Notes under the pieces: model-generated
The model's database searches: none
What the model saw: the letters and a program-made list of their open reading frames with translations, nothing else
What the model was told of the DNA's origin: nothing
DNA from: Vulcanimicrobiota bacterium
GTDB lineage: Bacteria > Vulcanimicrobiota > Vulcanimicrobiia > Vulcanimicrobiales > Vulcanimicrobiaceae
Length of the DNA: 64,000 nucleotides
NCBI GenBank assembly: GCA_019232905.1
Contig: JAFANA010000086.1
Span: 1-64,000 of the forward strand
Direction: 5' to 3'
Translations under genes and position numbers: made by a program
Shown: positions 1-64,000 of the stretch, one piece after another
Layout: each line of letters opens with the position of its first letter
Position numbering within the stretch: position 1 is the stretch's first letter

Positions 1-995
1 AGATATTTGACGTTGTGCGCGGTGCCCGCTTGCGCTTGCAGGAGCATCGTTTGCCTGCGAGCTTCGGCGAAGTCTCCGCAGCGCATCAGTGCTTCCGTTG
101 AAGCCGCGCTCGCGCGCGTGAGCAACGAGCGCCGTTCCCCTGCCAAACGGGTCAAGTTGCGGGCGCTGCTGCGCATAGCAATCGCGTCGTTGTGACTCTT
201 TGCGCGCAGAAAGTTCAACAGTTCGAGTTCAAAGCGGGTCGAGTCGTCATAGCCGCTGCCCGGGCGAGACGCCAACTCGCCGACATCCTGTACGATGCTC
301 TGGATGAGCGACGGATCTTCGCCGCGCAACATGCGGCTTTGTGCAAGCAAGACGAGCGCCGTCGGCCGGCTTGATTCCGGTAAACGTCGTACGTCATCTT
401 CGCCGATCGGGATTCCGGCATCGATCTGCGCGCGCATAGCACGCAGCCGCGTCGACACGCTCGCCGACGGAAGAAGCGAGAAGATTTGCGAGGCGGCACC
501 GGGACGCGATGCGGCGAGTGAACGCGCCAGCACTTCCAACTCGTCTGAGGTGGCGCTTTCGTCGGTCGTATCGTAGAGAATACGAGCGATGGTTTGCGCG
601 ATTGCACGCATCGCTTGCGACCGAAGCCGATAGAACTGGCGATTGGAAATCCCGAGCGAACGCGCCGCGCCTTCCTGGGTCATCACGCCGTCGATGTCGC
701 AATCGAAGATGACTTTGCGCAACTTTTGTTCTTGCGGCGTATCGCCAAATGCCGCTTCGACGAGCTCGCGGAGCATTGCGGATGCGTTTGTTGTGCCAAG
801 TCCGATGCACAGCTCGCCGACGATCTCGAGCTCCGCCAACCGTTCGTTCGTGCGCGCGCGCCGCAACATCGTACGGACGTGACGCTCGAGATTACGCTGC
901 TGCTCCACGATGAGCGATGCTACGAACGGCAGCTGAAAACTATCTGTGAATCTCTTGCGCGCAAAATCAAAGATCTCGTTTCTGAGAACTGCCAC
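1..995 (-). CDS. HTH-containing regulator-like protein, 3' end runs off the window edge
   Basis: Continuous minus-strand frame from GTG (995) to the window edge, absent from the ORF track because it is partial: VAVLRNEIFDFARKRF...DGVMTQEGAARSLGISNRQFYRLRSQAMRAIAQTIARIL... (HTH-like) followed by an alpha-helical repeat-like tail. Confidence 0.6.
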   Translation of the reverse strand, partial: MAVLRNEIFDFARKRFTDSFQLPFVASLIVEQQRNLERHVRTMLRRARTNERLAELEIVGELCIGLGTTNASAMLRELVEAAFGDTPQEQKLRKVIFDCDIDGVMTQEGAARSLGISNRQFYRLRSQAMRAIAQTIARILYDTTDESATSDELEVLARSLAASRPGAASQIFSLLPSASVSTRLRAMRAQIDAGIPIGEDDVRRLPESSRPTALVLLAQSRMLRGEDPSLIQSIVQDVGELASRPGSGYDDSTRFELELLNFLRAKSHNDAIAMRSSARNLTRLAGERRSLLTRASAASTEALMRCGDFAEARRQTMLLQAQAGTAHNVKY

Positions 996-1114
996 GTTTC
1001 TTTCGTTTCCTAAGAAGTTAAAGGCAGCTTAAGAGCTTGCGTTGAGAACAACAGCAGCCGACGAAAGTCGGCCTGTCACTCTATTTACTTACACAAGAGG
1101 GCTAAAAACAACGC

Positions 1115-4100
1115 ATGAAACGATTCTCGTTTCGGCGTCCGTTCATCGCGCTTGTATTGGTCGCAATGTTCTTATGCCAGGTAACATGGGCACTGGCGGG
1201 AACAACCGGCGGCCTTTCAGGGCAAGTAACGGACGAAACCGGAGCGCCGGTCGCGGGTGCAGCCGTCAAGGCTGTGTCTGCGTCGCAGACGGCATCCGTA
1301 ACAACGGATAGCTCCGGTCACTTCAACTTCCTAGCACTCGCGCCTGACACGTACACCGTGTCGGCGCAAAAGGACGGCTTCTCGCCGATTGCAGAGCCGG
1401 GTATCACCGTCTTTGCCGACAACAACCAGACGATTTCCATCCGGTTGGCGAAGGCATTGCGGACGATCGCCAAAGTAAGCGCAACTTCGGCGGGCAGTCT
1501 CGTCAAAGGCGGCGTGGGACAAGACGTCTATAACGTCACGTCGTCGACGATCACCGCAACGAACGCGCTCGGCGGCGGCGGCAACCTCAACAGCGCATAC
1601 TCGGCAATCTCGTCGGTTCCCGGCGTGCAAGTGCCGTCAGGCGGCGCTGGTTGGAGCCAAAACGTCTACATTCGCGGCTCTCAGGCATTTTTCTCAGGCT
1701 TCGAATACGACGGTATCCCCGTCAACCGCGCGTTCGATAACTACAACGCGTCGACGGAATCAAACCTCGGCTTGCAAGAGCTGCAGGTTTATACCGGCGG
1801 CGGTCCTGCGTCGAACTCGTCGTCGGGCACAGCCGGCTTCGTCAACCAGGTCTTTAAGACGGGTACGTATCCGGGCTACTTGTCGCTTTCGGGCGGCATC
1901 GGCACGCCGGCATTCTATCATCAGCTGAAGGTTGAGGCGGGCGGCGCAACGCCGGATCGTCGCTTCAGCTACTACGTCGGCTTGAGCGGATACGATCAAG
2001 ACTTCCGAATGATCAACAGCCAGAACGGCGCAAACTACATGCAGCCGGGAGGCATTTACGCGGGCTATAGCCCGATCTTCGACTATGGTTCGAGCGTGGT
2101 TCCGACCTCGGATTTGGCGCTTGCACCGCAAGTTGATTGCCAAACGGATTCGTACGGCGCACCGTTGTTGACTGCAACCGGCAGCTTCATTCCGGTCAAT
2201 AACACGAACCCGCTCGCTCCCAACGCGTGTTTGCTGCAGCGCAGCGGTCTGCTCGGCAACTACTCGTCGATCAGCGATCGCGAAAGCGTTGCCAATTTCC
2301 ACTTCGCAATTCCGTTGAAGAACGGACTTCGCGATGACCTCCAGCTCCTGACGAGCGCGTCGTCGTTGAAGACGTTCACCTATGGCAGCGCCAACGATCT
2401 AGGAACGCAGTACGACCCGAACGTGGGCATGACGGTCGGTGCCGCGCTGCTCGGCGATCTTACCAATAATCCCGGTGGCGCCGGCGCGAACTATGTCGAT
2501 GCGAACGTGTATAACGCTCCGTTCGGCACGCCGGTCGCGGGACTGACGGCGCAACCGTACTACCAGCCGTCGAGCCCGACGAATCGCGCTGCGAATTCGC
2601 AGATTCCGCTCAACCAAGAAGACAACTACTGGAACGACACCAACATCGTGAAGTTGCAGTACACGCACCAGTTCTCGAGCAACGCGTTTGCACGTCTCTT
2701 CGGCTATACGTTCTTCTCGGACTGGACGCAAGCGGGCGCGATTGACGCCGCCGGCTATTACAGCGGCTACAGCACCGGCCCGTCGCCGAACTATGACCTG
2801 ATCACGCACACGGCCGGCGGCGAGCTGCAACTCGTCGATCAAATCAACCCGCAGCACTTGCTCGAGTTGACCGGAAACTACGCAACGGCAACAGTCGCGC
2901 GTTTCAACAACACCGGCTTCCTCGGCGGTTCGTCGCCGGTCGGCGACATCTCGCAGGGCAGCAACGGTGCTTACACGTGCTACTCGCCGGGTGGCAACTC
3001 GTACGATCCGGCGACCGGAGCGTACGATCTAGCGAATCCCGCAGCAGGCTCGCAAATTCCCTGCTACCAAGCGTCGAGCTTCAACACCAACTCGGTGCAT
3101 CCGTACGGATGTGCGGGCGGCGCAAGCTGCAACCCGTACACGACGCCGCAGTCGGCGAACGGCACCTATGCGACGCTTTGGAACGGCAACGCTTCCGGAA
3201 CGTTCAACACGGTTGGACCGCGCTTCTCGTTCGTTGCGCTCACGGATCAATGGCGTCCGAACGACAAGTGGCTGCTCAACCTCGGACTCCGCTACGAAAA
3301 CTACACGTACGAACTGGCCAACAGCAATACGCCGGCCGATAACTTCTACGCGCAAGTCGTAGCGAATTACAGCTGCTGGGCTCCGGGCGTCGGCGTGGCG
3401 ACGAAAGTGCTTCCGCCGGGCGTTCCGCCGCCTGCACCGGTGCAATATGTCAACGGCGACTGTAACCAGGGACTGGTTGCGGACGGCGTTACGATTCCGA
3501 ACGGCGTCACGTACGTTCACCCGAACGGACAGGCGCAAGACGGCGTCACGAACGTGCCGAACTTCACGGCCGTTTCGCCGAACAGCATGTCGCAGAACTT
3601 CTTCTCGCCGCGTTTCTCGGCGACGTATACGGAATCGCCGGATACGGTCTGGCGCGTCTCGGCGGGCCGTTACACCGAACCCCCGATCACGGCATCGCTG
3701 CAGTACCTGTATGCTTCGGGTGCTGCAAGCACGACGTGGGCGAACTTCGAAAACCTCGGGTTCTTCTCACCGTACCACGACATTCCGTCGCAATCGTCGG
3801 CGCAAGGCGATATCTCGCTCGAGCGTCACATTCGCGGAACCGACATGAGCTTCAAGATCACCCCGTTCTATAACCGTACCAACGGTTTCCAGGGTGATGC
3901 GTTCATCGGACAAGGCTTCGTAACGCAAGTGCCGCTCGGCACGTTCCGCAGCTACGGCGTCGAGTTCGGAATGACGAAGGGCGATTTCAACCGGAACGGT
4001 CTCTCGGGATCGCTCTCGTTGACCTACACGAAGTCGCAGGTTCAGTACCAAAGCGAATTCGGTGGGGATCTTCCCAATCAAATCGACGTCGTGAACAACT

Positions 4101-5035
4101 ACATCTCGCAGTACAACGCCCTTGCAAACGGATCGCCGTGCTACTCGCCGGCGACGATCGTCAAGAACGCAAACGGTTCTTCAACGGTCGTACCGGGAAG
4201 CGGATTGTCAGATTGCAGCAGTCCGACGGCGATTATCAATCCGTACTACGGCAAGCCGTCGCTTCAAGGCGGTTTAGACCCGAACGGCTGGTACACTCCG
4301 CCGACGTACGCGTTCCAACCGGGCGTGTACACTCAACCGGGATACTTCGACTCGCCGTTCGTCGGATCGCTCATTCTGAACTATCGCCGGAATAAGCTCG
4401 CCGTGACGCCGTCGGTTCAGTACACCGAAGGCACATCGTACGGTACGCCGTTTGACGTCCAGGGTCTCGACCCGCGCGACTGCATGGCGAACTCGGCGAA
4501 CTCGGCGAACGCCGTCGGTCTCCTTGCCGCGGGTGCAAATCCGCAGCAATGCGACTACACGCAGCTTGCGAATCTCTCGGCCACGTCGCTCGGCTACATG
4601 TACGTTCCGAACCCGCAAACGGGGTCGTTTGCGTCGCTCGGACAGTATCGTGAACCGGGTCTCTTGACCGGAAATCTGCAGATCTCGTACGACATCTCGC
4701 CGCGTGTAAACGCGACGCTGACGCTCGCGAACGTCTTCCACACCTGCTTCGGCGGAACGAAGGCGCCGTGGACGACGGCATATCCGGCGGGAAGCGACGT
4801 CTGCGGTTACAACGTCAACGGCTACTACTTCGGCAACTTCCAAAACGGTTCTGGTCAGCTCAATCCGGGAAATACCGGCGCGTATAGCGCCGCTGCGAAC
4901 GGTGGGGTGACGCCGTATCCGTGGGAGTTCCAAAGCTACTCCCCGTCGACCGGTTCGCCGGCCGCGAACGGCACCGCGGGCGCGCAGCTCCCGCAGCCGT
5001 TCAACGTGTTCCTCAACCTCAGCGTGAAAATGTAG
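1115..5035 (+). CDS. TonB-dependent receptor with N-terminal carboxypeptidase-regulatory-like domain
   Basis: 1306 aa; signal peptide, GGLSGQVTDETGAPVAGAAVKA, plug-like GVQVPSGGAGWSQNVYIRGSQ, beta-barrel-like remainder. Confidence 0.9.
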   Translation: MKRFSFRRPFIALVLVAMFLCQVTWALAGTTGGLSGQVTDETGAPVAGAAVKAVSASQTASVTTDSSGHFNFLALAPDTYTVSAQKDGFSPIAEPGITVFADNNQTISIRLAKALRTIAKVSATSAGSLVKGGVGQDVYNVTSSTITATNALGGGGNLNSAYSAISSVPGVQVPSGGAGWSQNVYIRGSQAFFSGFEYDGIPVNRAFDNYNASTESNLGLQELQVYTGGGPASNSSSGTAGFVNQVFKTGTYPGYLSLSGGIGTPAFYHQLKVEAGGATPDRRFSYYVGLSGYDQDFRMINSQNGANYMQPGGIYAGYSPIFDYGSSVVPTSDLALAPQVDCQTDSYGAPLLTATGSFIPVNNTNPLAPNACLLQRSGLLGNYSSISDRESVANFHFAIPLKNGLRDDLQLLTSASSLKTFTYGSANDLGTQYDPNVGMTVGAALLGDLTNNPGGAGANYVDANVYNAPFGTPVAGLTAQPYYQPSSPTNRAANSQIPLNQEDNYWNDTNIVKLQYTHQFSSNAFARLFGYTFFSDWTQAGAIDAAGYYSGYSTGPSPNYDLITHTAGGELQLVDQINPQHLLELTGNYATATVARFNNTGFLGGSSPVGDISQGSNGAYTCYSPGGNSYDPATGAYDLANPAAGSQIPCYQASSFNTNSVHPYGCAGGASCNPYTTPQSANGTYATLWNGNASGTFNTVGPRFSFVALTDQWRPNDKWLLNLGLRYENYTYELANSNTPADNFYAQVVANYSCWAPGVGVATKVLPPGVPPPAPVQYVNGDCNQGLVADGVTIPNGVTYVHPNGQAQDGVTNVPNFTAVSPNSMSQNFFSPRFSATYTESPDTVWRVSAGRYTEPPITASLQYLYASGAASTTWANFENLGFFSPYHDIPSQSSAQGDISLERHIRGTDMSFKITPFYNRTNGFQGDAFIGQGFVTQVPLGTFRSYGVEFGMTKGDFNRNGLSGSLSLTYTKSQVQYQSEFGGDLPNQIDVVNNYISQYNALANGSPCYSPATIVKNANGSSTVVPGSGLSDCSSPTAIINPYYGKPSLQGGLDPNGWYTPPTYAFQPGVYTQPGYFDSPFVGSLILNYRRNKLAVTPSVQYTEGTSYGTPFDVQGLDPRDCMANSANSANAVGLLAAGANPQQCDYTQLANLSATSLGYMYVPNPQTGSFASLGQYREPGLLTGNLQISYDISPRVNATLTLANVFHTCFGGTKAPWTTAYPAGSDVCGYNVNGYYFGNFQNGSGQLNPGNTGAYSAAANGGVTPYPWEFQSYSPSTGSPAANGTAGAQLPQPFNVFLNLSVKM

Positions 5036-5065
5036 CGCTTCGTAAACAAACGCGCTACGAGAAGA

Positions 5066-5094
5066 ACGGGTCGCCGGATGTTCCGGCGGCCCGT
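5066..5094 (+). terminator. Hairpin downstream of the TonB receptor, probable terminator
   Basis: ACGGGTCGCCGGA-TGT-TCCGGCGGCCCGT, 13-bp stem with one G-T wobble, 31 nt after the stop; weak T tract. Confidence 0.5.
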
Positions 5095-5153
5095 CTCTAT
5101 TCATGAATGCCTTGCTTTAGAGTTTATTCATGTCTGAACTCTAGCATGCGCGC

Positions 5154-5495
5154 ATGTTTCCCGTTCTACTGCCGATTGTTTTAGCAACCGCATATGCGAT
5201 GGTTGCGGACAATGCGCCCGATGCGGTAACGATTACCGCCGTGCCGAGCACCTTCACGCCGTCGTCGATCACGCTTCATCGCGGGGTTCCGGCCAAGCTG
5301 ATCTTTTCGCACACGGAAGGCGTGCACGAAATTGAATCCGACGAGCTCGGAATTCCAAAGACTATCTTAGCGCCGGGCAAGGATGTCACGATCGACGTGA
5401 CACCGGACAAAGACGGCGTGTACACTCTGCGGTGTGAGATCGTATGCGGCCCAGATCACGACAAAATGGCGCTTACCGTACATGTCGAGGGATAG
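5154..5495 (+). CDS. Secreted cupredoxin with CuA-type (COX2-like) copper motif
   Basis: 113 aa, signal peptide, upstream His (GVHEIES) and CEIVCGPDHDKM = CX3CX3HX2M. Confidence 0.75.
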   Translation: MFPVLLPIVLATAYAMVADNAPDAVTITAVPSTFTPSSITLHRGVPAKLIFSHTEGVHEIESDELGIPKTILAPGKDVTIDVTPDKDGVYTLRCEIVCGPDHDKMALTVHVEG

Positions 5496-6610
5496 CGACG
5501 GCGGTTGCGTGGGCGGCATGCGCGGTGTTTATGTTCGCCGCGGCTATACCGGCCTCCGCAATGCCGCCCTTCGCGCAGTCCTACGGTGTGAATTGCACCG
5601 TCTGTCATACGGAAGTCCCCGGGCTCAATAGCTTCGGCCGCTACGTTCAACGCAGCGGGTATGCGATTCTCGATCACAAAGTGCTGCAACGATCGTTGCC
5701 CTTATGGCTCGGTGTGAGTCCTTCGTTTGATTCTCAAGCCGGCTCAAGCGGCAACTCGAATTCGCAAGCCGGAAACGTTGCTCTTCACGCCGTGGGTCTT
5801 ATCGGCGATTTTTCGTACCACATTCAGCAGTGGCTCGTGCAGAACAATGCCCCGGGCGGCCTCGACACCGCGTGGTTTTCCTACAACGGTCTGTTCGATC
5901 ACAACGGGCACCTTTTTGCCGGTAAAATCGAGACGCCGGCGCCGTCGCCGTTCAGTCAGTGGTTCGATCTCGCGAATTTTGCGAGTGCCGGGATGACGGT
6001 CGGGGAGCACACGTATGAACTCGACACTAATCGATGGGGCAGCCGGTTCTCATACGTTCGCGGCGCGATTGACGCCGAGGCGGCATGGCTCGGTTCGAAT
6101 GGCGACCTCGGCGGCACGAGCGACTTCACGAACGACACGGATAAGACGTTTCAGTGGAAACTCGCGAACGCCAACCCCAATCACGGCGCGCTCGAATACG
6201 GGGCGTACGGTTCGCGTGGAAGCTGGCCGCTGCAAGAAGGCGGTACCGACCAATACTATTCCGTTGCCGCATACGTGCAACACGATCCGGAACCGCACAT
6301 GCCCGGCATCTTCGCGATTTATCAAGACACACACGATGCGGATCCCGGCCCGGGACTCGGCGCGGCCGGCGGCAACGCGTTAACGTTTGAGCTGTATCAA
6401 CATCTCTTTCATGATAACGCGGTGGTTTCAGGCCGATTCGAGCGGACAAACGACGGACTGGGGAATCGCGTCAATTCGGGCAACGTCGATTTCGAGTACC
6501 ACCTCGCGCGTTTCGTCCACGCATATGTTGAGACGTACTTCGCGCAAGGAAGCAAGCCGGGACTCCGCTACATGCTCTGGTGGACGACGCCGCTCGAACG
6601 CCCTAGGTAA
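5444..6610 (+). CDS. Monoheme c-type cytochrome, outer-membrane/porin-like protein
   Basis: Signal peptide then QSYGVNCTVCHTEVPGLNSFGRYVQRSGYAI (CXXCH); barrel-like remainder. Exact start uncertain; overlaps the preceding cupredoxin gene. Confidence 0.7.
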   Translation: MRPRSRQNGAYRTCRGIATAVAWAACAVFMFAAAIPASAMPPFAQSYGVNCTVCHTEVPGLNSFGRYVQRSGYAILDHKVLQRSLPLWLGVSPSFDSQAGSSGNSNSQAGNVALHAVGLIGDFSYHIQQWLVQNNAPGGLDTAWFSYNGLFDHNGHLFAGKIETPAPSPFSQWFDLANFASAGMTVGEHTYELDTNRWGSRFSYVRGAIDAEAAWLGSNGDLGGTSDFTNDTDKTFQWKLANANPNHGALEYGAYGSRGSWPLQEGGTDQYYSVAAYVQHDPEPHMPGIFAIYQDTHDADPGPGLGAAGGNALTFELYQHLFHDNAVVSGRFERTNDGLGNRVNSGNVDFEYHLARFVHAYVETYFAQGSKPGLRYMLWWTTPLERPR

Positions 6611-7241
6611 GACCGTGGAGTATCGATTGCATCACCGGCAGTGCGCCTCGCGCAATCAGCGCATAACCCCTATCGGACGGATGAAAATCGTCTTCCGAAA
6701 GATAACGCGAGGCGTGCCCGTCGGCGAGATTGGTAATACCGAAGAGATCGATAAATATGCCTTGATGCGTTTCCGCTTGTTCGCGCATCGCGGCACTCAA
6801 ATTTTCGCACATGGACGCGACGAACGGTTTTGCCTCATCGGGTACCTGCGGCGTGATCGCCATATTCGGAATACCCGTTACAAACAAGCGCGCCGATGGC
6901 GCGCCTGCACGAATCCGGCCCAGTAACCGGCCGCAGTGCTCGCCGAAGATCACCGGATCGTTGAGGTTCACGACGTCGTTTGCGCCCACGACCAGCAGCA
7001 GGGTGTCGGCATGCGATGGAATGTGTGGAACCTGAAAGGTCAGCACCTCGTTCATCGTCGCTCCCGGCACGCTCAAATTCGTGAACGAATGCGCCGCGGC
7101 ATCACGCGAGAGTGTCCGGTAGAGAATTTCGGTGAAACCGTTCGACGGCGTCGATGCACCGGTTCCGTATCCCAGGCTGTCGCCGAGAACGGTCAGGTGG
7201 AGGGTAAGAGCGTTCCCGGATAAATCGCGCATATTTGACAA
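6603..7241 (-). CDS. SGNH/GDSL-type hydrolase
   Basis: LTVLGDSLGYGTGAS (GDS), VVGANDVVNL (GxND), EDDFHPSDRGYALIA (DxxH). Confidence 0.85.
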   Translation of the reverse strand: MSNMRDLSGNALTLHLTVLGDSLGYGTGASTPSNGFTEILYRTLSRDAAAHSFTNLSVPGATMNEVLTFQVPHIPSHADTLLLVVGANDVVNLNDPVIFGEHCGRLLGRIRAGAPSARLFVTGIPNMAITPQVPDEAKPFVASMCENLSAAMREQAETHQGIFIDLFGITNLADGHASRYLSEDDFHPSDRGYALIARGALPVMQSILHGLT

Positions 7242-7345
7242 ATCTCCGGTGGCTGGCCAGATGCAAGTTGCGCGCGAAAAGCGCTGAGAACCGAAAGTTA
7301 CATTCGCGACCCTACCACGCTTGTACCCAGATTGGGCGAACGTGC

Positions 7346-7816
7346 TTACGTCTGTCGGGGAACAAACCGGAGCGCGAGGCCGTCAATGCAGTACCGAAGA
7401 TGCGTAGGGGCCGGCCCGTCGTCGAAGATGTGTCCGAGGTGGCTGCCGCATTGCTTGCAGTGCACTTCCGTGCGGGGTTCGAACGCCAATTCGTAGTCCA
7501 TCCGCGTCAAGGTGGCGTTTGGAAGCACGTTCCAGAACGACGGCCACCCGTCCCCGCTGTCAAATTTCGTCTCCGAGCTGAATACGGCGAGGTTGCAACC
7601 GGCGCACCGATAGATCCCGGCGCGCGATTCTTTGATGAGCGGGCTCGAGAACGCCGGCTCCGTGCCGTTTTCGCGCAAGATGTAGTAGCGATCGGCGCCG
7701 AGCCGTTTGCGCCATTCGGCGTCGCTATGCGTCACGGCATATGGGGCGCTCGCACGGGCGGTCGCGGTCGCAGCGATAGTCGCGGCAATCGCCGCCACGA
7801 ATTGCGCGCGGCGCAT
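7346..7816 (-). CDS. msrB: Peptide-methionine (R)-S-oxide reductase with N-terminal signal-like segment
   Basis: [72 protein letters not shown] leader. Confidence 0.9.
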   Translation of the reverse strand: MRRAQFVAAIAATIAATATARASAPYAVTHSDAEWRKRLGADRYYILRENGTEPAFSSPLIKESRAGIYRCAGCNLAVFSSETKFDSGDGWPSFWNVLPNATLTRMDYELAFEPRTEVHCKQCGSHLGHIFDDGPAPTHLRYCIDGLALRFVPRQT

Positions 7817-8310
7817 TAGACCGGAACCTGACGCGAAACGCCGTGCCGCGCGTAATAGCGCTGGTGATAGTCTTCTGCGGGGTAGAACGTCCCGGCCGGC
7901 TCAATCTGCGTCGCGATTTGGCGCTGCAGCGCTTTCTGCTGTGCATCGCGCGATGCTTTTGCTTGCGTTTCTTGTTCGGGTGAGTGGGTGAAGATCGCCG
8001 AGCGGTACTGTGACCCGATGTCGGGCCCTTGCCGATTCTCGAGCGTCGGGTTATGAATCTTCCAGAACACATCGAGCAACTGCTGGTAGCTGATCTTTGC
8101 GGGATCGAACGTCATTTGAACGGCTTCAGCGTGACCGGTCGTATCGGTGCACACCTCGCGATACGTCGGATCCTCGGTGCGCCCGCCGGTGTAGCCGGAA
8201 ACCGCTTCGATGACGCCCGGAAGGCTCGCGAACGTGGCTTCGACGCTCCAGAAGCAACCGGCGGCGAACGTCGCCGTTTGCGTGGCGTTGCCGGATTTTG
8301 CATTGGTCAT
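7816..8310 (-). CDS. msrA: Peptide-methionine (S)-S-oxide reductase
   Basis: [36 protein letters not shown] overlap with msrB. Confidence 0.93.
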
Positions 8311-8385
8311 ACGCCTATTGTACGCTGCTCGCGCCGTCTTGGATGTCCGGAGGCAGTGAGGGTGCGAGGCCAGAACGCGCGTTGA

Positions 8386-9423
8386 ATGAAAATCCGGCGC
8401 TACTTCAGCTTTGCACTGGCGCTCGCGTTGTCATGCGCGAGCGCGGCAACCGCGTTTGCGGCTCCCGGCGATGCGATGTATACGCATCCCGGACAAATCG
8501 TTAGCGTCGGTGGACGCGGCATCAACTTCTATTGCGAAGGCTCGTCCGGACCAACGGTTGTCTTTGACGCGGGGTTCGAGGACTGGTCGCCGGCATGGGC
8601 AATCGTACAGCCGCGTATCGCCAAAGCGGCACGCGCGTGCAGCTACGATCGGCCCGGAAGCGGATTCAGCGATCCCGGGTTGATGCCGCGCAGTAGCGTG
8701 CGCATCGCGCAAGACTTGCATGCGGCGCTGCACGCCGGCAACATTCCAGGCCCGTATATTCTGGTGGGACATTCCTTCGGTAGCTATAACGTTCGCACGT
8801 TTCTCGACCTGTATCCCGACGAGGTCGCCGGCATGGTGATCGTCGACGGCGAGAACAGCGACGTTCTGCCGGCGGCGCTGCAGCGGGAGGATGATGCCTT
8901 CGATCGCAAGGCGATCGCTTTGTACGAGCGCTGTCGCGCGGCGATCGTCTCCGGTGAGGCGCTGCCGCGTGAACGCTTTTCCGGATCGCACAAAACATTT
9001 CAGTGCAACCGCATATTCTTCCGAAAGATGCCGGATCCGGCGTTTTCGGGTGCGCTAAACCGGTACATCGAACGCGTGTCGGAGACGCGGGTTCCACTTT
9101 GGAATCAAATCATTTCAGAAGAAGCCCAGATGCCCGCCGATGAACAGTATCTACAAACGCACGTTCATCGGATGGGAAGTAAGCCGCTCTATGTATTGAC
9201 CGCACTCAATCACTATGGAGACACGTCGCATCTGCCGGCGAAGCAGCGAGCGCAAATCGAGCAGTTCGAGCGTACGAATGCGCATGCCCAAGCGCAGTGG
9301 CTCAAACTCTCCACGAGTTCAATCCAGTGGTTTGCTCCCAAGAGCGGCCATTATATCGAAATCGAAGATCCCGATCTCGTCGTGCGTGCCGTCGATGCGA
9401 CCGTGCGCGCCGTGCATGAGTAG
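8386..9423 (+). CDS. Secreted alpha/beta hydrolase
   Basis: Signal peptide; [16 protein letters not shown] (GHSFG nucleophile elbow); C-terminal [10 protein letters not shown]. Confidence 0.85.
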
Positions 9424-9432
9424 AACCTCGAG

Positions 9433-10644
9433 CTAGACGTCGTTACGGAAGACGTCCTCGATGGATTCCCGCCGTGCCCACAACGTTGCTTCGCGGTTTT
9501 CGATCGCGACGACCGGCGGCCGCGGGAAGCGGTTGTAATTGCTTGCCATCGAATATGTGTAGGCGCCCGTCGTGCAAAATGCGAGCAGGTCTCCGGCGCG
9601 CAGATCTTGCGGAAGCGGCGCGTCGGCGAGCGCATCGTTTTCGCAGGATCGTCCGCAAACCGTGACGGGATGGTACGGTGCATCGGATTTGCGCGCCGCG
9701 ACGACGTGATGATACGCACCATAGAGCGCCGGACGCGGATTGTCCGCCATGCTGCCGTCGACGACCGCGAACGTGCGCTTCGCGTATCGCTTGATCGCCA
9801 TGACGCGATAGAGCGAAGTCCCTGCGGCAGCAACCGTCGCGCGGCCCGGTTCGATCTCGACCGTCACGCCGTGCGGAACGGCGGCGGCAACCGCGGCGAG
9901 TATGGCGGGAACGTCGATCGTTTCGTCCGGCGATTCGGGATGCATTTGTACGCCGAACCCGCCTCCAATCACCATTGTGTCGGCGCCCGCAAATCCGGCC
10001 CGCCGATAGCGATCGAGCTTCTCGAGCAGCGCTTGCGCGTTCGCGGCATACGGGCGCGCGTCGAAAATTTGGGAACCGATGTGCGCGTGCACGCCACGCA
10101 GCCGTAACTGCGAATTTGCGCGGAGCATCGCGAGCACCGCGTCTTCGTCGCGCGGAGCAAGGCCGAATTTTGTATCGTCACCGGCGGTGCGTATGAACTC
10201 GTGCGTGTGCGCCTCGATACCGGTGTTCATCCGCAACAGGACGTCGAGCGAACGTCCACGAGAGATCTCGACCACGCGATGCAATTCATCGACGGAGTCG
10301 ATCACGAGGCGCCCGACGCGCCCGACGAACGCCGCATCGATTTCCTCATCCGTCTTGCCGGCGCCGTGCAGCGTGATGCGTGGCGCTTCGATGCCGCCAC
10401 GCTCTGCCGTGATGAGTTCGCCGAGCGATGCGACGTCCAGCCCGACGTCGCGCGTTTGCAATCGTTTCGCAAGCGCCGTCAATAGGAGCGCCTTCGCCGC
10501 GTAAGAAACGCGGATTCCGTGCGCCGACGCTGCGTCAACTAAAGCTGATAGCGATCCGTCGAACACGGCGAGGTCGAGGAGTAAGGCGGGCGTTCCGTAT
10601 CGCTCCGCAAGAATGTCCGCGCGCATACCACCGACGGTAAGCAT
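9433..10644 (-). CDS. lysA: Diaminopimelate decarboxylase family (PLP, fold III)
   Basis: VSYAAKALLLTALAKRL (PLP Lys), HAHIGSQIFD, GGGFGVQM, EPGRATVAAAGTSLYRV, CGRSCENDALADAPLP. Start placed at ATG 10644 rather than the ORF-track 10821. Confidence 0.88.
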   Translation of the reverse strand: MLTVGGMRADILAERYGTPALLLDLAVFDGSLSALVDAASAHGIRVSYAAKALLLTALAKRLQTRDVGLDVASLGELITAERGGIEAPRITLHGAGKTDEEIDAAFVGRVGRLVIDSVDELHRVVEISRGRSLDVLLRMNTGIEAHTHEFIRTAGDDTKFGLAPRDEDAVLAMLRANSQLRLRGVHAHIGSQIFDARPYAANAQALLEKLDRYRRAGFAGADTMVIGGGFGVQMHPESPDETIDVPAILAAVAAAVPHGVTVEIEPGRATVAAAGTSLYRVMAIKRYAKRTFAVVDGSMADNPRPALYGAYHHVVAARKSDAPYHPVTVCGRSCENDALADAPLPQDLRAGDLLAFCTTGAYTYSMASNYNRFPRPPVVAIENREATLWARRESIEDVFRNDV

Positions 10645-10673
10645 ACCGTCGGCGTCTCGTTGGTGACCTGGAA

Positions 10674-11738
10674 TCACTCGGCGAACTGCGCCATGAACCG
10701 GTCGATGCGATCCTGATCGATCCCCGCGGCAATCAGCCGCACTGCAACGTTTTCCGGATGGGTCGGCGGCGTCACAAACATGAACGGGGCGTTTTCTGCC
10801 GGCGCTAAGACCGTGCACCATTGTGCGGCGGCGGGTATGAGTGCGGTTTGGTACCGGTCGAGTTTCACCGCGTTTTCCTCGACGCTGACTTCCAGCGGGT
10901 GTTCGAGCGCCATCACGATCAACGGGCGTCCGTCGGTCGGAATCGAGGCGGGATTGCCCTGCGCGACGATCCGCTCGACCGTAAAGCGCCGGTCGGCAAT
11001 AAATACCGTGCGTTCCATATCATCGAGGTGATACGTGATTGGTTCGATCGCTCCATGCACGCCGCGGTGATAATTCAGCACGTCGGCGGCTTTGTCGACG
11101 TGTAACTCGCGCGGTTTTCCGTCGGCGCCGGTGCGGTTCCAGTCGAAGATGCGATAGGTCAAGTCACTCGCCTGTTGCGTCTCGAAGATAATGATGCCGG
11201 CGCCGATCGCGTGCAGACTTCCCGCGGGAAGATAAAACGCTTGTCCCGCTTTGATCGGAACGCGGCGTAAAATGTCGCCGAGCGAACCGTCTTGTACGCG
11301 GCGAAGATATTCGGCGCGCGACGTGTCCTGCGTCCATCCGAGCACGAGTTGCGCGTCGGGTTCGGCATGAAGCACGTACCAGCACTCCGTCTTGCCGTTC
11401 TGTTGGTGCTCGACACGCTGAGCGTAGGCATCGTCGGGATGCACCTGCACGGAAAGCCAATCGCGGGCATCGATGATCTTGGTTAGAATCGGAAAAAGAT
11501 GATGTGTGTCGAGATTTCCCATCAACTGCGTGCCGAGAATCTCACGCAGCTGCGCGATCGTTTTTCCTTGATACGCACCGTTCGCGATCTTGTTCTCGTC
11601 CCAGCACTCCCACGATTCGCCGAGCTTTTCGCTCGGATCGCCCGGCTTTCCAAACTGTTTTACCAGCGCGTCGCCGCCCCAGATTGCAGGTGTCTCTTTA
11701 GGCTCGATGACCAGCGGATAGATCGATTGGCCGTTCAC
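10674..11738 (-). CDS. manA: Class I mannose-6-phosphate isomerase
   Basis: PAIWGGDALVKQFGKP, LGESWECWDE, LSVQVHPDDAYAQ, KTECWYVL, QAFYLPAGSLHAIGAGIIIFETQQASDLTYRIFDW. GTG start at 11738 just after the pabB stop. Confidence 0.88.
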   Translation of the reverse strand: MNGQSIYPLVIEPKETPAIWGGDALVKQFGKPGDPSEKLGESWECWDENKIANGAYQGKTIAQLREILGTQLMGNLDTHHLFPILTKIIDARDWLSVQVHPDDAYAQRVEHQQNGKTECWYVLHAEPDAQLVLGWTQDTSRAEYLRRVQDGSLGDILRRVPIKAGQAFYLPAGSLHAIGAGIIIFETQQASDLTYRIFDWNRTGADGKPRELHVDKAADVLNYHRGVHGAIEPITYHLDDMERTVFIADRRFTVERIVAQGNPASIPTDGRPLIVMALEHPLEVSVEENAVKLDRYQTALIPAAAQWCTVLAPAENAPFMFVTPPTHPENVAVRLIAAGIDQDRIDRFMAQFAE

Positions 11739-11745
11739 AGTATCC

Positions 11746-13362
11746 CTAGCTTTGCAGTCGCGCGCGCAGCAGTCCTCGTGCGGAGTTTCCGACGTAGATA
11801 GCATCCGCGGCGTGGAGGTCGTGTTCGTAGAGTACCCGCTCAACCGCGCGTCTATCTCCGATCAGCTTCGCGCGCAAGATACCGGGCAAGACCCCGCTCT
11901 CGCGAGGCGGCGTCACCAGCGCATCGCCGGACTGTATAAAGAGGTTGGTCCGGCTGCCTTCGGTCACTTCGCCGCGCTCGTTGCGCAGCAGCGCGTCAAA
12001 ACACCCGTGCTGCTGCGCTTCCGCCCACGCTTCGCGGTGTGCCGGCCGCCAGGAACTCTTGATCTGCAACCACGGATCATCGCTTCGCACGCGCGCGGCG
12101 CTCATTCGCACGTCGACGAGGTCCGGCGGCTCCGCGAGGGGATCGGAAAGCACGATCATTTCGCCTTCCAGCGACAACCGCACGCGCACGATAGTGGCCG
12201 GTTGCATCGCGCCCGTAAGGAGCCGCTGCAGCTGCGCACGATCGAACGAAATCTCAAGCCGCTCCGCCGCCGACGCGAGTCGCTCGACATGAAGATAAAG
12301 AACGTCCGGCGCTGCATCTCCCGCAAAGGTCTCCCACAACTGAAACGTGTCGCTTCGCAAGAACGCGCGTTTGACGCCGACCTCGTCCCACTCGGCATCG
12401 GCGTCGGAGTCGCTCACGATACCGCCGCCGGCGTCAAATCGCCCGCGCTCGCCGTCAAACTGCGCCGTACGAATCGCAACGTTCCACCATCCCCGCCGTT
12501 GCGGCGATAGATACCCGATCGCGCCACAATACGCTCCTCGCGAATGCGTTTCGAGCGAGGCGATCATCTCCATCGCGGCGCGTTTCGGTGCACCGGTCAC
12601 GCTTCCACAGGGAAACGCCGCGTTAAAGACCTCGTACAGCGTCACTCCACTTCGCAGGCATCCCTCGATCGTCGACGTCATCGTCGCAAAGGTTGGATAC
12701 CGCTCAATCGCACATAACGCCGACACGCGCACATCGTCGCATATGCGGTGCAAATCATTGCGCAGCAGATCAACGATCATGACGTGCTCGGCCCGGTTCT
12801 TTGCGTCGTGAAGGGAACGCACGTCATCAGGCGGCGACGTGCCCTTCATCGGCCGCGTTTGCACGGTCGGGCCGTCGAATGCCAAGAACAGCTCCGGCGA
12901 CCAGGAGAGCACGCGCCGATCCGCGTCCTCGACATACGCTTGATACCGCGCGCGCGTCCGTTGTGCAAATCCAAACCAACACGAAAGCGCGTCACCTTCG
13001 AGCGCCACATCGAAGGGCACCGTGTAATTGACTTGGTAGACGTCGCCATCGTAGATCGCGCGTTGAATCGTCGCAATCGCCCGGCGGTATTCGTCGCGGC
13101 TCACCGTGTGCAGCAGCGGCGACAACGCAAACGGACGCGTCTCAAAAGAATCTCGCAGGAACGGCGCTTCGAAGACACCGATCGCAGCACCCGAACGGTC
13201 GTACGGAATCAGACCCGCGATCCAAAGGCCCTCCGCCAGTGCGGCTTCGGCCGAGGTAAGCACCGTTTTCAACCCTTCGGCACTGCCGGAGCGAAGCACG
13301 GTATGCGGCTGCGAAAATTCGAGCCATCCACGGTCGTCGGAGAAGCGTACGGTAAATGCCAT
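11746..13362 (-). CDS. pabB: Aminodeoxychorismate synthase component I fused to a class IV aminotransferase (ADC lyase-like)
   Basis: YRRAIATIQRAIYDGDVYQVNYT, PMKGTSPPDD, NRAEHVMIVDLLRND, PCGSVTGAPKRAAMEMI (chorismate-binding); C-terminal EVTEGSRTNLFIQSGD (class IV). Start at ATG 13362. Confidence 0.9.
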   Translation of the reverse strand: MAFTVRFSDDRGWLEFSQPHTVLRSGSAEGLKTVLTSAEAALAEGLWIAGLIPYDRSGAAIGVFEAPFLRDSFETRPFALSPLLHTVSRDEYRRAIATIQRAIYDGDVYQVNYTVPFDVALEGDALSCWFGFAQRTRARYQAYVEDADRRVLSWSPELFLAFDGPTVQTRPMKGTSPPDDVRSLHDAKNRAEHVMIVDLLRNDLHRICDDVRVSALCAIERYPTFATMTSTIEGCLRSGVTLYEVFNAAFPCGSVTGAPKRAAMEMIASLETHSRGAYCGAIGYLSPQRRGWWNVAIRTAQFDGERGRFDAGGGIVSDSDADAEWDEVGVKRAFLRSDTFQLWETFAGDAAPDVLYLHVERLASAAERLEISFDRAQLQRLLTGAMQPATIVRVRLSLEGEMIVLSDPLAEPPDLVDVRMSAARVRSDDPWLQIKSSWRPAHREAWAEAQQHGCFDALLRNERGEVTEGSRTNLFIQSGDALVTPPRESGVLPGILRAKLIGDRRAVERVLYEHDLHAADAIYVGNSARGLLRARLQS

Positions 13363-13855
13363 GAAACGTTTCGCTGTTTCGCTATTCGCCGCTATCTTGC
13401 TCTGCGGTGCCACCCCGGCAACGCCGTCGCTCACCCCGGTCCTCCGTGCACCTGAGTGGCTCAACACTCCGGCGCGGCAGTCCGACGTGGCCGGGAAGGT
13501 CGTCGTGCTCGATGTCTTTACGGTCGACTGCTTCAATTGTCGCAACGTCGTCCCCACGCTACGCCGTCTGTATGCCGACGATCGCGCGAAAGGCCTCGAA
13601 ATCATCGGGATTCATTCGCCCGAAACCCCTGCGGAGAAGCAACGCGGGTATGTCGCGGAGAATCTTCGCGCCCAAGGTATTCGCTGGCCGGTCGCGGTCG
13701 ACAACAGTTTCGCGCTTTGGAACGCCTATGCGGTCGACGCGTGGCCCACGCAACTCTTTTTCGACCGCCACGGTCGATTGCGAAAGGTCATCGTCGGTGA
13801 CTCGCAAGACGATCTCGTGCGAACGACGGTCGAGGCCCTCCTCAAAGAAACGTAG
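13361..13855 (+). CDS. Secreted thioredoxin-fold (TlpA/DipZ-like) protein
   Basis: Signal peptide MKRFAVSLFAAILLCGA; VVVLDVFTVDCFNCRNVVPTLRRLY (CFNC); DAWPTQLFFDRHGR. Confidence 0.82.
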   Translation: MKRFAVSLFAAILLCGATPATPSLTPVLRAPEWLNTPARQSDVAGKVVVLDVFTVDCFNCRNVVPTLRRLYADDRAKGLEIIGIHSPETPAEKQRGYVAENLRAQGIRWPVAVDNSFALWNAYAVDAWPTQLFFDRHGRLRKVIVGDSQDDLVRTTVEALLKET

Positions 13856-13869
13856 GAAATCTCCCTAGA

Positions 13870-15300
13870 ATGCATCGAGCATACATCGGAATCGGGTCGA
13901 ATCTCGGCGACCGCCAAGCAAACATCTTGGCGGCGTTGCAGCGTATTCGTACGCGCGCGCAGATCGATCGCGTCTCGTCGTTTTACGAGTCGCCGCCGGC
14001 GGAAGGCGCTGCCGGCCCCGCATTCCTGAATGTTGCCGCGGAAGTCGCCACGGATCTCGATCGCGCCGCCTTCGAACGGTTCGTCCTTGACGTTCAGGTT
14101 GCGCTCGGCCGCACGACGACCGCGCGGCTCGAAGCGCGCCCGATCGACGTCGACCTGCTGGTCTTTGATGACAGCGTTCATCCCGATCTCGCCGCCCGCC
14201 ACTACAACGTCGTGCCGCTTGCAGAGATTGCGCCCGCGTACGCGCATCTTGCGAAACAGAACGGCCAAACCGGATTGCGCAAGCGCGAGCGCAGTTTGCA
14301 CTTTGACGCGAACCGGCAAGAAGAAGCGCCGGAAGTTCGCCTGTCGCTCAACCGTGTCGGCGTCTCGAGCGTCCGTCGCATCGTTCATCTCGACATCGAC
14401 GGCCATCCGCGGGTCTTCAACGGCGAATTCACCATGGTCGCCGACCTCGCGCCGGATAAGGCCGGCGTACACATGTCGCGCTTTTCCGAAATTCTCGAAG
14501 AAGCGACGCTCGACGTGCTCGCCGAAACGTCCGGTCCGGCGCGGATCGAACGCCTCGTGGAATCGGTCGCGCGTCGAATCGTCAGCAGCCAGCGCGCAAT
14601 CCGCGCCGACGTGCGCTTGCGCGCCGACTTCGGTCTCGAGCGCTGGACGCCGGTCAGCGGCAAGCGCGGCGAAGAAACCTACACGCTCATCGGCATCGCG
14701 CATGCAGACGAGTCTGGAACGCGTCGCGTCGTCGGTGTCGAAGCCGAAGGCATGACCGCATGCCCGTGCGCGCAGCTCATGGTACGCGAGCACTCGATGC
14801 ACGAACTCGTGGATGCCGGGTTTAGCGAAGAAGAAGCGACACGCGCGCTCGACGCCTTGCCGGTCGCCACGCACAATCAACGCGGCCGCGGCGCGATTCT
14901 CTTGGGTGTCGACGAAGCTCACGCGGACGCAATTCGCGCGGAAGACTTAGTCGAAATCGTCGAAAGCTCGATGTCGAGCGAAACCTACGACCTGCTCAAG
15001 CGCCCCGACGAATTCTTTATCGTCAACAAAGCACATCACAATCCGAAGTTCGTCGAAGACGTCGTGCGCGGCATTCTCGCGCGCGCTCTCGATATGTATT
15101 CCGACTTGAGCGACGACACGTTCATTTTCGCAAGCCAAGTCAATTACGAATCAATCCACAAACACGACGCTTTCGCCGAAGCCTTCGGCCTTTTCGGCCA
15201 ATTCCGCGAAGAACTAAAAACCGGAACATACGTAACGGCAAAAACCGATCTCGCTTCCTGGCTCGGGACCCGGCACTCTGCCGTACTCGTGTCGTCCTGA
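13870..15300 (+). CDS. Fusion: HPPK-like domain + MptA/FolE2-type GTP cyclohydrolase
   Basis: N-term AYIGIGSNLGDRQANILAAL...FYESPP...ARPIDVDLLVFDD (HPPK); C-term GVHMSRFSEILEEA, EAEGMTACPCAQLMVREHS, VATHNQRGRGAI, SSMSSETYDLLKRPDEFFIVNKAHHNPKFVEDVVR (MptA-like). One uninterrupted 476-aa frame. Confidence 0.85.
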   Translation: MHRAYIGIGSNLGDRQANILAALQRIRTRAQIDRVSSFYESPPAEGAAGPAFLNVAAEVATDLDRAAFERFVLDVQVALGRTTTARLEARPIDVDLLVFDDSVHPDLAARHYNVVPLAEIAPAYAHLAKQNGQTGLRKRERSLHFDANRQEEAPEVRLSLNRVGVSSVRRIVHLDIDGHPRVFNGEFTMVADLAPDKAGVHMSRFSEILEEATLDVLAETSGPARIERLVESVARRIVSSQRAIRADVRLRADFGLERWTPVSGKRGEETYTLIGIAHADESGTRRVVGVEAEGMTACPCAQLMVREHSMHELVDAGFSEEEATRALDALPVATHNQRGRGAILLGVDEAHADAIRAEDLVEIVESSMSSETYDLLKRPDEFFIVNKAHHNPKFVEDVVRGILARALDMYSDLSDDTFIFASQVNYESIHKHDAFAEAFGLFGQFREELKTGTYVTAKTDLASWLGTRHSAVLVSS

Positions 15301-15316
15301 GCTTGTCGAAGGATGG
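15285..15316. repeat. Half-copy of the TCCTGAGC...GTCGAAGGAT repeat family
   Basis: GTCGTCCTGAGCTTGTCGAAGGAT; same core as the array at 43.0-43.5 kb; overlaps the stop codon of the upstream gene. Confidence 0.55.
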
Positions 15317-15338
15317 CGTCAATTCACTAAAGGCATCC

Positions 15339-15571
15339 ATGATCATCCGCAACGCGCGACCCAATGAAGCGGCGCTTTTAACCAAACTAGCATTGCGGTC
15401 GAAACGCGCGTGGGGCTATAGCGAAGAGTTCATGACGGCCATCATGCCGGACATGATCGTCCACGAACGCTACCTGACCGAAGAACACGGTTTTGCCGCG
15501 GAAGAGCAGGGCGTTCTGCTGCGGGCAACGGCCGAATGTTGCCGCTGATGGAGCTGGATCTGCGCCCTTGA
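15339..15571 (+). pseudogene. Decayed GNAT-type acetyltransferase remnant
   Basis: MIIRNARPNEAALLTKLALRSKRAWGYSEEFMTAIMPDMIVHERYL resembles a GNAT N-terminus; a further fragment (MLPLMELDLRP) follows in another frame, then stops. Confidence 0.55.
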
Positions 15572-15675
15572 TCGCACGCTTGGTATACATAGGGTCGAAG
15601 TACCCTCATTGCTACCCGTCGTTGGCGTGTACGCTGTGATGAGTAGCTTCGTGCGTTGCTCGACAGGTGTGCGTA

Positions 15676-16818
15676 ATGAAATCGTTTTCGCGCTTCAGAA
15701 ACAGCAGTATTGTTGTGTGCGCTCTTTTCGTCGGTGTTTTAGCCGGGTGTGCAGGGTCGTCGTCATCGTTGCCGCAAGCCGCGGGGCCCTCGCAGTTGTC
15801 GCCGCAAAGCGCGACAGCGCAGGTTGACCCATACTTCACGTGGCGTAGATCGCTGACGGCAGCGGGCCTTCCGGCCGCCGGTTGTTATCGCGCGTCCTAT
15901 CCGTCAAATGCATGGACGCCGGTGGCGTGCGTGAAGCCGCCGCATGTTCTGTTTCCGCTTCCTCCTTCAGCCTCCGCGCGCGAAGCAACGTCCGCAAGTC
16001 AAATCGTCGGCAACGGTGCCGACTTCACCGCAGACGTAAAGCCGCACGTAATGTCTGAGTCGATCGGCTCGTTCCCGGTCGTTACCGGCGTGACGAGCGT
16101 GCACAGTACGCCGCAGCCGCCTTTCCCGCCGGGCGGCGGTATAGGTGGAACGAACAGCTATTCACTTCAACTGAACTCGTATTTCTTTGCGAGCGCGGCG
16201 TGTGGCACGATCAAGAATTGCTTGGCTTGGGAGCAGTTTGTGTATTCGAATCCGCCCTCAGGTTTCGGTGTGCTCTTCATTCAAGACTGGCTCGTTCCCA
16301 CAACGAACAACGGCCTGAGCGGCTGTCCGCCGAACAAAGGCTGGCAATTTGTCGGCGGCGGCTGCGTGCAGAACAGCCCGCTCGGGGAAGAAATCTCCAA
16401 CATTCCCATCAAGAATTTGGCGAGTGTGGAAGAGACGGGAATCGCAGCATCGACCGGAGACAGCACATTCATCGCCGTAGGCAAGAACGTTTTTGGAATA
16501 AAGAACATTCAGAGTGACGGTATCACCGATCTCCACGGTCACTGGTTTGGTTCGGAATTCAACGTGATCGGCAACGGCGGCGGCTATATCGCCGACTTCA
16601 ATCACGGAGCCACAATTGAAGTGCGGTTGGAAGCCGACACCGGTCTGATAACCGCGCCAACCTGCCCTGGCGGCACGGGAACGACGGGTGAAACAAACAA
16701 CCTGAATTTCGTCAAAGCACCGACTGGCCCGGCGAAACAGCAATTCCCGTCGATCTTATTCAAGATGACGAATCTGACGATGGGCGGCGGATCGTGCGAC
16801 GCCGTGCCCGCCATCTAG
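15676..16818 (+). CDS. Secreted lipoprotein, function unknown
   Basis: MKSFSRFRNSSIVVCALFVGVLAGCAGSS (lipobox LAGC); long open frame with secreted-type composition. Confidence 0.75.
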   Translation: MKSFSRFRNSSIVVCALFVGVLAGCAGSSSSLPQAAGPSQLSPQSATAQVDPYFTWRRSLTAAGLPAAGCYRASYPSNAWTPVACVKPPHVLFPLPPSASAREATSASQIVGNGADFTADVKPHVMSESIGSFPVVTGVTSVHSTPQPPFPPGGGIGGTNSYSLQLNSYFFASAACGTIKNCLAWEQFVYSNPPSGFGVLFIQDWLVPTTNNGLSGCPPNKGWQFVGGGCVQNSPLGEEISNIPIKNLASVEETGIAASTGDSTFIAVGKNVFGIKNIQSDGITDLHGHWFGSEFNVIGNGGGYIADFNHGATIEVRLEADTGLITAPTCPGGTGTTGETNNLNFVKAPTGPAKQQFPSILFKMTNLTMGGGSCDAVPAI

Positions 16819-18788
16819 TTATTCTCGTCGCGGAATTGAATCCACCAATGCGTGCCGTCGCAGAACGGTTTGTTCTTCGAGTGGCCGCACCGGCATAGCG
16901 CGTAGTGCTCGCGATTCGCGCCGTGATTCATCGGCTCGCCTTCGAGCTCGATGTTGCCGCGGACGTAGTAACTCGCATTCTCCGCGACGTAAATCTCCGG
17001 TTCGCGCTCCTCGCCGTGGTACGTGTCGCCGTTAACGGCGTAGCCGAGCGCACCTGACGGACACTGGCGAACGATATCGATGATCTTCGCCGGTGTATCG
17101 CCGTCCGCGGTCACGAAGGGATCGCCTTCGTGATGAAAGACCGTGGGCAAATGATCGGTGCAGTTGCCGAAGTGACAACACGTGCCGCGATTGTCGAATA
17201 CGGTAATTCCCGGCGCTGTATACGTGTCGAGATGGTCCGGCGTACGCGCGGGTTCTTTCGCGCTGCTGAAGCCGATCCGCGCGTGCGTGCCGTCGCAATA
17301 CGGCTTGAGGCTCGAGCCGCCGCAGCGGCAGAGCGCCACGATCGGCCGCACGCCGAGCGTATCCCCTTTCGAGTTCGTCAGCTTCCGCAAATTCCGAACG
17401 ATGTACGGCCCGTCGATCTCCGGACGGATCGACGTGCGCGCATTCCGTTCTTCCGCTTCATCGCGCATCGCCGCGGCGAACTGCTCCGGAATGAACGGCG
17501 TCAAGTGCTCCGCGACCGACTCGAGCGCCGCCGCTGCTTCCGCAACTTCCGGTGGTAGCGCCTCTTCATCGGAAAGCCGCGTCAACCGCATCGAGATATC
17601 GTAGAGCCGTTCCAAGAAAAGAATCCACGCCGCGCGCTTGTGCGCAAGCAGATGAATGTTACGCGTAAAACCGAATCCCGGGCCTGCATGCATCCCGGGA
17701 TACTCGCGCCCGGCAGGCAATTTCGCGAGCGCTTCACCAAGGGGCCGTAATCCGGATGCCATGATTCGCAACGTCCCGCGGGCGAGCAGTCGCATCTCGT
17801 CTTCGGTCTCGTCAACGTGCGCGAAGAATCGCGCAAGCATCATCAACATCACCGCGTACGAACTGTTGAAGAGCGACGCGAGCTCCGCCGCCACCGGATT
17901 GGTAATGCGGTTCGTTCCGGGCATTTCAGCGATGCCGCGCGTGCTGGGATTCGTCAAGAGCGGGCGCACGGGATCAAAATTCCGCCCTTCTGCCTTCGCG
18001 CGCTCGCACAGGGCTTCGTATTCGTGCCGGATCGTATCGAACACGACGAAATGCGCTTCGGGATGTTCCGTCGTCGGTGATTCGCCTTGCTGGATGATCA
18101 TCTCGATTGCCGCGCATGCCGACTGCACGTCGGTCACCTGCACGAGCTGTTTCGGAAAATCCAGGTACTGTGGTGTCGCTTGCACCGACGGATTCCCGAT
18201 GAAGAGCCGATCCGGCGGAATCTCGTGGAACGCCGATTCAATTTTATGATAAAACTCGCCGACCGTCCGGAAGTCGATATCGAACGGCTCGATCGCGTTT
18301 TGCATGCGAACCACCGAGTCGCTCTCGACGCGTCCCACAACGCGTTGCCGGATCGCGTCGTATTCCGCATGGCGGTCCGCCGGCAACACGCCTTCTTCGG
18401 GCATCTCGTAGCAAACGAGACGGTCGATCAATGATTGCGAGAACGGCTGGAGATCGATCGGAATCCCGAATGGAAATGTCGTTGCAGCTAATGGGAAGTT
18501 CGATCGCGCAAAGTGAGGCGCACCGCCGACCGCCGTGATGATGTTCGAGACTTGTCCGAGATGCAGCATCTCCTCGACCGCAACGGTTGCAAGACTCCGT
18601 TTCCACGTACGCACCGCGACAAGTTCTTCTTCCGTGAGACCGCCTTCGGCAAGATCGGTCTTCAACGAATATCCCGCATATAAATACGAGCAGGCGAGAT
18701 TGTGCTCGAGTTCGGACGCGCGCGTCAGGAGATAGAGGAGTTCTTCACGCGTCTGGACCGGACTGGTTTTTCTTGCGGTGGCGACCAT
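16815..18788 (-). CDS. Ferritin-like (VioB/iminophenyl-pyruvate dimer synthase-like) + Fer4_19-like + two CDGSH iron-sulfur domains
   Basis: EEMLHLGQVSNIITAVGGAPHF; CRCGGSSLKPYCDGTHARIGF; CCHFGNCTDHLPTVF...VRQCPSGAL; CRCGHSKNKPFCDGTHWW. GGAGG Shine-Dalgarno 5 nt before ATG 18788. Confidence 0.87.
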   Translation of the reverse strand: MVATARKTSPVQTREELLYLLTRASELEHNLACSYLYAGYSLKTDLAEGGLTEEELVAVRTWKRSLATVAVEEMLHLGQVSNIITAVGGAPHFARSNFPLAATTFPFGIPIDLQPFSQSLIDRLVCYEMPEEGVLPADRHAEYDAIRQRVVGRVESDSVVRMQNAIEPFDIDFRTVGEFYHKIESAFHEIPPDRLFIGNPSVQATPQYLDFPKQLVQVTDVQSACAAIEMIIQQGESPTTEHPEAHFVVFDTIRHEYEALCERAKAEGRNFDPVRPLLTNPSTRGIAEMPGTNRITNPVAAELASLFNSSYAVMLMMLARFFAHVDETEDEMRLLARGTLRIMASGLRPLGEALAKLPAGREYPGMHAGPGFGFTRNIHLLAHKRAAWILFLERLYDISMRLTRLSDEEALPPEVAEAAAALESVAEHLTPFIPEQFAAAMRDEAEERNARTSIRPEIDGPYIVRNLRKLTNSKGDTLGVRPIVALCRCGGSSLKPYCDGTHARIGFSSAKEPARTPDHLDTYTAPGITVFDNRGTCCHFGNCTDHLPTVFHHEGDPFVTADGDTPAKIIDIVRQCPSGALGYAVNGDTYHGEEREPEIYVAENASYYVRGNIELEGEPMNHGANREHYALCRCGHSKNKPFCDGTHWWIQFRDENN

Positions 18789-18854
18789 AGCTACCTCCGA
18801 TGCTCGCAAGAATCGGGTGTCTTGCAAAGTGGTTGCGCGTTAGGATCGAGGCCG

Positions 18855-20282
18855 ATGCATACGCCTGATGACGCCCGTTCACGCATGCTACGTTCCGCCG
18901 CTGAAAGGGCGGTTCACTTCTTGAATGACGACGGCGCCGTCAATGCGACGGTCGACGCGGAAACGCTGCGTAACCGATTTTACGTGACGTTACCTGCCCA
19001 AGGACGGCAGCCCGAAGATGTGGTCGACCACCTCTGCAGCGCAGCTGAGGGCGGGTTGCTCCGCTCGAATGGCGGACGGTTCTTCGCGTGGGTGATCGGC
19101 GGAACGCTGCCTTCCGCGCTAGCTGCAGACTGGCTCACTGCTGCGTGGGATCAAAACGCCGCACTATACGCATGCAGTCCTGCAGCGGCGATCGTCGAAG
19201 AGGCGGCCGGCGCATGGCTCAAAGAGCTGCTCGCGTTGCCGCAGCACGCAACCTTCGCGTTCGTGACGGGCTGCCAAATGGCGCACGTCACGTGTCTTGC
19301 AGCAGCGCGTCATGCATTGCTTGCTAAGCACGGCTGGGACGTCGAACGCAACGGCCTTTTCGGCGCGCCGCGCGTTCGTGTGATCTCGAGCGATCGCCGC
19401 CATGCATCGATCGACCGCGCATTGCGTATGCTCGGTTTTGGAAGCGAGTCGCTCGTGTTGCTCGAGCCTGACGTGGACGAGACACTCGAACCCGGCGCAG
19501 TGGAAGAAGCGCTGGCCTTCGAGCCGCAAACGCCCAAGATTGTGCTCTTGCAAGCAGGTGACATCAACACCGGCGCGTTCGATCGTTTCGATCGCGTCAT
19601 CCCAATCGCGAAACGCTACGGCGCCTGGGTTCACGTGGATGGCGCGTTCGGTCTCTGGGCAGCCGCGAGCGAACGTTATGCGCATCTCACGCGCGGAGTC
19701 GACGGCGCCGACTCGTGGGCAACCGACGGCCATAAATGGCTTAACGTCCCCTTTGATTCCGGCTATGCGTTCGTTGCTGACGCCGAATCGCACCGCGCGG
19801 CGATGTCGATCCGCGCGCCGTACATCACGGCGCACGCACAGGCTCGCGATCAAATTGACTGGAATCCCGAGTGGTCACGCCGGGCGCGCGGGTTCGCGAC
19901 GTACGCTGCGTTACTCGAACTCGGCCGCGACGGTGTCGCAGCAACGATCGACGGATCCTGCGCGCAAGTCGCGGGGCTCGTCGAGCAACTCGAGCGTCTT
20001 CCGAACGTTGAAGTTCTCTGGCGCCCACTTCTCAATCAGGGGTTGGTCCGTTTTCTCGATCCGCGTCCCAACGCTAGCGACGGCGATCACGACAACCGTA
20101 CCGAAGACGTCATAGCGCGCGTTGTCGACTCAGGTGAAGGGTTCTTCGGGGCCACTACTTGGCGTGGAAAGCGCGCGATGCGAATAAGTAATGTCAGCGC
20201 ACAAACTACGGACGGCGACGTTCGGCGCGTGGTGGAGGCGTTTCGAGCCGCGCTAACAGCTTGCGAGCTCGCACCTGCATAG
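18855..20282 (+). CDS. PLP-dependent group II-type decarboxylase/aminotransferase
   Basis: GGRFFAWVIGGTLPSALAADWLTAAWDQN, VHVDGAFGLWAA, SWATDGHKWLNVPFDSGYAF (PLP Lys). Confidence 0.87.
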   Translation: MHTPDDARSRMLRSAAERAVHFLNDDGAVNATVDAETLRNRFYVTLPAQGRQPEDVVDHLCSAAEGGLLRSNGGRFFAWVIGGTLPSALAADWLTAAWDQNAALYACSPAAAIVEEAAGAWLKELLALPQHATFAFVTGCQMAHVTCLAAARHALLAKHGWDVERNGLFGAPRVRVISSDRRHASIDRALRMLGFGSESLVLLEPDVDETLEPGAVEEALAFEPQTPKIVLLQAGDINTGAFDRFDRVIPIAKRYGAWVHVDGAFGLWAAASERYAHLTRGVDGADSWATDGHKWLNVPFDSGYAFVADAESHRAAMSIRAPYITAHAQARDQIDWNPEWSRRARGFATYAALLELGRDGVAATIDGSCAQVAGLVEQLERLPNVEVLWRPLLNQGLVRFLDPRPNASDGDHDNRTEDVIARVVDSGEGFFGATTWRGKRAMRISNVSAQTTDGDVRRVVEAFRAALTACELAPA

Positions 20283-20745
20283 CGGGCGTTCCTCGGGCCG
20301 CCATTCGCTCGACGATCGGCGTGACCCGCTTGCGTAATCCGCGATCGTCCTTCGCAAAGTCGACCAGCGTCTGCAGCGATTCGACGACCAGGGTTACGTT
20401 TGTATCCTGAAGATACCGCTCCAACAATGCCGTCGCCTTCGAGCGTTCTTTCACGTCGAGCCGGACGTTCGCGAGCATTTGCGCGACGCGCCGGCGCACG
20501 TCGTGCTGATCGACCTCGCCGACCTCTTCGATCAGCCGCTTGCGATACGGAGCAAGCAGATCGGGCCGAACGCGAGCCAATTTTTCCGTAGCTTCGGCTG
20601 CCCGCATCCGGACGGTCGGGTCCTCGTGAAGCATCGCATCAAACAGCTCGCCGAATTTCGCGTTGTCCCGCAGAACTAGCGAGACCACGTCGTCGGACGC
20701 ACCGACCTGCCGGCGATCCCCGCCGCTCAATCGTTCCGCAATCAT
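20206..20745 (-). CDS. HEAT-repeat-like protein
   Basis: Repeated alpha-hairpin units: FGELFDAMLHEDPTVRMRAAEATEKLARVRPDLL, DVRRRVAQMLANVRLDVKERSKATALLERYL. Confidence 0.6.
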   Translation of the reverse strand: MIAERLSGGDRRQVGASDDVVSLVLRDNAKFGELFDAMLHEDPTVRMRAAEATEKLARVRPDLLAPYRKRLIEEVGEVDQHDVRRRVAQMLANVRLDVKERSKATALLERYLQDTNVTLVVESLQTLVDFAKDDRGLRKRVTPIVERMAARGTPAMQVRARKLLARLETPPPRAERRRP

Positions 20746-20812
20746 CAGGAGTCAACCATTTCCATTGCTCCGCAGCGAGGGCCTTGCGTGACGCCTTGAC
20801 GTACTAGCCGGT

Positions 20813-22369
20813 ATGTACAAGCGATTCTTCATCGTGCTAATAGTCGCGTTGCTCGTCCCGTTTCCGGCGAGCGCAGCAGAAACGGCGATCGATCAGATTG
20901 CGTCGCGTCCCGAACTCAAGCATGCCGTGGTCGCCGGGGAAGTGTACGACCTCGACGATCGTCGCGTTCTCTATCGGCGCAATGCAGAGACCTTCATGGA
21001 ATCCGCTTCGAACACCAAGCTGCTGTCGTACGGAACGTCTCTCGCTCTTCTCGGTCCCGATTTTCGCTGGACGACACCGGTGTATCGCACGGGGCCGGTT
21101 GATTCGTCCGGCACGCTGCACGGTGATGTCGTCCTCGTCGCGAGCGGCGATCCGAATCTCTCGCAGCGCCTTCAACCGGACGGGACGCTTGCGTTTGAAA
21201 ACGTCGATCATGCCGACGGCGGGTCGCGCGGTGCGCGAGCGGTGCCCGGCGATCCGCTGATCGTCTTGCGCCAACTTGCAGCACAAGTCGTACAATCCGG
21301 TGTGAAGCACGTCGACGGCCGCGTTGCCGTCGACGATTCCCTGTTCACCGTGCAATACGCCGGCCCGTGGGCTACGCAACTATCACCGATCGTCGTCAAC
21401 GACAACGTCGTCGACATCACCGTGACTGCAGGAGCAAACGCGGGAGATCCGCCCTCGATCGCCGTCTCGCCGCAAACGCCTTATGTGAAATTTATCGATA
21501 AGATGGCTACCGGCGCTCCCGGCTCGGAATACGCGCAAACGCCCACTGACGTGACGAATGCGGACGGAACGCACACCGTAACGCTGACGGGAACGATTCC
21601 CGCTGGTTTGACGATGCTCGATAGCTATCAAGTTCCGGAGCCGCGCGTATTCGCCGAGATGGCGTTTGCTATGGTCCTCAAAGATGCCGGCGTCACCGTT
21701 ACAACACCGTCGAACTCGCCGCCGTTTTCGCATGACGCCGCATCGGCATCCTACACGATCGCTAATCGTGTCGCGCAACATGTGTCTCCTCCACTTGCGC
21801 AAGATGCCCGCATCACGCTGAAGGTCAGTCAAAACCTCCACGCTGCGCTTCAGCCGCTGATGTGGGCCGTCTATGTGGCCCACGCGAAACAGGACTATTT
21901 AAAAGCGGGCTTCGCGCAAGAGCACGCACTGTTACAACGGGCAGGCCTTGATGTGGAATCCGCATCGCAACAAGACGGCGACGGCGGGTTCGCGTTCTTT
22001 ACGCCGGATTTCATGGTGCACTATCTGGCGTGGATGTCGAAACAATCGTGGTATCCGGTGCTTCTGCACGCGCTGCCGGTATTGGGAGTCGACGGCACGC
22101 TCTATGAATTCGAACGAAATTCGCCCGCGAAGGGCAAGGTGTTTGCAAAAACCGGCACCGACGACTATCAAGACCTGCTCAATGACCGCTATCTCATGAT
22201 CAAAGCGCTTGCCGGCTACATGACGACGCGCAGCGGCAGGCACATCGCTTTTTCATTCTCGATCAATCAGATGCCGGTCCGGCTTAGTATGTACGAAGGC
22301 AAAGACGGCTATCATCAAGCCGGAGAATTGCTAGGCGAAATGGCTACCGCGGCATATCTAACGTACTGA
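20813..22369 (+). CDS. dacB: D-alanyl-D-alanine carboxypeptidase/endopeptidase (PBP4, S13 family)
   Basis: Signal peptide; FMESASNTKLLSYGTSLALLGPDFRW (SxxK); KVFAKTGTDDY (KTG). Confidence 0.88.
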   Translation: MYKRFFIVLIVALLVPFPASAAETAIDQIASRPELKHAVVAGEVYDLDDRRVLYRRNAETFMESASNTKLLSYGTSLALLGPDFRWTTPVYRTGPVDSSGTLHGDVVLVASGDPNLSQRLQPDGTLAFENVDHADGGSRGARAVPGDPLIVLRQLAAQVVQSGVKHVDGRVAVDDSLFTVQYAGPWATQLSPIVVNDNVVDITVTAGANAGDPPSIAVSPQTPYVKFIDKMATGAPGSEYAQTPTDVTNADGTHTVTLTGTIPAGLTMLDSYQVPEPRVFAEMAFAMVLKDAGVTVTTPSNSPPFSHDAASASYTIANRVAQHVSPPLAQDARITLKVSQNLHAALQPLMWAVYVAHAKQDYLKAGFAQEHALLQRAGLDVESASQQDGDGGFAFFTPDFMVHYLAWMSKQSWYPVLLHALPVLGVDGTLYEFERNSPAKGKVFAKTGTDDYQDLLNDRYLMIKALAGYMTTRSGRHIAFSFSINQMPVRLSMYEGKDGYHQAGELLGEMATAAYLTY

Positions 22370-23655
22370 TGTCCGTAACATTTGATACAACGCTCGACGC
22401 CCTCGTCAAAGGTGTGCCGTGGCTCGCGCACGGGCTCCCGCTCTCTGAGATCGGCGAGCAGCATTGGAGCGTATTGACGCAAGATCTGCCATTGCCGGTC
22501 GCCGTGATCCGGGAACCTGCATTGCGAAACAACCTGCGCTGGATGCGCGCGTTCACGGAGGCGAGCTGCATTTCGTTGGCGCCGCACGGCAAGACGACGA
22601 TGAGCCCCGATCTCTTCGCCATGCAGCTCGCCGAGGGCGCCTGGGGAATTACCTTAGCGACGATGCAACAAGTCCGCGTCGCGCGGCAAGCGAGAATTCG
22701 TCGGATCATCTTTGCGAACCAATTGATAGCCCCTCACGATATTTCGTATGTTCTGCGTGAACTCAATGCCGATCCCGAATTCGAGTTCTATATCCTCGTG
22801 GATTCCGAAGCGGGCGTCGAACGTATCGCTCGCGCCGCAAGTGCCGCAGGGCTCCGCAACCCTGTGCGTGCGCTGCTGGAACTGGGTCAACCGGGAGGCC
22901 GTGCGGGTTGCCGCGATTTGGCTACGGCAGGTGATGTTGCGCGTGCCGTGCGTCGTGCCGCACCATACCTCGAACTGCACGGCGTCGAATGTTACGAAGG
23001 CTTAAACGGCAGCGGAGAGGACGGAATTCGCCGCGTGCACGAGGTGCTCGAGTTTTCCGTAGAAACCGCGCGCACGCTCGATGCGCAGCGTCTTTTCGAC
23101 GGCGACGAGGTCGTGCTCACGGCCGGCGGATCGGCATATTTTGACATTGCCTGCAACGTGTTGTCGAACGGGCCGTTCAGTCGCCCCCGCCGCGTCGTGT
23201 TGCGAAGCGGATGCTATCTGCTTCACGACGGCGAGCACTACGCGGCACACTTCGAGCGGATTCGACAACGATCGCCGATCGCGTCGCGCGTTTCCGGAAC
23301 GCTCGTAAATGCGCTCGAGGTATGGGCCTATGTCACCTCGGTGCCCGAAACTACGCGCGCAATTGTCGGCGCGGGACGGCGCGACCTCGGTTTCGATGCC
23401 GGAATGCCCGTGCCGCTACTACACTTCCGGCCCGGGTGCGACGAGCGCCCACGAGCGCTTTCACGCGACTGGAAGATTGCCGGCCTCAACGATCAACACG
23501 CGCATCTGCAGGTTCCGCACGGCGCGGATATTGCGGTCGGCGATATGCTCGCGCTCGGCGTGTCCCACCCATGCACGACACTCGACAAGTGGCAGCTCGT
23601 CTATCTCGCCGACGACGAGTACATCGTGCAGTCGGCCGTGCGAACGTTCTTCTAA
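22369..23655 (+). CDS. D-serine deaminase / D-threonine aldolase-like PLP enzyme
   Basis: PVAVIREPALRNNLRWM, CISLAPHGKTTMSPDLF (PLP Lys), HAHLQVPHGADIAVGDMLALGVSHPCTTLDKW. TGATG overlap with dacB. Confidence 0.83.
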   Translation: MSVTFDTTLDALVKGVPWLAHGLPLSEIGEQHWSVLTQDLPLPVAVIREPALRNNLRWMRAFTEASCISLAPHGKTTMSPDLFAMQLAEGAWGITLATMQQVRVARQARIRRIIFANQLIAPHDISYVLRELNADPEFEFYILVDSEAGVERIARAASAAGLRNPVRALLELGQPGGRAGCRDLATAGDVARAVRRAAPYLELHGVECYEGLNGSGEDGIRRVHEVLEFSVETARTLDAQRLFDGDEVVLTAGGSAYFDIACNVLSNGPFSRPRRVVLRSGCYLLHDGEHYAAHFERIRQRSPIASRVSGTLVNALEVWAYVTSVPETTRAIVGAGRRDLGFDAGMPVPLLHFRPGCDERPRALSRDWKIAGLNDQHAHLQVPHGADIAVGDMLALGVSHPCTTLDKWQLVYLADDEYIVQSAVRTFF

Positions 23656-23659
23656 TACG

Positions 23660-24244
23660 TTAATTCGCGTACGTCGTAAAGACAAAGTCGCGAGCTTTCG
23701 CCGGCGCGTGGCACGCGTAGCACGTGGTCTGGACAATCGCGTCAGGTTTTCCGTTCGTAAACTGAGCAAAGCCCCAACCGCCGGTAGAGGCGTACTTTTT
23801 CGAGTCCTTGATCATGAATTGAACGTTCGTCGCGCTCCCCGCGATCGCAGATCCGCCTAGGAGCTTTGCGATTGCGTCGGCCCCAAGGCCGACTTGTTGC
23901 GCTTGTAGGCGCAACGCGTTGTCGGTCTCCGGATCGTGAGCTTGTTTCCACGCAAGTCGCGCGATAATTGCGCCGTCACGATACGGGATCGTTCCTTTGC
24001 GAAAGTCGGCGGTCGCGATGTCGTTACCGAGTTTCGCGCGAATATCGTTCACCGGACTTCCGACCGTGGCTACGGAAATCAATGTCCAATCACGGTAATT
24101 CGGGGGTATCGTGCTGAACACCGGCGCGACGGTTTCCGCAATCGCGTTGCGGTGATCGGATAGCGCGAAGACGACGGCAGTCACAGCGGTGACAGCCGCG
24201 CAGAGCGCGATAAAGGATTGAAAGGTAACGGTTTCTTTCGACAT
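23660..24244 (-). CDS. Cytochrome P460 family protein
   Basis: NYRDWTLISVATVG, DFRKGTIPYRDGAIIARLAWK, TTCYACHAPAKARDFVFT (CXXCH). ATG 24244 preferred to GTG 24262. Confidence 0.8.
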   Translation of the reverse strand: MSKETVTFQSFIALCAAVTAVTAVVFALSDHRNAIAETVAPVFSTIPPNYRDWTLISVATVGSPVNDIRAKLGNDIATADFRKGTIPYRDGAIIARLAWKQAHDPETDNALRLQAQQVGLGADAIAKLLGGSAIAGSATNVQFMIKDSKKYASTGGWGFAQFTNGKPDAIVQTTCYACHAPAKARDFVFTTYAN

Positions 24245-24260
24245 AGCAAACCATCTTACC

Positions 24261-24299
24261 ACGCAAAGACGCCGGCGCAGTGCGCCGGCGTCTTTGCGT
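24261..24299. terminator. Perfect 39-bp palindrome between katG and the P460 gene, possible terminator
   Basis: ACGCAAAGACGCCGGCGCA-G-TGCGCCGGCGTCTTTGCGT, 19-bp perfect arms. Confidence 0.5.
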
Positions 24300-24314
24300 C
24301 GGAATGACGACAGA

Positions 24315-26555
<2,241 letters not shown>

Positions 26556-26661
26556 TCATCGTAGCCCCGAACATTCACAAACTAGAAGCCAATGACATCA
26601 ATGCATCCTATAGATAACGTCTATTACTGTACGCTGTCACGGCCCATGTTACGGTAACCCC

Positions 26662-27534
26662 ATGAGTATCAATCTCGATGTATACGTTAGTCCGTACAAG
26701 CCGATTGCGGCTTCCATTCCTTTTTGGGATAGCAGCAAGCAAGCGACATTTCCCGCGAGTTCGGCGTCACTCTTTACGGGTGAAAACGAAGCGGTACTGA
26801 TCGACGCGTTGTTGACAACCGCCGAAGCATCGCGTCTATGCGAGTGGATCCGCGCGAAAAACAAAGAGCTGACAACCATTTACATTACGCACGGTCATGG
26901 CGATCATTTTTTCGGCCTCAATACGATCCTCGACGCGTTTCCAGACGCAAAGGCCGTTACGTTATCGGAAATCGTTCCGTTCTGCGAACAACAGGTGAGT
27001 GCTGCGGCGCTCGCGCAATGGAACGCTTCGTTTCCGAACCAGTTCGCGGAGCATCCGATTGTTCCGGAAGCGATGCAAGGTGCGGCGATCGACCTCGAAG
27101 GTCACGAGATTCGGCCGATTGTCGTCGGACAAAGCGATACCGCGCCTTCCAGCGTCGTGCACGCGCGCGACATCGACGCCGTTGCTGGCGGCGACGTTGC
27201 ATATAACGGCATTCACTGCTGGCTTGCGTTTACGGACCATGAGAAGCGCGAAAAATGGCTTGCGGCACTAGATATCATCGATTCGCTGAAACCGAAGCTG
27301 CTGGTAGCCGGCCATAAAGATCCGAACGCGCGCGATGACGACCCGCAATCGATCTTAAACGCCACGCGAACCTACATCCGCGATTTTGACAAGGCCGTCT
27401 CGGAAAGCGCAACGCCGCAAGAGCTTGTCGATACGATGATGCGCTCGCACCGCGAGCTTGGGAACCCATACACCCTATGGGTCGCTGCGGACGCCGTCAA
27501 AGATCAACTCGGCCGGCGAACGGTGTCCGCATGA
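26662..27534 (+). CDS. MBL-fold metallo-hydrolase
   Basis: TIYITHGHGDHFFGL (HxHxDH), LLVAGHKDPNARDD. Confidence 0.88.
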   Translation: MSINLDVYVSPYKPIAASIPFWDSSKQATFPASSASLFTGENEAVLIDALLTTAEASRLCEWIRAKNKELTTIYITHGHGDHFFGLNTILDAFPDAKAVTLSEIVPFCEQQVSAAALAQWNASFPNQFAEHPIVPEAMQGAAIDLEGHEIRPIVVGQSDTAPSSVVHARDIDAVAGGDVAYNGIHCWLAFTDHEKREKWLAALDIIDSLKPKLLVAGHKDPNARDDDPQSILNATRTYIRDFDKAVSESATPQELVDTMMRSHRELGNPYTLWVAADAVKDQLGRRTVSA

Positions 27535-27959
27535 ATCCGCCGCTGCTCGAGCCCAACGCGCCGCTGCCGGTGAAGGGCTTCGTAGTGACGACGCTGCTCA
27601 TCGTAAAAGATATCGCGCGTTCGCGCGAATTTTACGAACGCGTTTTTGGAGCGCAAGTCATGGAAGACGACGAACCGGCGATTCTGCGATTGGCCAATTC
27701 ATGGCTCCTCATCAATACGGGCGGCGGTCCGACGGACGACAAGCCGACGGTCACCGCAGCACCACCGGCCGCGCACGATCACGATCGTCTCAGCATCGCG
27801 ATGAACCTTCGGGTCGCGGACATTCACGAGTGTTACAAACTTTGGCATTCTCGCGGTGCGCACTTTCTGACAGAGCCCAAGGTCCACGAGTCTGAAATAC
27901 GCTGCTACATCCGTGACCCCGACGGCTACCTCATCGAAGTCGGACAAACGACAAGCTGA
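27531..27959 (+). CDS. VOC/glyoxalase family protein
   Basis: VTTLLIVKDIARSREFYERVFGAQVM..., IRCYIRDPDGYLIEVGQTT. ATGA overlap with the MBL gene; start moved to 27531. Confidence 0.85.
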   Translation: MNPPLLEPNAPLPVKGFVVTTLLIVKDIARSREFYERVFGAQVMEDDEPAILRLANSWLLINTGGGPTDDKPTVTAAPPAAHDHDRLSIAMNLRVADIHECYKLWHSRGAHFLTEPKVHESEIRCYIRDPDGYLIEVGQTTS

Positions 27960-27991
27960 CACGCATCGGGCGTGGCTCCAAGCGAACACGA

Positions 27992-28020
27992 GGCCGTGGT
28001 TCCAATGCTGGGCCACGGCC
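27992..28020 (+). terminator. Candidate hairpin terminator after the VOC gene
   Basis: GGCCGTGG-N13-CCACGGCC 32 nt after the stop; no clear T tract. Confidence 0.3.
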
Positions 28021-28209
28021 GTATCTATAATGAAGCAGACGGCGGAAAGACGCGGGAAACGAACTTTATCGTGACGGAAACGTTAGTTCAAAAGACCCAC
28101 TGAGCGATATTCCAACCGGCGTGCGCTGCGTATTCAAACTGTAAAGCGCGCTCTTTCGACGATTTCTGTGCTTGTTCGAAGACGTTTAAGTACGTTAGGG
28201 TTGTACGTG

Positions 28210-29106
28210 ATGAAGCGGCTTACTGTCGTCGTGTTATTTCTATTGGGCATCGTCTCGGCTTCTGCGGCACCGGCGCCCGTCGTGTTCAGGGTTCCGTGCA
28301 TCGACGCCATGACGGATTTCCACGGCGAACCGGCCGGCGCGGATCTCGTCGTCTTTGTAAGCGGAAACGAATGGTTCGCGGTACCGCGAATCTTGGCGGC
28401 GTTCCAGCGGGCACATCCGGAAGTCCGGAAGGTTTTCTACGAAACGCTTCCGCCCGGCGTTCTCGCCCAGCAGATGCACACCGGCGGCGCGATCAAGGTC
28501 GGCGAATTTACCCTGCGAGTGCAGCCCGACGTCTACATCTCCGGCAAGCGGCGCATGCGGCTGGAAGAGAGTGAAGGCGTCGTCGAGCCTTCGGTCACGT
28601 TTGCGAGCAACGTCCTCGGCATCATCGTAAAAGATGGAAATCCGAAGCATATTCGGAGCCTTTCGGACTTGCAACGCGCCGACGTGCGCGTCGCGATGCC
28701 GAATCCGGGAACGGAAGGCATCGCGCGACAGATCGAGCTCGCCTACAAAAAAACCGGCGGCGATACCCTCAACCACACGATCATGGTAACAAAACTTCAT
28801 AACGGCACCACGATGCTGACATCAATTCATCATCGCGAGTCGCCGATGTGGATACTTGAGGGCAAGGCGGATGCGGGTCCCGTCTGGATCTCGGAGGCGC
28901 TCTATCAAGAGCGCATCCATAGTGGAATCATGGCGATCCGCATTCCGGACCGGGACAATGCTTCCGGATTGTATCTCGCCGCGGTAGTGAAACGTGCCGC
29001 TCATGAGCGAGCCGCACACGCGTTCACGTCGTTTCTCACGAGTCCGGAGGCGCAAGCCATCTATCGCTCCTACGGATTTAGTCCAGCTATTTCAACGGAG
29101 GAATAA
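28210..29106 (+). CDS. Periplasmic substrate-binding protein (ModA/Fe-type), no ABC partner nearby
   Basis: Signal peptide MKRLTVVVLFLLGIVSASAAP; VFVSGNEWFAVPRILAAFQ..., ASNVLGIIVKDGNPKHIRSLSDLQRADVRVAMPNPGTEG. Confidence 0.75.
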   Translation: MKRLTVVVLFLLGIVSASAAPAPVVFRVPCIDAMTDFHGEPAGADLVVFVSGNEWFAVPRILAAFQRAHPEVRKVFYETLPPGVLAQQMHTGGAIKVGEFTLRVQPDVYISGKRRMRLEESEGVVEPSVTFASNVLGIIVKDGNPKHIRSLSDLQRADVRVAMPNPGTEGIARQIELAYKKTGGDTLNHTIMVTKLHNGTTMLTSIHHRESPMWILEGKADAGPVWISEALYQERIHSGIMAIRIPDRDNASGLYLAAVVKRAAHERAAHAFTSFLTSPEAQAIYRSYGFSPAISTEE

Positions 29107-29108
29107 CC

Positions 29109-29816
29109 TTGAATCGTACATCTTTTCTGACCGCTTCCGCATCGCTGGTCGCCGCGTCGTCCGGAATCGCTGCCGCACAGAGCATTCCCGGCGGGTCGCA
29201 TCTGGTGGAGCGTAACACCGATTTCAACGCAGCGCAGTTCAAACAGATCGTCGGACGCCCGGCGAAAATCCGTCAGGTCTTCGAACAAATCTCGTTCAAG
29301 CCGCAGGCGCTGCTCAACATTAAGAACTCGCTCAACGGATTGGAATACGGCTACGGCTATAACGCGTCGGACATCGCGATCGCGTTCGCCGCGCATGGTC
29401 CCGCAGCCGCCCTCAACTATAACGACTATTTGTGGGACAAATATAAACTCGGCGACTTCTTCGGCGCGAAGGACGCGCAGGGTGCGACCATCACGTCGAA
29501 CATTTGGGTGAAGTCGAAGGCCGCGGTCGCCGTCAAAGACGATCCGGACGATGCCGTCAGCATGTATCAAGACGCTTCGATCGAGATGCTGCAAAAACGC
29601 GGCGTGATCTTCCTGTGCTGTCACACGGCTGTGGAAGAGCAGGCGCGTAACCTCGTGAAGCCGGGGGCGCCGGCCGCCGGGGCGAACCCGACGGACGTCG
29701 CGAACGACATTCTCACGCATCTGATCCCCGGGGCGGTCGTCGTTCCGTCGATGGTTTCAACCGTCGCGGTGCTGCAGCACGAATATAAATACACGTATGC
29801 GGCGCTTACGTTCTAA
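29109..29816 (+). CDS. Secreted DsrE-like protein
   Basis: Signal peptide; GVIFLCCHTAVEEQARNLV...LTHLIPGAVVVPSMVSTVAVLQHEYKYTYA resembles the DsrE C-terminal pattern. Confidence 0.55.
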   Translation: MNRTSFLTASASLVAASSGIAAAQSIPGGSHLVERNTDFNAAQFKQIVGRPAKIRQVFEQISFKPQALLNIKNSLNGLEYGYGYNASDIAIAFAAHGPAAALNYNDYLWDKYKLGDFFGAKDAQGATITSNIWVKSKAAVAVKDDPDDAVSMYQDASIEMLQKRGVIFLCCHTAVEEQARNLVKPGAPAAGANPTDVANDILTHLIPGAVVVPSMVSTVAVLQHEYKYTYAALTF

Positions 29817-30597
29817 GATCGCTGCCGTTCTCGCACTGGCCGCCGTCGCATTGACGGCGGCCTGTGCGTCGAACGCGCCGGCGGCAACGGAACAAGCGGC
29901 ACGGTTGCCGGCGGGCCAGCTCGGAGCGACGATCAAGCTCGGCCACGACATTATCGAAGATCCGCACAAGTATTTGCCGCAAAACGTCGTGTCCGATATG
30001 TCGTGTTCCGCATGCCACATCGCTGCCGGCACGGTCAAGCGCGGCGGATCGTTCGTCGGAACCTACGCTCGATTTCCGCAATGGAACAAACGCGCGAAGC
30101 GCGTGATCATGCTCCAGGACCGGTTAGCGGAATGCTTCCTCTACAGCATGAACGGCACGCCGCCCGCGTACAACAGCAAAGCAATGATCGCGATGGCAGC
30201 ATACATTGCGTTCCTGTCGCGGAACGTACCGACGGGGGCAGCTGCGGCGAAGGACGATCGCTTCATCGTACCGTTGCCGAACGCGTCACCGAATATTAAG
30301 CGCGGGGGCGACCTGTATGCACAGAAATGTGCTGCTTGCCATCAAGCGAACGGTGCGGGCGTCCATGGCTCATTCCCTCCGCTCTGGGGTCCCACGTCGT
30401 TCAACACGGGAGCCGGAATGGCGCACATCGATCGCATGACGGGATTCGTGCGATTCAACATGCCCCAGAACGCCGCGGGAACGCTCTCGCTCGAAGATGC
30501 CTACGACATCTCGGCGTGGGTCCTGACCCACCCGCGTCCGTCGTTTGATAAAACGCGCATCATTGCGCCGTCACCTCAGCCGGCAAGCTACTTCTAA
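29797..30597 (+). CDS. tsdA: Diheme cytochrome c, TsdA-like (thiosulfate dehydrogenase family)
   Basis: MSCSACHIAAGTVKRGGSFVGTYARFPQWNKR, LQDRLAECFLYSMNGTPPAYNSKAMIAMAAYIAFLS, KCAACHQANGAGVHGSFPPLWGPTSFNTGAGM, RFNMPQNAAGTLSLEDAYDISAWV. Confidence 0.78.
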   Translation: MRRLRSKIAAVLALAAVALTAACASNAPAATEQAARLPAGQLGATIKLGHDIIEDPHKYLPQNVVSDMSCSACHIAAGTVKRGGSFVGTYARFPQWNKRAKRVIMLQDRLAECFLYSMNGTPPAYNSKAMIAMAAYIAFLSRNVPTGAAAAKDDRFIVPLPNASPNIKRGGDLYAQKCAACHQANGAGVHGSFPPLWGPTSFNTGAGMAHIDRMTGFVRFNMPQNAAGTLSLEDAYDISAWVLTHPRPSFDKTRIIAPSPQPASYF

Positions 30598-30661
30598 TTA
30601 GACGAATCACTCGCACTAGTTGATTGACGTTTTTTTATCGTAGGTTGAAGCCGGAATTAAG

Positions 30662-30723
30662 AGTCCGTAAAAACGGGACGAACGATGCAGAGGGAGGGGA
30701 TGCTTACCTAAGCGTCCCCTTTT
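30662..30723 (+). terminator. Leader hairpins upstream of the MCP: GTCCGT/ACGGGAC hairpin then terminator-like GGGGATGCTTA-CC-TAAGCGTCCCC-TTTT
   Basis: 11-bp stem with one wobble followed by TTTT, 36 nt before the MCP start codon. Confidence 0.55.
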
Positions 30724-30758
30724 CGCGAACGATAATACGCAACGAAGGAGATTTTTAG

Positions 30759-32786
30759 ATGCGTATCAGTTCCTTACTGGTAGCGTGGTTTTTATCGCTT
30801 GCATTTGCGATTGTCGCACTTGCAGCCCTCGCGGTATTGGTATTCGGCTCCATCGCATCTTTGCCGAGCGCGATTTCGCGTTCGGCCGTCGTTGCGCGCG
30901 CTGCGACCGACTTCGAGCTGCAGACGATGAGCCAGCAAGACGCGCTGCGCGGCTATATGATCTCCGGAAAATCGTCGTTCGACGAACAAATCAACGAAGC
31001 GAAGGCGACGCGCCTCGCGGATCAGCGTATCCTCACGTCGATGGCCGACGATACGGATCGCGCCCGCATCACCCGGATGATCGAGGATGCACGCACGATC
31101 GACGGAGGGATCGGCCGGAAAGCCGCACTCGTGCGCTCGGGAAATCGCGCCGCCGCGCTCGCAAAGTTCCTTTCCGGCGGAGTTGCGCAGGAAGAAATCC
31201 GCCAAAATGTAGCGGCCCTGCTCGAGGAAAATCAAGCGTTGCTACACCACAACGCCGACGTCATCGCACAGGCAACGTGGTACGGCAGCATCGGTATGGG
31301 CATCATTCTCGTGCTTTCCGCGCTGCTTGTGATCCTCGCCTATCGCAGCGTCAAGCGCGTGATCGTCGACCGTCTTGCGCGGCTTGCGCCGGCGCTCGAG
31401 GTGGATTTTGCCTCCGACATCAAGGGCGTCGCGCATCTGCTCGCACTGCTCGCGCAGGGTGTTATGGACGCGCCGGTCACACTGCACTCGAAGGCACTCA
31501 ACGATGCGCGCAAAGATGAAATCGGCGCAGTTGCCCGCGCCTATGATGACGCGGCTGCTTCGCTGCGATCGATGGTTGCCGCGTTCGAGCACACGCGCTC
31601 GCGTTTGGGCGGTGCCATCGACGGCATTCGCGAGGCTGCCGACGCCGTTCATGCGTGCAGTAACGAAGCGATCGATCGTAACGAGGCGGTACGCACGGAG
31701 ATCACCGGATTCCGTCAACGCTCGCGACGCTCGGCGGAGGTTTCCGAAATTCTCGTCCAGGAAACCGAGGGCGGCCGCCGCGCGACGCGCGACTTGGTTT
31801 CTTCGATTTCCGATGTCGCAGAAGCGACCGAACTGCAAACGCAAAAAGTCGATGCCGGCATCGAGCAAATGGAACGGCTGCAAGCGCTCGTGCAAGATGT
31901 CGCCGCGCTTGCGCACGAACTCGCCAGTGACGCGGACGTGAACCTTCGCGAGGCGCTCGACGGCGTTTCCGCCATTTCCGACGGCCTCGGCATTGCCTCA
32001 ACGCTGCAACAGGCCGCTGAGTCGACGTATCAAGAAGTTATGTCGCTGCTTTCGCGTTCACGCGAGGTCGAGAGCGTCATCGGCACGATCGAAGAAATCG
32101 CCGATCAGACCAACCTCCTCGCGCTCAACGCCGCAATCGAAGCGGCGCGCGCGGGCGAGTACGGTCGCGGCTTTGCCGTCGTCGCCGACGAAGTGCGCAA
32201 GCTCGCCTCGAAATCCTCCGAGTCGACCGATCAGATTTCCACGATCCTCTCCGGCATCACCCGCGCAATCGGTGAGGCGTGCAAACGCATCGAATCGTCC
32301 ACGCAACTTGCCGACCAAGTCGGCGTGACGATGTCGCGCGCGAACGGATCCTTCGAAGCCATGGTCGACGCGATGAAGCGGTCCGTCGGATCGTCGAAGC
32401 TCGTGTCGGCGCGCACGGAAGAAGCGGCAACCATCGGCAACGAGACGACGACCGCACTGCGCGTCATCGATCACCTCTCGAAGAACGACGCGCGCGCGGC
32501 CGAACAGATTAGCGCCGCCGCGCAACAAATGCTCGGTCTGATCGACAAGATCACCGAAACGGCAAACGCACTGATCGATGATTCGCGCGACAGCTTGGAT
32601 TCGGTCGATCTGCTGATGCAGCACGTGTCGGAGAACGAAACGTCCGCAAGCAGCCTCGAAGCGTGCGTGAGCGAATTGCGCAACGTCATCGGCATCCTCG
32701 ACGCGAATTTCACCGACGTTCTGGGTTCGTCAGGAACGTCGGCCCTGCCGCCGGGCAATGCGAACCGCGGCATCGTCGCCGCCTGA
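30759..32786 (+). CDS. Methyl-accepting chemotaxis protein
   Basis: Two TM segments flanking a periplasmic domain; [54 protein letters not shown] Shine-Dalgarno. Confidence 0.95.
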
Positions 32787-32845
32787 GCTCGATCCTCGTC
32801 ATTAGGGAGTTGACGAAAGCGACCTGCTCGCTATATAGCAAGAGT

Positions 32846-33634
32846 ATGAACCTCGAAAACCTGGTAAGCACCGATCGCTATCTCGCACCAAGCCGCCGCG
32901 ACGCAGTTCTTTCCCGAGCGCACGCGGCGATGGCCGCGGAAGGATCGGTAACCCTCGAGAACTTCGTGCTTCCGGGTGCGCTCGCGGCTATGCTCGAGGA
33001 AGCGCGGGCAGCCGAGGCGGACGCATATCGTCGCAATCAAGGCTACAGTGCATATCTCGTGCAAGAAGCGACGGGCAGCAAGAACCACCCCACGCAGCGA
33101 TTGCATCGTTATGCACTCAGTGCGGTTGCGAACGATCGTTTACAGCCGGACGGCGCGCTGAGTACCCTTTATCGCGATCGCGAATTCATCCGATTCATCG
33201 CGGATATTTTGAAAGAACCGCAGCTCTATCCGTTGGGCGACCCGATGCTCGGCTTGACGCTCACGTATCTGCGTGACGGTGACGAGCACGGCTGGCACTT
33301 CGATGCGAACGATTTCGTCGTATCGCTGTTGTTGCAAGATGCGGACGAGGGCGGCGTATTTGAATTTGCGCCCTTTGTTCGCTCGATGGACGAGCCAAAC
33401 TTTGAAACGGTAGAAGCGATTATGGACGGCGATCGCGGGCCCTTACGCGCGATTCGCGCAAGGCCGGGTACGCTTGCGATTTTCGCCGGCAAACGGAGTC
33501 TGCACCGCGTCTCTCCCGTCCACGGAGATCGCACGAGAATCATTGCGCTTTTTAGTTACGACCGGGTGCCCGATCTGGTTCATGACGAATCCGTTCACAT
33601 GCGGACTTTCGGACGAACGCTTCTCCACACGTGA
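32846..33634 (+). CDS. 2OG-Fe(II) oxygenase, HalD/ArpA-like
   Basis: LTYLRDGDEHGWHFDANDFVVSLLLQDADEGGVFEFAPF (HxD) and KRSLHRVSPVHGDRTRIIALFSYD (distal His/Arg). Confidence 0.75.
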   Translation: MNLENLVSTDRYLAPSRRDAVLSRAHAAMAAEGSVTLENFVLPGALAAMLEEARAAEADAYRRNQGYSAYLVQEATGSKNHPTQRLHRYALSAVANDRLQPDGALSTLYRDREFIRFIADILKEPQLYPLGDPMLGLTLTYLRDGDEHGWHFDANDFVVSLLLQDADEGGVFEFAPFVRSMDEPNFETVEAIMDGDRGPLRAIRARPGTLAIFAGKRSLHRVSPVHGDRTRIIALFSYDRVPDLVHDESVHMRTFGRTLLHT

Positions 33635-34749
33635 TATCGCGCGCTGACGCGGCGCGAGCGCTCGCCTTGGCGACGCTCGGCGCGCTGTTCGTTGATGTGG
33701 AACCTGCACTCGCACCGGCAATTGGACGCGGGTTCGGGCTCGATTCCGCTTCGCTCGGAGCAATTCTCGGTCTGGAGAGCCTTGCGGCAATTGCCGGAGG
33801 TGCCGTCACGCTCGCTCTCGTCAAGGCAATCGGATATCGCAATCTTGCCGTGGCGGCGCCGCTGCTCTATGTCGCTTCCAACGTTGCAACCGCGAGCGCT
33901 TCGTCGACTGCAATGCTGGCGGTGCTTCGCGCAGCGACAGGTGTCACTGAAGGAGTGATGCTTGCACTTGCGTTTGCCGCGCTCTCCCGTACGAACGACA
34001 CTCATCGCCTCTTTGCATGGTTTGGCATTACCCAAACGCTGAGCGCGGTCGTTGCATTTCCAGTGGTGACGTGGCTACTCGTTACGTACGGCTGGCGCGC
34101 ACCGTTCGTTGCCATTGCGATCGTCGGCGTTGTCGTCCTTTTGACCGCAATTCCATCGTTCGAAGCCATGCCGCAGGCGCAACGCCTAGCGCTCCGGGAC
34201 GTGCAGCCGGCGGGATTGCTGAGCATCTTTCTGTTTTTTACCGCGCAGTGCGCTGTATGGCCGTTCCTCGAGCGGATCGGCGCAAGTCGCGGGGTGAGCG
34301 ATGCGTTACTTGGCGGCGGCCTTTCCGTGGGTGCCTTGTGCGGCTTCGCGGGATCCGCAGTCGTCGCGTCGCTTCCATCAAAACTATCGGGCTGGCGCGC
34401 CTGGATCATTGCAGGCGCACTCAACGCCGCAGCGATCCTCGTGCTGGCGCTTTCCCCGTCTCCGGCGATCTTCATCGCCGGGCTCGGCGCCTTTAATTTT
34501 GCGTGGGCTCTGTTCGCTCCACTTCAGCTTCACGCGTTGAAGCAGCTTGGAGCTTCGACAGCTACGTTCGCGCTTGCGTCTACGGCTACGAACGCCGGTT
34601 TCGCCGCCGGTCCGCTTCTCGGCGGAATCTTGTTTCATCAGTCCGGCGAAGCGGCTGCACTCGCGGCAGGGATCGCCGGCACGCCACTCGCTCTCGCGAT
34701 ACTCGTACCATCCAAATACAATTCGAAACGCCTGACTGCAACGCAATAA
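33631..34749 (+). CDS. MFS transporter
   Basis: About 12 hydrophobic segments; GVTEGVMLALAFAALSRTNDTHRLFAWFG. GTGA overlap with the oxygenase gene. Confidence 0.85.
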   Translation: MISRADAARALALATLGALFVDVEPALAPAIGRGFGLDSASLGAILGLESLAAIAGGAVTLALVKAIGYRNLAVAAPLLYVASNVATASASSTAMLAVLRAATGVTEGVMLALAFAALSRTNDTHRLFAWFGITQTLSAVVAFPVVTWLLVTYGWRAPFVAIAIVGVVVLLTAIPSFEAMPQAQRLALRDVQPAGLLSIFLFFTAQCAVWPFLERIGASRGVSDALLGGGLSVGALCGFAGSAVVASLPSKLSGWRAWIIAGALNAAAILVLALSPSPAIFIAGLGAFNFAWALFAPLQLHALKQLGASTATFALASTATNAGFAAGPLLGGILFHQSGEAAALAAGIAGTPLALAILVPSKYNSKRLTATQ

Positions 34750-34754
34750 GACGG

Positions 34755-35438
34755 CTATCGGCTTACCCCTGGGTTCTTGTCGGCAAAGGCGCCGTTCGGA
34801 TTTGGTTTCACCCAAACGGTGAGGTCCCACACCGCCGGAAAATGAAAGATCGTGACGACGTCGTTTATGCTGTCGACTTTATGCATCGCGACGAGCGTAT
34901 GCGCTGATGGGTATAAGGCGTTTCCTCCACCAGCGGCAAACGCGGCGTCAGACATCCACTGCTCGTACTTCATAGTGCCGTGCCCATCGCGTGCAACCCA
35001 ATGAATGTGCCCGTCGAGTTGCGCCCAGCGTCCCGGATTTACGCCCCATAGATGCGGTGGAGTCTTGCAGCTGGTCCGGAGAATCGAATAATCCGCACCG
35101 AGCAAGTGTCCGTTCTTGTCGTACCATAGCTGGGATGGAGCGCGTTCGCTCGTCGTTTGCCAACGCCGGTTCGCGTAACTGATTGCGCCGGTGTCGTCTT
35201 CATCCGAATAGCGAACGTATCCGGCTTTTTCCGCGTCGCTTGCCGTCGCATAGCGAGACGTTAAGTCGGCTTGTATCGCCGACACGAAACGCGTCTCGTT
35301 CGCGTTCTCAGGACCGGTGTACGTCGCGTCGGCTGCCGCGCGAGCGGCGAAGATCGTGCTCACCGCGAGACCAATCGCCAGACCTGCTCGCGTCAGTGCT
35401 TGATACGCGTGAACATTTGAATGAAGGTTGTTTCCCAC
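34755..35438 (-). CDS. Secreted hypothetical protein
   Basis: Signal-like LTRAGLAIGLAVSTIFAARAAADA; 227-aa open frame. Confidence 0.6.
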   Translation of the reverse strand: MGNNLHSNVHAYQALTRAGLAIGLAVSTIFAARAAADATYTGPENANETRFVSAIQADLTSRYATASDAEKAGYVRYSDEDDTGAISYANRRWQTTSERAPSQLWYDKNGHLLGADYSILRTSCKTPPHLWGVNPGRWAQLDGHIHWVARDGHGTMKYEQWMSDAAFAAGGGNALYPSAHTLVAMHKVDSINDVVTIFHFPAVWDLTVWVKPNPNGAFADKNPGVSR

Positions 35439-35643
35439 GTTCGTCCTCCATCTGCTGAAATGGCGGATTCCGTCCGAAATGAGGACGGCGTAATATCTGA
35501 ATACACGACGCGCTCGAGCACCGGCCGTCCATCGACCGTGTCGCGGCCGTGGAACTCTCCGCGCCCGTTTTTGAACTCGCCGACGAGTGGCGCGTCAAGC
35601 GTCCCGTGCTCGGCGCTTCCCCAGTAGACGTTCCAACGGCCGC
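35393..35643 (-). pseudogene. 5'-truncated remnant of a secreted DUF1579-like protein gene
   Basis: Minus frame: stop TAA then GGRWNVYWGSAEHGTLDAPLVGEFKNGRGEFHGRDTVDGRPVLERVVYSDITPSSFRTESAISADGGRTWETTFIQMFTRIKH*; no start codon before the in-frame stop. Confidence 0.55.
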
Positions 35644-35655
35644 CTTACACCGCCT

Positions 35656-35715
35656 AGTATAATAGGACTACAAATATAGTCAAGAGTTTGACTAAATTTG
35701 TAGGCGTTCTATAAT
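35656..35715. promoter_or_regulatory. Divergent sigma70-like promoters overlapping a BlaI/MecI-type operator
   Basis: Plus: TTGACT(35688-35693)-N16-TATAAT(35710-35715). Minus: TTGACT(35683-35678)-N16-TATACT(35661-35656). Inverted repeat CTACAAATATAGTCAA-GAGT-TTGACTAAATTTGTAG (35668-35703, 15/16 matched). Confidence 0.75.
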
Positions 35716-35722
35716 GGGCGTC

Positions 35723-36103
35723 ATGGGCCGTAAGCCGAGCGCCGTCCTGACCGATCATGAGTTGCGCATCATGCGTGCTTTGTGGAAGCTCGGCGAGAGT
35801 ACGAACATGGACGTGGTCGGCGCGCTCGACGATCCGCCGCTCGCGCGCAACACCGTAATGACCACGCTCGGCGTGCTCGAGAAGAAGGGCTACGTCAAGC
35901 ATCGCGCCGATGGGCGTACGTTCATTTACTATCCCGTCGTGCACGAAGATGACGTGCAAGAACGCGCACTCGACAATGTGTTGCACCGGTTCTTCGACGG
36001 TTCTCCGGAGTTGCTCGTCTCGAAGTTGCTCGACGCGGAACACATTTCAAAAACGGATCGTAAGCGCATTCAAGCCTTACTGGATCGCGCGAAGGGCAGT
36101 TAA
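35723..36103 (+). CDS. blaI: BlaI/MecI/CopY-family transcriptional repressor
   Basis: LTDHELRIMRALWKLGESTNMDVVGALDDPPLARNTVMTTLGVLEKKGYVKHRADGRTFIYYPVV. ATG 35723 (alternative ATG 35714). Confidence 0.93.
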   Translation: MGRKPSAVLTDHELRIMRALWKLGESTNMDVVGALDDPPLARNTVMTTLGVLEKKGYVKHRADGRTFIYYPVVHEDDVQERALDNVLHRFFDGSPELLVSKLLDAEHISKTDRKRIQALLDRAKGS

Positions 36104-37774
36104 ATGCTCGCGCTCGCGCCCACCGTCGACATCGTTCTGGGACTGACGCTCGCCGTCGGGCTCGCCGGCGTGTTCGTAGTGTCCGCGATCCAGTGCCTCG
36201 GCGGTTTCAAACAAGACGCGGGCGCGCGCTTTCATCTCTGGTTCGCGCTGCTGCTCGTCCTTGCGGTCGCAGCGCCGTCGTTCACCGCAGCGACGATCGC
36301 GGCATTTCGCGCTGAACCGATCGTGGTGTCCGCGGGAACGCTTCCCGCCGTTACCGAGCCGGTACGCATCGATACTACAGCGCGCACATTTGCAGCGCCT
36401 GCGGCTTACGAGCGCGAAGCTAGCGTGTACCGTCCGCCGGATCCCGCGAAGCCTGCGCTTCCTCTTGCCGCCGACGCGCTCGTGCTGGTTTGGATTGCCG
36501 GTGCATTTGGTTTTCTGGTACGCGTTGGAATCGGCGTCATTCGTATTCGCCGGTTGACGCCGGGGTGCCGGCTCGTCGAGATGCGTTCGACTCCGCAGCG
36601 CAACGTGCGGATCCTGGAACACCCCCGTCTTTCGGTCCCCATTGCAATCGGATACCGTCGCCCGGCTGTGCTTATTCCGAGCGCGTTGCTCGAGAGCGCC
36701 CCACCCGACGATGTCGAGAACGTCGTCCTGCACGAACTGGAACATCTGCAGCGTTTCGACGACGTCACATCATTCGTCCAGTCGATCTGCTTGAGTCTGC
36801 TGTGGTTCAATCCGCTGGCGCATTACGTCGTGCGACGCATCGCCGTGGAGCGCGAAATGGCGTGCGATGAAGCCGTCGTGCGCCGCATCGGCAAACGCCA
36901 CGGCTACGCATCCACGCTGTGGAACGTTGCGCTCAGTGTATCCGACTCGCTCGTTCCGAGTTTCAGTTCCGCATTCGCCTCCGGTTCGCAAACCGTGAAC
37001 CGCGTGGCGAATCTGCTCGATACCGCGCACACGCGCGTATCGCGCAGAGTCGTTGCGCTCGCAATCGTTGCCGTCATGGCCGCGTTCGCAGGCGTATCGC
37101 TTGTCGCTGCAGCGGCCATCGGGAGTGTTCGCCCAGTAATTACTGACGCCGCATCGGTTGCTCTCCTCGATGGAACCACGCTGGTCGTGGGCGGCCGGAA
37201 CACGGACGGAACGCCGGTGGACGAAGCCGAGATTTACCGCGCCAACGCGCGTGTTGCGCTGGTGCCGATGGCAATACCACGCTGGTCGACAACGCTCACG
37301 CGCTTGCGCAACGGCGATGTTCTGGTCACCGGCGGGATGACGCCGGACGGAACCACGGCCGACGTCGAACTCTTTAATGCGCGCACGCGAACGTTCGAGC
37401 TGGTCAACCGCTTGCACGTTGCGCGCGTCGCGCACACGGCGACCCTTCTCGCCGACGGCACGGTGCTTGTCGCGGCCGGAGAACGCGCGCCGGGCAAACT
37501 CGAGTCATCAACCGAGATCTACGATCCGCTCAGCCGTACATTCCGTCTGACCGCCGACGGTTACGGCCGAATTTCACAGAGCGCAATTCGGATCGACGGC
37601 AGTGACGTTTTGATGATGGGCGGCGATCCCGGCCGCGGGCGCAAGAATTGTGCGATCATCTATTCAGCGACGCGGCACATCTATCACAACGCCGGCACGC
37701 TGGTTCGCGCGACCGCAGACCATTTAACGTTCCTGTTGCCGAACGGAACATACGTGACGCACACCATCGACTAA
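36104..37774 (+). CDS. M56-family (BlaR1-like) membrane metallopeptidase with C-terminal kelch-repeat domain
   Basis: NVVLHELEHLQRFDDV (HExxH), WFNPLAHYVVRRIAVEREMACDEAVV; then about four kelch-like repeats, e.g. RVAHTATLLADGTVLVAAGERAPGKLESSTEIYDPLSRTFRL. Confidence 0.88.
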   Translation: MLALAPTVDIVLGLTLAVGLAGVFVVSAIQCLGGFKQDAGARFHLWFALLLVLAVAAPSFTAATIAAFRAEPIVVSAGTLPAVTEPVRIDTTARTFAAPAAYEREASVYRPPDPAKPALPLAADALVLVWIAGAFGFLVRVGIGVIRIRRLTPGCRLVEMRSTPQRNVRILEHPRLSVPIAIGYRRPAVLIPSALLESAPPDDVENVVLHELEHLQRFDDVTSFVQSICLSLLWFNPLAHYVVRRIAVEREMACDEAVVRRIGKRHGYASTLWNVALSVSDSLVPSFSSAFASGSQTVNRVANLLDTAHTRVSRRVVALAIVAVMAAFAGVSLVAAAAIGSVRPVITDAASVALLDGTTLVVGGRNTDGTPVDEAEIYRANARVALVPMAIPRWSTTLTRLRNGDVLVTGGMTPDGTTADVELFNARTRTFELVNRLHVARVAHTATLLADGTVLVAAGERAPGKLESSTEIYDPLSRTFRLTADGYGRISQSAIRIDGSDVLMMGGDPGRGRKNCAIIYSATRHIYHNAGTLVRATADHLTFLLPNGTYVTHTID

Positions 37775-39837
37775 AGCAAATTCTCGGTCAGGAAATTCGC
37801 GGCCGCCGTATCGGCGCGTAGCCATGAATCCCACCGCAAGAATGTGTGCGCTTCGTCGGGCAACACCATGACCTCATGCGGAATGTGTCGCGCTTGGAGC
37901 CGTTCCGCTAAATCGACCGTTTGATGGAAATCGACGTCGGGATCCCGGTCGCCCTGGATGAGCAGCACCGGCGAACGCCACGTCGCCATCGCACCCTCCG
38001 GTGAAGAATTCCATGCGAGTTTCAACCACGGATGCATGTCGACGTTGTCGGACCCTTCACCGAATGCTTGGAAATAGTCGTTCGCGTCGTGCATTAAGTC
38101 GTGCACGCCGCTGTAATCTACGCCGGCTTTGAAGACGTCGGAGTTGCGGGCGAGCGCGAGTGCTGTAAGATAGCCGCCCCACGAACCGCCCCAAATGCCG
38201 ATGTGGTTCGGATCAATCGACGGCTGCCGTTGCAGCCAATGCGCGCCGGCAAGCACGTCTTGATACTCGCTCGCGCCCGCCCATGCGCTGCGCACGGCGT
38301 AATGGAAGTCGTGGCCGTAATCTGTCCCGGTTCGGTAGTTCACCGAAAGCACGGCGAAGCCGCGGCTTACGAGATACTGATCGACGGCATAGCTATTCGC
38401 GTAGTAATCCATTGGATTCCAGGTGAGCAGCATTTGCCGCATCGGCCCGCCGTGAACAAAAATGACGGCCGGGCGGCGCGCTTTGCCGTCACCGGTAAAG
38501 AGCTGCGCGTGGATGAGTGTTCCGTCCGGCGCATGATACGTAACGTCTCCCGGCGTCACCAGCGACGACGAGGGAAAGTCGGTCGGCATCAGCGCCGCAT
38601 CGACGAGATGTTCGTGCGTTCCGTCGCCGTCCGCAATCGCGACGAGCGGCGGCATCTGCGCGGTCGCCGTACCGTATGCGATGCGTCCACCGTCGAGTGG
38701 AATCGGCCACCACTGCGAACCCGTTCCACGCGTGATCGTGCTGATGCGTCCGTTTTGCGCATCGACGCGGAAAAGATGCCAGCGATCGATGTCGTCGGCG
38801 CGTTCTCCCGTGTTTGCAACGTAGATGAGCGAACGCCCGTCGCGCGACGCCGTCATACTGACCACCGCGTACGCGCCGGAATTCAGGCGGCGCGCGCCGC
38901 CTCCAGTTGCGTGCGTAACGTAGATGTGCGGCCATCCGTCGGCTTCGCTTAGGAACGCAACCGCGTCGTTTCCAAGCCATGTGAGATCCACGTCGCCGCC
39001 TTGTGTCGGAAATGACGCGCGCGACGTTTCGGCGCTCGACCACACCTGGTGCGCGCTGCCGTCCGATGCGCGCGCGATCCAGATCGACCACGGTACGATC
39101 GGCATTGCAAGCGGGGAAGGTGCGGCGCCGCCGGCGCCGGGCGTGCGCGCAAAGACGATGTCGGCACCGTCAGGCGACCATCGCGGTTCGGTATCATTGC
39201 CGGTCGACGGCGCGAGAAACTCCAGCGGCTTGTCCTCGCCGCGATAAATGCCGATGAACGCGTGATCGCCACGCTCGGAGACGAACGCAAGCGCACCACC
39301 GTCGGGTGACCATTGCAGATCGCTATCGTGACCTGAGTCATAAAAAAGGCGCATCGCCGCGACGTTGCCGGCCGCCGGCGCGCTCCACACGGCGCCGTTG
39401 CGCAGAAACGCGACACGCGAGCCGTCTAAAGAGAGTGCGGGCGCATAGCCTTCGCCGAGATCGGTTTGTGTGCCCGTCGCCGTATCGACCGACACGACAT
39501 GCGACGTGGGTTGACGCACGCTTAGCGATGGATTTTCCGAATTTCCGTGCGTAAACACCAGGCGCGAGCCGTCGCGCGAAAGCTGGAGCGAATTGACCGA
39601 TTGTCCATCATCGCTTGGATAATTCGCGACGCGCTGCGGAGGATAGCCGGGCGCGCGTGCGACCCAAATGCTGCGCAATCCGCGCTGATCGATCTGATAC
39701 GCGATTGTGCGGCCGTCGCCGCTAGGAACCAGCGCCTTTGGAAACGGATACGAGAGAATTTGCTCGAGTGAAAAATGTGGGGCAGCGGCAGGCGCTGCAG
39801 CGAGAAGGAGAAGCGATGAAACAATCGTTCGCAACAT
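37771..39837 (-). CDS. Secreted S9-family prolyl oligopeptidase-type peptidase
   Basis: Signal peptide; N-terminal WD40-like propeller; GIWGGSWGGYLTALALARNSD (GxSxG), LLIQGDRDPDVDFHQT, EAHTFLRW. Confidence 0.9.
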   Translation of the reverse strand: MLRTIVSSLLLLAAAPAAAPHFSLEQILSYPFPKALVPSGDGRTIAYQIDQRGLRSIWVARAPGYPPQRVANYPSDDGQSVNSLQLSRDGSRLVFTHGNSENPSLSVRQPTSHVVSVDTATGTQTDLGEGYAPALSLDGSRVAFLRNGAVWSAPAAGNVAAMRLFYDSGHDSDLQWSPDGGALAFVSERGDHAFIGIYRGEDKPLEFLAPSTGNDTEPRWSPDGADIVFARTPGAGGAAPSPLAMPIVPWSIWIARASDGSAHQVWSSAETSRASFPTQGGDVDLTWLGNDAVAFLSEADGWPHIYVTHATGGGARRLNSGAYAVVSMTASRDGRSLIYVANTGERADDIDRWHLFRVDAQNGRISTITRGTGSQWWPIPLDGGRIAYGTATAQMPPLVAIADGDGTHEHLVDAALMPTDFPSSSLVTPGDVTYHAPDGTLIHAQLFTGDGKARRPAVIFVHGGPMRQMLLTWNPMDYYANSYAVDQYLVSRGFAVLSVNYRTGTDYGHDFHYAVRSAWAGASEYQDVLAGAHWLQRQPSIDPNHIGIWGGSWGGYLTALALARNSDVFKAGVDYSGVHDLMHDANDYFQAFGEGSDNVDMHPWLKLAWNSSPEGAMATWRSPVLLIQGDRDPDVDFHQTVDLAERLQARHIPHEVMVLPDEAHTFLRWDSWLRADTAAANFLTENLL

Positions 39838-39900
39838 ATCGATGATGATGATACGACAAATCCGCAGGAAGGCCTCATCACTACGCGATACGACAACGCG

Positions 39901-40803
39901 ATGCGGCGTTTTTTTGCAGTACTGATCATGTTTGTTGCATCACAATCCGGAATTTCGCGCGCGGACGACAATCTGCAAGCACAGCTGCGAACGCTGACCG
40001 CGCACTATGCAGGGAACGTGGCACTCTACGCGGTCGACATGAAAACGGGCCGCGAGGTCGGTCTCAATTCCGACGTGCCGGTGCCGACGGCGTCGACCAT
40101 CAAGCTTGCGATTCTCTTTGAAGCGCTCAAAGCGATCGAAGCCGGCGATGCCCGCTGGGACGACGCCCTGATGCTTACACCGGAAAATCAAGTCGAAGGG
40201 TCGGGGGTGCTCAATCTCTTCGATACGCCGCTCGTAGTGACGTTCAAGGACGCACTCACGATGATGATCGTTCAGAGCGACAATACCGCGACGAACATGG
40301 CAATAGACCACCTCGGGCTCGCGCGCATCGACGAGCGCATAAAGTGGCTCGGCTTGAATGACACGTGGCTGTACAAGAAGGTCTTCAAACCGCCGACGGG
40401 CGACGTGCCCGCCGATCAGCCGAAGTTCGGGCTCGGCAAGACCACGGGCCGCGAAATGGGCGAACTCATGCGACGTTTTGCGAACTGCAATTTGAACGAG
40501 CCCGGCGATACGGCACCGCCGACGCCGGAGCAGCAGAAGCTGTGTGACACGGCGCTCGCCATGCTCAAGAACCAATCCGACCGCGGCGGCATTCCGCGGT
40601 ATTTGGGCAGCCTTACCATCGCGAACAAGACCGGCGCGCTCGATGCTTCACGCAACGACGTTGCAATCGTCTACGCCGCCCACGGGCCGATCATCATCTC
40701 GGCGTTCACCTACAACAATAAAGATCAAAGCTGGACCGTCGATAACAGCCCTCAAATCTTGATCGCCAAGATGGCGAAGACGATCGTCGACGCCTGGAAA
40801 TAG
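39901..40803 (+). CDS. Class A beta-lactamase-like serine hydrolase
   Basis: Signal peptide; PTASTIKLAILFEAL (SxxK), MIVQSDNTATNMAI (SDN), TIANKTGALD (KTG). Confidence 0.83.
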   Translation: MRRFFAVLIMFVASQSGISRADDNLQAQLRTLTAHYAGNVALYAVDMKTGREVGLNSDVPVPTASTIKLAILFEALKAIEAGDARWDDALMLTPENQVEGSGVLNLFDTPLVVTFKDALTMMIVQSDNTATNMAIDHLGLARIDERIKWLGLNDTWLYKKVFKPPTGDVPADQPKFGLGKTTGREMGELMRRFANCNLNEPGDTAPPTPEQQKLCDTALAMLKNQSDRGGIPRYLGSLTIANKTGALDASRNDVAIVYAAHGPIIISAFTYNNKDQSWTVDNSPQILIAKMAKTIVDAWK

Positions 40804-40813
40804 GAGCCGCTCT

Positions 40814-42433
40814 TTGCAATTTCGTCTAGGGTTGTTGCCTTGGCTTTTGATTGTCGCGCTCGCGTCGTGCTCTAAAACCGGCACTTCAGCAGTCGCAGGA
40901 AAAAATAGCTTTACCGTTCCCGGCGTGTTGCGCGTCGGCAGTTCCGAAGAGCCCGATAGCCTCAACTTGATGTTCGGGCATACGATTGCCACGCAGCAGG
41001 TCGATTGTCTGCTCTTCGCGTTTATTCTGCGCACCGACGCGAACGGCAATCTCTTCCCGGATCTCGCTACGCAAGTGCCGACGCCGCAGAACGGCGGCAT
41101 CAGCTCCGACGGAAAGACGATTACTGTTCATTTGCGACACGGTGCCGTGTGGTCTGACGGAGCGCCGCTTACGGCAAGCGACTGGCTCTTCACGTATCAC
41201 GCGGTGATGAATCCGCGCAATAATACGAAAACGGCATACGGGTGGAACGAGATTGCGTCGGCGTCGGCACCCGATCCGTACACGATCGTCATTCATCTCA
41301 AGCGGCCGACGGTCGCCGGAATAGAGATTCTCGCGATGGGCGGCGATGCATATCCGCCGCTTCCGGCGCACCTTCTCGCCGACTTGCCGGACATCAATCA
41401 CGCGTCGTTCAACAGCATGCCGGTCTCGAGCGGCCCGTTCGTCCTCAAACGGTGGGACCGGGGCAACGAGCTGGTCTTCGACGCGAATCCGCGTTATTTC
41501 CGTGGCGCACCGGGGTTGAAGCGAGTCATCTACAAGATCATCCCCAATCCCGACACGATGCTCGATGAGTTGCGCTCGCACGAAATCGACGTCTATCCCG
41601 ACGTCAACAAGAATTCAATCGTTGCGCTCTCGAGCATCCCGGGCATTCGCGTCGAGCACCGGCTGATCGCTTCGTGGCAGCATCTTGGAATGAACATGAA
41701 GCAGCCGGAGCTTGCCGACGTCAACGTGCGTCACGCAATCGCCATGGGCGTCGATTGGAAGCGCATTTTGCAAACGGTGTACCGCGGCTACGGACAGCTC
41801 GCAGTCTCCGACATCTTCCCGCAGTCTTGGGCAGCGCCGTCGCTTCCGCCGTACAAGTACGAACCGGCAGCGGCGCGTTCGCTCCTGGCATCGAGCGGTT
41901 GGCGCATGGGAAGCGACGGTGTTCTCCACAAGGGTGCTCTAACGATGCGCCTGACGATCATGGCGACGACGGATAACCAGCAGAACGACCGCGCCGAAGT
42001 CCTCGTGCAGTCAATGTTGCAGCCACTTGGTATCGCGCTTTCGGTTCACAACGTTGCGGCGAATCAGATGTTCGCGCAAGGCGGCCCGCTCTACGGCGGC
42101 ACGTATGATCTCGAGTGGTCGCAGGCGTACAACGGTTCCGATCCGGACGACTCCGGCTCGTGGAATTCGCACTTCATTCCGCCGAGCGGCGCCGACACGA
42201 GCTGGCTCAACGATCCGGTCGTCGACGAATCGAGTAGCGCTGCCGCGAGTACGTTCGATCAGGCGAAGCGCAAGGCGCTCTACCAGCGTGAAGCCGCGCG
42301 CATTCGCGATCTCGATCCCGCCGTCTTCGCCTTTTGGCACGAAAATTATTACGCGTTCAACACCGACGTAAAAAACTACGAACCCGCGGCGTTCATCGCC
42401 GACGAATGGAATGCATGGCAATGGCAGATCTAA
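40814..42433 (+). CDS. OppA-like peptide-binding lipoprotein, no permease nearby
   Basis: TTG start, lipobox LASC; LRVGSSEEPDSLNLMFGHTIATQQV..., VHLRHGAVWSDGAPLTASDWLFTYHAVMNP. Confidence 0.87.
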   Translation: MQFRLGLLPWLLIVALASCSKTGTSAVAGKNSFTVPGVLRVGSSEEPDSLNLMFGHTIATQQVDCLLFAFILRTDANGNLFPDLATQVPTPQNGGISSDGKTITVHLRHGAVWSDGAPLTASDWLFTYHAVMNPRNNTKTAYGWNEIASASAPDPYTIVIHLKRPTVAGIEILAMGGDAYPPLPAHLLADLPDINHASFNSMPVSSGPFVLKRWDRGNELVFDANPRYFRGAPGLKRVIYKIIPNPDTMLDELRSHEIDVYPDVNKNSIVALSSIPGIRVEHRLIASWQHLGMNMKQPELADVNVRHAIAMGVDWKRILQTVYRGYGQLAVSDIFPQSWAAPSLPPYKYEPAAARSLLASSGWRMGSDGVLHKGALTMRLTIMATTDNQQNDRAEVLVQSMLQPLGIALSVHNVAANQMFAQGGPLYGGTYDLEWSQAYNGSDPDDSGSWNSHFIPPSGADTSWLNDPVVDESSSAAASTFDQAKRKALYQREAARIRDLDPAVFAFWHENYYAFNTDVKNYEPAAFIADEWNAWQWQI

Positions 42434-43020
42434 CCGGCATCGAGACCCGGATCCAAGCGTATCCGCACTGGCCGATCGAAGCGTGGCGGCCCGACGTACC
42501 CGGCCGCATCGACCGAATTTACACGCACTGGTCGGCATACGATCACGAGAAGGTTTTCCCGGCGTATCATTTTTGCGTCGCCATCAAACCCGGAGCCGGC
42601 ATCGTTGTCGTCAACACGCATGACGTTCGCGAAAATATGCGCAACGTCTACGAAGCCCCCGATCTACCGTATGCGGCGCACACGCGCAACCGCAATTCGT
42701 ACGCGCTCGGGATTTCGATTATGGCGATGCAAGGGGCGACACCGCAAGACTTCGGCGACTACCCGCTCACCGAACCGCTGATCGACGCGCTTTGCCTCGT
42801 CGGCGCCCGGTTAGCGGCGTTCTACAACGTGCCGATCGACGCCGACCACATCATGTCGCACGCGGAAGCGGCCTTGATCGACGGGTATTACGGCACGGCA
42901 GAAACCGAACGGTGGGATATCGCACGTTTGCGCCCATCACCGCTGCCGCTCGAACCGCACGAAGGCATCGACGTCGGCGAAGAACTGCGAACACGAATGC
43001 GACGAGCGATCGCGCTATAA
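42421..43020 (+). CDS. N-acetylmuramoyl-L-alanine amidase / PGRP-fold protein without signal peptide
   Basis: DRIYTHWSAYDHEKVFPAYHFCV, YAAHTRNRNSYALGISIM, HIMSHAEAALIDGY. Confidence 0.72.
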   Translation: MADLTGIETRIQAYPHWPIEAWRPDVPGRIDRIYTHWSAYDHEKVFPAYHFCVAIKPGAGIVVVNTHDVRENMRNVYEAPDLPYAAHTRNRNSYALGISIMAMQGATPQDFGDYPLTEPLIDALCLVGARLAAFYNVPIDADHIMSHAEAALIDGYYGTAETERWDIARLRPSPLPLEPHEGIDVGEELRTRMRRAIAL

Positions 43021-43548
43021 AAAAGCGCGCCCCGATGTGCGCCGCGGTGTGTCATCCTGAGCGGCGCGAAGCGAAGTCGAAGGACCGCCTCATTTCTATT
43101 GCTGACGCAGGTTGTTGATTCGTCGCGATCCTTCGACTGCGGCGCTGCGCGCCTTCGCTCAGGATGACACGGCGGCGCACATCGCGCGCTATAAAAAAGG
43201 GGTGCTCCGATGTGCGCCGCGGTGTGTCATCCTGAGCGGAGCGAAGCGAAGTCGAAGGACCGCCTCAATTCTATTGCTGATGCGGGTTGTTGATTCGTCG
43301 CGATCCTTCGACTGCGGCGCTGCGCGCCTTCGCTCAGGATGACAGGGCGGCGCACATCGCGCGCTATAAAAAAGAGGTGCTCCGATGTGCGCCGCGATGT
43401 GTCATCCTGAGCGGAGCGAAGCGAAGTCGAAGGACCGCCTCAATTCTATTGCTGATGCGGGTTGTTGATTCGCCGCGATCCTTCGACTGCGGCGCTGCGC
43501 GCCTTCGCTCAGGCTGACACGGCGGCGCACATCGCGCGCTATAAAAAA
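43015..43548. repeat. Three tandem copies of a 174-175-bp unit, each an imperfect inverted repeat
   Basis: CTATAAAAAA at 43015, 43189, 43364, 43539; each unit carries GTCATCCTGAGCGG...GTCGAAGGACCGC...GCGATCCTTCGACTGCGGCGC...TTCGCTCAGG(A/C)TGAC. Confidence 0.95.
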
Positions 43549-43573
43549 ACGGGCGCCCGATGTGGGCGCCCGT
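43541..43573 (-). terminator. Intrinsic terminator of the downstream TonB receptor gene
   Basis: Minus strand: ACGGGCGCCC-ACATC-GGGCGCCCGT followed by TTTTTT. Confidence 0.9.
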
Positions 43574-43596
43574 TCTCTTTCGCGAGAGTACCCGCG

Positions 43597-46431
43597 TTAG
43601 AACTTCTGCTGGATGAACAGCATGATCTGGCGCGGCGTTTGCGAGGTGTTCTGGTAGACGTATCCGCTCGACGGCAGCTGTTGCTGGCCGGCCAACGGAT
43701 AGTACGGGGAACAGCCTGCACCAAGTGCCGGTGTGTTCTTCTGAACGTTCGAGTAACACGGTATGGTCGGGTTCTGGTTGTTGAACAGGTTCGTCACCTG
43801 AAGCCCGATGCGAAGGTTCTTCTTTGGTCCCATATCGTACGCGAGCGTTGCGTTCGACCACCAGTATCCGCTCGACCACAGCTCCGGCAACAGCCCAACG
43901 GGCTTCTGCAGGTTGCTGCTCGTGCTCGCGCACGTCGAGTAGTACGGATAGCCGGTCAGGTTGATCCACTTTTGCGCGGCAGCGCATTCGCCGGTTTGAT
44001 ACGGCGAGGGTCCCTGATAGTAGACCGTCGGCATGAAGTGCCAGCGATCTGCATGGATGTCTGCCACGAGCGACGCGCTGATCAATGGATCGTACGGGCT
44101 GCGAACGACCGGCAAGAACGACGGAAGTCCTGATGCGCCGTACGAACCGGTTAGGGCCGACGTAATGTTCGTCCAGAAATTGTCGTACGTAGCCGACAGC
44201 CAGTACGACGCTCCGACCGGGTGCCGGTCGACGTGAGTGAATCCGAACTCTGCGCCGAGCGATTGACGGAAACCGCCGTTCGCCGCCTGCGTCGGGCCAT
44301 AGGTCACGGCGCCGGTCGCATTGTTGATGCTGAGTACCGGGCGGAACTCATAAAACACGTTCGATGCTTTGTTCCAATACGGTCCGATTCTGATCGACGT
44401 GTCCGGATCGAACTCATGCTCCCACATGAGATCGCCGCTGTGGAAGATCGTCGGATTCGCACTGAATTCACCGCCCGGGTTGAATACGCTCGAACCTTCT
44501 CGCCAGACGTAGGCCGTACCGACGAAGGACGTCGAGTCGGTCCACGATCCGCGGATGACGTTCTTATTGTTCATCGTGTACGTCGCGGCGAACGTCGGGT
44601 TCCAGATGCCCACAGAATACGGACCTGCCGCACCTATGCTGCTTTCGGGGTAATCGTAGTACATTCGCTGCCAGCGAACGCCCGGCTCGAAGAGCCATTT
44701 GCCTTCGCGGATCGAGCTGTTCACATACGCCGACGGAACGTGGTCAGGGTAGGTCGACATCGAGTTGACGCCCGGCCACGAGCCGTCCCCATTGAAGTAA
44801 AACGTGTAGTACGAGTTATCGAGATTGTTATCGTACTCTTGGCCGATGCCCGCGCGAATCGTCGCGTTGTCGCTGATCTGGTTCGTGTAGTCGAACGACC
44901 CGAGCCACATCTCCGAGCGGCGATCGCCTTCATAACCCGTATTAAAGAAGAGATCTTGCTCTACGCAGAGTTGACCGTTCACCACGGGTATGGGCGTGTT
45001 CGGTGAATACGGATACGCCGGGCAATTGCCGGGATGGAAGTCCGGGCTATTCTCGATTGCCGGATTGTTGTCGTCAACGATCGGTTGATCGAAAATGTAC
45101 TCGTTGAAGTTTTCAGCGAGACGCAATGCAAACGACGAGTGGTCGTTGATAATGTGGTTCCACTGAATCTTGCCGATGCCCGAGTAGTGGTGCCAGATGT
45201 TGCCGCCCATGCCGGTGCCGGCACCGCTTGCCGTGCCGAAGTAGAGGCCGGCCGGACAGTTTTGACCGTTCGGCGCGGTTCCGCCGGCGGCTCCGGTCGG
45301 CGTCGTCGCCGAGACGGCGTAACCGGGACACGGAACTGCCGTTAGCGGCGGCTCCGCACCGTTGGTGCGCGGGAATCCGTAACCGTAGATGAAGTCGCCG
45401 AGGCCGTTCTGGACCAAGAGTTGGAAATCGTCTTTGTTATTCGGACGGTAGTGGAAGTTTCCGATGAGATCGGTCGTGTACACCGGTCCGGGCCCGTTGT
45501 ACCCTTCAACGATCGCTGCAGTATAGGCGTTGCCGTTTGCAAACTGGTCCAACGATCCGGTCTTTTGCATGCCGAGATACCATGACCAGCGGTGATCTTT
45601 CGTCGCTCCGCCGTACTCGGCCATGAAGTTCGTCAGTCTGTCCGTAATGTCGGTTCCGTACGCGACGGTTCCGAAGCCCGGATACGTACCAGTCTTCATC
45701 ACCGTGTTGATGATACCGAGTCCGGCATCCGACGATTCCGAAGAAATTCCGCCAGTCGAGACTTCGACGTTCTTTACGCCGATGTTCGAAAGGTTCGTCG
45801 TAAAGAAGCCGGTCATACGATCGCGGATGGGAATGCCGTCGAACTCGTATTGTTCGTCGGTGACCGATCCGCCGTGAATACGCGGCTGCGTGCCGAAACC
45901 GTTCACCGTGATGCCGGGAATGGTATCAACGTATTGATACAGCGTCTTTTGCAGCTCGTTTCCACCTGAAACGGCGTCGAGCTGCTGACCGCTGACATTG
46001 TACGTGTCCGACGTCTGATTCGGCTGCACGAGATTCGTCGCAGAACGAGCACTGACGTTTGCAATGACGCTCAACGATTTCGAAAGCTTTTCGTTGAGCC
46101 GCGTGACGACAGCCTGCGGTGCCGTAACGCCGGGAATGCTCACCGGAGCATAGCCTTTGAAGTCAAACGAAACGGTGTATGTATCGACGCTGAGCTGCTG
46201 CAGCGTGTAGAAACCGCGACTGTCGGTCATCGTAGCGCCGACATCGCTACCCGATTTTGCCGTAACCACGACGCCGGCGATCGGCGCTCCCGTTTGCGCA
46301 TCTGTCACGACGCCACTAATGGTTCCCGTCGTGAGTTGCTGCGCACGTATGCGGACGGGGATCGTGGAAAATGTGAACGCAAACAGCATGACTGCGATAA
46401 GCGCTCGCCATCGGCCAGAGAGTTGAAACAT
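43597..46431 (-). CDS. TonB-dependent receptor with carboxypeptidase-regulatory-like domain
   Basis: TGTISGVVTDAQTGAPIAGVVVTAKSG; GITVNGFGTQPRIHGGSVTDEQYEFDGIPI (plug); C-terminal IMLFIQQKF. Confidence 0.92.
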   Translation of the reverse strand: MFQLSGRWRALIAVMLFAFTFSTIPVRIRAQQLTTGTISGVVTDAQTGAPIAGVVVTAKSGSDVGATMTDSRGFYTLQQLSVDTYTVSFDFKGYAPVSIPGVTAPQAVVTRLNEKLSKSLSVIANVSARSATNLVQPNQTSDTYNVSGQQLDAVSGGNELQKTLYQYVDTIPGITVNGFGTQPRIHGGSVTDEQYEFDGIPIRDRMTGFFTTNLSNIGVKNVEVSTGGISSESSDAGLGIINTVMKTGTYPGFGTVAYGTDITDRLTNFMAEYGGATKDHRWSWYLGMQKTGSLDQFANGNAYTAAIVEGYNGPGPVYTTDLIGNFHYRPNNKDDFQLLVQNGLGDFIYGYGFPRTNGAEPPLTAVPCPGYAVSATTPTGAAGGTAPNGQNCPAGLYFGTASGAGTGMGGNIWHHYSGIGKIQWNHIINDHSSFALRLAENFNEYIFDQPIVDDNNPAIENSPDFHPGNCPAYPYSPNTPIPVVNGQLCVEQDLFFNTGYEGDRRSEMWLGSFDYTNQISDNATIRAGIGQEYDNNLDNSYYTFYFNGDGSWPGVNSMSTYPDHVPSAYVNSSIREGKWLFEPGVRWQRMYYDYPESSIGAAGPYSVGIWNPTFAATYTMNNKNVIRGSWTDSTSFVGTAYVWREGSSVFNPGGEFSANPTIFHSGDLMWEHEFDPDTSIRIGPYWNKASNVFYEFRPVLSINNATGAVTYGPTQAANGGFRQSLGAEFGFTHVDRHPVGASYWLSATYDNFWTNITSALTGSYGASGLPSFLPVVRSPYDPLISASLVADIHADRWHFMPTVYYQGPSPYQTGECAAAQKWINLTGYPYYSTCASTSSNLQKPVGLLPELWSSGYWWSNATLAYDMGPKKNLRIGLQVTNLFNNQNPTIPCYSNVQKNTPALGAGCSPYYPLAGQQQLPSSGYVYQNTSQTPRQIMLFIQQKF

Positions 46432-46542
46432 CCAAAGCCCTCCGAGAGCCCAAAAGACAAAATAAAAGCGAGCGGCGTGATCCCACGCGCGTTCGCTGGG
46501 GGCCTTAATCCAATTTTAAAATGAAATTCCCTGCCGGAATTT

Positions 46543-47541
46543 TCAGCCGTGGAGGGTCTTCGTCAGTCCTCGCGGTGCGTCACTTTCTACAAAACGCGAG
46601 CGCCCGACGTGCAGTGCAAGCATTTGGGCACACACGAGCCACGCCAAAGTATTAAAGGCAATATTAACGACCGGCCCAAGCAGCGGGATGTCGCCGATGC
46701 GCCCGCCGATGACAAATCGCAGGCTTTCCGCTTGACCTGCTTCGCGAAGCGGACGATTCACGATCTCGCGAGCGTCGTCGTCGATGATGCCGAGAATTGC
46801 GCACCCTGCGTCGAGCATCGCGACGCTTCCGTGCCGGAACTCACCCGCAGAGAAGCCCTCCGCGTGGATGTAGCTCGCCTCTTTGAGCTTGAGCGCGCAT
46901 TCGTTAGCGATTGGAACGCCGTATCCGGCGCCGACGATGATAACGCTGCGACGCCGAGCAAGACGCTGCGCTGCGTCGGAAATCTCTTCGATGCCGGGAC
47001 CGTCGAGCCACGCGCGCACATCTTCCGCCGTCTCGGTCAGCGTATTCGCATTACGCGAATGCGACGCCGAGGTCAGGCCCGCGGCCCAGAGGAGAATCGC
47101 AGCCGTCGCCGTGACGCTTTTACTCGCGGGCACTGCGATTTCAGGTCCTGCGCCGACATCGATGGTCACCGTTGCGCGGTCGGCAAGCGGCGATTCCGGC
47201 GTGTTCGTCAGCGCGATCAGTTCGCGCGGCCGCAGAATATCGAGCGCACGTAAGAGATCGTCCGACGCGCCGCTTTGCGAACAGGCAATAACGACGGCAT
47301 CCGTATAGGCGCGATTGTCGAGTGGCGCCTCCGCCGTCGCGAGCGCATGCGCGGGTATGCCGCGCCGGCGCAGTGCAAGCGCGCCGAGTTGCGCCATGAA
47401 GAGCGAACTGCCGCTGCCGATCAGCACAACTTCGCGTCCCTGAATCGCACGCGCAAGCGTGTGAGCTCGCTCGGATTGCGCAATCGCACACCACACGTCG
47501 GGCTGTTCGCGGATTTCGCGTTCGAACTGTTTTCCTAGCAT
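46543..47541 (-). CDS. SIS-domain sugar isomerase/deaminase (GlmS C-terminal/AgaS-like)
   Basis: EVVLIGSGSSLFMAQLGALALRR, VVIACSQSGASDDLLRALDILRPRELIALTN, NECALKLKEASYIHAEGFSAGEFRHGSVAM. Confidence 0.85.
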   Translation of the reverse strand: MLGKQFEREIREQPDVWCAIAQSERAHTLARAIQGREVVLIGSGSSLFMAQLGALALRRRGIPAHALATAEAPLDNRAYTDAVVIACSQSGASDDLLRALDILRPRELIALTNTPESPLADRATVTIDVGAGPEIAVPASKSVTATAAILLWAAGLTSASHSRNANTLTETAEDVRAWLDGPGIEEISDAAQRLARRRSVIIVGAGYGVPIANECALKLKEASYIHAEGFSAGEFRHGSVAMLDAGCAILGIIDDDAREIVNRPLREAGQAESLRFVIGGRIGDIPLLGPVVNIAFNTLAWLVCAQMLALHVGRSRFVESDAPRGLTKTLHG

Positions 47542-49035
47542 TTACTGACTCGCAATTGCCGAGAGGACCGCGCCACGAAGGCGCGCGAGCGCAGCAGCGC
47601 CGCCGGGATGATCGGCATCCATCCACTGGTTGACGAGGAATGAAAACGTCACGACACCGTGCGTCTTCGTTTGAATGAATCCGGAAATCGTGCGGACGTG
47701 GCTGATGCTTCCGGTCTTCGCGTAAATCTTGCCCTGCGCCGGCGTTCCGAGAAAAGAATGCCGCAGCGTCCCGCGAACGCCCGCGAGCGGAAGCGCGTCA
47801 ATCACGATGTTGCGATAGGAACTGTTCCAATCGCTCTGCAGAATCATAAAGAGATCCCGCGGCGTGATCCGATCGTAACTCGAAAGTCCCGAGCCGTCGG
47901 TGATGGAAACCGTGGCCGGGTCGACGCCGATCGAGCGCAGATACCGCTCTTCTACGATGCGACCGTTGTCATCGGTTCCGGGCTCCCCGCGCAGCGCGAC
48001 GCCGAGCTCTTTGAGCAACAGCTCACCCATGAGGTTGTCGCTCGGATACCAGAATCGCTGCATCATCACCGGCATCGGAAACGAGTCGTGCGACCACAGC
48101 ACGGTCGAATGCGGCGGAGTTTTCCCGTCGTGAATTTTCCCGGTGAGCGTGATGCCTTGCGCTGCAAGCGCGTGCGCGAAGACGTCGCTTGCATACGATT
48201 CGGGATCGGGAACGGTTGCCGCGATATCACCCGAGGGCTTCGCTCCTAGCGGGTAGCTGCCGGTAAGCGCTATTTGATTCGGTGCATTCCACGCGCGCAC
48301 GACGTCCGACGTGTCTTGCGAACCGGCCGGCCCAGTTTGGACGTTGTTCTCGATTGTGAATGCGTCCGTTTGCGGATCGACACGCAGGCTTACGGGAGCA
48401 CCTACGGATGCGCCGGGCACCATCGTGATATGCACGACGCCGTCTTCCAACTCGAGCGCGCTCACGACCGGCGCGTAATAGTAAGGAAGATCGTCCCACG
48501 ACCAGCCGTATCCATAACGCTGCGCGTCATCGTGCGTCGCGTCCGCAATGAGATCGCCGTCAATGTGTTTCACGCCGGCGGCGCGCAGTGCCACGGCCGC
48601 GGCATTCAGATCGGCAGCGCTGAGAAGTGCGTCACCGCCGCCGCGCAAGTAGAGGTTTCCGGCAATGACTCCGTCTGCGGGTGCGCGATCGGCGAGCACG
48701 CTCGTTACGTACGAGAAGTTCGGGCCGAGGACGTGAAGTGCGGCCGAACCCACGAGCAGCTTGAAGTTCGACGCCGGCATGAATTCTTGGTCCGCGTTGC
48801 GCGAATACAACAGCGTACCGCGCGTCGTATCGGCCGCGATGAACCCTACCTGCGCGCCGCGCAATGCAGGCTCTTTGAGAAGCGTGCCGATTGTGTGCTG
48901 TAGCTGCGCAAGCTGCGTCTTCGTCCAGGGCAATCCACCGGGAAGCGGCCGCGGTGTTGCTGCGATCAATGCAACGCAAGCTGCGAGCATACTAAAATGT
49001 CGTGCGAATTTCACCAAACGCGTAGGTTGTTTCAA
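47542..49035 (-). CDS. dacB: D-alanyl-D-alanine carboxypeptidase/endopeptidase (PBP4), second copy
   Basis: EFMPASNFKLLVGSAALHVLGPNFSY (SxxK), VSITDGSGLSSYDRITP (SxN-like), KIYAKTGSISHV (KTG). Start may be TTG 49035 or GTG 49014. TAA|ATG junction with the SIS gene. Confidence 0.88.
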   Translation of the reverse strand: MKQPTRLVKFARHFSMLAACVALIAATPRPLPGGLPWTKTQLAQLQHTIGTLLKEPALRGAQVGFIAADTTRGTLLYSRNADQEFMPASNFKLLVGSAALHVLGPNFSYVTSVLADRAPADGVIAGNLYLRGGGDALLSAADLNAAAVALRAAGVKHIDGDLIADATHDDAQRYGYGWSWDDLPYYYAPVVSALELEDGVVHITMVPGASVGAPVSLRVDPQTDAFTIENNVQTGPAGSQDTSDVVRAWNAPNQIALTGSYPLGAKPSGDIAATVPDPESYASDVFAHALAAQGITLTGKIHDGKTPPHSTVLWSHDSFPMPVMMQRFWYPSDNLMGELLLKELGVALRGEPGTDDNGRIVEERYLRSIGVDPATVSITDGSGLSSYDRITPRDLFMILQSDWNSSYRNIVIDALPLAGVRGTLRHSFLGTPAQGKIYAKTGSISHVRTISGFIQTKTHGVVTFSFLVNQWMDADHPGGAAALARLRGAVLSAIASQ

Positions 49036-49071
49036 CAGAGTTACGTCGCCTGCTAACGAAGAGAGGACAAC

Positions 49072-50568
49072 ATGGAGGAGCTCTTCTTAATCCTTGCGGT
49101 CATCGTTGCGCAGATGACGCCGTTGCCCTCGCCCGCACCGACGCCGAACATTCCGGTGTACGTCGGCCATCCGGCCGAACGAATGTCGGTCAACGCGCGT
49201 CCACTCGGCTTCGATCCCGACGGGAACGCGCGCTGGCTCGTCGTCACGCAGTTCTTCGACGCACAGAACAAGCCGACGCGTATCGTCGCAAATAGTGACT
49301 TTGCGTATCTTTCGCGCGACGGCTATGTCCAATGGCAAACGCGCCTTGCGTACGGTCAACCCTCCGCCATACTTTCGACGAACGCTGACGGTCCGCTTAC
49401 GATGACCGTCGTTGCGAACCAGCCGCATCTCCCGAGCGTGACCGTACGAACGAACACGCAGTCGTGGCGAGCGCCGCGCCTGGTAGCAACGGCGCTTGGA
49501 CCGCATCTCGTGCAAATCGGCTGGTTTCCGCGCGAGACCGGCGAGGTACGGATCTTTCGCGCCCAAAACGGCGGCGTGCAGCGCCTGCTCGCGCTCGTCG
49601 CCGGCCCGAGTTCGACGTTTCGCGACACCGACGCCAAACCGAACCGCAACTATCGCTATGTCGTCGAGCGCTCGGGGCACGAACCCGTGCGCCTCGACGT
49701 CACGACGCCGGCTGCACCGCGCGCTACGCCGATCGATAACGTGCGCGGAAAAGGGATGTGGCTCTATTTTACGTCCAATCCGCTCGACTCGATTTACGTC
49801 AAGAACCTCGATGCGCGTGCGATTGTCGACCAAGCCGTTCGTTCAGGACTGCATTATGTGGAGTTGCGCACATCGTACGGGGCCTATTGGGAGATAAGGC
49901 CCGAGGCCAAGCCGACCGTCGATGCGATTATCGATGGCCTCGCAGCGCATGGTATCAAGACGATTGCGTGGGCCGTTCCTCGTGACGAAAGCTTCGAGGA
50001 TCTGCAGACGGCCGTGCGCGGCGCCTACTACCGCACCGCCAACGGAACGCCTGTTGACGGTCTCGCACTCGACGTCGAGCGCGGCGACGAGTTCATGGGC
50101 GCCGCACCGCAAGGCCTCAGCGCGTTGTGGCACTACGTCGAATTCATTCGCAACGCGATGGGGCCATCGTATCTCATCATGCCTACGGTCGAAGACGCCT
50201 ATCTCGAGCACCTCGATAATCAAAGCTATCCGTACGCGCAGATCGCGCAATACAGCACCGCGCTTCAACCAATGACGTACTGGCGCATGATGCGCCGTTC
50301 TCCGACGACGCCGCAAGAAGTCGATCAGATTCTTCAGTCGTCGTACGATACGTTGATGCGCGACGCCGGCCGTACCATTCCGATCAGCATCGGCGGTCAG
50401 ACGAGCGGCGTCGGCCGTAACGGCCCGCCTCCCGCGCAGGAAATCACGACCTCACTCGATGCGAGCAAACGCATCGGCGCCCTCGGCGAATGCTTTTTCG
50501 CATGGGACGGCACCGAGCCGTACCAGTGGGACGCGCTTGGAAGCTATACATGGCCGATGGCTCAGTGA
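49072..50568 (+). CDS. Secreted protein with TIM-barrel/glycoside-hydrolase-like C-terminal half
   Basis: GMWLYFTSNPLDSIYVKNLDARAIVDQAVRSGLHYVELRTSYG, HGIKTIAWAVPRDESF, DGLALDVERGDEF. Confidence 0.6.
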   Translation: MEELFLILAVIVAQMTPLPSPAPTPNIPVYVGHPAERMSVNARPLGFDPDGNARWLVVTQFFDAQNKPTRIVANSDFAYLSRDGYVQWQTRLAYGQPSAILSTNADGPLTMTVVANQPHLPSVTVRTNTQSWRAPRLVATALGPHLVQIGWFPRETGEVRIFRAQNGGVQRLLALVAGPSSTFRDTDAKPNRNYRYVVERSGHEPVRLDVTTPAAPRATPIDNVRGKGMWLYFTSNPLDSIYVKNLDARAIVDQAVRSGLHYVELRTSYGAYWEIRPEAKPTVDAIIDGLAAHGIKTIAWAVPRDESFEDLQTAVRGAYYRTANGTPVDGLALDVERGDEFMGAAPQGLSALWHYVEFIRNAMGPSYLIMPTVEDAYLEHLDNQSYPYAQIAQYSTALQPMTYWRMMRRSPTTPQEVDQILQSSYDTLMRDAGRTIPISIGGQTSGVGRNGPPPAQEITTSLDASKRIGALGECFFAWDGTEPYQWDALGSYTWPMAQ

Positions 50569-51599
50569 GCGCTCCGATTATTAGTCTCAGCGGAGCAGCA
50601 CTTCGCGAGAACGTTCGATCGTGGAAAAGGCTGACGCGCGCCGGCGTCAGGGCGGTCGTGAAAGCGGACGGGTACGGCTTCGGGCTCGAGCGGATCGTGC
50701 GCGAACTCGATGGCGTTGCAGACGGATTCGTTGTTTCGGACCTTAACGAATTCGAGCGTCTGCGTTCGCTGAGCTCGGCGCCTGCCGCAACACTCTACGA
50801 TGGGGGCCCCGAATACGTGTGTCGTGTTGCCGATCTTGGTGGAATCGTCAATATTGCCCGGTTCGACTCGTTAGCTGCACTCGCTCGCAGGTCGAACGCA
50901 TCCGAGGTAACGGCTCGCGTCGGCTTGCGTTTAGCGGCGGGATGGTCCGCGATTGATATTGACGACGCGAAAGAGTACGCACACCTTCTCTCGCGCTCGG
51001 GGATGCGTGTCGAACTGTGGACGCACCTAAGCAATCCTGCAACGGAAGCTGAAGACCGCGAGCTGTTCGCGCGATTCGTCGCGTTGTTTCGGGAGAACGG
51101 CGTGGAGGTCGCGGGAGAAGACGTTGAGAGCACGTTCCCGGCTGCGCGGGGCGGCGTTTGGGGAGGCAGCATCCGCATCGGTGTCGGGCTCTTTGGGTCG
51201 GGAACGCCGGGGACCGGGAACGAGCGGCTGACGTGCGCGATCGAAGTTCGCGCGACAGTGCTCGACCGTATCTTCTCCGACGGAACGTTGCGCGCGGGTT
51301 ACGGGCCGGACGCGCTACCCTGCGGATCCCAGGTGAGCGTGCTTCGCTGTGGATATAGCGACGGCTTTCCGCGCGTTACGCGGCCGTATCGCTCGCTTCT
51401 GTCCGTGGGGATGCAGTATTCTATTCTGCGCGATGCAGTGGCCGGCGATGAATGCCAACTGCTCGGACCTGACGATGACCTCGACGAACTCGCGGCGGCC
51501 GCGTATGTTTTACCCCATCAAATCGTCACGGGCCTCGGCCTGGCTTCTCAGCGGCAGGCGTGTTTCGCGTACAATAGTGGATGTGATATCGCAAGATGA
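50550..51599 (+). CDS. alr: Alanine racemase-family protein, divergent
   Basis: VRAVVKADGYGFGLERI (PLP Lys), VLRCGYSDGFPRVTRP, HQIVTGLGLASQRQ. Start at ATG 50550. Confidence 0.75.
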   Translation: MADGSVSAPIISLSGAALRENVRSWKRLTRAGVRAVVKADGYGFGLERIVRELDGVADGFVVSDLNEFERLRSLSSAPAATLYDGGPEYVCRVADLGGIVNIARFDSLAALARRSNASEVTARVGLRLAAGWSAIDIDDAKEYAHLLSRSGMRVELWTHLSNPATEAEDRELFARFVALFRENGVEVAGEDVESTFPAARGGVWGGSIRIGVGLFGSGTPGTGNERLTCAIEVRATVLDRIFSDGTLRAGYGPDALPCGSQVSVLRCGYSDGFPRVTRPYRSLLSVGMQYSILRDAVAGDECQLLGPDDDLDELAAAAYVLPHQIVTGLGLASQRQACFAYNSGCDIAR

Positions 51600-52452
51600 G
51601 TTGCTGCTGTTCGCCGCCGCCTATTTGCACGTACCGAGCCGTCGCTTGCGAGCGCTCGCGCGAGCGCAAGACCGCGATCTCAAAGAATGGATCGCTGGTG
51701 ATTCATCGCGGAAGGTCTCACATGCGCGGCATCAAGCGCGCGAGGCCGTTCAACGCCTAAAGCGGCTGCACGCAACGATCGTAACGATCGTTGACGAATC
51801 GTATCCGCCGGGATTGCTCGATCTCGACGAACCGCCGGCGTTTTTATGCGTGCGCGGCACCTTGCCGAGTGACGGCATCGCAATCATCGGAAGCCGTACT
51901 CCTACCGCGGAGGCTGCGGCATTTGCTGGCGAACTCGCGGCAAAGTGCGGCGTTCCGGTCATAAGCGGTTTGGCATTAGGAATCGACGCCGCGGCGCACA
52001 CAGGTGCGATGGACGCCGGACTTCCGACGATCGCTTATGTTGGAACGGGGCTCGGGATCACGTATCCACCCGAACATCACGCACTCGAAGACGAGATCGT
52101 CACCCGAAGTGGTGCTGTTGCGAGCGAACGGCTTCCCGACGAGCCGGTCACGAAATCATCGCTCGTCCATCGGGACCGGCTCCAGGCTGCTCACGCACGA
52201 GCGACGGTGCTGGTCGCAAGTGAAATAGAAGGCGGCGCCATGCAAACCATGCGCTTCGCGAAGGATCTGGGACGTCCGCGCTTCGTTCTCGATGCAAGCG
52301 GAGGGCCTGAGTACGCCGGAAACGCGCAAGCGCGCGGTGACGGTGCAATTGCGATTCCATTCGCGGTCGAGGCCGCCCTAGAGAAAATCCGCGCTACAGT
52401 TGCGCGAGCGCCGTCGTCTGTAAGAACGACGCGTACCACGAGTCGTGCGTGA
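51577..52452 (+). CDS. dprA: DNA-processing protein DprA
   Basis: IAIIGSRTPTAEAAAFAGELAAKCGVPVISGLALGIDAAAHTGAMDAGLPTIAYVGTGLGITYPPEH; GTG start 51577. Confidence 0.9.
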   Translation: MDVISQDELLLFAAAYLHVPSRRLRALARAQDRDLKEWIAGDSSRKVSHARHQAREAVQRLKRLHATIVTIVDESYPPGLLDLDEPPAFLCVRGTLPSDGIAIIGSRTPTAEAAAFAGELAAKCGVPVISGLALGIDAAAHTGAMDAGLPTIAYVGTGLGITYPPEHHALEDEIVTRSGAVASERLPDEPVTKSSLVHRDRLQAAHARATVLVASEIEGGAMQTMRFAKDLGRPRFVLDASGGPEYAGNAQARGDGAIAIPFAVEAALEKIRATVARAPSSVRTTRTTSRA

Positions 52453-53278
52453 GCAGATCGTCGTGCGCCACATCGTTCGTGAGAATGAACGTCGCATCGC
52501 GGGTGAGCAGCCGTTCCGCAGTGAGGTCCTTTGCGAGCCACACGTAGGAGTTCGGCATTTGCGCCTGCAGCATTCCCATGATCGTGACATTGCCGGTGAC
52601 CGTGTCGTCCGTGAAGATGCTCAGAAAATGGCTGTTTGCGCCGCGAGCCCACGCCGCAAATGCGTCGAAGTATCCGTAGGCGGAATCGAAGAGCACAACA
52701 TCCGTAATCCGTTCGTTCATGCCGCCGCGCGTGAGGACGCCGCCGGCTCCGCCGTAGCCGCCGCTGTGAGCTGTCAACACGATGCGGCCCGGGGCGTTGA
52801 CCGGCGAGACACCCGATCGTTGCAACCACGCGCAGACGTCGGTAATGAAACGCGCAAAGCCGTTGTCGTCGAGTTCTAATTTCCCGTCGCCCGAGTCCGG
52901 CGCGTTTGCCGGCCCGGTTGGGACGACGAGAATGGCGTTGCGTTTGCTTGCGATGAGTTGCTCGCGCAGGTGATAGGTCGATAATGTCGATCTGACGTCG
53001 TGTCGCCACCCGTAAAAATGTACGATGAGGTCGATCGCGCCGTTCTCAGGATGCCAGCTGTCCGGCACGAAGATGCCGACGCTCGAATCACTATAGTGTG
53101 TCGCCGCGTCATACAGTTTGCCTTCATACGTGTGTCCGTTCGCCCGGCTCGCGTGCGGGTACGGCGCGGATGCGAAGGGGACGATAAACGTTTTGCCACC
53201 TGCGACTTGCTGTGTTTGCGGTAAGGACGCCGCAGCAATTGCGGCAAAGCTGGAAGTCAGAAATTCAGCGCGATCCAT
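52394..53278 (-). CDS. Secreted alpha/beta-hydrolase-like protein
   Basis: LIVHFYGWRHDVRS, IVLTAHSGGYGGAGGVL (nucleophile-elbow-like HSGG), VVLFDSAYG. Confidence 0.65.
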   Translation of the reverse strand: MDRAEFLTSSFAAIAAASLPQTQQVAGGKTFIVPFASAPYPHASRANGHTYEGKLYDAATHYSDSSVGIFVPDSWHPENGAIDLIVHFYGWRHDVRSTLSTYHLREQLIASKRNAILVVPTGPANAPDSGDGKLELDDNGFARFITDVCAWLQRSGVSPVNAPGRIVLTAHSGGYGGAGGVLTRGGMNERITDVVLFDSAYGYFDAFAAWARGANSHFLSIFTDDTVTGNVTIMGMLQAQMPNSYVWLAKDLTAERLLTRDATFILTNDVAHDDLLTHDSWYASFLQTTALAQL

Positions 53279-53330
53279 CGCGGCGCTATTGGCGCTGCGG
53301 CGACGACAATCCCGCGCCGCTCGTTATTCG

Positions 53331-53696
53331 TTATGACTGCTCGAGGCAAGCGTTGAAAATGTTATAGTACGCGTTCTGCTGATCTTGCACTTGTTTCGCG
53401 CCCTTTTGGCGGCGCGCTTCGCCTGCAACTAGACCGAACGCCGCACCGATTGCGGCGCCGCGTCCGGCATCGCCGCCGCCCATTCCGCCGATCAATGCGC
53501 CCGCACCCGCACCGGCAACACCGCCGCGCGCGATCGCCTTCGAATTCGGATTCTGTTCGCTCCCGTTCCAACCGGATTGTTGCGCGGCGACGTTCGAACA
53601 GTAATTATACTTGTCCCTGGAATACGTCGTTTGCGCCAGCGCGGGCTGCATGCAAAATATTGCGAGAGCTGCGGTCGCGACAACCTGCGCACGCAT
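53331..53696 (-). CDS. Secreted glycine-zipper protein
   Basis: Signal peptide MRAQVVATAALAIFCMQPALAQ; GGVAGAGAGALIGGMGGGDAGRGAAIGAAFGLVAG. Start at ATG 53696. Confidence 0.75.
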   Translation of the reverse strand: MRAQVVATAALAIFCMQPALAQTTYSRDKYNYCSNVAAQQSGWNGSEQNPNSKAIARGGVAGAGAGALIGGMGGGDAGRGAAIGAAFGLVAGEARRQKGAKQVQDQQNAYYNIFNACLEQS

Positions 53697-54007
53697 CAGA
53701 ATGCCTTTATATCGACGCGAGATAGGGCGGACAAGATCGTCTCGCTGGCGTTCGCGTCGCACTCCTTCATGAGCGCGGTTGTGGCGTTTTTCACGAGGCC
53801 GGTCTTGAACGTGGCGGCATTTGCCTTTGCTGCAGCGTATCCCCAATAGAACATGACGACGGCGGATCGATCGAGCGGTGATGCGTCTCGAAGATCTTTG
53901 CAGGTCAGTTTCGTGATATCGACTTGTGCCGAGGGCGGTGCTTCTGGGGCGGGAGACACCGCGCCCAAGAGCAGCACGGCGCAGGCGATGATGATTCGTG
54001 ATGGCAT
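53696..54007 (-). CDS. HdeA/HdeB-like periplasmic protein
   Basis: Signal peptide; ITKLTCKDLRDASPLDRSAVVMFYWGYAAAKAN...MKECDANASETILSAL; two Cys in HdeA-like spacing. TGATG overlap with the downstream gene. Confidence 0.65.
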   Translation of the reverse strand: MPSRIIIACAVLLLGAVSPAPEAPPSAQVDITKLTCKDLRDASPLDRSAVVMFYWGYAAAKANAATFKTGLVKNATTALMKECDANASETILSALSRVDIKAF

Positions 54008-54074
54008 GCCCTCATTTTATGAGGGCCGTGACGTTTCAATTATCCCGAATGCGCACCCGTTTCCCGGGGGAACG

Positions 54075-55232
54075 CTACTGCGTGAACGTCACCTTCCCTA
54101 ACCCTTGCGCCTCTGCGAAATAAAGCGTATTTGGAATGCATCCCGCGCCGGGCGGAGCGCCGGCAATCCCCAGCGGCAGCGTACCTCCCGGGATTGGATA
54201 TTCCGTCACGGTCCCCGACGCGTCGATTCGGCCGATTTTATTCGCACCGGCTTCCGTGAACCACATCGCGTTGTCGCTGCCCGCCGTGATGCCCGCAGGT
54301 CCGCTTTGCGGCGTCGGAATGCGGTAGTACGTTACGGAAAGAGAGGTCGTTACGCGACCGATCTTATTTAAGCCAGGATCCGTGAACCATACGGCGCCAT
54401 CCGGTCCGAGCGCGACGTGCTCTACTTGTGAGCCCGATGGAAGCGTCACGGAGGTCGTCGCATTCGTGAAATAATTTTGACGAAGAATTCGCGGCGGTGA
54501 TGTCGTGTTGTTCATTGGATTGAACGTCGGCAAATTGCCGGAATAGATTTCACCGTCTGCACCGACCGTTGCCGTGTTGATGATGCTCAGATCCGGTGCG
54601 CTCAAATCGCCGACCGCTGCAAAGGCCGTGTTGAAGATGGTGACGATTCCGGTCGTACCCGCTTCATACGACTGCATCGCGGCAATCGTGCCGTGTCCCA
54701 CATCTGCAACTCCGATCGTCTCATCCGCAGCGAACGTCGTGATGATCTGCGACGCGCTCGTGCGTCCCGTCACCGGATCGAGGGCTGCAACATACGTAAT
54801 CGGCGGCCCGTTGGGAAACGCCGACCCGAGGACGACCGAGATCTCGTTGCCGGGTCCGTTCGTCATCGCATTGTCACTCGGCTCGGCGCCCGGCGGTAAG
54901 GGTCCGTTTAGCGGCAACGGATATGCGTATTGTTTGAACGTTCCGTTGTATTTGACGAACGTGCCGGCTCCGGAAAGATAAACGCTACCATCGGAACCGA
55001 TTGCAATGCCGCCGGTCGGTGCGTCCGGTGTTCGAATTGTAGTAATACGTACGGACTTGACCGGCGACGGCGATGAGAGCGGTATCGTTCCAGGCGTTGG
55101 CTGCGCTGCGCGCGGCGTCGACGGGAGAGAAGGCGAACCGCCGCTGCCGCCGCCGCATCCGGACAATACGGCGAGCGACGCAAAAAGCGCCCAAGTGACG
55201 ACGATTCCGATGCCGGCGGAACGCGTGAACAT
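54075..55232 (-). CDS. Lipoprotein with Vgb/streptogramin-lyase-like beta-propeller
   Basis: Lipobox LSGC; LGPDGAVWFTDPGLNKIGRVTTSLSVTYYRIPTPQSGPAGITAGSDNAMWFTEAGANKIGRI. Confidence 0.82.
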   Translation of the reverse strand: MFTRSAGIGIVVTWALFASLAVLSGCGGGSGGSPSLPSTPRAAQPTPGTIPLSSPSPVKSVRITTIRTPDAPTGGIAIGSDGSVYLSGAGTFVKYNGTFKQYAYPLPLNGPLPPGAEPSDNAMTNGPGNEISVVLGSAFPNGPPITYVAALDPVTGRTSASQIITTFAADETIGVADVGHGTIAAMQSYEAGTTGIVTIFNTAFAAVGDLSAPDLSIINTATVGADGEIYSGNLPTFNPMNNTTSPPRILRQNYFTNATTSVTLPSGSQVEHVALGPDGAVWFTDPGLNKIGRVTTSLSVTYYRIPTPQSGPAGITAGSDNAMWFTEAGANKIGRIDASGTVTEYPIPGGTLPLGIAGAPPGAGCIPNTLYFAEAQGLGKVTFTQ

Positions 55233-55339
55233 CTCTGCTCACTGTATCGAAAGGTTGATCGAGTATCCGAGAGCCGCAAGTCCCGTCAGCAAAACGGCTC
55301 CTAGGGTAGTCGAGTGAGCGCAGGTTTATTTCACCGTCT

Positions 55340-55933
55340 TTAGCGTATCTGGGCCGTTTCAACGACGTTCGGCCCGTCGCGCAGTTCGATTCGCTCGAAG
55401 CGTCGCGCGTGCGGAACGAAGAGTTCGCTCGTGCCGTCGCGCGTGGTGACAGAACCTAAGTCGATTGTTCCACTCGTGCCGACGCCCTCGACGCTATATG
55501 CATGCGAGCCTTCGACGATGACGTAGTACCACGAACGGTCGCGCGCATAGATCACCTTTGCAAGTGGCCCCGCTCCCGTGAACTGCGCGTGATTGAAGTG
55601 GCTGTGCAGCATCGCAACTTGCGCTGGACCATTTGAGGCCGTTGGCGGATGCGGAAGAAGATAGCCGATGATGAGCGCCGCTGCGGCGGCAAGTGCACCG
55701 AGCCACCAAACCGCTCTGCGCGGCGCAATAAACTGCGGCGCGCGTGCATCTGCCGGCAACGGCGCCGCTTGCGTTTCGCGTTCTAATCCGAGCACGGTCT
55801 CTTCGGCCTGACCTAAGCGGCGTAAACAGTCCGCGCAGTTCGCGACGTGCGCCTCTACCCGTTGCCGTTCCAGCTCGTCGAGCGAGCCGACTGCATAGAG
55901 TTCGGCGTTTTCGCCGATGTGCGAATCATTCAT
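55340..55933 (-). CDS. Anti-sigma factor (zinc-finger/RskA-like)
   Basis: ENAELYAVGSLDELERQRVEAHVANCADCLRRL (HxxxCxxC), one TM, C-terminal extracytoplasmic domain. ATGA overlap with the sigma gene. Confidence 0.88.
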   Translation of the reverse strand: MNDSHIGENAELYAVGSLDELERQRVEAHVANCADCLRRLGQAEETVLGLERETQAAPLPADARAPQFIAPRRAVWWLGALAAAAALIIGYLLPHPPTASNGPAQVAMLHSHFNHAQFTGAGPLAKVIYARDRSWYYVIVEGSHAYSVEGVGTSGTIDLGSVTTRDGTSELFVPHARRFERIELRDGPNVVETAQIR

Positions 55934-56508
55934 CGCAGAGATTCCTTTCCCAGCGCGTCACGCAGCGTTCGCAAGGCGTTTGATATGCGGCTCTTGATCG
56001 TGCCGACCGGCTCGCTCAGCGCTGCTGCGATCTCCGTATGTGTCATTCCGCGATAATACGCAAGCTGAATCGTTTTGGCTTGTGTCTCACTGAGTTTTGA
56101 AAGTGCTTCGGTGACATGAGCGTGTTCGAAAGGATCCGCATCGAGGGTGCTCGTCGCAGGCGGCGGCTGTTCCGCGAGTAACGCGCGACGCCGCGCGTCG
56201 TCGCGAGCTCGCGTAAGCGCCGCATTGCGAACGCATACGACGAGGAACGCCTCGAGATTTCCGCGTGCGGGCGAGTACGAAGTCCCTTTGCGCCACAGAT
56301 GCAACAGCACGTCGTGCACGCAATCGTGCGCGAGTTCTTTATCTCGCAGCACGCGAAGCGCACTCGTGTACATCCGCGCGCCGAATTGCTGGTAGGCACG
56401 CTCGTACGCCGTCGCGTCGCGACGTGCGAACGCTGCTTCCAGCGCCTCGTCCCGCACGCGGAAATCCTTAGGCGAGTGGACGATCCTCGATACGTGCGGC
56501 AGCGCCAT
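55930..56508 (-). CDS. ECF-type RNA polymerase sigma factor
   Basis: AYERAYQQFGARMYTSALRVLRDKELAHDCVHDVLLHLWRKG; LSETQAKTIQLAYYRGMTHTEIAAALSEPVGTIKSRISNALRTLRDAL. Exact start uncertain. Confidence 0.92.
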   Translation of the reverse strand: MALPHVSRIVHSPKDFRVRDEALEAAFARRDATAYERAYQQFGARMYTSALRVLRDKELAHDCVHDVLLHLWRKGTSYSPARGNLEAFLVVCVRNAALTRARDDARRRALLAEQPPPATSTLDADPFEHAHVTEALSKLSETQAKTIQLAYYRGMTHTEIAAALSEPVGTIKSRISNALRTLRDALGKESLR

Positions 56509-57352
56509 CGAGTTCCACGGTTCGATAGCCGATCGCATGCAGCAGGTCGTCGTGCGCGAGTGTCACGGGACCTGGTTTCGGCGCCGTCCCCGGTTTTGGC
56601 TGCGGGTACGCCGTGGCTGCGGCGCTCGCGAAACGGATATTCCCTTCGCTGTGCGTGACGATCTGATGGATATGGCCGTTCAGAATCGTGACGTTGTCGA
56701 ATTTCTGCAAAAGCGCGAGCGCCTTCGTGCCGTCTTGCGTCGTCCAGCCCCACTCTTCGAAGAGCGCATAGAGCGGCACGTGCGTGAAAACGACGACCGG
56801 TGTACCGGCTTTCACCGGCTGCACGTCTTTGGCGAGCCAATCGAGCTGGTCGTTGCCGAGCAGTCCCATTTTCTCGAAGTTGAAGACGTTCAAGAGCACG
56901 ATATAGTGCACGCCGCCGCGATCCCAGGACGCCCATCCGCCGCTCGTCGATTGGGGAATTTTGAAATTCGAGAGGTAGGGTTTGAAGTCGTTACCGAGGA
57001 CGTCATGTTCGCCCGGCAGCGCGATCAACGGTGCTTTGAGTTGTGAGAGAATCGCTTTAGCATCCGAAAATTGCTGGGCCGTGGATAGGTGGGTGATATC
57101 GCCGGTGTGCACGACGAACGCGGGCTGCACGGGCATCGCGTTAATGTTCGCTACGACGGACGTCAACGTTCCGGCAACGTCGGGATTCGCTGCTTGATGG
57201 AATCCGATATGGCTGTCGCTGATTTGTACGAAATCGACCGTGTCGTTCATCGCAGCAACGGCGCGGCCGGCGAATAGGCCTCCCGCGCTCAAGGTATACG
57301 CAATTCCAGCGCCGGTCCATCCGACGTGTTCCAAAAATGACGAACGTTTCAT
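56468..57352 (-). CDS. Secreted calcineurin-like metallophosphoesterase
   Basis: FVQISDSHIGF, VVHTGDITHLS, ALPGEHDVL, VVFTHVPLY, ILNGHIHQIVTH. Start ATG 57352. Confidence 0.9.
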   Translation of the reverse strand: MKRSSFLEHVGWTGAGIAYTLSAGGLFAGRAVAAMNDTVDFVQISDSHIGFHQAANPDVAGTLTSVVANINAMPVQPAFVVHTGDITHLSTAQQFSDAKAILSQLKAPLIALPGEHDVLGNDFKPYLSNFKIPQSTSGGWASWDRGGVHYIVLLNVFNFEKMGLLGNDQLDWLAKDVQPVKAGTPVVVFTHVPLYALFEEWGWTTQDGTKALALLQKFDNVTILNGHIHQIVTHSEGNIRFASAAATAYPQPKPGTAPKPGPVTLAHDDLLHAIGYRTVELDGAAARIEDRPLA

Positions 57353-57669
57353 GGCGTTACCGATTTCACGACGATCGTGCCTTTCATGAATGGATGCATC
57401 TCGCAAAAGTACGCGTAGGTACCGGGCTTCGTAAACGTATGGCGCCACACGCCGTTGGTGTCGAGGCCTTTCGAGTCGAACGTCCCGTCGGTCGCCGTTA
57501 CCGTATGCGCGTCGTCATCTTGGTTGACGAACGTGACCGTTTGCCCCGCGGAGATCGTAAGCCGCGTCGGTGCGTACGCGTCGTCCTTAATGACGACCGT
57601 CGGCGTCGACGCGGGCGCGGCCGTCGCGCCCACGAGCGCGACGAGCAGACAGAGCATCAAGTGTCTCAT
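57349..57669 (-). CDS. Type 1 cupredoxin (plastocyanin/amicyanin-like)
   Basis: Signal peptide; QTVTFVNQDDDAHTVTA, YAYFCEMHPFMKGTIVV. ATGA overlap with the phosphoesterase gene. Confidence 0.88.
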   Translation of the reverse strand: MRHLMLCLLVALVGATAAPASTPTVVIKDDAYAPTRLTISAGQTVTFVNQDDDAHTVTATDGTFDSKGLDTNGVWRHTFTKPGTYAYFCEMHPFMKGTIVVKSVTP

Positions 57670-57777
57670 GCACTACCGTATGCGTAGGGCGTGCATCCGG
57701 TTCGCGGGGTTTAGAGATTAAGTAACCACTTGCTCGGCTTATGGGCAACGGCGTCCGGGGCGTGGTAAGGTTCTTTC

Positions 57778-58263
57778 ATGGCTGCAACACTGACGCAAAA
57801 GATCAAGCCCTTTCTGTGGTTCAACGATAACGCCGAAGAAGCCGTGAATTTTTATGTGTCGATCTTCCCCGGAGCAGCGATCACGGACGTGAGCCGCTAC
57901 GGTGAATCGGGACCGGGCGATGCGGGCAGAGTCATGACGATGTCATTCAATCTGCTCGGCATGGATTTTCTTGCGCTCAACGGCGGCGAATGGGAACAGG
58001 CGCCGCACCCGGCTTTTATGGTGGATTGCGAAACGCAAGACGAAGTCGATCACTATTGGGAGCGCCTGTCGGAAGGCGGGCAGGAACAGCCCTGCGGATG
58101 GCTTCGCGATAAATTCGGCACGGAGTGGAACATCGTGCCGGCCGCTCTCCCCGAACTGCTCGGCGGTCCCGATCGGGAGAAAGCCGAGCGCGTCATGAAA
58201 GCCATGCTGCAAATGGGCAAACTCGATATCGCCGCGCTGCGGGCCGCTGCCGATAACGGTTAA
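57778..58263 (+). CDS. VOC/PhnB-like protein (3-demethylubiquinone methyltransferase-like domain)
   Basis: IKPFLWFNDNAEEAVNFYVSIFPGAAITDVSRYGE, DKFGTEWNIVP. Confidence 0.88.
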   Translation: MAATLTQKIKPFLWFNDNAEEAVNFYVSIFPGAAITDVSRYGESGPGDAGRVMTMSFNLLGMDFLALNGGEWEQAPHPAFMVDCETQDEVDHYWERLSEGGQEQPCGWLRDKFGTEWNIVPAALPELLGGPDREKAERVMKAMLQMGKLDIAALRAAADNG

Positions 58264-59579
58264 AGCATATAGGCGATGTCCGACGTGTAGGTCGGATAGG
58301 CGTAAATCATATCGCGCAGCTGCGCTGCCGGGATACGGTGACGAATAGCGAGCGTAAACACATTGATCAGTTCTTCCGTACCCGGGCCGAGGAAATGCGC
58401 GCCGAGCACGCGATCCTCGGCCTTGTGCACGAACAGCTTGTAGGCTGCGTACCGTTCACCGATGCGGCGGTATGAATACCAGCTCGACATGTCGCCGCCC
58501 TTGATTTCGACGCCGTCGCCCACGTCGTCGACACCGACTGCGGCGAGCACGGGGTTCGAGAACACGAGCGACGGTATCGTCGAGAAGTCCGCTTCACGGT
58601 GATTGCCGTGAAGCATATTCGCCACCACGATTTCTCCGGTAAACGAGCCGACGGGCGTGAGCGGCGGTCCGCCGGAATCGGCCGAATCGCCCGCTGCGTA
58701 CACGTTCGGATTGGACGTGCTCTGCAAGAACGCGTTGACCGTTACGCCTCTCTTCGAGCGCTGCACGTTTCCGCGTTCGAGATCGAGGTCGTCGATCTCG
58801 GGTACGCGGCCCGCGCCGTGCACGACCATGTCGCCGGTGAAGCTCGCGCGATCCGTTTGAACCGTCAATCCGTCAGCGGTGCGTTCTACGCCGCGGACTT
58901 GCGAGTTGAGCTCGATCGTAATCCCCGCGTCGCGTGACGCATCGACCAGTCGTGACACGAGGTCCGCATCAAATTGTGGGAGCGCCCGCGCACCGCGGTG
59001 GAGAATTGTCGCATCGGCGCCGTAGCGCGCGACGAGATGGGCGAACTCAAATGAAATGTATCCGCCCCCGATAAAGACGATCCGTCGCGGCAGCGCATCA
59101 AGATTGAGGAATTGCTCGCTCGTCGTGATGTACGCTTCCCCGGGAATTCCAAGCGTGACGGGACGCGACCCGGCTCCCAGCACGATGTTTGTTGCTCGCA
59201 GTGCGTCGCCGTTCACGGCAATCGTCGACGGATCGCTGAAGCGCGCCTCGCCGTGAAAGCAAGTGATGCCGGCGTCACGATACGACGCTTCTCGCTCTCC
59301 CGGGACCGGATCGGTAAACGTGCGCTTAAAACGCATCAACTGCGGCCAGTCCACCGCGAGCGCTCCCTGTAAGACGTTTCCGATGTCATGGCGCCGGTGT
59401 ACGATCTCTTCCGGTCCGACCAGCACCTTTTTCGGGTCGCACCCGCGCAACGCGCACGTTCCGCCGAACGGCCGTTTGTCGACGATTGCAACCCGGCGTC
59501 CCGCCTGCGCGCAGCCGAGTGCTACGGTCGAACCGGCGGCTCCCGTTCCGATAACGACGACATCGAACTCTTGCGTCAC
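58260..59579 (-). CDS. FAD-dependent pyridine nucleotide-disulfide oxidoreductase
   Basis: VVVIGTGAAGSTVALGCAQAGRRVAIVDKRPFGGTCALRGCDPKKVL; NVYAAGDSADSGGPPLTPV. Confidence 0.88.
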   Translation of the reverse strand: MTQEFDVVVIGTGAAGSTVALGCAQAGRRVAIVDKRPFGGTCALRGCDPKKVLVGPEEIVHRRHDIGNVLQGALAVDWPQLMRFKRTFTDPVPGEREASYRDAGITCFHGEARFSDPSTIAVNGDALRATNIVLGAGSRPVTLGIPGEAYITTSEQFLNLDALPRRIVFIGGGYISFEFAHLVARYGADATILHRGARALPQFDADLVSRLVDASRDAGITIELNSQVRGVERTADGLTVQTDRASFTGDMVVHGAGRVPEIDDLDLERGNVQRSKRGVTVNAFLQSTSNPNVYAAGDSADSGGPPLTPVGSFTGEIVVANMLHGNHREADFSTIPSLVFSNPVLAAVGVDDVGDGVEIKGGDMSSWYSYRRIGERYAAYKLFVHKAEDRVLGAHFLGPGTEELINVFTLAIRHRIPAAQLRDMIYAYPTYTSDIAYML

Positions 59580-60757
59580 GACGCCGTCTCCAGCTCGGCG
59601 ATGCGTTTTCCCAAACTGGGGTGCGTGCCGAAGAAGAACTCATACCATCCCGGGACGTCCTCTTCCGCGAGATTCTGATCGCGCAACCGGCGAAACGCCG
59701 CCGCACCCGCTTGCGCATCGTTCGTTGCCGCAAGGGCAAACCGGTCTGCGGCCCACTCGCGCGAACGCGAGAAGCCCGCGAGTGCCGGGCGTAGAATCTG
59801 CGTGCCTGCGCCGAGCAGTGCGGCGATGCGCGCGATCCGCAACGTTTCTTCCTCATCGGCCGAACGATCGACCAGCGCAACTGCAGCGAGCAGCAACCCC
59901 GTCGCAACTTCCGCGGCAACAATCAAGCGCCACGTGTCGCGCGTCACATAATGGCCTAACTCGTGTGCGATGACGAACTCGATTTCGTCCGGTGAAAAAT
60001 TATCGATCAGCGTGTCGCCGAGCACGATACGGTGCGTGCGTGCGATCCCGGCAACGAAGGCGTTCGCCTTCCGGGTTTGCCGGCTCATATCCATGCGTAG
60101 AATCTCGGCATCGCCGACGCCGAAACGGGATGCGAGTGCGCGCAGGCGCACTTCGAGCGGTCCTTCGAGCCGTTCGAACGTGTTGAACAGCGGAAGAATG
60201 TAGACCGGCACGATAACGTTTGCGAGCACATAGAGCGGAAACGCGGCCGCGGTTGCGACGAAGGGCCACGATCGCGGGAAGCGCCGGACGAGCGTCGCGG
60301 CAAGTGCGGCGAGCAGCGCGGTCACCACTGCCTCAATCGCCGTCGATTTCGCCCAATCCCCGGTGTATGATTTCAAGGATTGTTCGCTCAAGCCGTAGCG
60401 GTGCTCGATGCGAAACCCTTCGGCGATCGACACGGGCAGTTCGGCAACGGCGCCCGCGACCGAAGCGAGAGCAGCAAACGCGGGTGGGCGCGCCCACCGT
60501 GGAAGCGGCGAGACGACGCGTGCAGCCGTCGTGCCGAGAGGGCCATAGGCAAATGCCAAACCTGCCGCCGTCGAACGAATAACGTCGCTGACCGCAAGTG
60601 TGCGCCGCGTGCGTCCGTACGTACTCGCGTTACCGTTCGCATGCGCGAGAGCGCGCGGCTCATTACGTGCAACGCCGAGCGCCTCGATCGTGCGAATCGC
60701 GGCGTAGCCGGCAATTGCGCCGGTCGCGAGTCCAATCACCAACGTGCGGAGCTTCAT
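59576..60757 (-). CDS. M48-family (Ste24/CAAX prenyl protease-like) metallopeptidase
   Basis: IEFVIAHELGHYVTRDTWR (HExxH), FSRSREWAADRFALAAT; multiple TM segments. Start ATG 60757. Confidence 0.88.
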   Translation of the reverse strand: MKLRTLVIGLATGAIAGYAAIRTIEALGVARNEPRALAHANGNASTYGRTRRTLAVSDVIRSTAAGLAFAYGPLGTTAARVVSPLPRWARPPAFAALASVAGAVAELPVSIAEGFRIEHRYGLSEQSLKSYTGDWAKSTAIEAVVTALLAALAATLVRRFPRSWPFVATAAAFPLYVLANVIVPVYILPLFNTFERLEGPLEVRLRALASRFGVGDAEILRMDMSRQTRKANAFVAGIARTHRIVLGDTLIDNFSPDEIEFVIAHELGHYVTRDTWRLIVAAEVATGLLLAAVALVDRSADEEETLRIARIAALLGAGTQILRPALAGFSRSREWAADRFALAATNDAQAGAAAFRRLRDQNLAEEDVPGWYEFFFGTHPSLGKRIAELETAS

Positions 60758-60815
60758 GAGTAGCGTCTTCCCCCTAAATGGCCGCGGATACTCGTAGCGA
60801 ATAGAGCGTTCGACG

Positions 60816-62267
60816 ATGGCTTCCACCGATCTCGACATCATAATCGCCGGCGCCGGACTCTCGGGAATCGCGGCAGGCTATTACGTGCAGTCACGTCTCC
60901 CCGGCCGTTCGTATCGGATTCTCGAAGCACGCGACGCCATCGGCGGCACGTGGGATCTGTTCGTCTATCCGGGTGTGCGCTCGGATTCCGACATGCACAC
61001 GCTCGGCTATAGTTTCCGGCCGTGGCGTGGCGACATTGCGCTCGCGGACGGTCCTTCAATTAAAGCATATATTGCCGAAACCGCGCGTGAACTCGGTATC
61101 GACCGCAACATTCGTTACCGCCGGCGCGTCGTGCGCGCACAGTGGTCGTCGCAAACGGCGCGATGGACGCTTGACGTCGAGGCGGATTCGGCAATCGAAA
61201 CGTACACGTGCCGGTTCCTTTCGATGTGCAGCGGCTATTACAATTACGAACGTGGACACTTGCCGCAGTGGACTGGTGTCGAGCGTTATCGCGGAACGAT
61301 CGTGCATCCGCAGGCGTGGCCCCGGCACTTGGATTGCACGGGCAAGCGTGTGATCGTGATCGGCAGCGGCGCTACCGCCGTGACGCTCGTGCCTGCGCTT
61401 GCGAAGACCGCATCGCACGTCACGATGGTGCAACGCTCGCCGGGATACATCGTCTCCTTACCGCAACGCGATGCGCTTGCACGCGCGCTCAATACAATTC
61501 TGCCGTCAGGGCTGGCCCATGCCGCCGTGCGTTGGAAGAACGTCGCGCGTCAGATGTTGTATTACAGCTTGATGCGCCGGTATCCTGAATTCGCCAGGAA
61601 CAACATCAAGAAGATGACGCGAAGGGAACTTGGAACGGCCTGCGACGTCGATCGTCACTTCACGCCGAAGTACAATCCGTGGGACCAGCGCCTCTGCTTC
61701 GTGCCGAACAGCGATCTCTTTGCGTCTATTCGCAGCGGGAAAGCGTCGGTCGTGACCGATTCCATCGACGAATTCACGGAACACGGCGTGCGTTTGGCTT
61801 CGGGAGAAACGCATGATGCGGACATTATCGTCACGGCGACGGGTCTCGACGTCCAATTACTCGGGGCCACCGAGATACGGATCGACGGAAGGCGCGTTTC
61901 TCCGTCCGAGTTCATTTCGTACAAAGGCATGATGTTCTGCGGCGTTCCAAATTTTTCGCTCGCACTCGGGTATACCAACGCGTCGTGGACGCTCAAATGC
62001 GAGCTCACGGCAAGGTATGTCTGCCGCCTCGTCCGTTATATGGACCGCAGGGGATATGCATATTGCGTTCCTTCGCCGCCGGATCCGTCACTCGCAACGG
62101 AGCCGGCGATTTCGCTGACCTCGGGCTATATCAAACGCGCCGAACACCTGTTGCCGAAGCAAGGATCGCGAAAACCGTGGAAGCTGTACCAAAACTACGC
62201 GCTCGATCTCGCATCGCTGCAGTTCGGCCGCCTCGATGACGGCGTAATGGTTTTTGCGCGCGCATGA
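60816..62267 (+). CDS. Flavin-containing monooxygenase (Baeyer-Villiger/EthA-like)
   Basis: IIIAGAGLSGIAAGYYVQ, GGTWDLFVYPGVRSDSDMHTLGYSF, RVIVIGSGATAVTLVPALA. Confidence 0.9.
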   Translation: MASTDLDIIIAGAGLSGIAAGYYVQSRLPGRSYRILEARDAIGGTWDLFVYPGVRSDSDMHTLGYSFRPWRGDIALADGPSIKAYIAETARELGIDRNIRYRRRVVRAQWSSQTARWTLDVEADSAIETYTCRFLSMCSGYYNYERGHLPQWTGVERYRGTIVHPQAWPRHLDCTGKRVIVIGSGATAVTLVPALAKTASHVTMVQRSPGYIVSLPQRDALARALNTILPSGLAHAAVRWKNVARQMLYYSLMRRYPEFARNNIKKMTRRELGTACDVDRHFTPKYNPWDQRLCFVPNSDLFASIRSGKASVVTDSIDEFTEHGVRLASGETHDADIIVTATGLDVQLLGATEIRIDGRRVSPSEFISYKGMMFCGVPNFSLALGYTNASWTLKCELTARYVCRLVRYMDRRGYAYCVPSPPDPSLATEPAISLTSGYIKRAEHLLPKQGSRKPWKLYQNYALDLASLQFGRLDDGVMVFARA

Positions 62268-63091
62268 ATCACGCAAAGCCGTATGACTTCAAGGGCCGGA
62301 CGGCCGTCATCACCGGCGCCGCGAGCGGCATCGGTCGCGCACTCGCGATTGCGCTTGCCGCGCGCGGAGCACACTTGGCGCTCGTCGATCGGAACGAGGC
62401 GCAGCTTGCGCAAACCGTGCGATTTGCGTCGGGTTCCGGCGTTCGAATCAGTTCGCATCTCGTCGATTTAGCCGACGCTTCTTCGATCGCCGCGTTGCCG
62501 GCGATCGTTTCGGAAACGCATCCGGACGTCGATATCGTCGTCAATAACGCCGGCGTCGCGCTGGGCGGTCTCTTCGAGCAGGTTGAACCGCGCGATTTTG
62601 ACTGGCTGTTCGACATCAATTTCTGGGGCGTCGTACGCATGACGCGCGCGTTCTTACCGAAACTCCGCAAGAGCGACGACGCGGTGCTCGCGAACGTGTC
62701 GAGCATTTTCGGCATCATCGCACCGCCGGCGCAAACGGCGTATTCCGCAAGTAAGTTCGCCGTGCGAGGATTCAGTCAATCGCTTCGTGCCGAGCTTTCC
62801 GGTACGAACGTTGCCGTGACGGTCATTTATCCGGGCGGCGTCGCCACATCGATTGCCGCAACCGCGCGCGAACCGATGGGCACGACGCCCGAGCAGCGCG
62901 AGCGAAACAAACGCTTGTGGCAGAAAATGTTGAGAATGCCGCCAGAAGAGGCCGCCGCAATCATCGTACGCGGAATCGAACGGCGGCGCGCCCGCATCCT
63001 CGTCGGGAACGACGCGAAGATCGCGGCGATCGCCGAACGCTGTGCCCCCGTCTCCTACGGAAGATTGCTACGCCTCTTGAACCGCCGATGA
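62264..63091 (+). CDS. Short-chain dehydrogenase/reductase
   Basis: AVITGAASGIGRALAIALA, VNNAGVALGG, YSASKFAVRGFSQSL. ATGA overlap with the FMO gene. Confidence 0.93.
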   Translation: MNHAKPYDFKGRTAVITGAASGIGRALAIALAARGAHLALVDRNEAQLAQTVRFASGSGVRISSHLVDLADASSIAALPAIVSETHPDVDIVVNNAGVALGGLFEQVEPRDFDWLFDINFWGVVRMTRAFLPKLRKSDDAVLANVSSIFGIIAPPAQTAYSASKFAVRGFSQSLRAELSGTNVAVTVIYPGGVATSIAATAREPMGTTPEQRERNKRLWQKMLRMPPEEAAAIIVRGIERRRARILVGNDAKIAAIAERCAPVSYGRLLRLLNRR

Positions 63092-63951
63092 TCTCCCGGC
63101 GCGTTGAACGCTTGGTGCCGCCGGCCGGCTCGTTCGTGGACGTGGACGGCGCGCGCGTTCATTACGTCGACCGCGGTGAAGGCCGGCCGGTCGTGATGAT
63201 TCATGGCCTCGCGGGCGTGCTCCAGAACTTCACCCATTCACTGGTCGATCGTCTTGCCGAGAATTCACGCGTGATTGTCTTGGATCGCCCGGGAGCCGGA
63301 TATTCCATACGGCACGACGGTACATCGGCCGGTCTGCGCACCCAAGCCGCAACGATTGCGTCGTTCATTCGGGCGCTTGGGCTCGAGCGTCCGCTCGTCG
63401 TCGGTCATTCCCTCGGAGGCGCGATCGCGCTGGCGCTTGCGCTCGATTTCCCCGAAGTCCCGCGCGCCCTCGCGCTCATCGCGCCGCTGACACAGGCGGC
63501 GCAGCGCGCACCGAAACCATTTCGCACGCTCGAAATTTCATCACCATGGATGCGCAGACTCGTTGCGCATACCGTCGCTGTTCCGCTGTCGATGTTCCGG
63601 GCTCGCGACGCCGTTCGAGGCATTTTTGCACCCGAACCCGTTCCAGCCGATTTTGCGACGGCCGGCGGCGGCTTGTTAGGTTTACGTCCCATGCACTTTT
63701 ATCACGCGTCGAGCGATTTGATCGCCGCGCGCGACGACATGCCGCACCTCGTGCAGCGCTACGGCGAGCTGCAACTTCCCGTTCACATCCTCTTCGGAAT
63801 GCAGGACGCGGTCTTATCGTATGAACGGCACGCGGAACCGCTGCGATCGCAAATCCCGCACGTCGCCATCACACTCGTCCGCGGCGGCCATATGCTTCCG
63901 GTCACTCAACCCGACGTCGTCGCACCATTCTTGGTCTCATGCGCAACGTAG
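63088..63951 (+). CDS. Alpha/beta hydrolase
   Basis: VVMIHGLAGVLQNF, RPLVVGHSLGGAIALALAL, HILFGMQDAVLSYE, GGHMLPVTQPD. Start ATG 63088; ATGA overlap with the SDR gene. Confidence 0.88.
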   Translation: MISRRVERLVPPAGSFVDVDGARVHYVDRGEGRPVVMIHGLAGVLQNFTHSLVDRLAENSRVIVLDRPGAGYSIRHDGTSAGLRTQAATIASFIRALGLERPLVVGHSLGGAIALALALDFPEVPRALALIAPLTQAAQRAPKPFRTLEISSPWMRRLVAHTVAVPLSMFRARDAVRGIFAPEPVPADFATAGGGLLGLRPMHFYHASSDLIAARDDMPHLVQRYGELQLPVHILFGMQDAVLSYERHAEPLRSQIPHVAITLVRGGHMLPVTQPDVVAPFLVSCAT

Positions 63952-64000
63952 TGCACGCGATCCGCGGCATGGATAACGCCGAGCGCCGTGCGTGCAAGCG

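What the first reader, a model, noticed from the sequence alone, without database searches (positions are those of the whole stretch)
36104..37774. BlaR1-like M56 protease with a kelch-repeat sensor domain
Immediately downstream of a BlaI repressor gene is an M56 metallopeptidase (HELEH) in which the usual C-terminal penicillin-binding sensor is replaced, after a TM segment, by roughly four kelch-like repeats. This suggests a BlaI/BlaR-type proteolytic signalling pair that senses something other than a beta-lactam. Domain assignment is by motif; ligand and topology are inference.
Basis: partly seen in the sequence, partly recalled or inferred. Interest (0 to 1): 0.78.

Follow-up and report, generated by a model that had tools for sequence, protein, structure and literature searches.

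The report
BlaR1-like protease with kelch sensor
A soil bacterium carries a two-gene switch built like the staphylococcal penicillin sensor, but its outside-facing antibiotic-binding part has been replaced by a kelch propeller fragment, so it probably senses something other than penicillin and what it senses is unknown.

Summary
ORF 36104-37774(+) encodes 556 aa: an M56 (BlaR1) metalloprotease followed, after the fourth TM segment, by four kelch repeats exactly 48 aa apart. A BlaI-family repressor gene abuts it. Every BlaR1 catalytic residue checked is present, and predicted topology matches BlaR1 (protease inside, kelch outside). The kelch model is confident and looks like an open arc of a six-bladed propeller. 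There is no penicillin-binding domain. Two other Eremiobacterota genomes carry the same BlaI/M56-kelch pair, and their M56 domains form one clade, so the fusion is real and probably arose once. New here: the blaI promoter holds two BlaI-type operators (ACTA-N6-TAGT) over back-to-back promoters. The leftward promoter is 28/32 identical to the promoter of the palsa_1484 operon. In the 83%-complete genome, full matches lie only at this promoter. Context: BlaI-M56 pairs with swapped C-terminal domains are the rule in this phylum (28 of 51 pentapeptide repeats; also TonB, HEAT, toastrack), none with a transpeptidase. So this is a new variant of a known kind. Signal and target genes remain unknown; candidate targets are the pair itself and a leftward secreted-protein gene.

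The parts
35656..35683 (-). leftward sigma-70-like promoter TTGACT-16-TATACT
   Evidence: 10 of 12 consensus; 28/32 identical to the promoter of the palsa_1484 operon, next best match of the 32-mer elsewhere in the window 18/32
35666..35681 (.). BlaI-type operator 1, GACTACAAATATAGTC (perfect dyad GACTA-N6-TAGTC)
   Evidence: only full match of the dyad in the 3.29 Mb genome
35688..35715 (+). rightward promoter TTGACT-16-TATAAT for blaI; TATAAT ends 7 nt before ATG 35723, so a leaderless transcript is likely
   Evidence: 11 of 12 consensus
35690..35705 (.). BlaI-type operator 2, GACTAAATTTGTAGGC, overlapping the -35 box and spacer; inverted copy of operator 1
35723..36103 (+). blaI-family repressor (126 aa from ATG 35723; the ORF is open from ATG 35714)
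   Evidence: PF03965 109.7 bits; MecI/BlaI structures 1sd6, 1okr, 1sd4
36104..37774 (+). M56-kelch protein, 556 aa
36161..37012 (+). M56 domain, residues 20-303, including TM1-TM3 and the cytoplasmic gluzincin domain
   Evidence: BlaR1 8exs/8exp match E about 1e-8
36731..36745 (+). HELEH zinc motif, residues 210-214
   Evidence: H210, E211 and H214 invariant in 29 of 29 aligned M56
36854..36868 (+). ExxxD motif, E251 to D255 (BlaR1 E242/D246)
   Evidence: invariant in 29 of 29
36935..36991 (+). counterpart of the BlaR1 autocleavage loop, residues 278-296, with A290-F291 at the S283-F284 site
   Evidence: BlaR1 loop from PMC9834060
37049..37123 (+). TM4, residues 316-340
37142..37285 (+). kelch repeat 1, residues 347-394
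37286..37429 (+). kelch repeat 2, residues 395-442
37430..37573 (+). kelch repeat 3, residues 443-490
37574..37717 (+). kelch repeat 4, residues 491-538; Cys516 is kept in all three orthologues
37718..37771 (+). two strands of a fifth blade, residues 539-556
35393..35644 (-). truncated gene remnant (83 aa, no start codon) next to the leftward promoter
   Evidence: relatives in 17 of 60 genomes (own included), most in longer frames
34755..35438 (-). secreted protein of unknown family, 227 aa; candidate second target of the divergent promoter (inference)
   Evidence: family in 53 of 60 relatives; within 3 kb of an M56 gene 5 times against about 0.24 expected

Best explanation
A BlaI/BlaR1-type proteolytic switch in which the extracytoplasmic penicillin-binding sensor is replaced by an open arc of about 4.5 kelch blades. 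Shown from sequence and models: M56 protease with all BlaR1 catalytic residues checked, BlaR1-like predicted topology, kelch domain on the far side of TM4, BlaI partner in the same operon, and two BlaI-type operators over back-to-back promoters. Inferred: BlaI holds its own operon and the leftward transcript off; when the kelch arc meets its partner outside the inner membrane (a protein or glycan, not a beta-lactam), the change passes through TM4 and the extracellular loop to the inside-facing zinc site; the protease then cuts BlaI and the divergent promoters open. The transcripts raise BlaI and M56-kelch themselves and possibly an envelope or secreted protein.
For: M56 and kelch both far above Pfam cut-offs. 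H210, E211, H214, D219, E251, D255, Y268 and R300 match BlaR1 H201, E202, H205, D210, E242, D246, Y261 and R294; all invariant in 29 aligned M56 proteins except Y268 (28 of 29), and A290-F291 sits at the autocleavage site. Four hydrophobic segments at 10-28, 47-65, 121-139 and 316-334 with more positive charge on the inner side. Kelch domain model pLDDT 87.9, pTM 0.84; best folds are six-bladed kelch domains, including 192 columns at 1.8 A rmsd on KLHL3. BlaI and kelch co-occur in three genomes and their M56 domains form one clade, support 99/95. Operators: two full matches in the genome, both here; the same dyad lies at the head of the orthologous operons in G012 and palsa_1484; promoter 28/32 identical.
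Against: No binding, cleavage or expression data exist. The S. aureus BlaI cut site is not conserved (Lys-Leu here), although Leu is usual in this group. The operator consensus used for G012 and palsa_1484 was widened after seeing them, and in its wide form it also hits other BlaI-M56 loci. Neighbouring genes differ between the three loci, so no conserved target is known. The kelch domain is not a complete ring, so a classic propeller binding face may be absent. The full-length model is only moderate (pTM 0.64, loop 73-118 unmodelled).
Confidence: 0.68

Rival explanations
1. The kelch arc is a structural dock (anchor to another envelope protein or cap of the M56 dimer) and the real signal is membrane or envelope state read by the M56 TM region; kelch binds no inducing ligand.
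For: In this phylum M56 carries many unrelated repeat domains (pentapeptide, HEAT, kelch) in the same place, and a few have only a short C-terminal part. The Mycobacterium tuberculosis homologue lacks an equivalent sensor domain (PMC9834060).
Against: The kelch domain is kept at 34% identity across genera, as expected for a domain with a specific role; but this does not separate dock from sensor.
Confidence: 0.2
2. The system still answers beta-lactams or cell-wall damage: a class A-like beta-lactamase gene (39901-40803) lies 2.1 kb downstream and the pair senses muropeptides or drug through kelch or a partner.
For: Beta-lactamase2 domain 174 bits.
Against: No BlaI operator at that gene; the full operator matches are only at blaI. 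The gene is separated by an S9 peptidase on the other strand, and the class A equivalog cut-off is missed, 73 against 200 bits. No transpeptidase domain. No comparable gene was noted next to the orthologous pairs, though those flanks were only partly searched.
Confidence: 0.07
3. The M56-kelch protein is a housekeeping membrane protease whose substrate is not BlaI; blaI is only a repressor of its gene.
For: The canonical BlaI cut site is not conserved.
Against: M56 proteins throughout the phylum sit directly behind a BlaI gene, and the four BlaI genes found in this genome are paired with its four M56 genes.
Confidence: 0.05

Closest known systems
BlaR1/BlaI and MecR1/MecI of Staphylococcus (structures 8exs, 8exp; PMC9834060)
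   Same: M56 gluzincin domain with the catalytic residues checked, four-TM N-out/C-out layout (predicted here), autocleavage loop with Phe at P1', BlaI partner in the operon, dyad operators over divergent promoters (the ACTA-N6-TAGT form of the staphylococcal operator is from memory).
   Different: No penicillin-binding sensor; a kelch arc instead. BlaI cut site Lys-Leu and not Asn-Phe. No beta-lactamase or PBP2a under the operator.
Mycobacterium tuberculosis BlaI/BlaR (Rv1846c and its partner)
   Same: BlaI with an M56 partner that lacks the penicillin sensor (PMC9834060).
   Different: The mycobacterial protein has no equivalent sensor domain; this one has a kelch domain there.
Eremiobacterota BlaI-M56 pairs with pentapeptide, TonB, HEAT, DUF4097 or DUF2807 C-termini
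   Same: Same operon, same M56 domain, sensor position taken by another domain.
   Different: Kelch instead of those domains; separate clade of M56 and its own operator sequence.
Free-standing secreted bacterial kelch proteins (galactose-oxidase central-domain type), e.g. the 759-aa protein of G047
   Same: Same repeat type; possible source of the domain.
   Different: Those appear to be soluble proteins with more repeats; here four repeats on a membrane protease.

Membership tests
Peptidase family M56 (PF05569) | profile match over the cut-off, HExxH plus ExxxD gluzincin motifs | tested here: met
   109.3 bits against 31; H210/E211/H214, E251/D255
BlaR1 (NCBIfam NF000326 equivalog) | full-length match over 400 bits | tested here: not met
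   77 bits, residues 38-333 only
BlaR1 | C-terminal penicillin-binding (class D beta-lactamase-like) sensor | tested here: not met
   no transpeptidase match; kelch instead
BlaR1 | four TM helices, protease inside, C-terminal domain outside | tested here: met
   hydropathy and charge bias, helices in the model; prediction only
BlaI/MecI/CopY repressors (PF03965) | winged-helix plus dimerisation domain over the cut-off | tested here: met
   109.7 bits against 22.6
BlaI of S. aureus type | Asn-Phe cleavage site | tested here: not met
   Lys-Leu; Leu in 82 of 94 sampled relatives
BlaI/BlaR1 pair | protease cleaves the partner repressor | not testable with these tools
   needs a biochemical assay
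Kelch repeats (PF13418/PF01344) | repeats over the cut-off | tested here: met
   63.9 against 21.6 bits and 34.1 against 20.1 bits
Kelch beta-propeller | closed ring of about five to seven blades | tested here: inconclusive

The most novel reading that the evidence does not exclude
Two open kelch arcs, one from each subunit of the BlaR1-type domain-swapped dimer, close on each other (or on a blade donated by a ligand protein) to make an intermolecular propeller, and ring closure outside the cell is the signal that turns on the inside protease.
Probability: 0.1. Interest if true: 0.75.

Novelty: new variant of a known kind. Interest (0 to 1): 0.47.

Why it matters
BlaR1 is known as the beta-lactam sensor behind staphylococcal resistance. 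This locus, with the many other swapped C-terminal domains around it, supports the view that BlaI/M56 is a general transmembrane proteolysis module with exchangeable outside domains, of which the penicillin sensor is one special case. A clade with a defined operator and a small, confidently modelled domain gives a concrete handle for finding a non-beta-lactam signal of the family.

Tried and rejected
Preset BlaI half-site patterns with a tight spacer found nothing useful across 92 upstream regions; the operator was found by reading the promoter and by a repeat scan. Beta-lactamase as target: rejected, no operator there. Operator-defined regulon beyond blaI: near-matches elsewhere in the genome are no more than the control count, so none is claimed. 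Assembly chimera: rejected by two orthologues. M56-kelch elsewhere: none in 396 genomes of the phylum of an acidobacterial relative at E 1e-40 and no plasmid record covering 80% of the protein; a diverged fusion could be missed. A joint alignment of M56 and free kelch segments mis-registered the kelch part and was not used for modelling. Rfam: nothing at the locus. PADLOC: only weak Csa3 and CARF matches to BlaI, taken as shared winged-helix signal. No held paper contains both BlaR1 and kelch.

Full report
What is there. The window lies in a 3.29 Mb draft genome (83% complete) of the phylum Eremiobacterota/Vulcanimicrobiota, judged from its relative palsa_1484. At 36104-37774(+) a 556-aa ORF has an M56 domain (residues 20-303, E=2.7e-31) and kelch repeats (Kelch_4 E=1.3e-17). 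A profile built from the repeats finds them at residues 347, 395, 443 and 491, exactly 48 aa apart, with half a fifth at the end. The stop codon of a Penicillinase_R (BlaI) gene is directly followed by the M56 ATG.

Protease. Sequence search of solved structures puts BlaR1 first for the M56 part and galactose oxidase and other kelch structures for the C-terminus. Against BlaR1 (PMC9834060) the catalytic residues correspond one to one: H201/E202/H205 to H210/E211/H214, D210 to D219, E242/D246 to E251/D255, Y261 to Y268, I265 to L272, R294 to R300; all but Y268 (28 of 29) are invariant in 29 aligned M56 proteins. The scissile S283-F284 of the autocleavage loop corresponds to A290-F291. So an active, self-inhibited BlaR1-like protease is the simplest reading.

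Topology. Hydrophobic segments at 10-28, 47-65, 121-139 and 316-334 with more K/R on the sides expected to face the cytoplasm and helices at 5-34, 39-69, 119-149 and 314-340 in the model give the N-out/C-out layout of BlaR1, with HELEH inside and kelch outside. This is prediction.

Kelch domain. Modelled alone it reaches pLDDT 87.9 and pTM 0.84. Best structural matches are six-bladed kelch domains, natural and designed (TM about 0.8 by query length, about 0.62 by target length); 192 columns fit KLHL3 at 1.8 A. That fits an arc with the curvature of a six-bladed ring and not a small closed ring; I had no coordinates to measure closure. No match to the BlaR1 sensor was seen.

Relatives. In 149 genomes of the phylum, 86 have a match at E 1e-10, but only three carry M56 plus kelch: this one, G012 and palsa_1484. 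All three have blaI directly upstream. On a tree of the M56 domain alone the three form one group (99/95), which fits one fusion event. The kelch parts of the window and G012 align over all four repeats at 34%. In palsa_1484 an 'nn' breaks the kelch region; the last repeat resumes after it, so its repeat number is unresolved.

Family context. Pfam scans of 51 M56 proteins, nearly all from this phylum, show pentapeptide repeats in 28, TonB_C in 3, HEAT in 2, DUF4097 in 2, DUF2807 in 1 and kelch in 2 (palsa_1484 was cut before most of its repeats); none has a transpeptidase domain. Almost every one follows a BlaI gene. The genome has four BlaI and four M56 matches, as four pairs. Sensor swapping is thus common here, which lowers the surprise of this locus.

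Control region. The blaI upstream region holds two 16-bp dyads, 35666-35681 (GACTACAAATATAGTC) and 35690-35705 (GACTAAATTTGTAGGC), arranged as an inverted repeat, over two promoter-like sites facing away from each other. The -10 box TATAAT ends 7 nt before ATG 35723, so a leaderless message is likely. In the whole genome, full matches of GNCTACAAATWTAGTC occur only at these two sites, and weaker matches do not exceed the control. In palsa_1484 a dyad GACTATATTTATAGTA sits in TTGACT-16-TATACT just before a 434-aa outer-membrane-porin-like gene (my reading; no Pfam match) followed by blaI and M56-kelch; that 32-bp stretch is 28/32 identical to the window's leftward promoter, while the best other match in the window is 18/32. 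In G012 AACTATGAATATAGGC lies before a 260-aa secreted-protein gene followed by blaI and M56-kelch. The common consensus was written after seeing these sites and also hits other BlaI-M56 loci, so the 28/32 comparison and the strict genome scan are the safer evidence. The dyad has the ACTA-N6-TAGT form that I recall for the staphylococcal bla/mec operators (from memory). Small autoregulated BlaI/BlaR1 operons are documented in Clostridium thermocellum (PMC8457756).

Target. The first genes under the operator differ in the three loci. Leftward in the window lies an 83-aa remnant of a gene whose start is missing, then a 227-aa secreted protein of a family found in 53 of 60 relatives. That family lies within 3 kb of an M56 gene five times against about 0.24 expected, but three of the five are one genus, one is the window itself, and orientations differ. 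I treat it as a candidate only.

Mechanism and confidence. Shown: domain composition, catalytic residues, operon, operators as sequence features, one clade. Predicted: topology and fold. Inferred: BlaI binding, ligand sensing by kelch, cleavage of BlaI. The cut site is the weakest link: Lys-Leu where S. aureus has Asn-Phe, but Leu is the norm here (82 of 94), so a shift of specificity across the group is plausible.

Novelty. No held paper has BlaR1 and kelch together. It works like BlaR1/BlaI; it is not a BlaR1, because the sensor is absent and the equivalog cut-off is missed. I file it as a new variant of the M56/BlaI kind.

Noticed in passing
L036-L084 (Acidobacteria BlaI-M56 loci), e.g. L041:5077-5092: In 42 of 49 loci a DegP/HtrA-like protease gene (GNSGGP motif) is present, usually right after M56, and 29 have ACTAA-N4-TTAGT at its 5' end, mostly inside the reading frame as T-N-S-L-V with a rare TTA codon (3.8% of Leu) but out of frame at or before the open frame's start in L036, L037, L040 and L084. 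This looks like a BlaI operator at the 5' end of htrA and a blaI-M56-htrA regulon.
   Followed up: partly
A2 loci (L001-L034, L090-L115): 28 of 51 M56 proteins carry C-terminal pentapeptide repeats where BlaR1 has its sensor.
   Followed up: partly
L001, L002, L004 (own-genome blaI promoters): Each BlaI paralogue has its own pair of dyads, about 45 bp apart, around a TTGACA promoter: CTCTTAAAGAATTAG, CTACTAAGTCTTTAG, TATTACGAATCTAAT.
   Followed up: partly
window 35393-35644 (-): 83-aa C-terminal remnant of a gene family, cut next to the operator region, no start codon.
   Followed up: partly
window 39901-40803 (+): Class A beta-lactamase-like gene (Beta-lactamase2, 174 bits) that misses the NCBI class A cut-off; no BlaI operator at it.
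   Followed up: partly
L086:5370-7649 (-): 759-aa protein of G047 made of about 15 kelch repeats of the same type.
   Followed up: no
L085:11585-13126 (+): In G012 a 513-aa secreted protein, metallo-beta-lactamase-like by eye (Pfam finds nothing), starts divergently across the operator.
   Followed up: no
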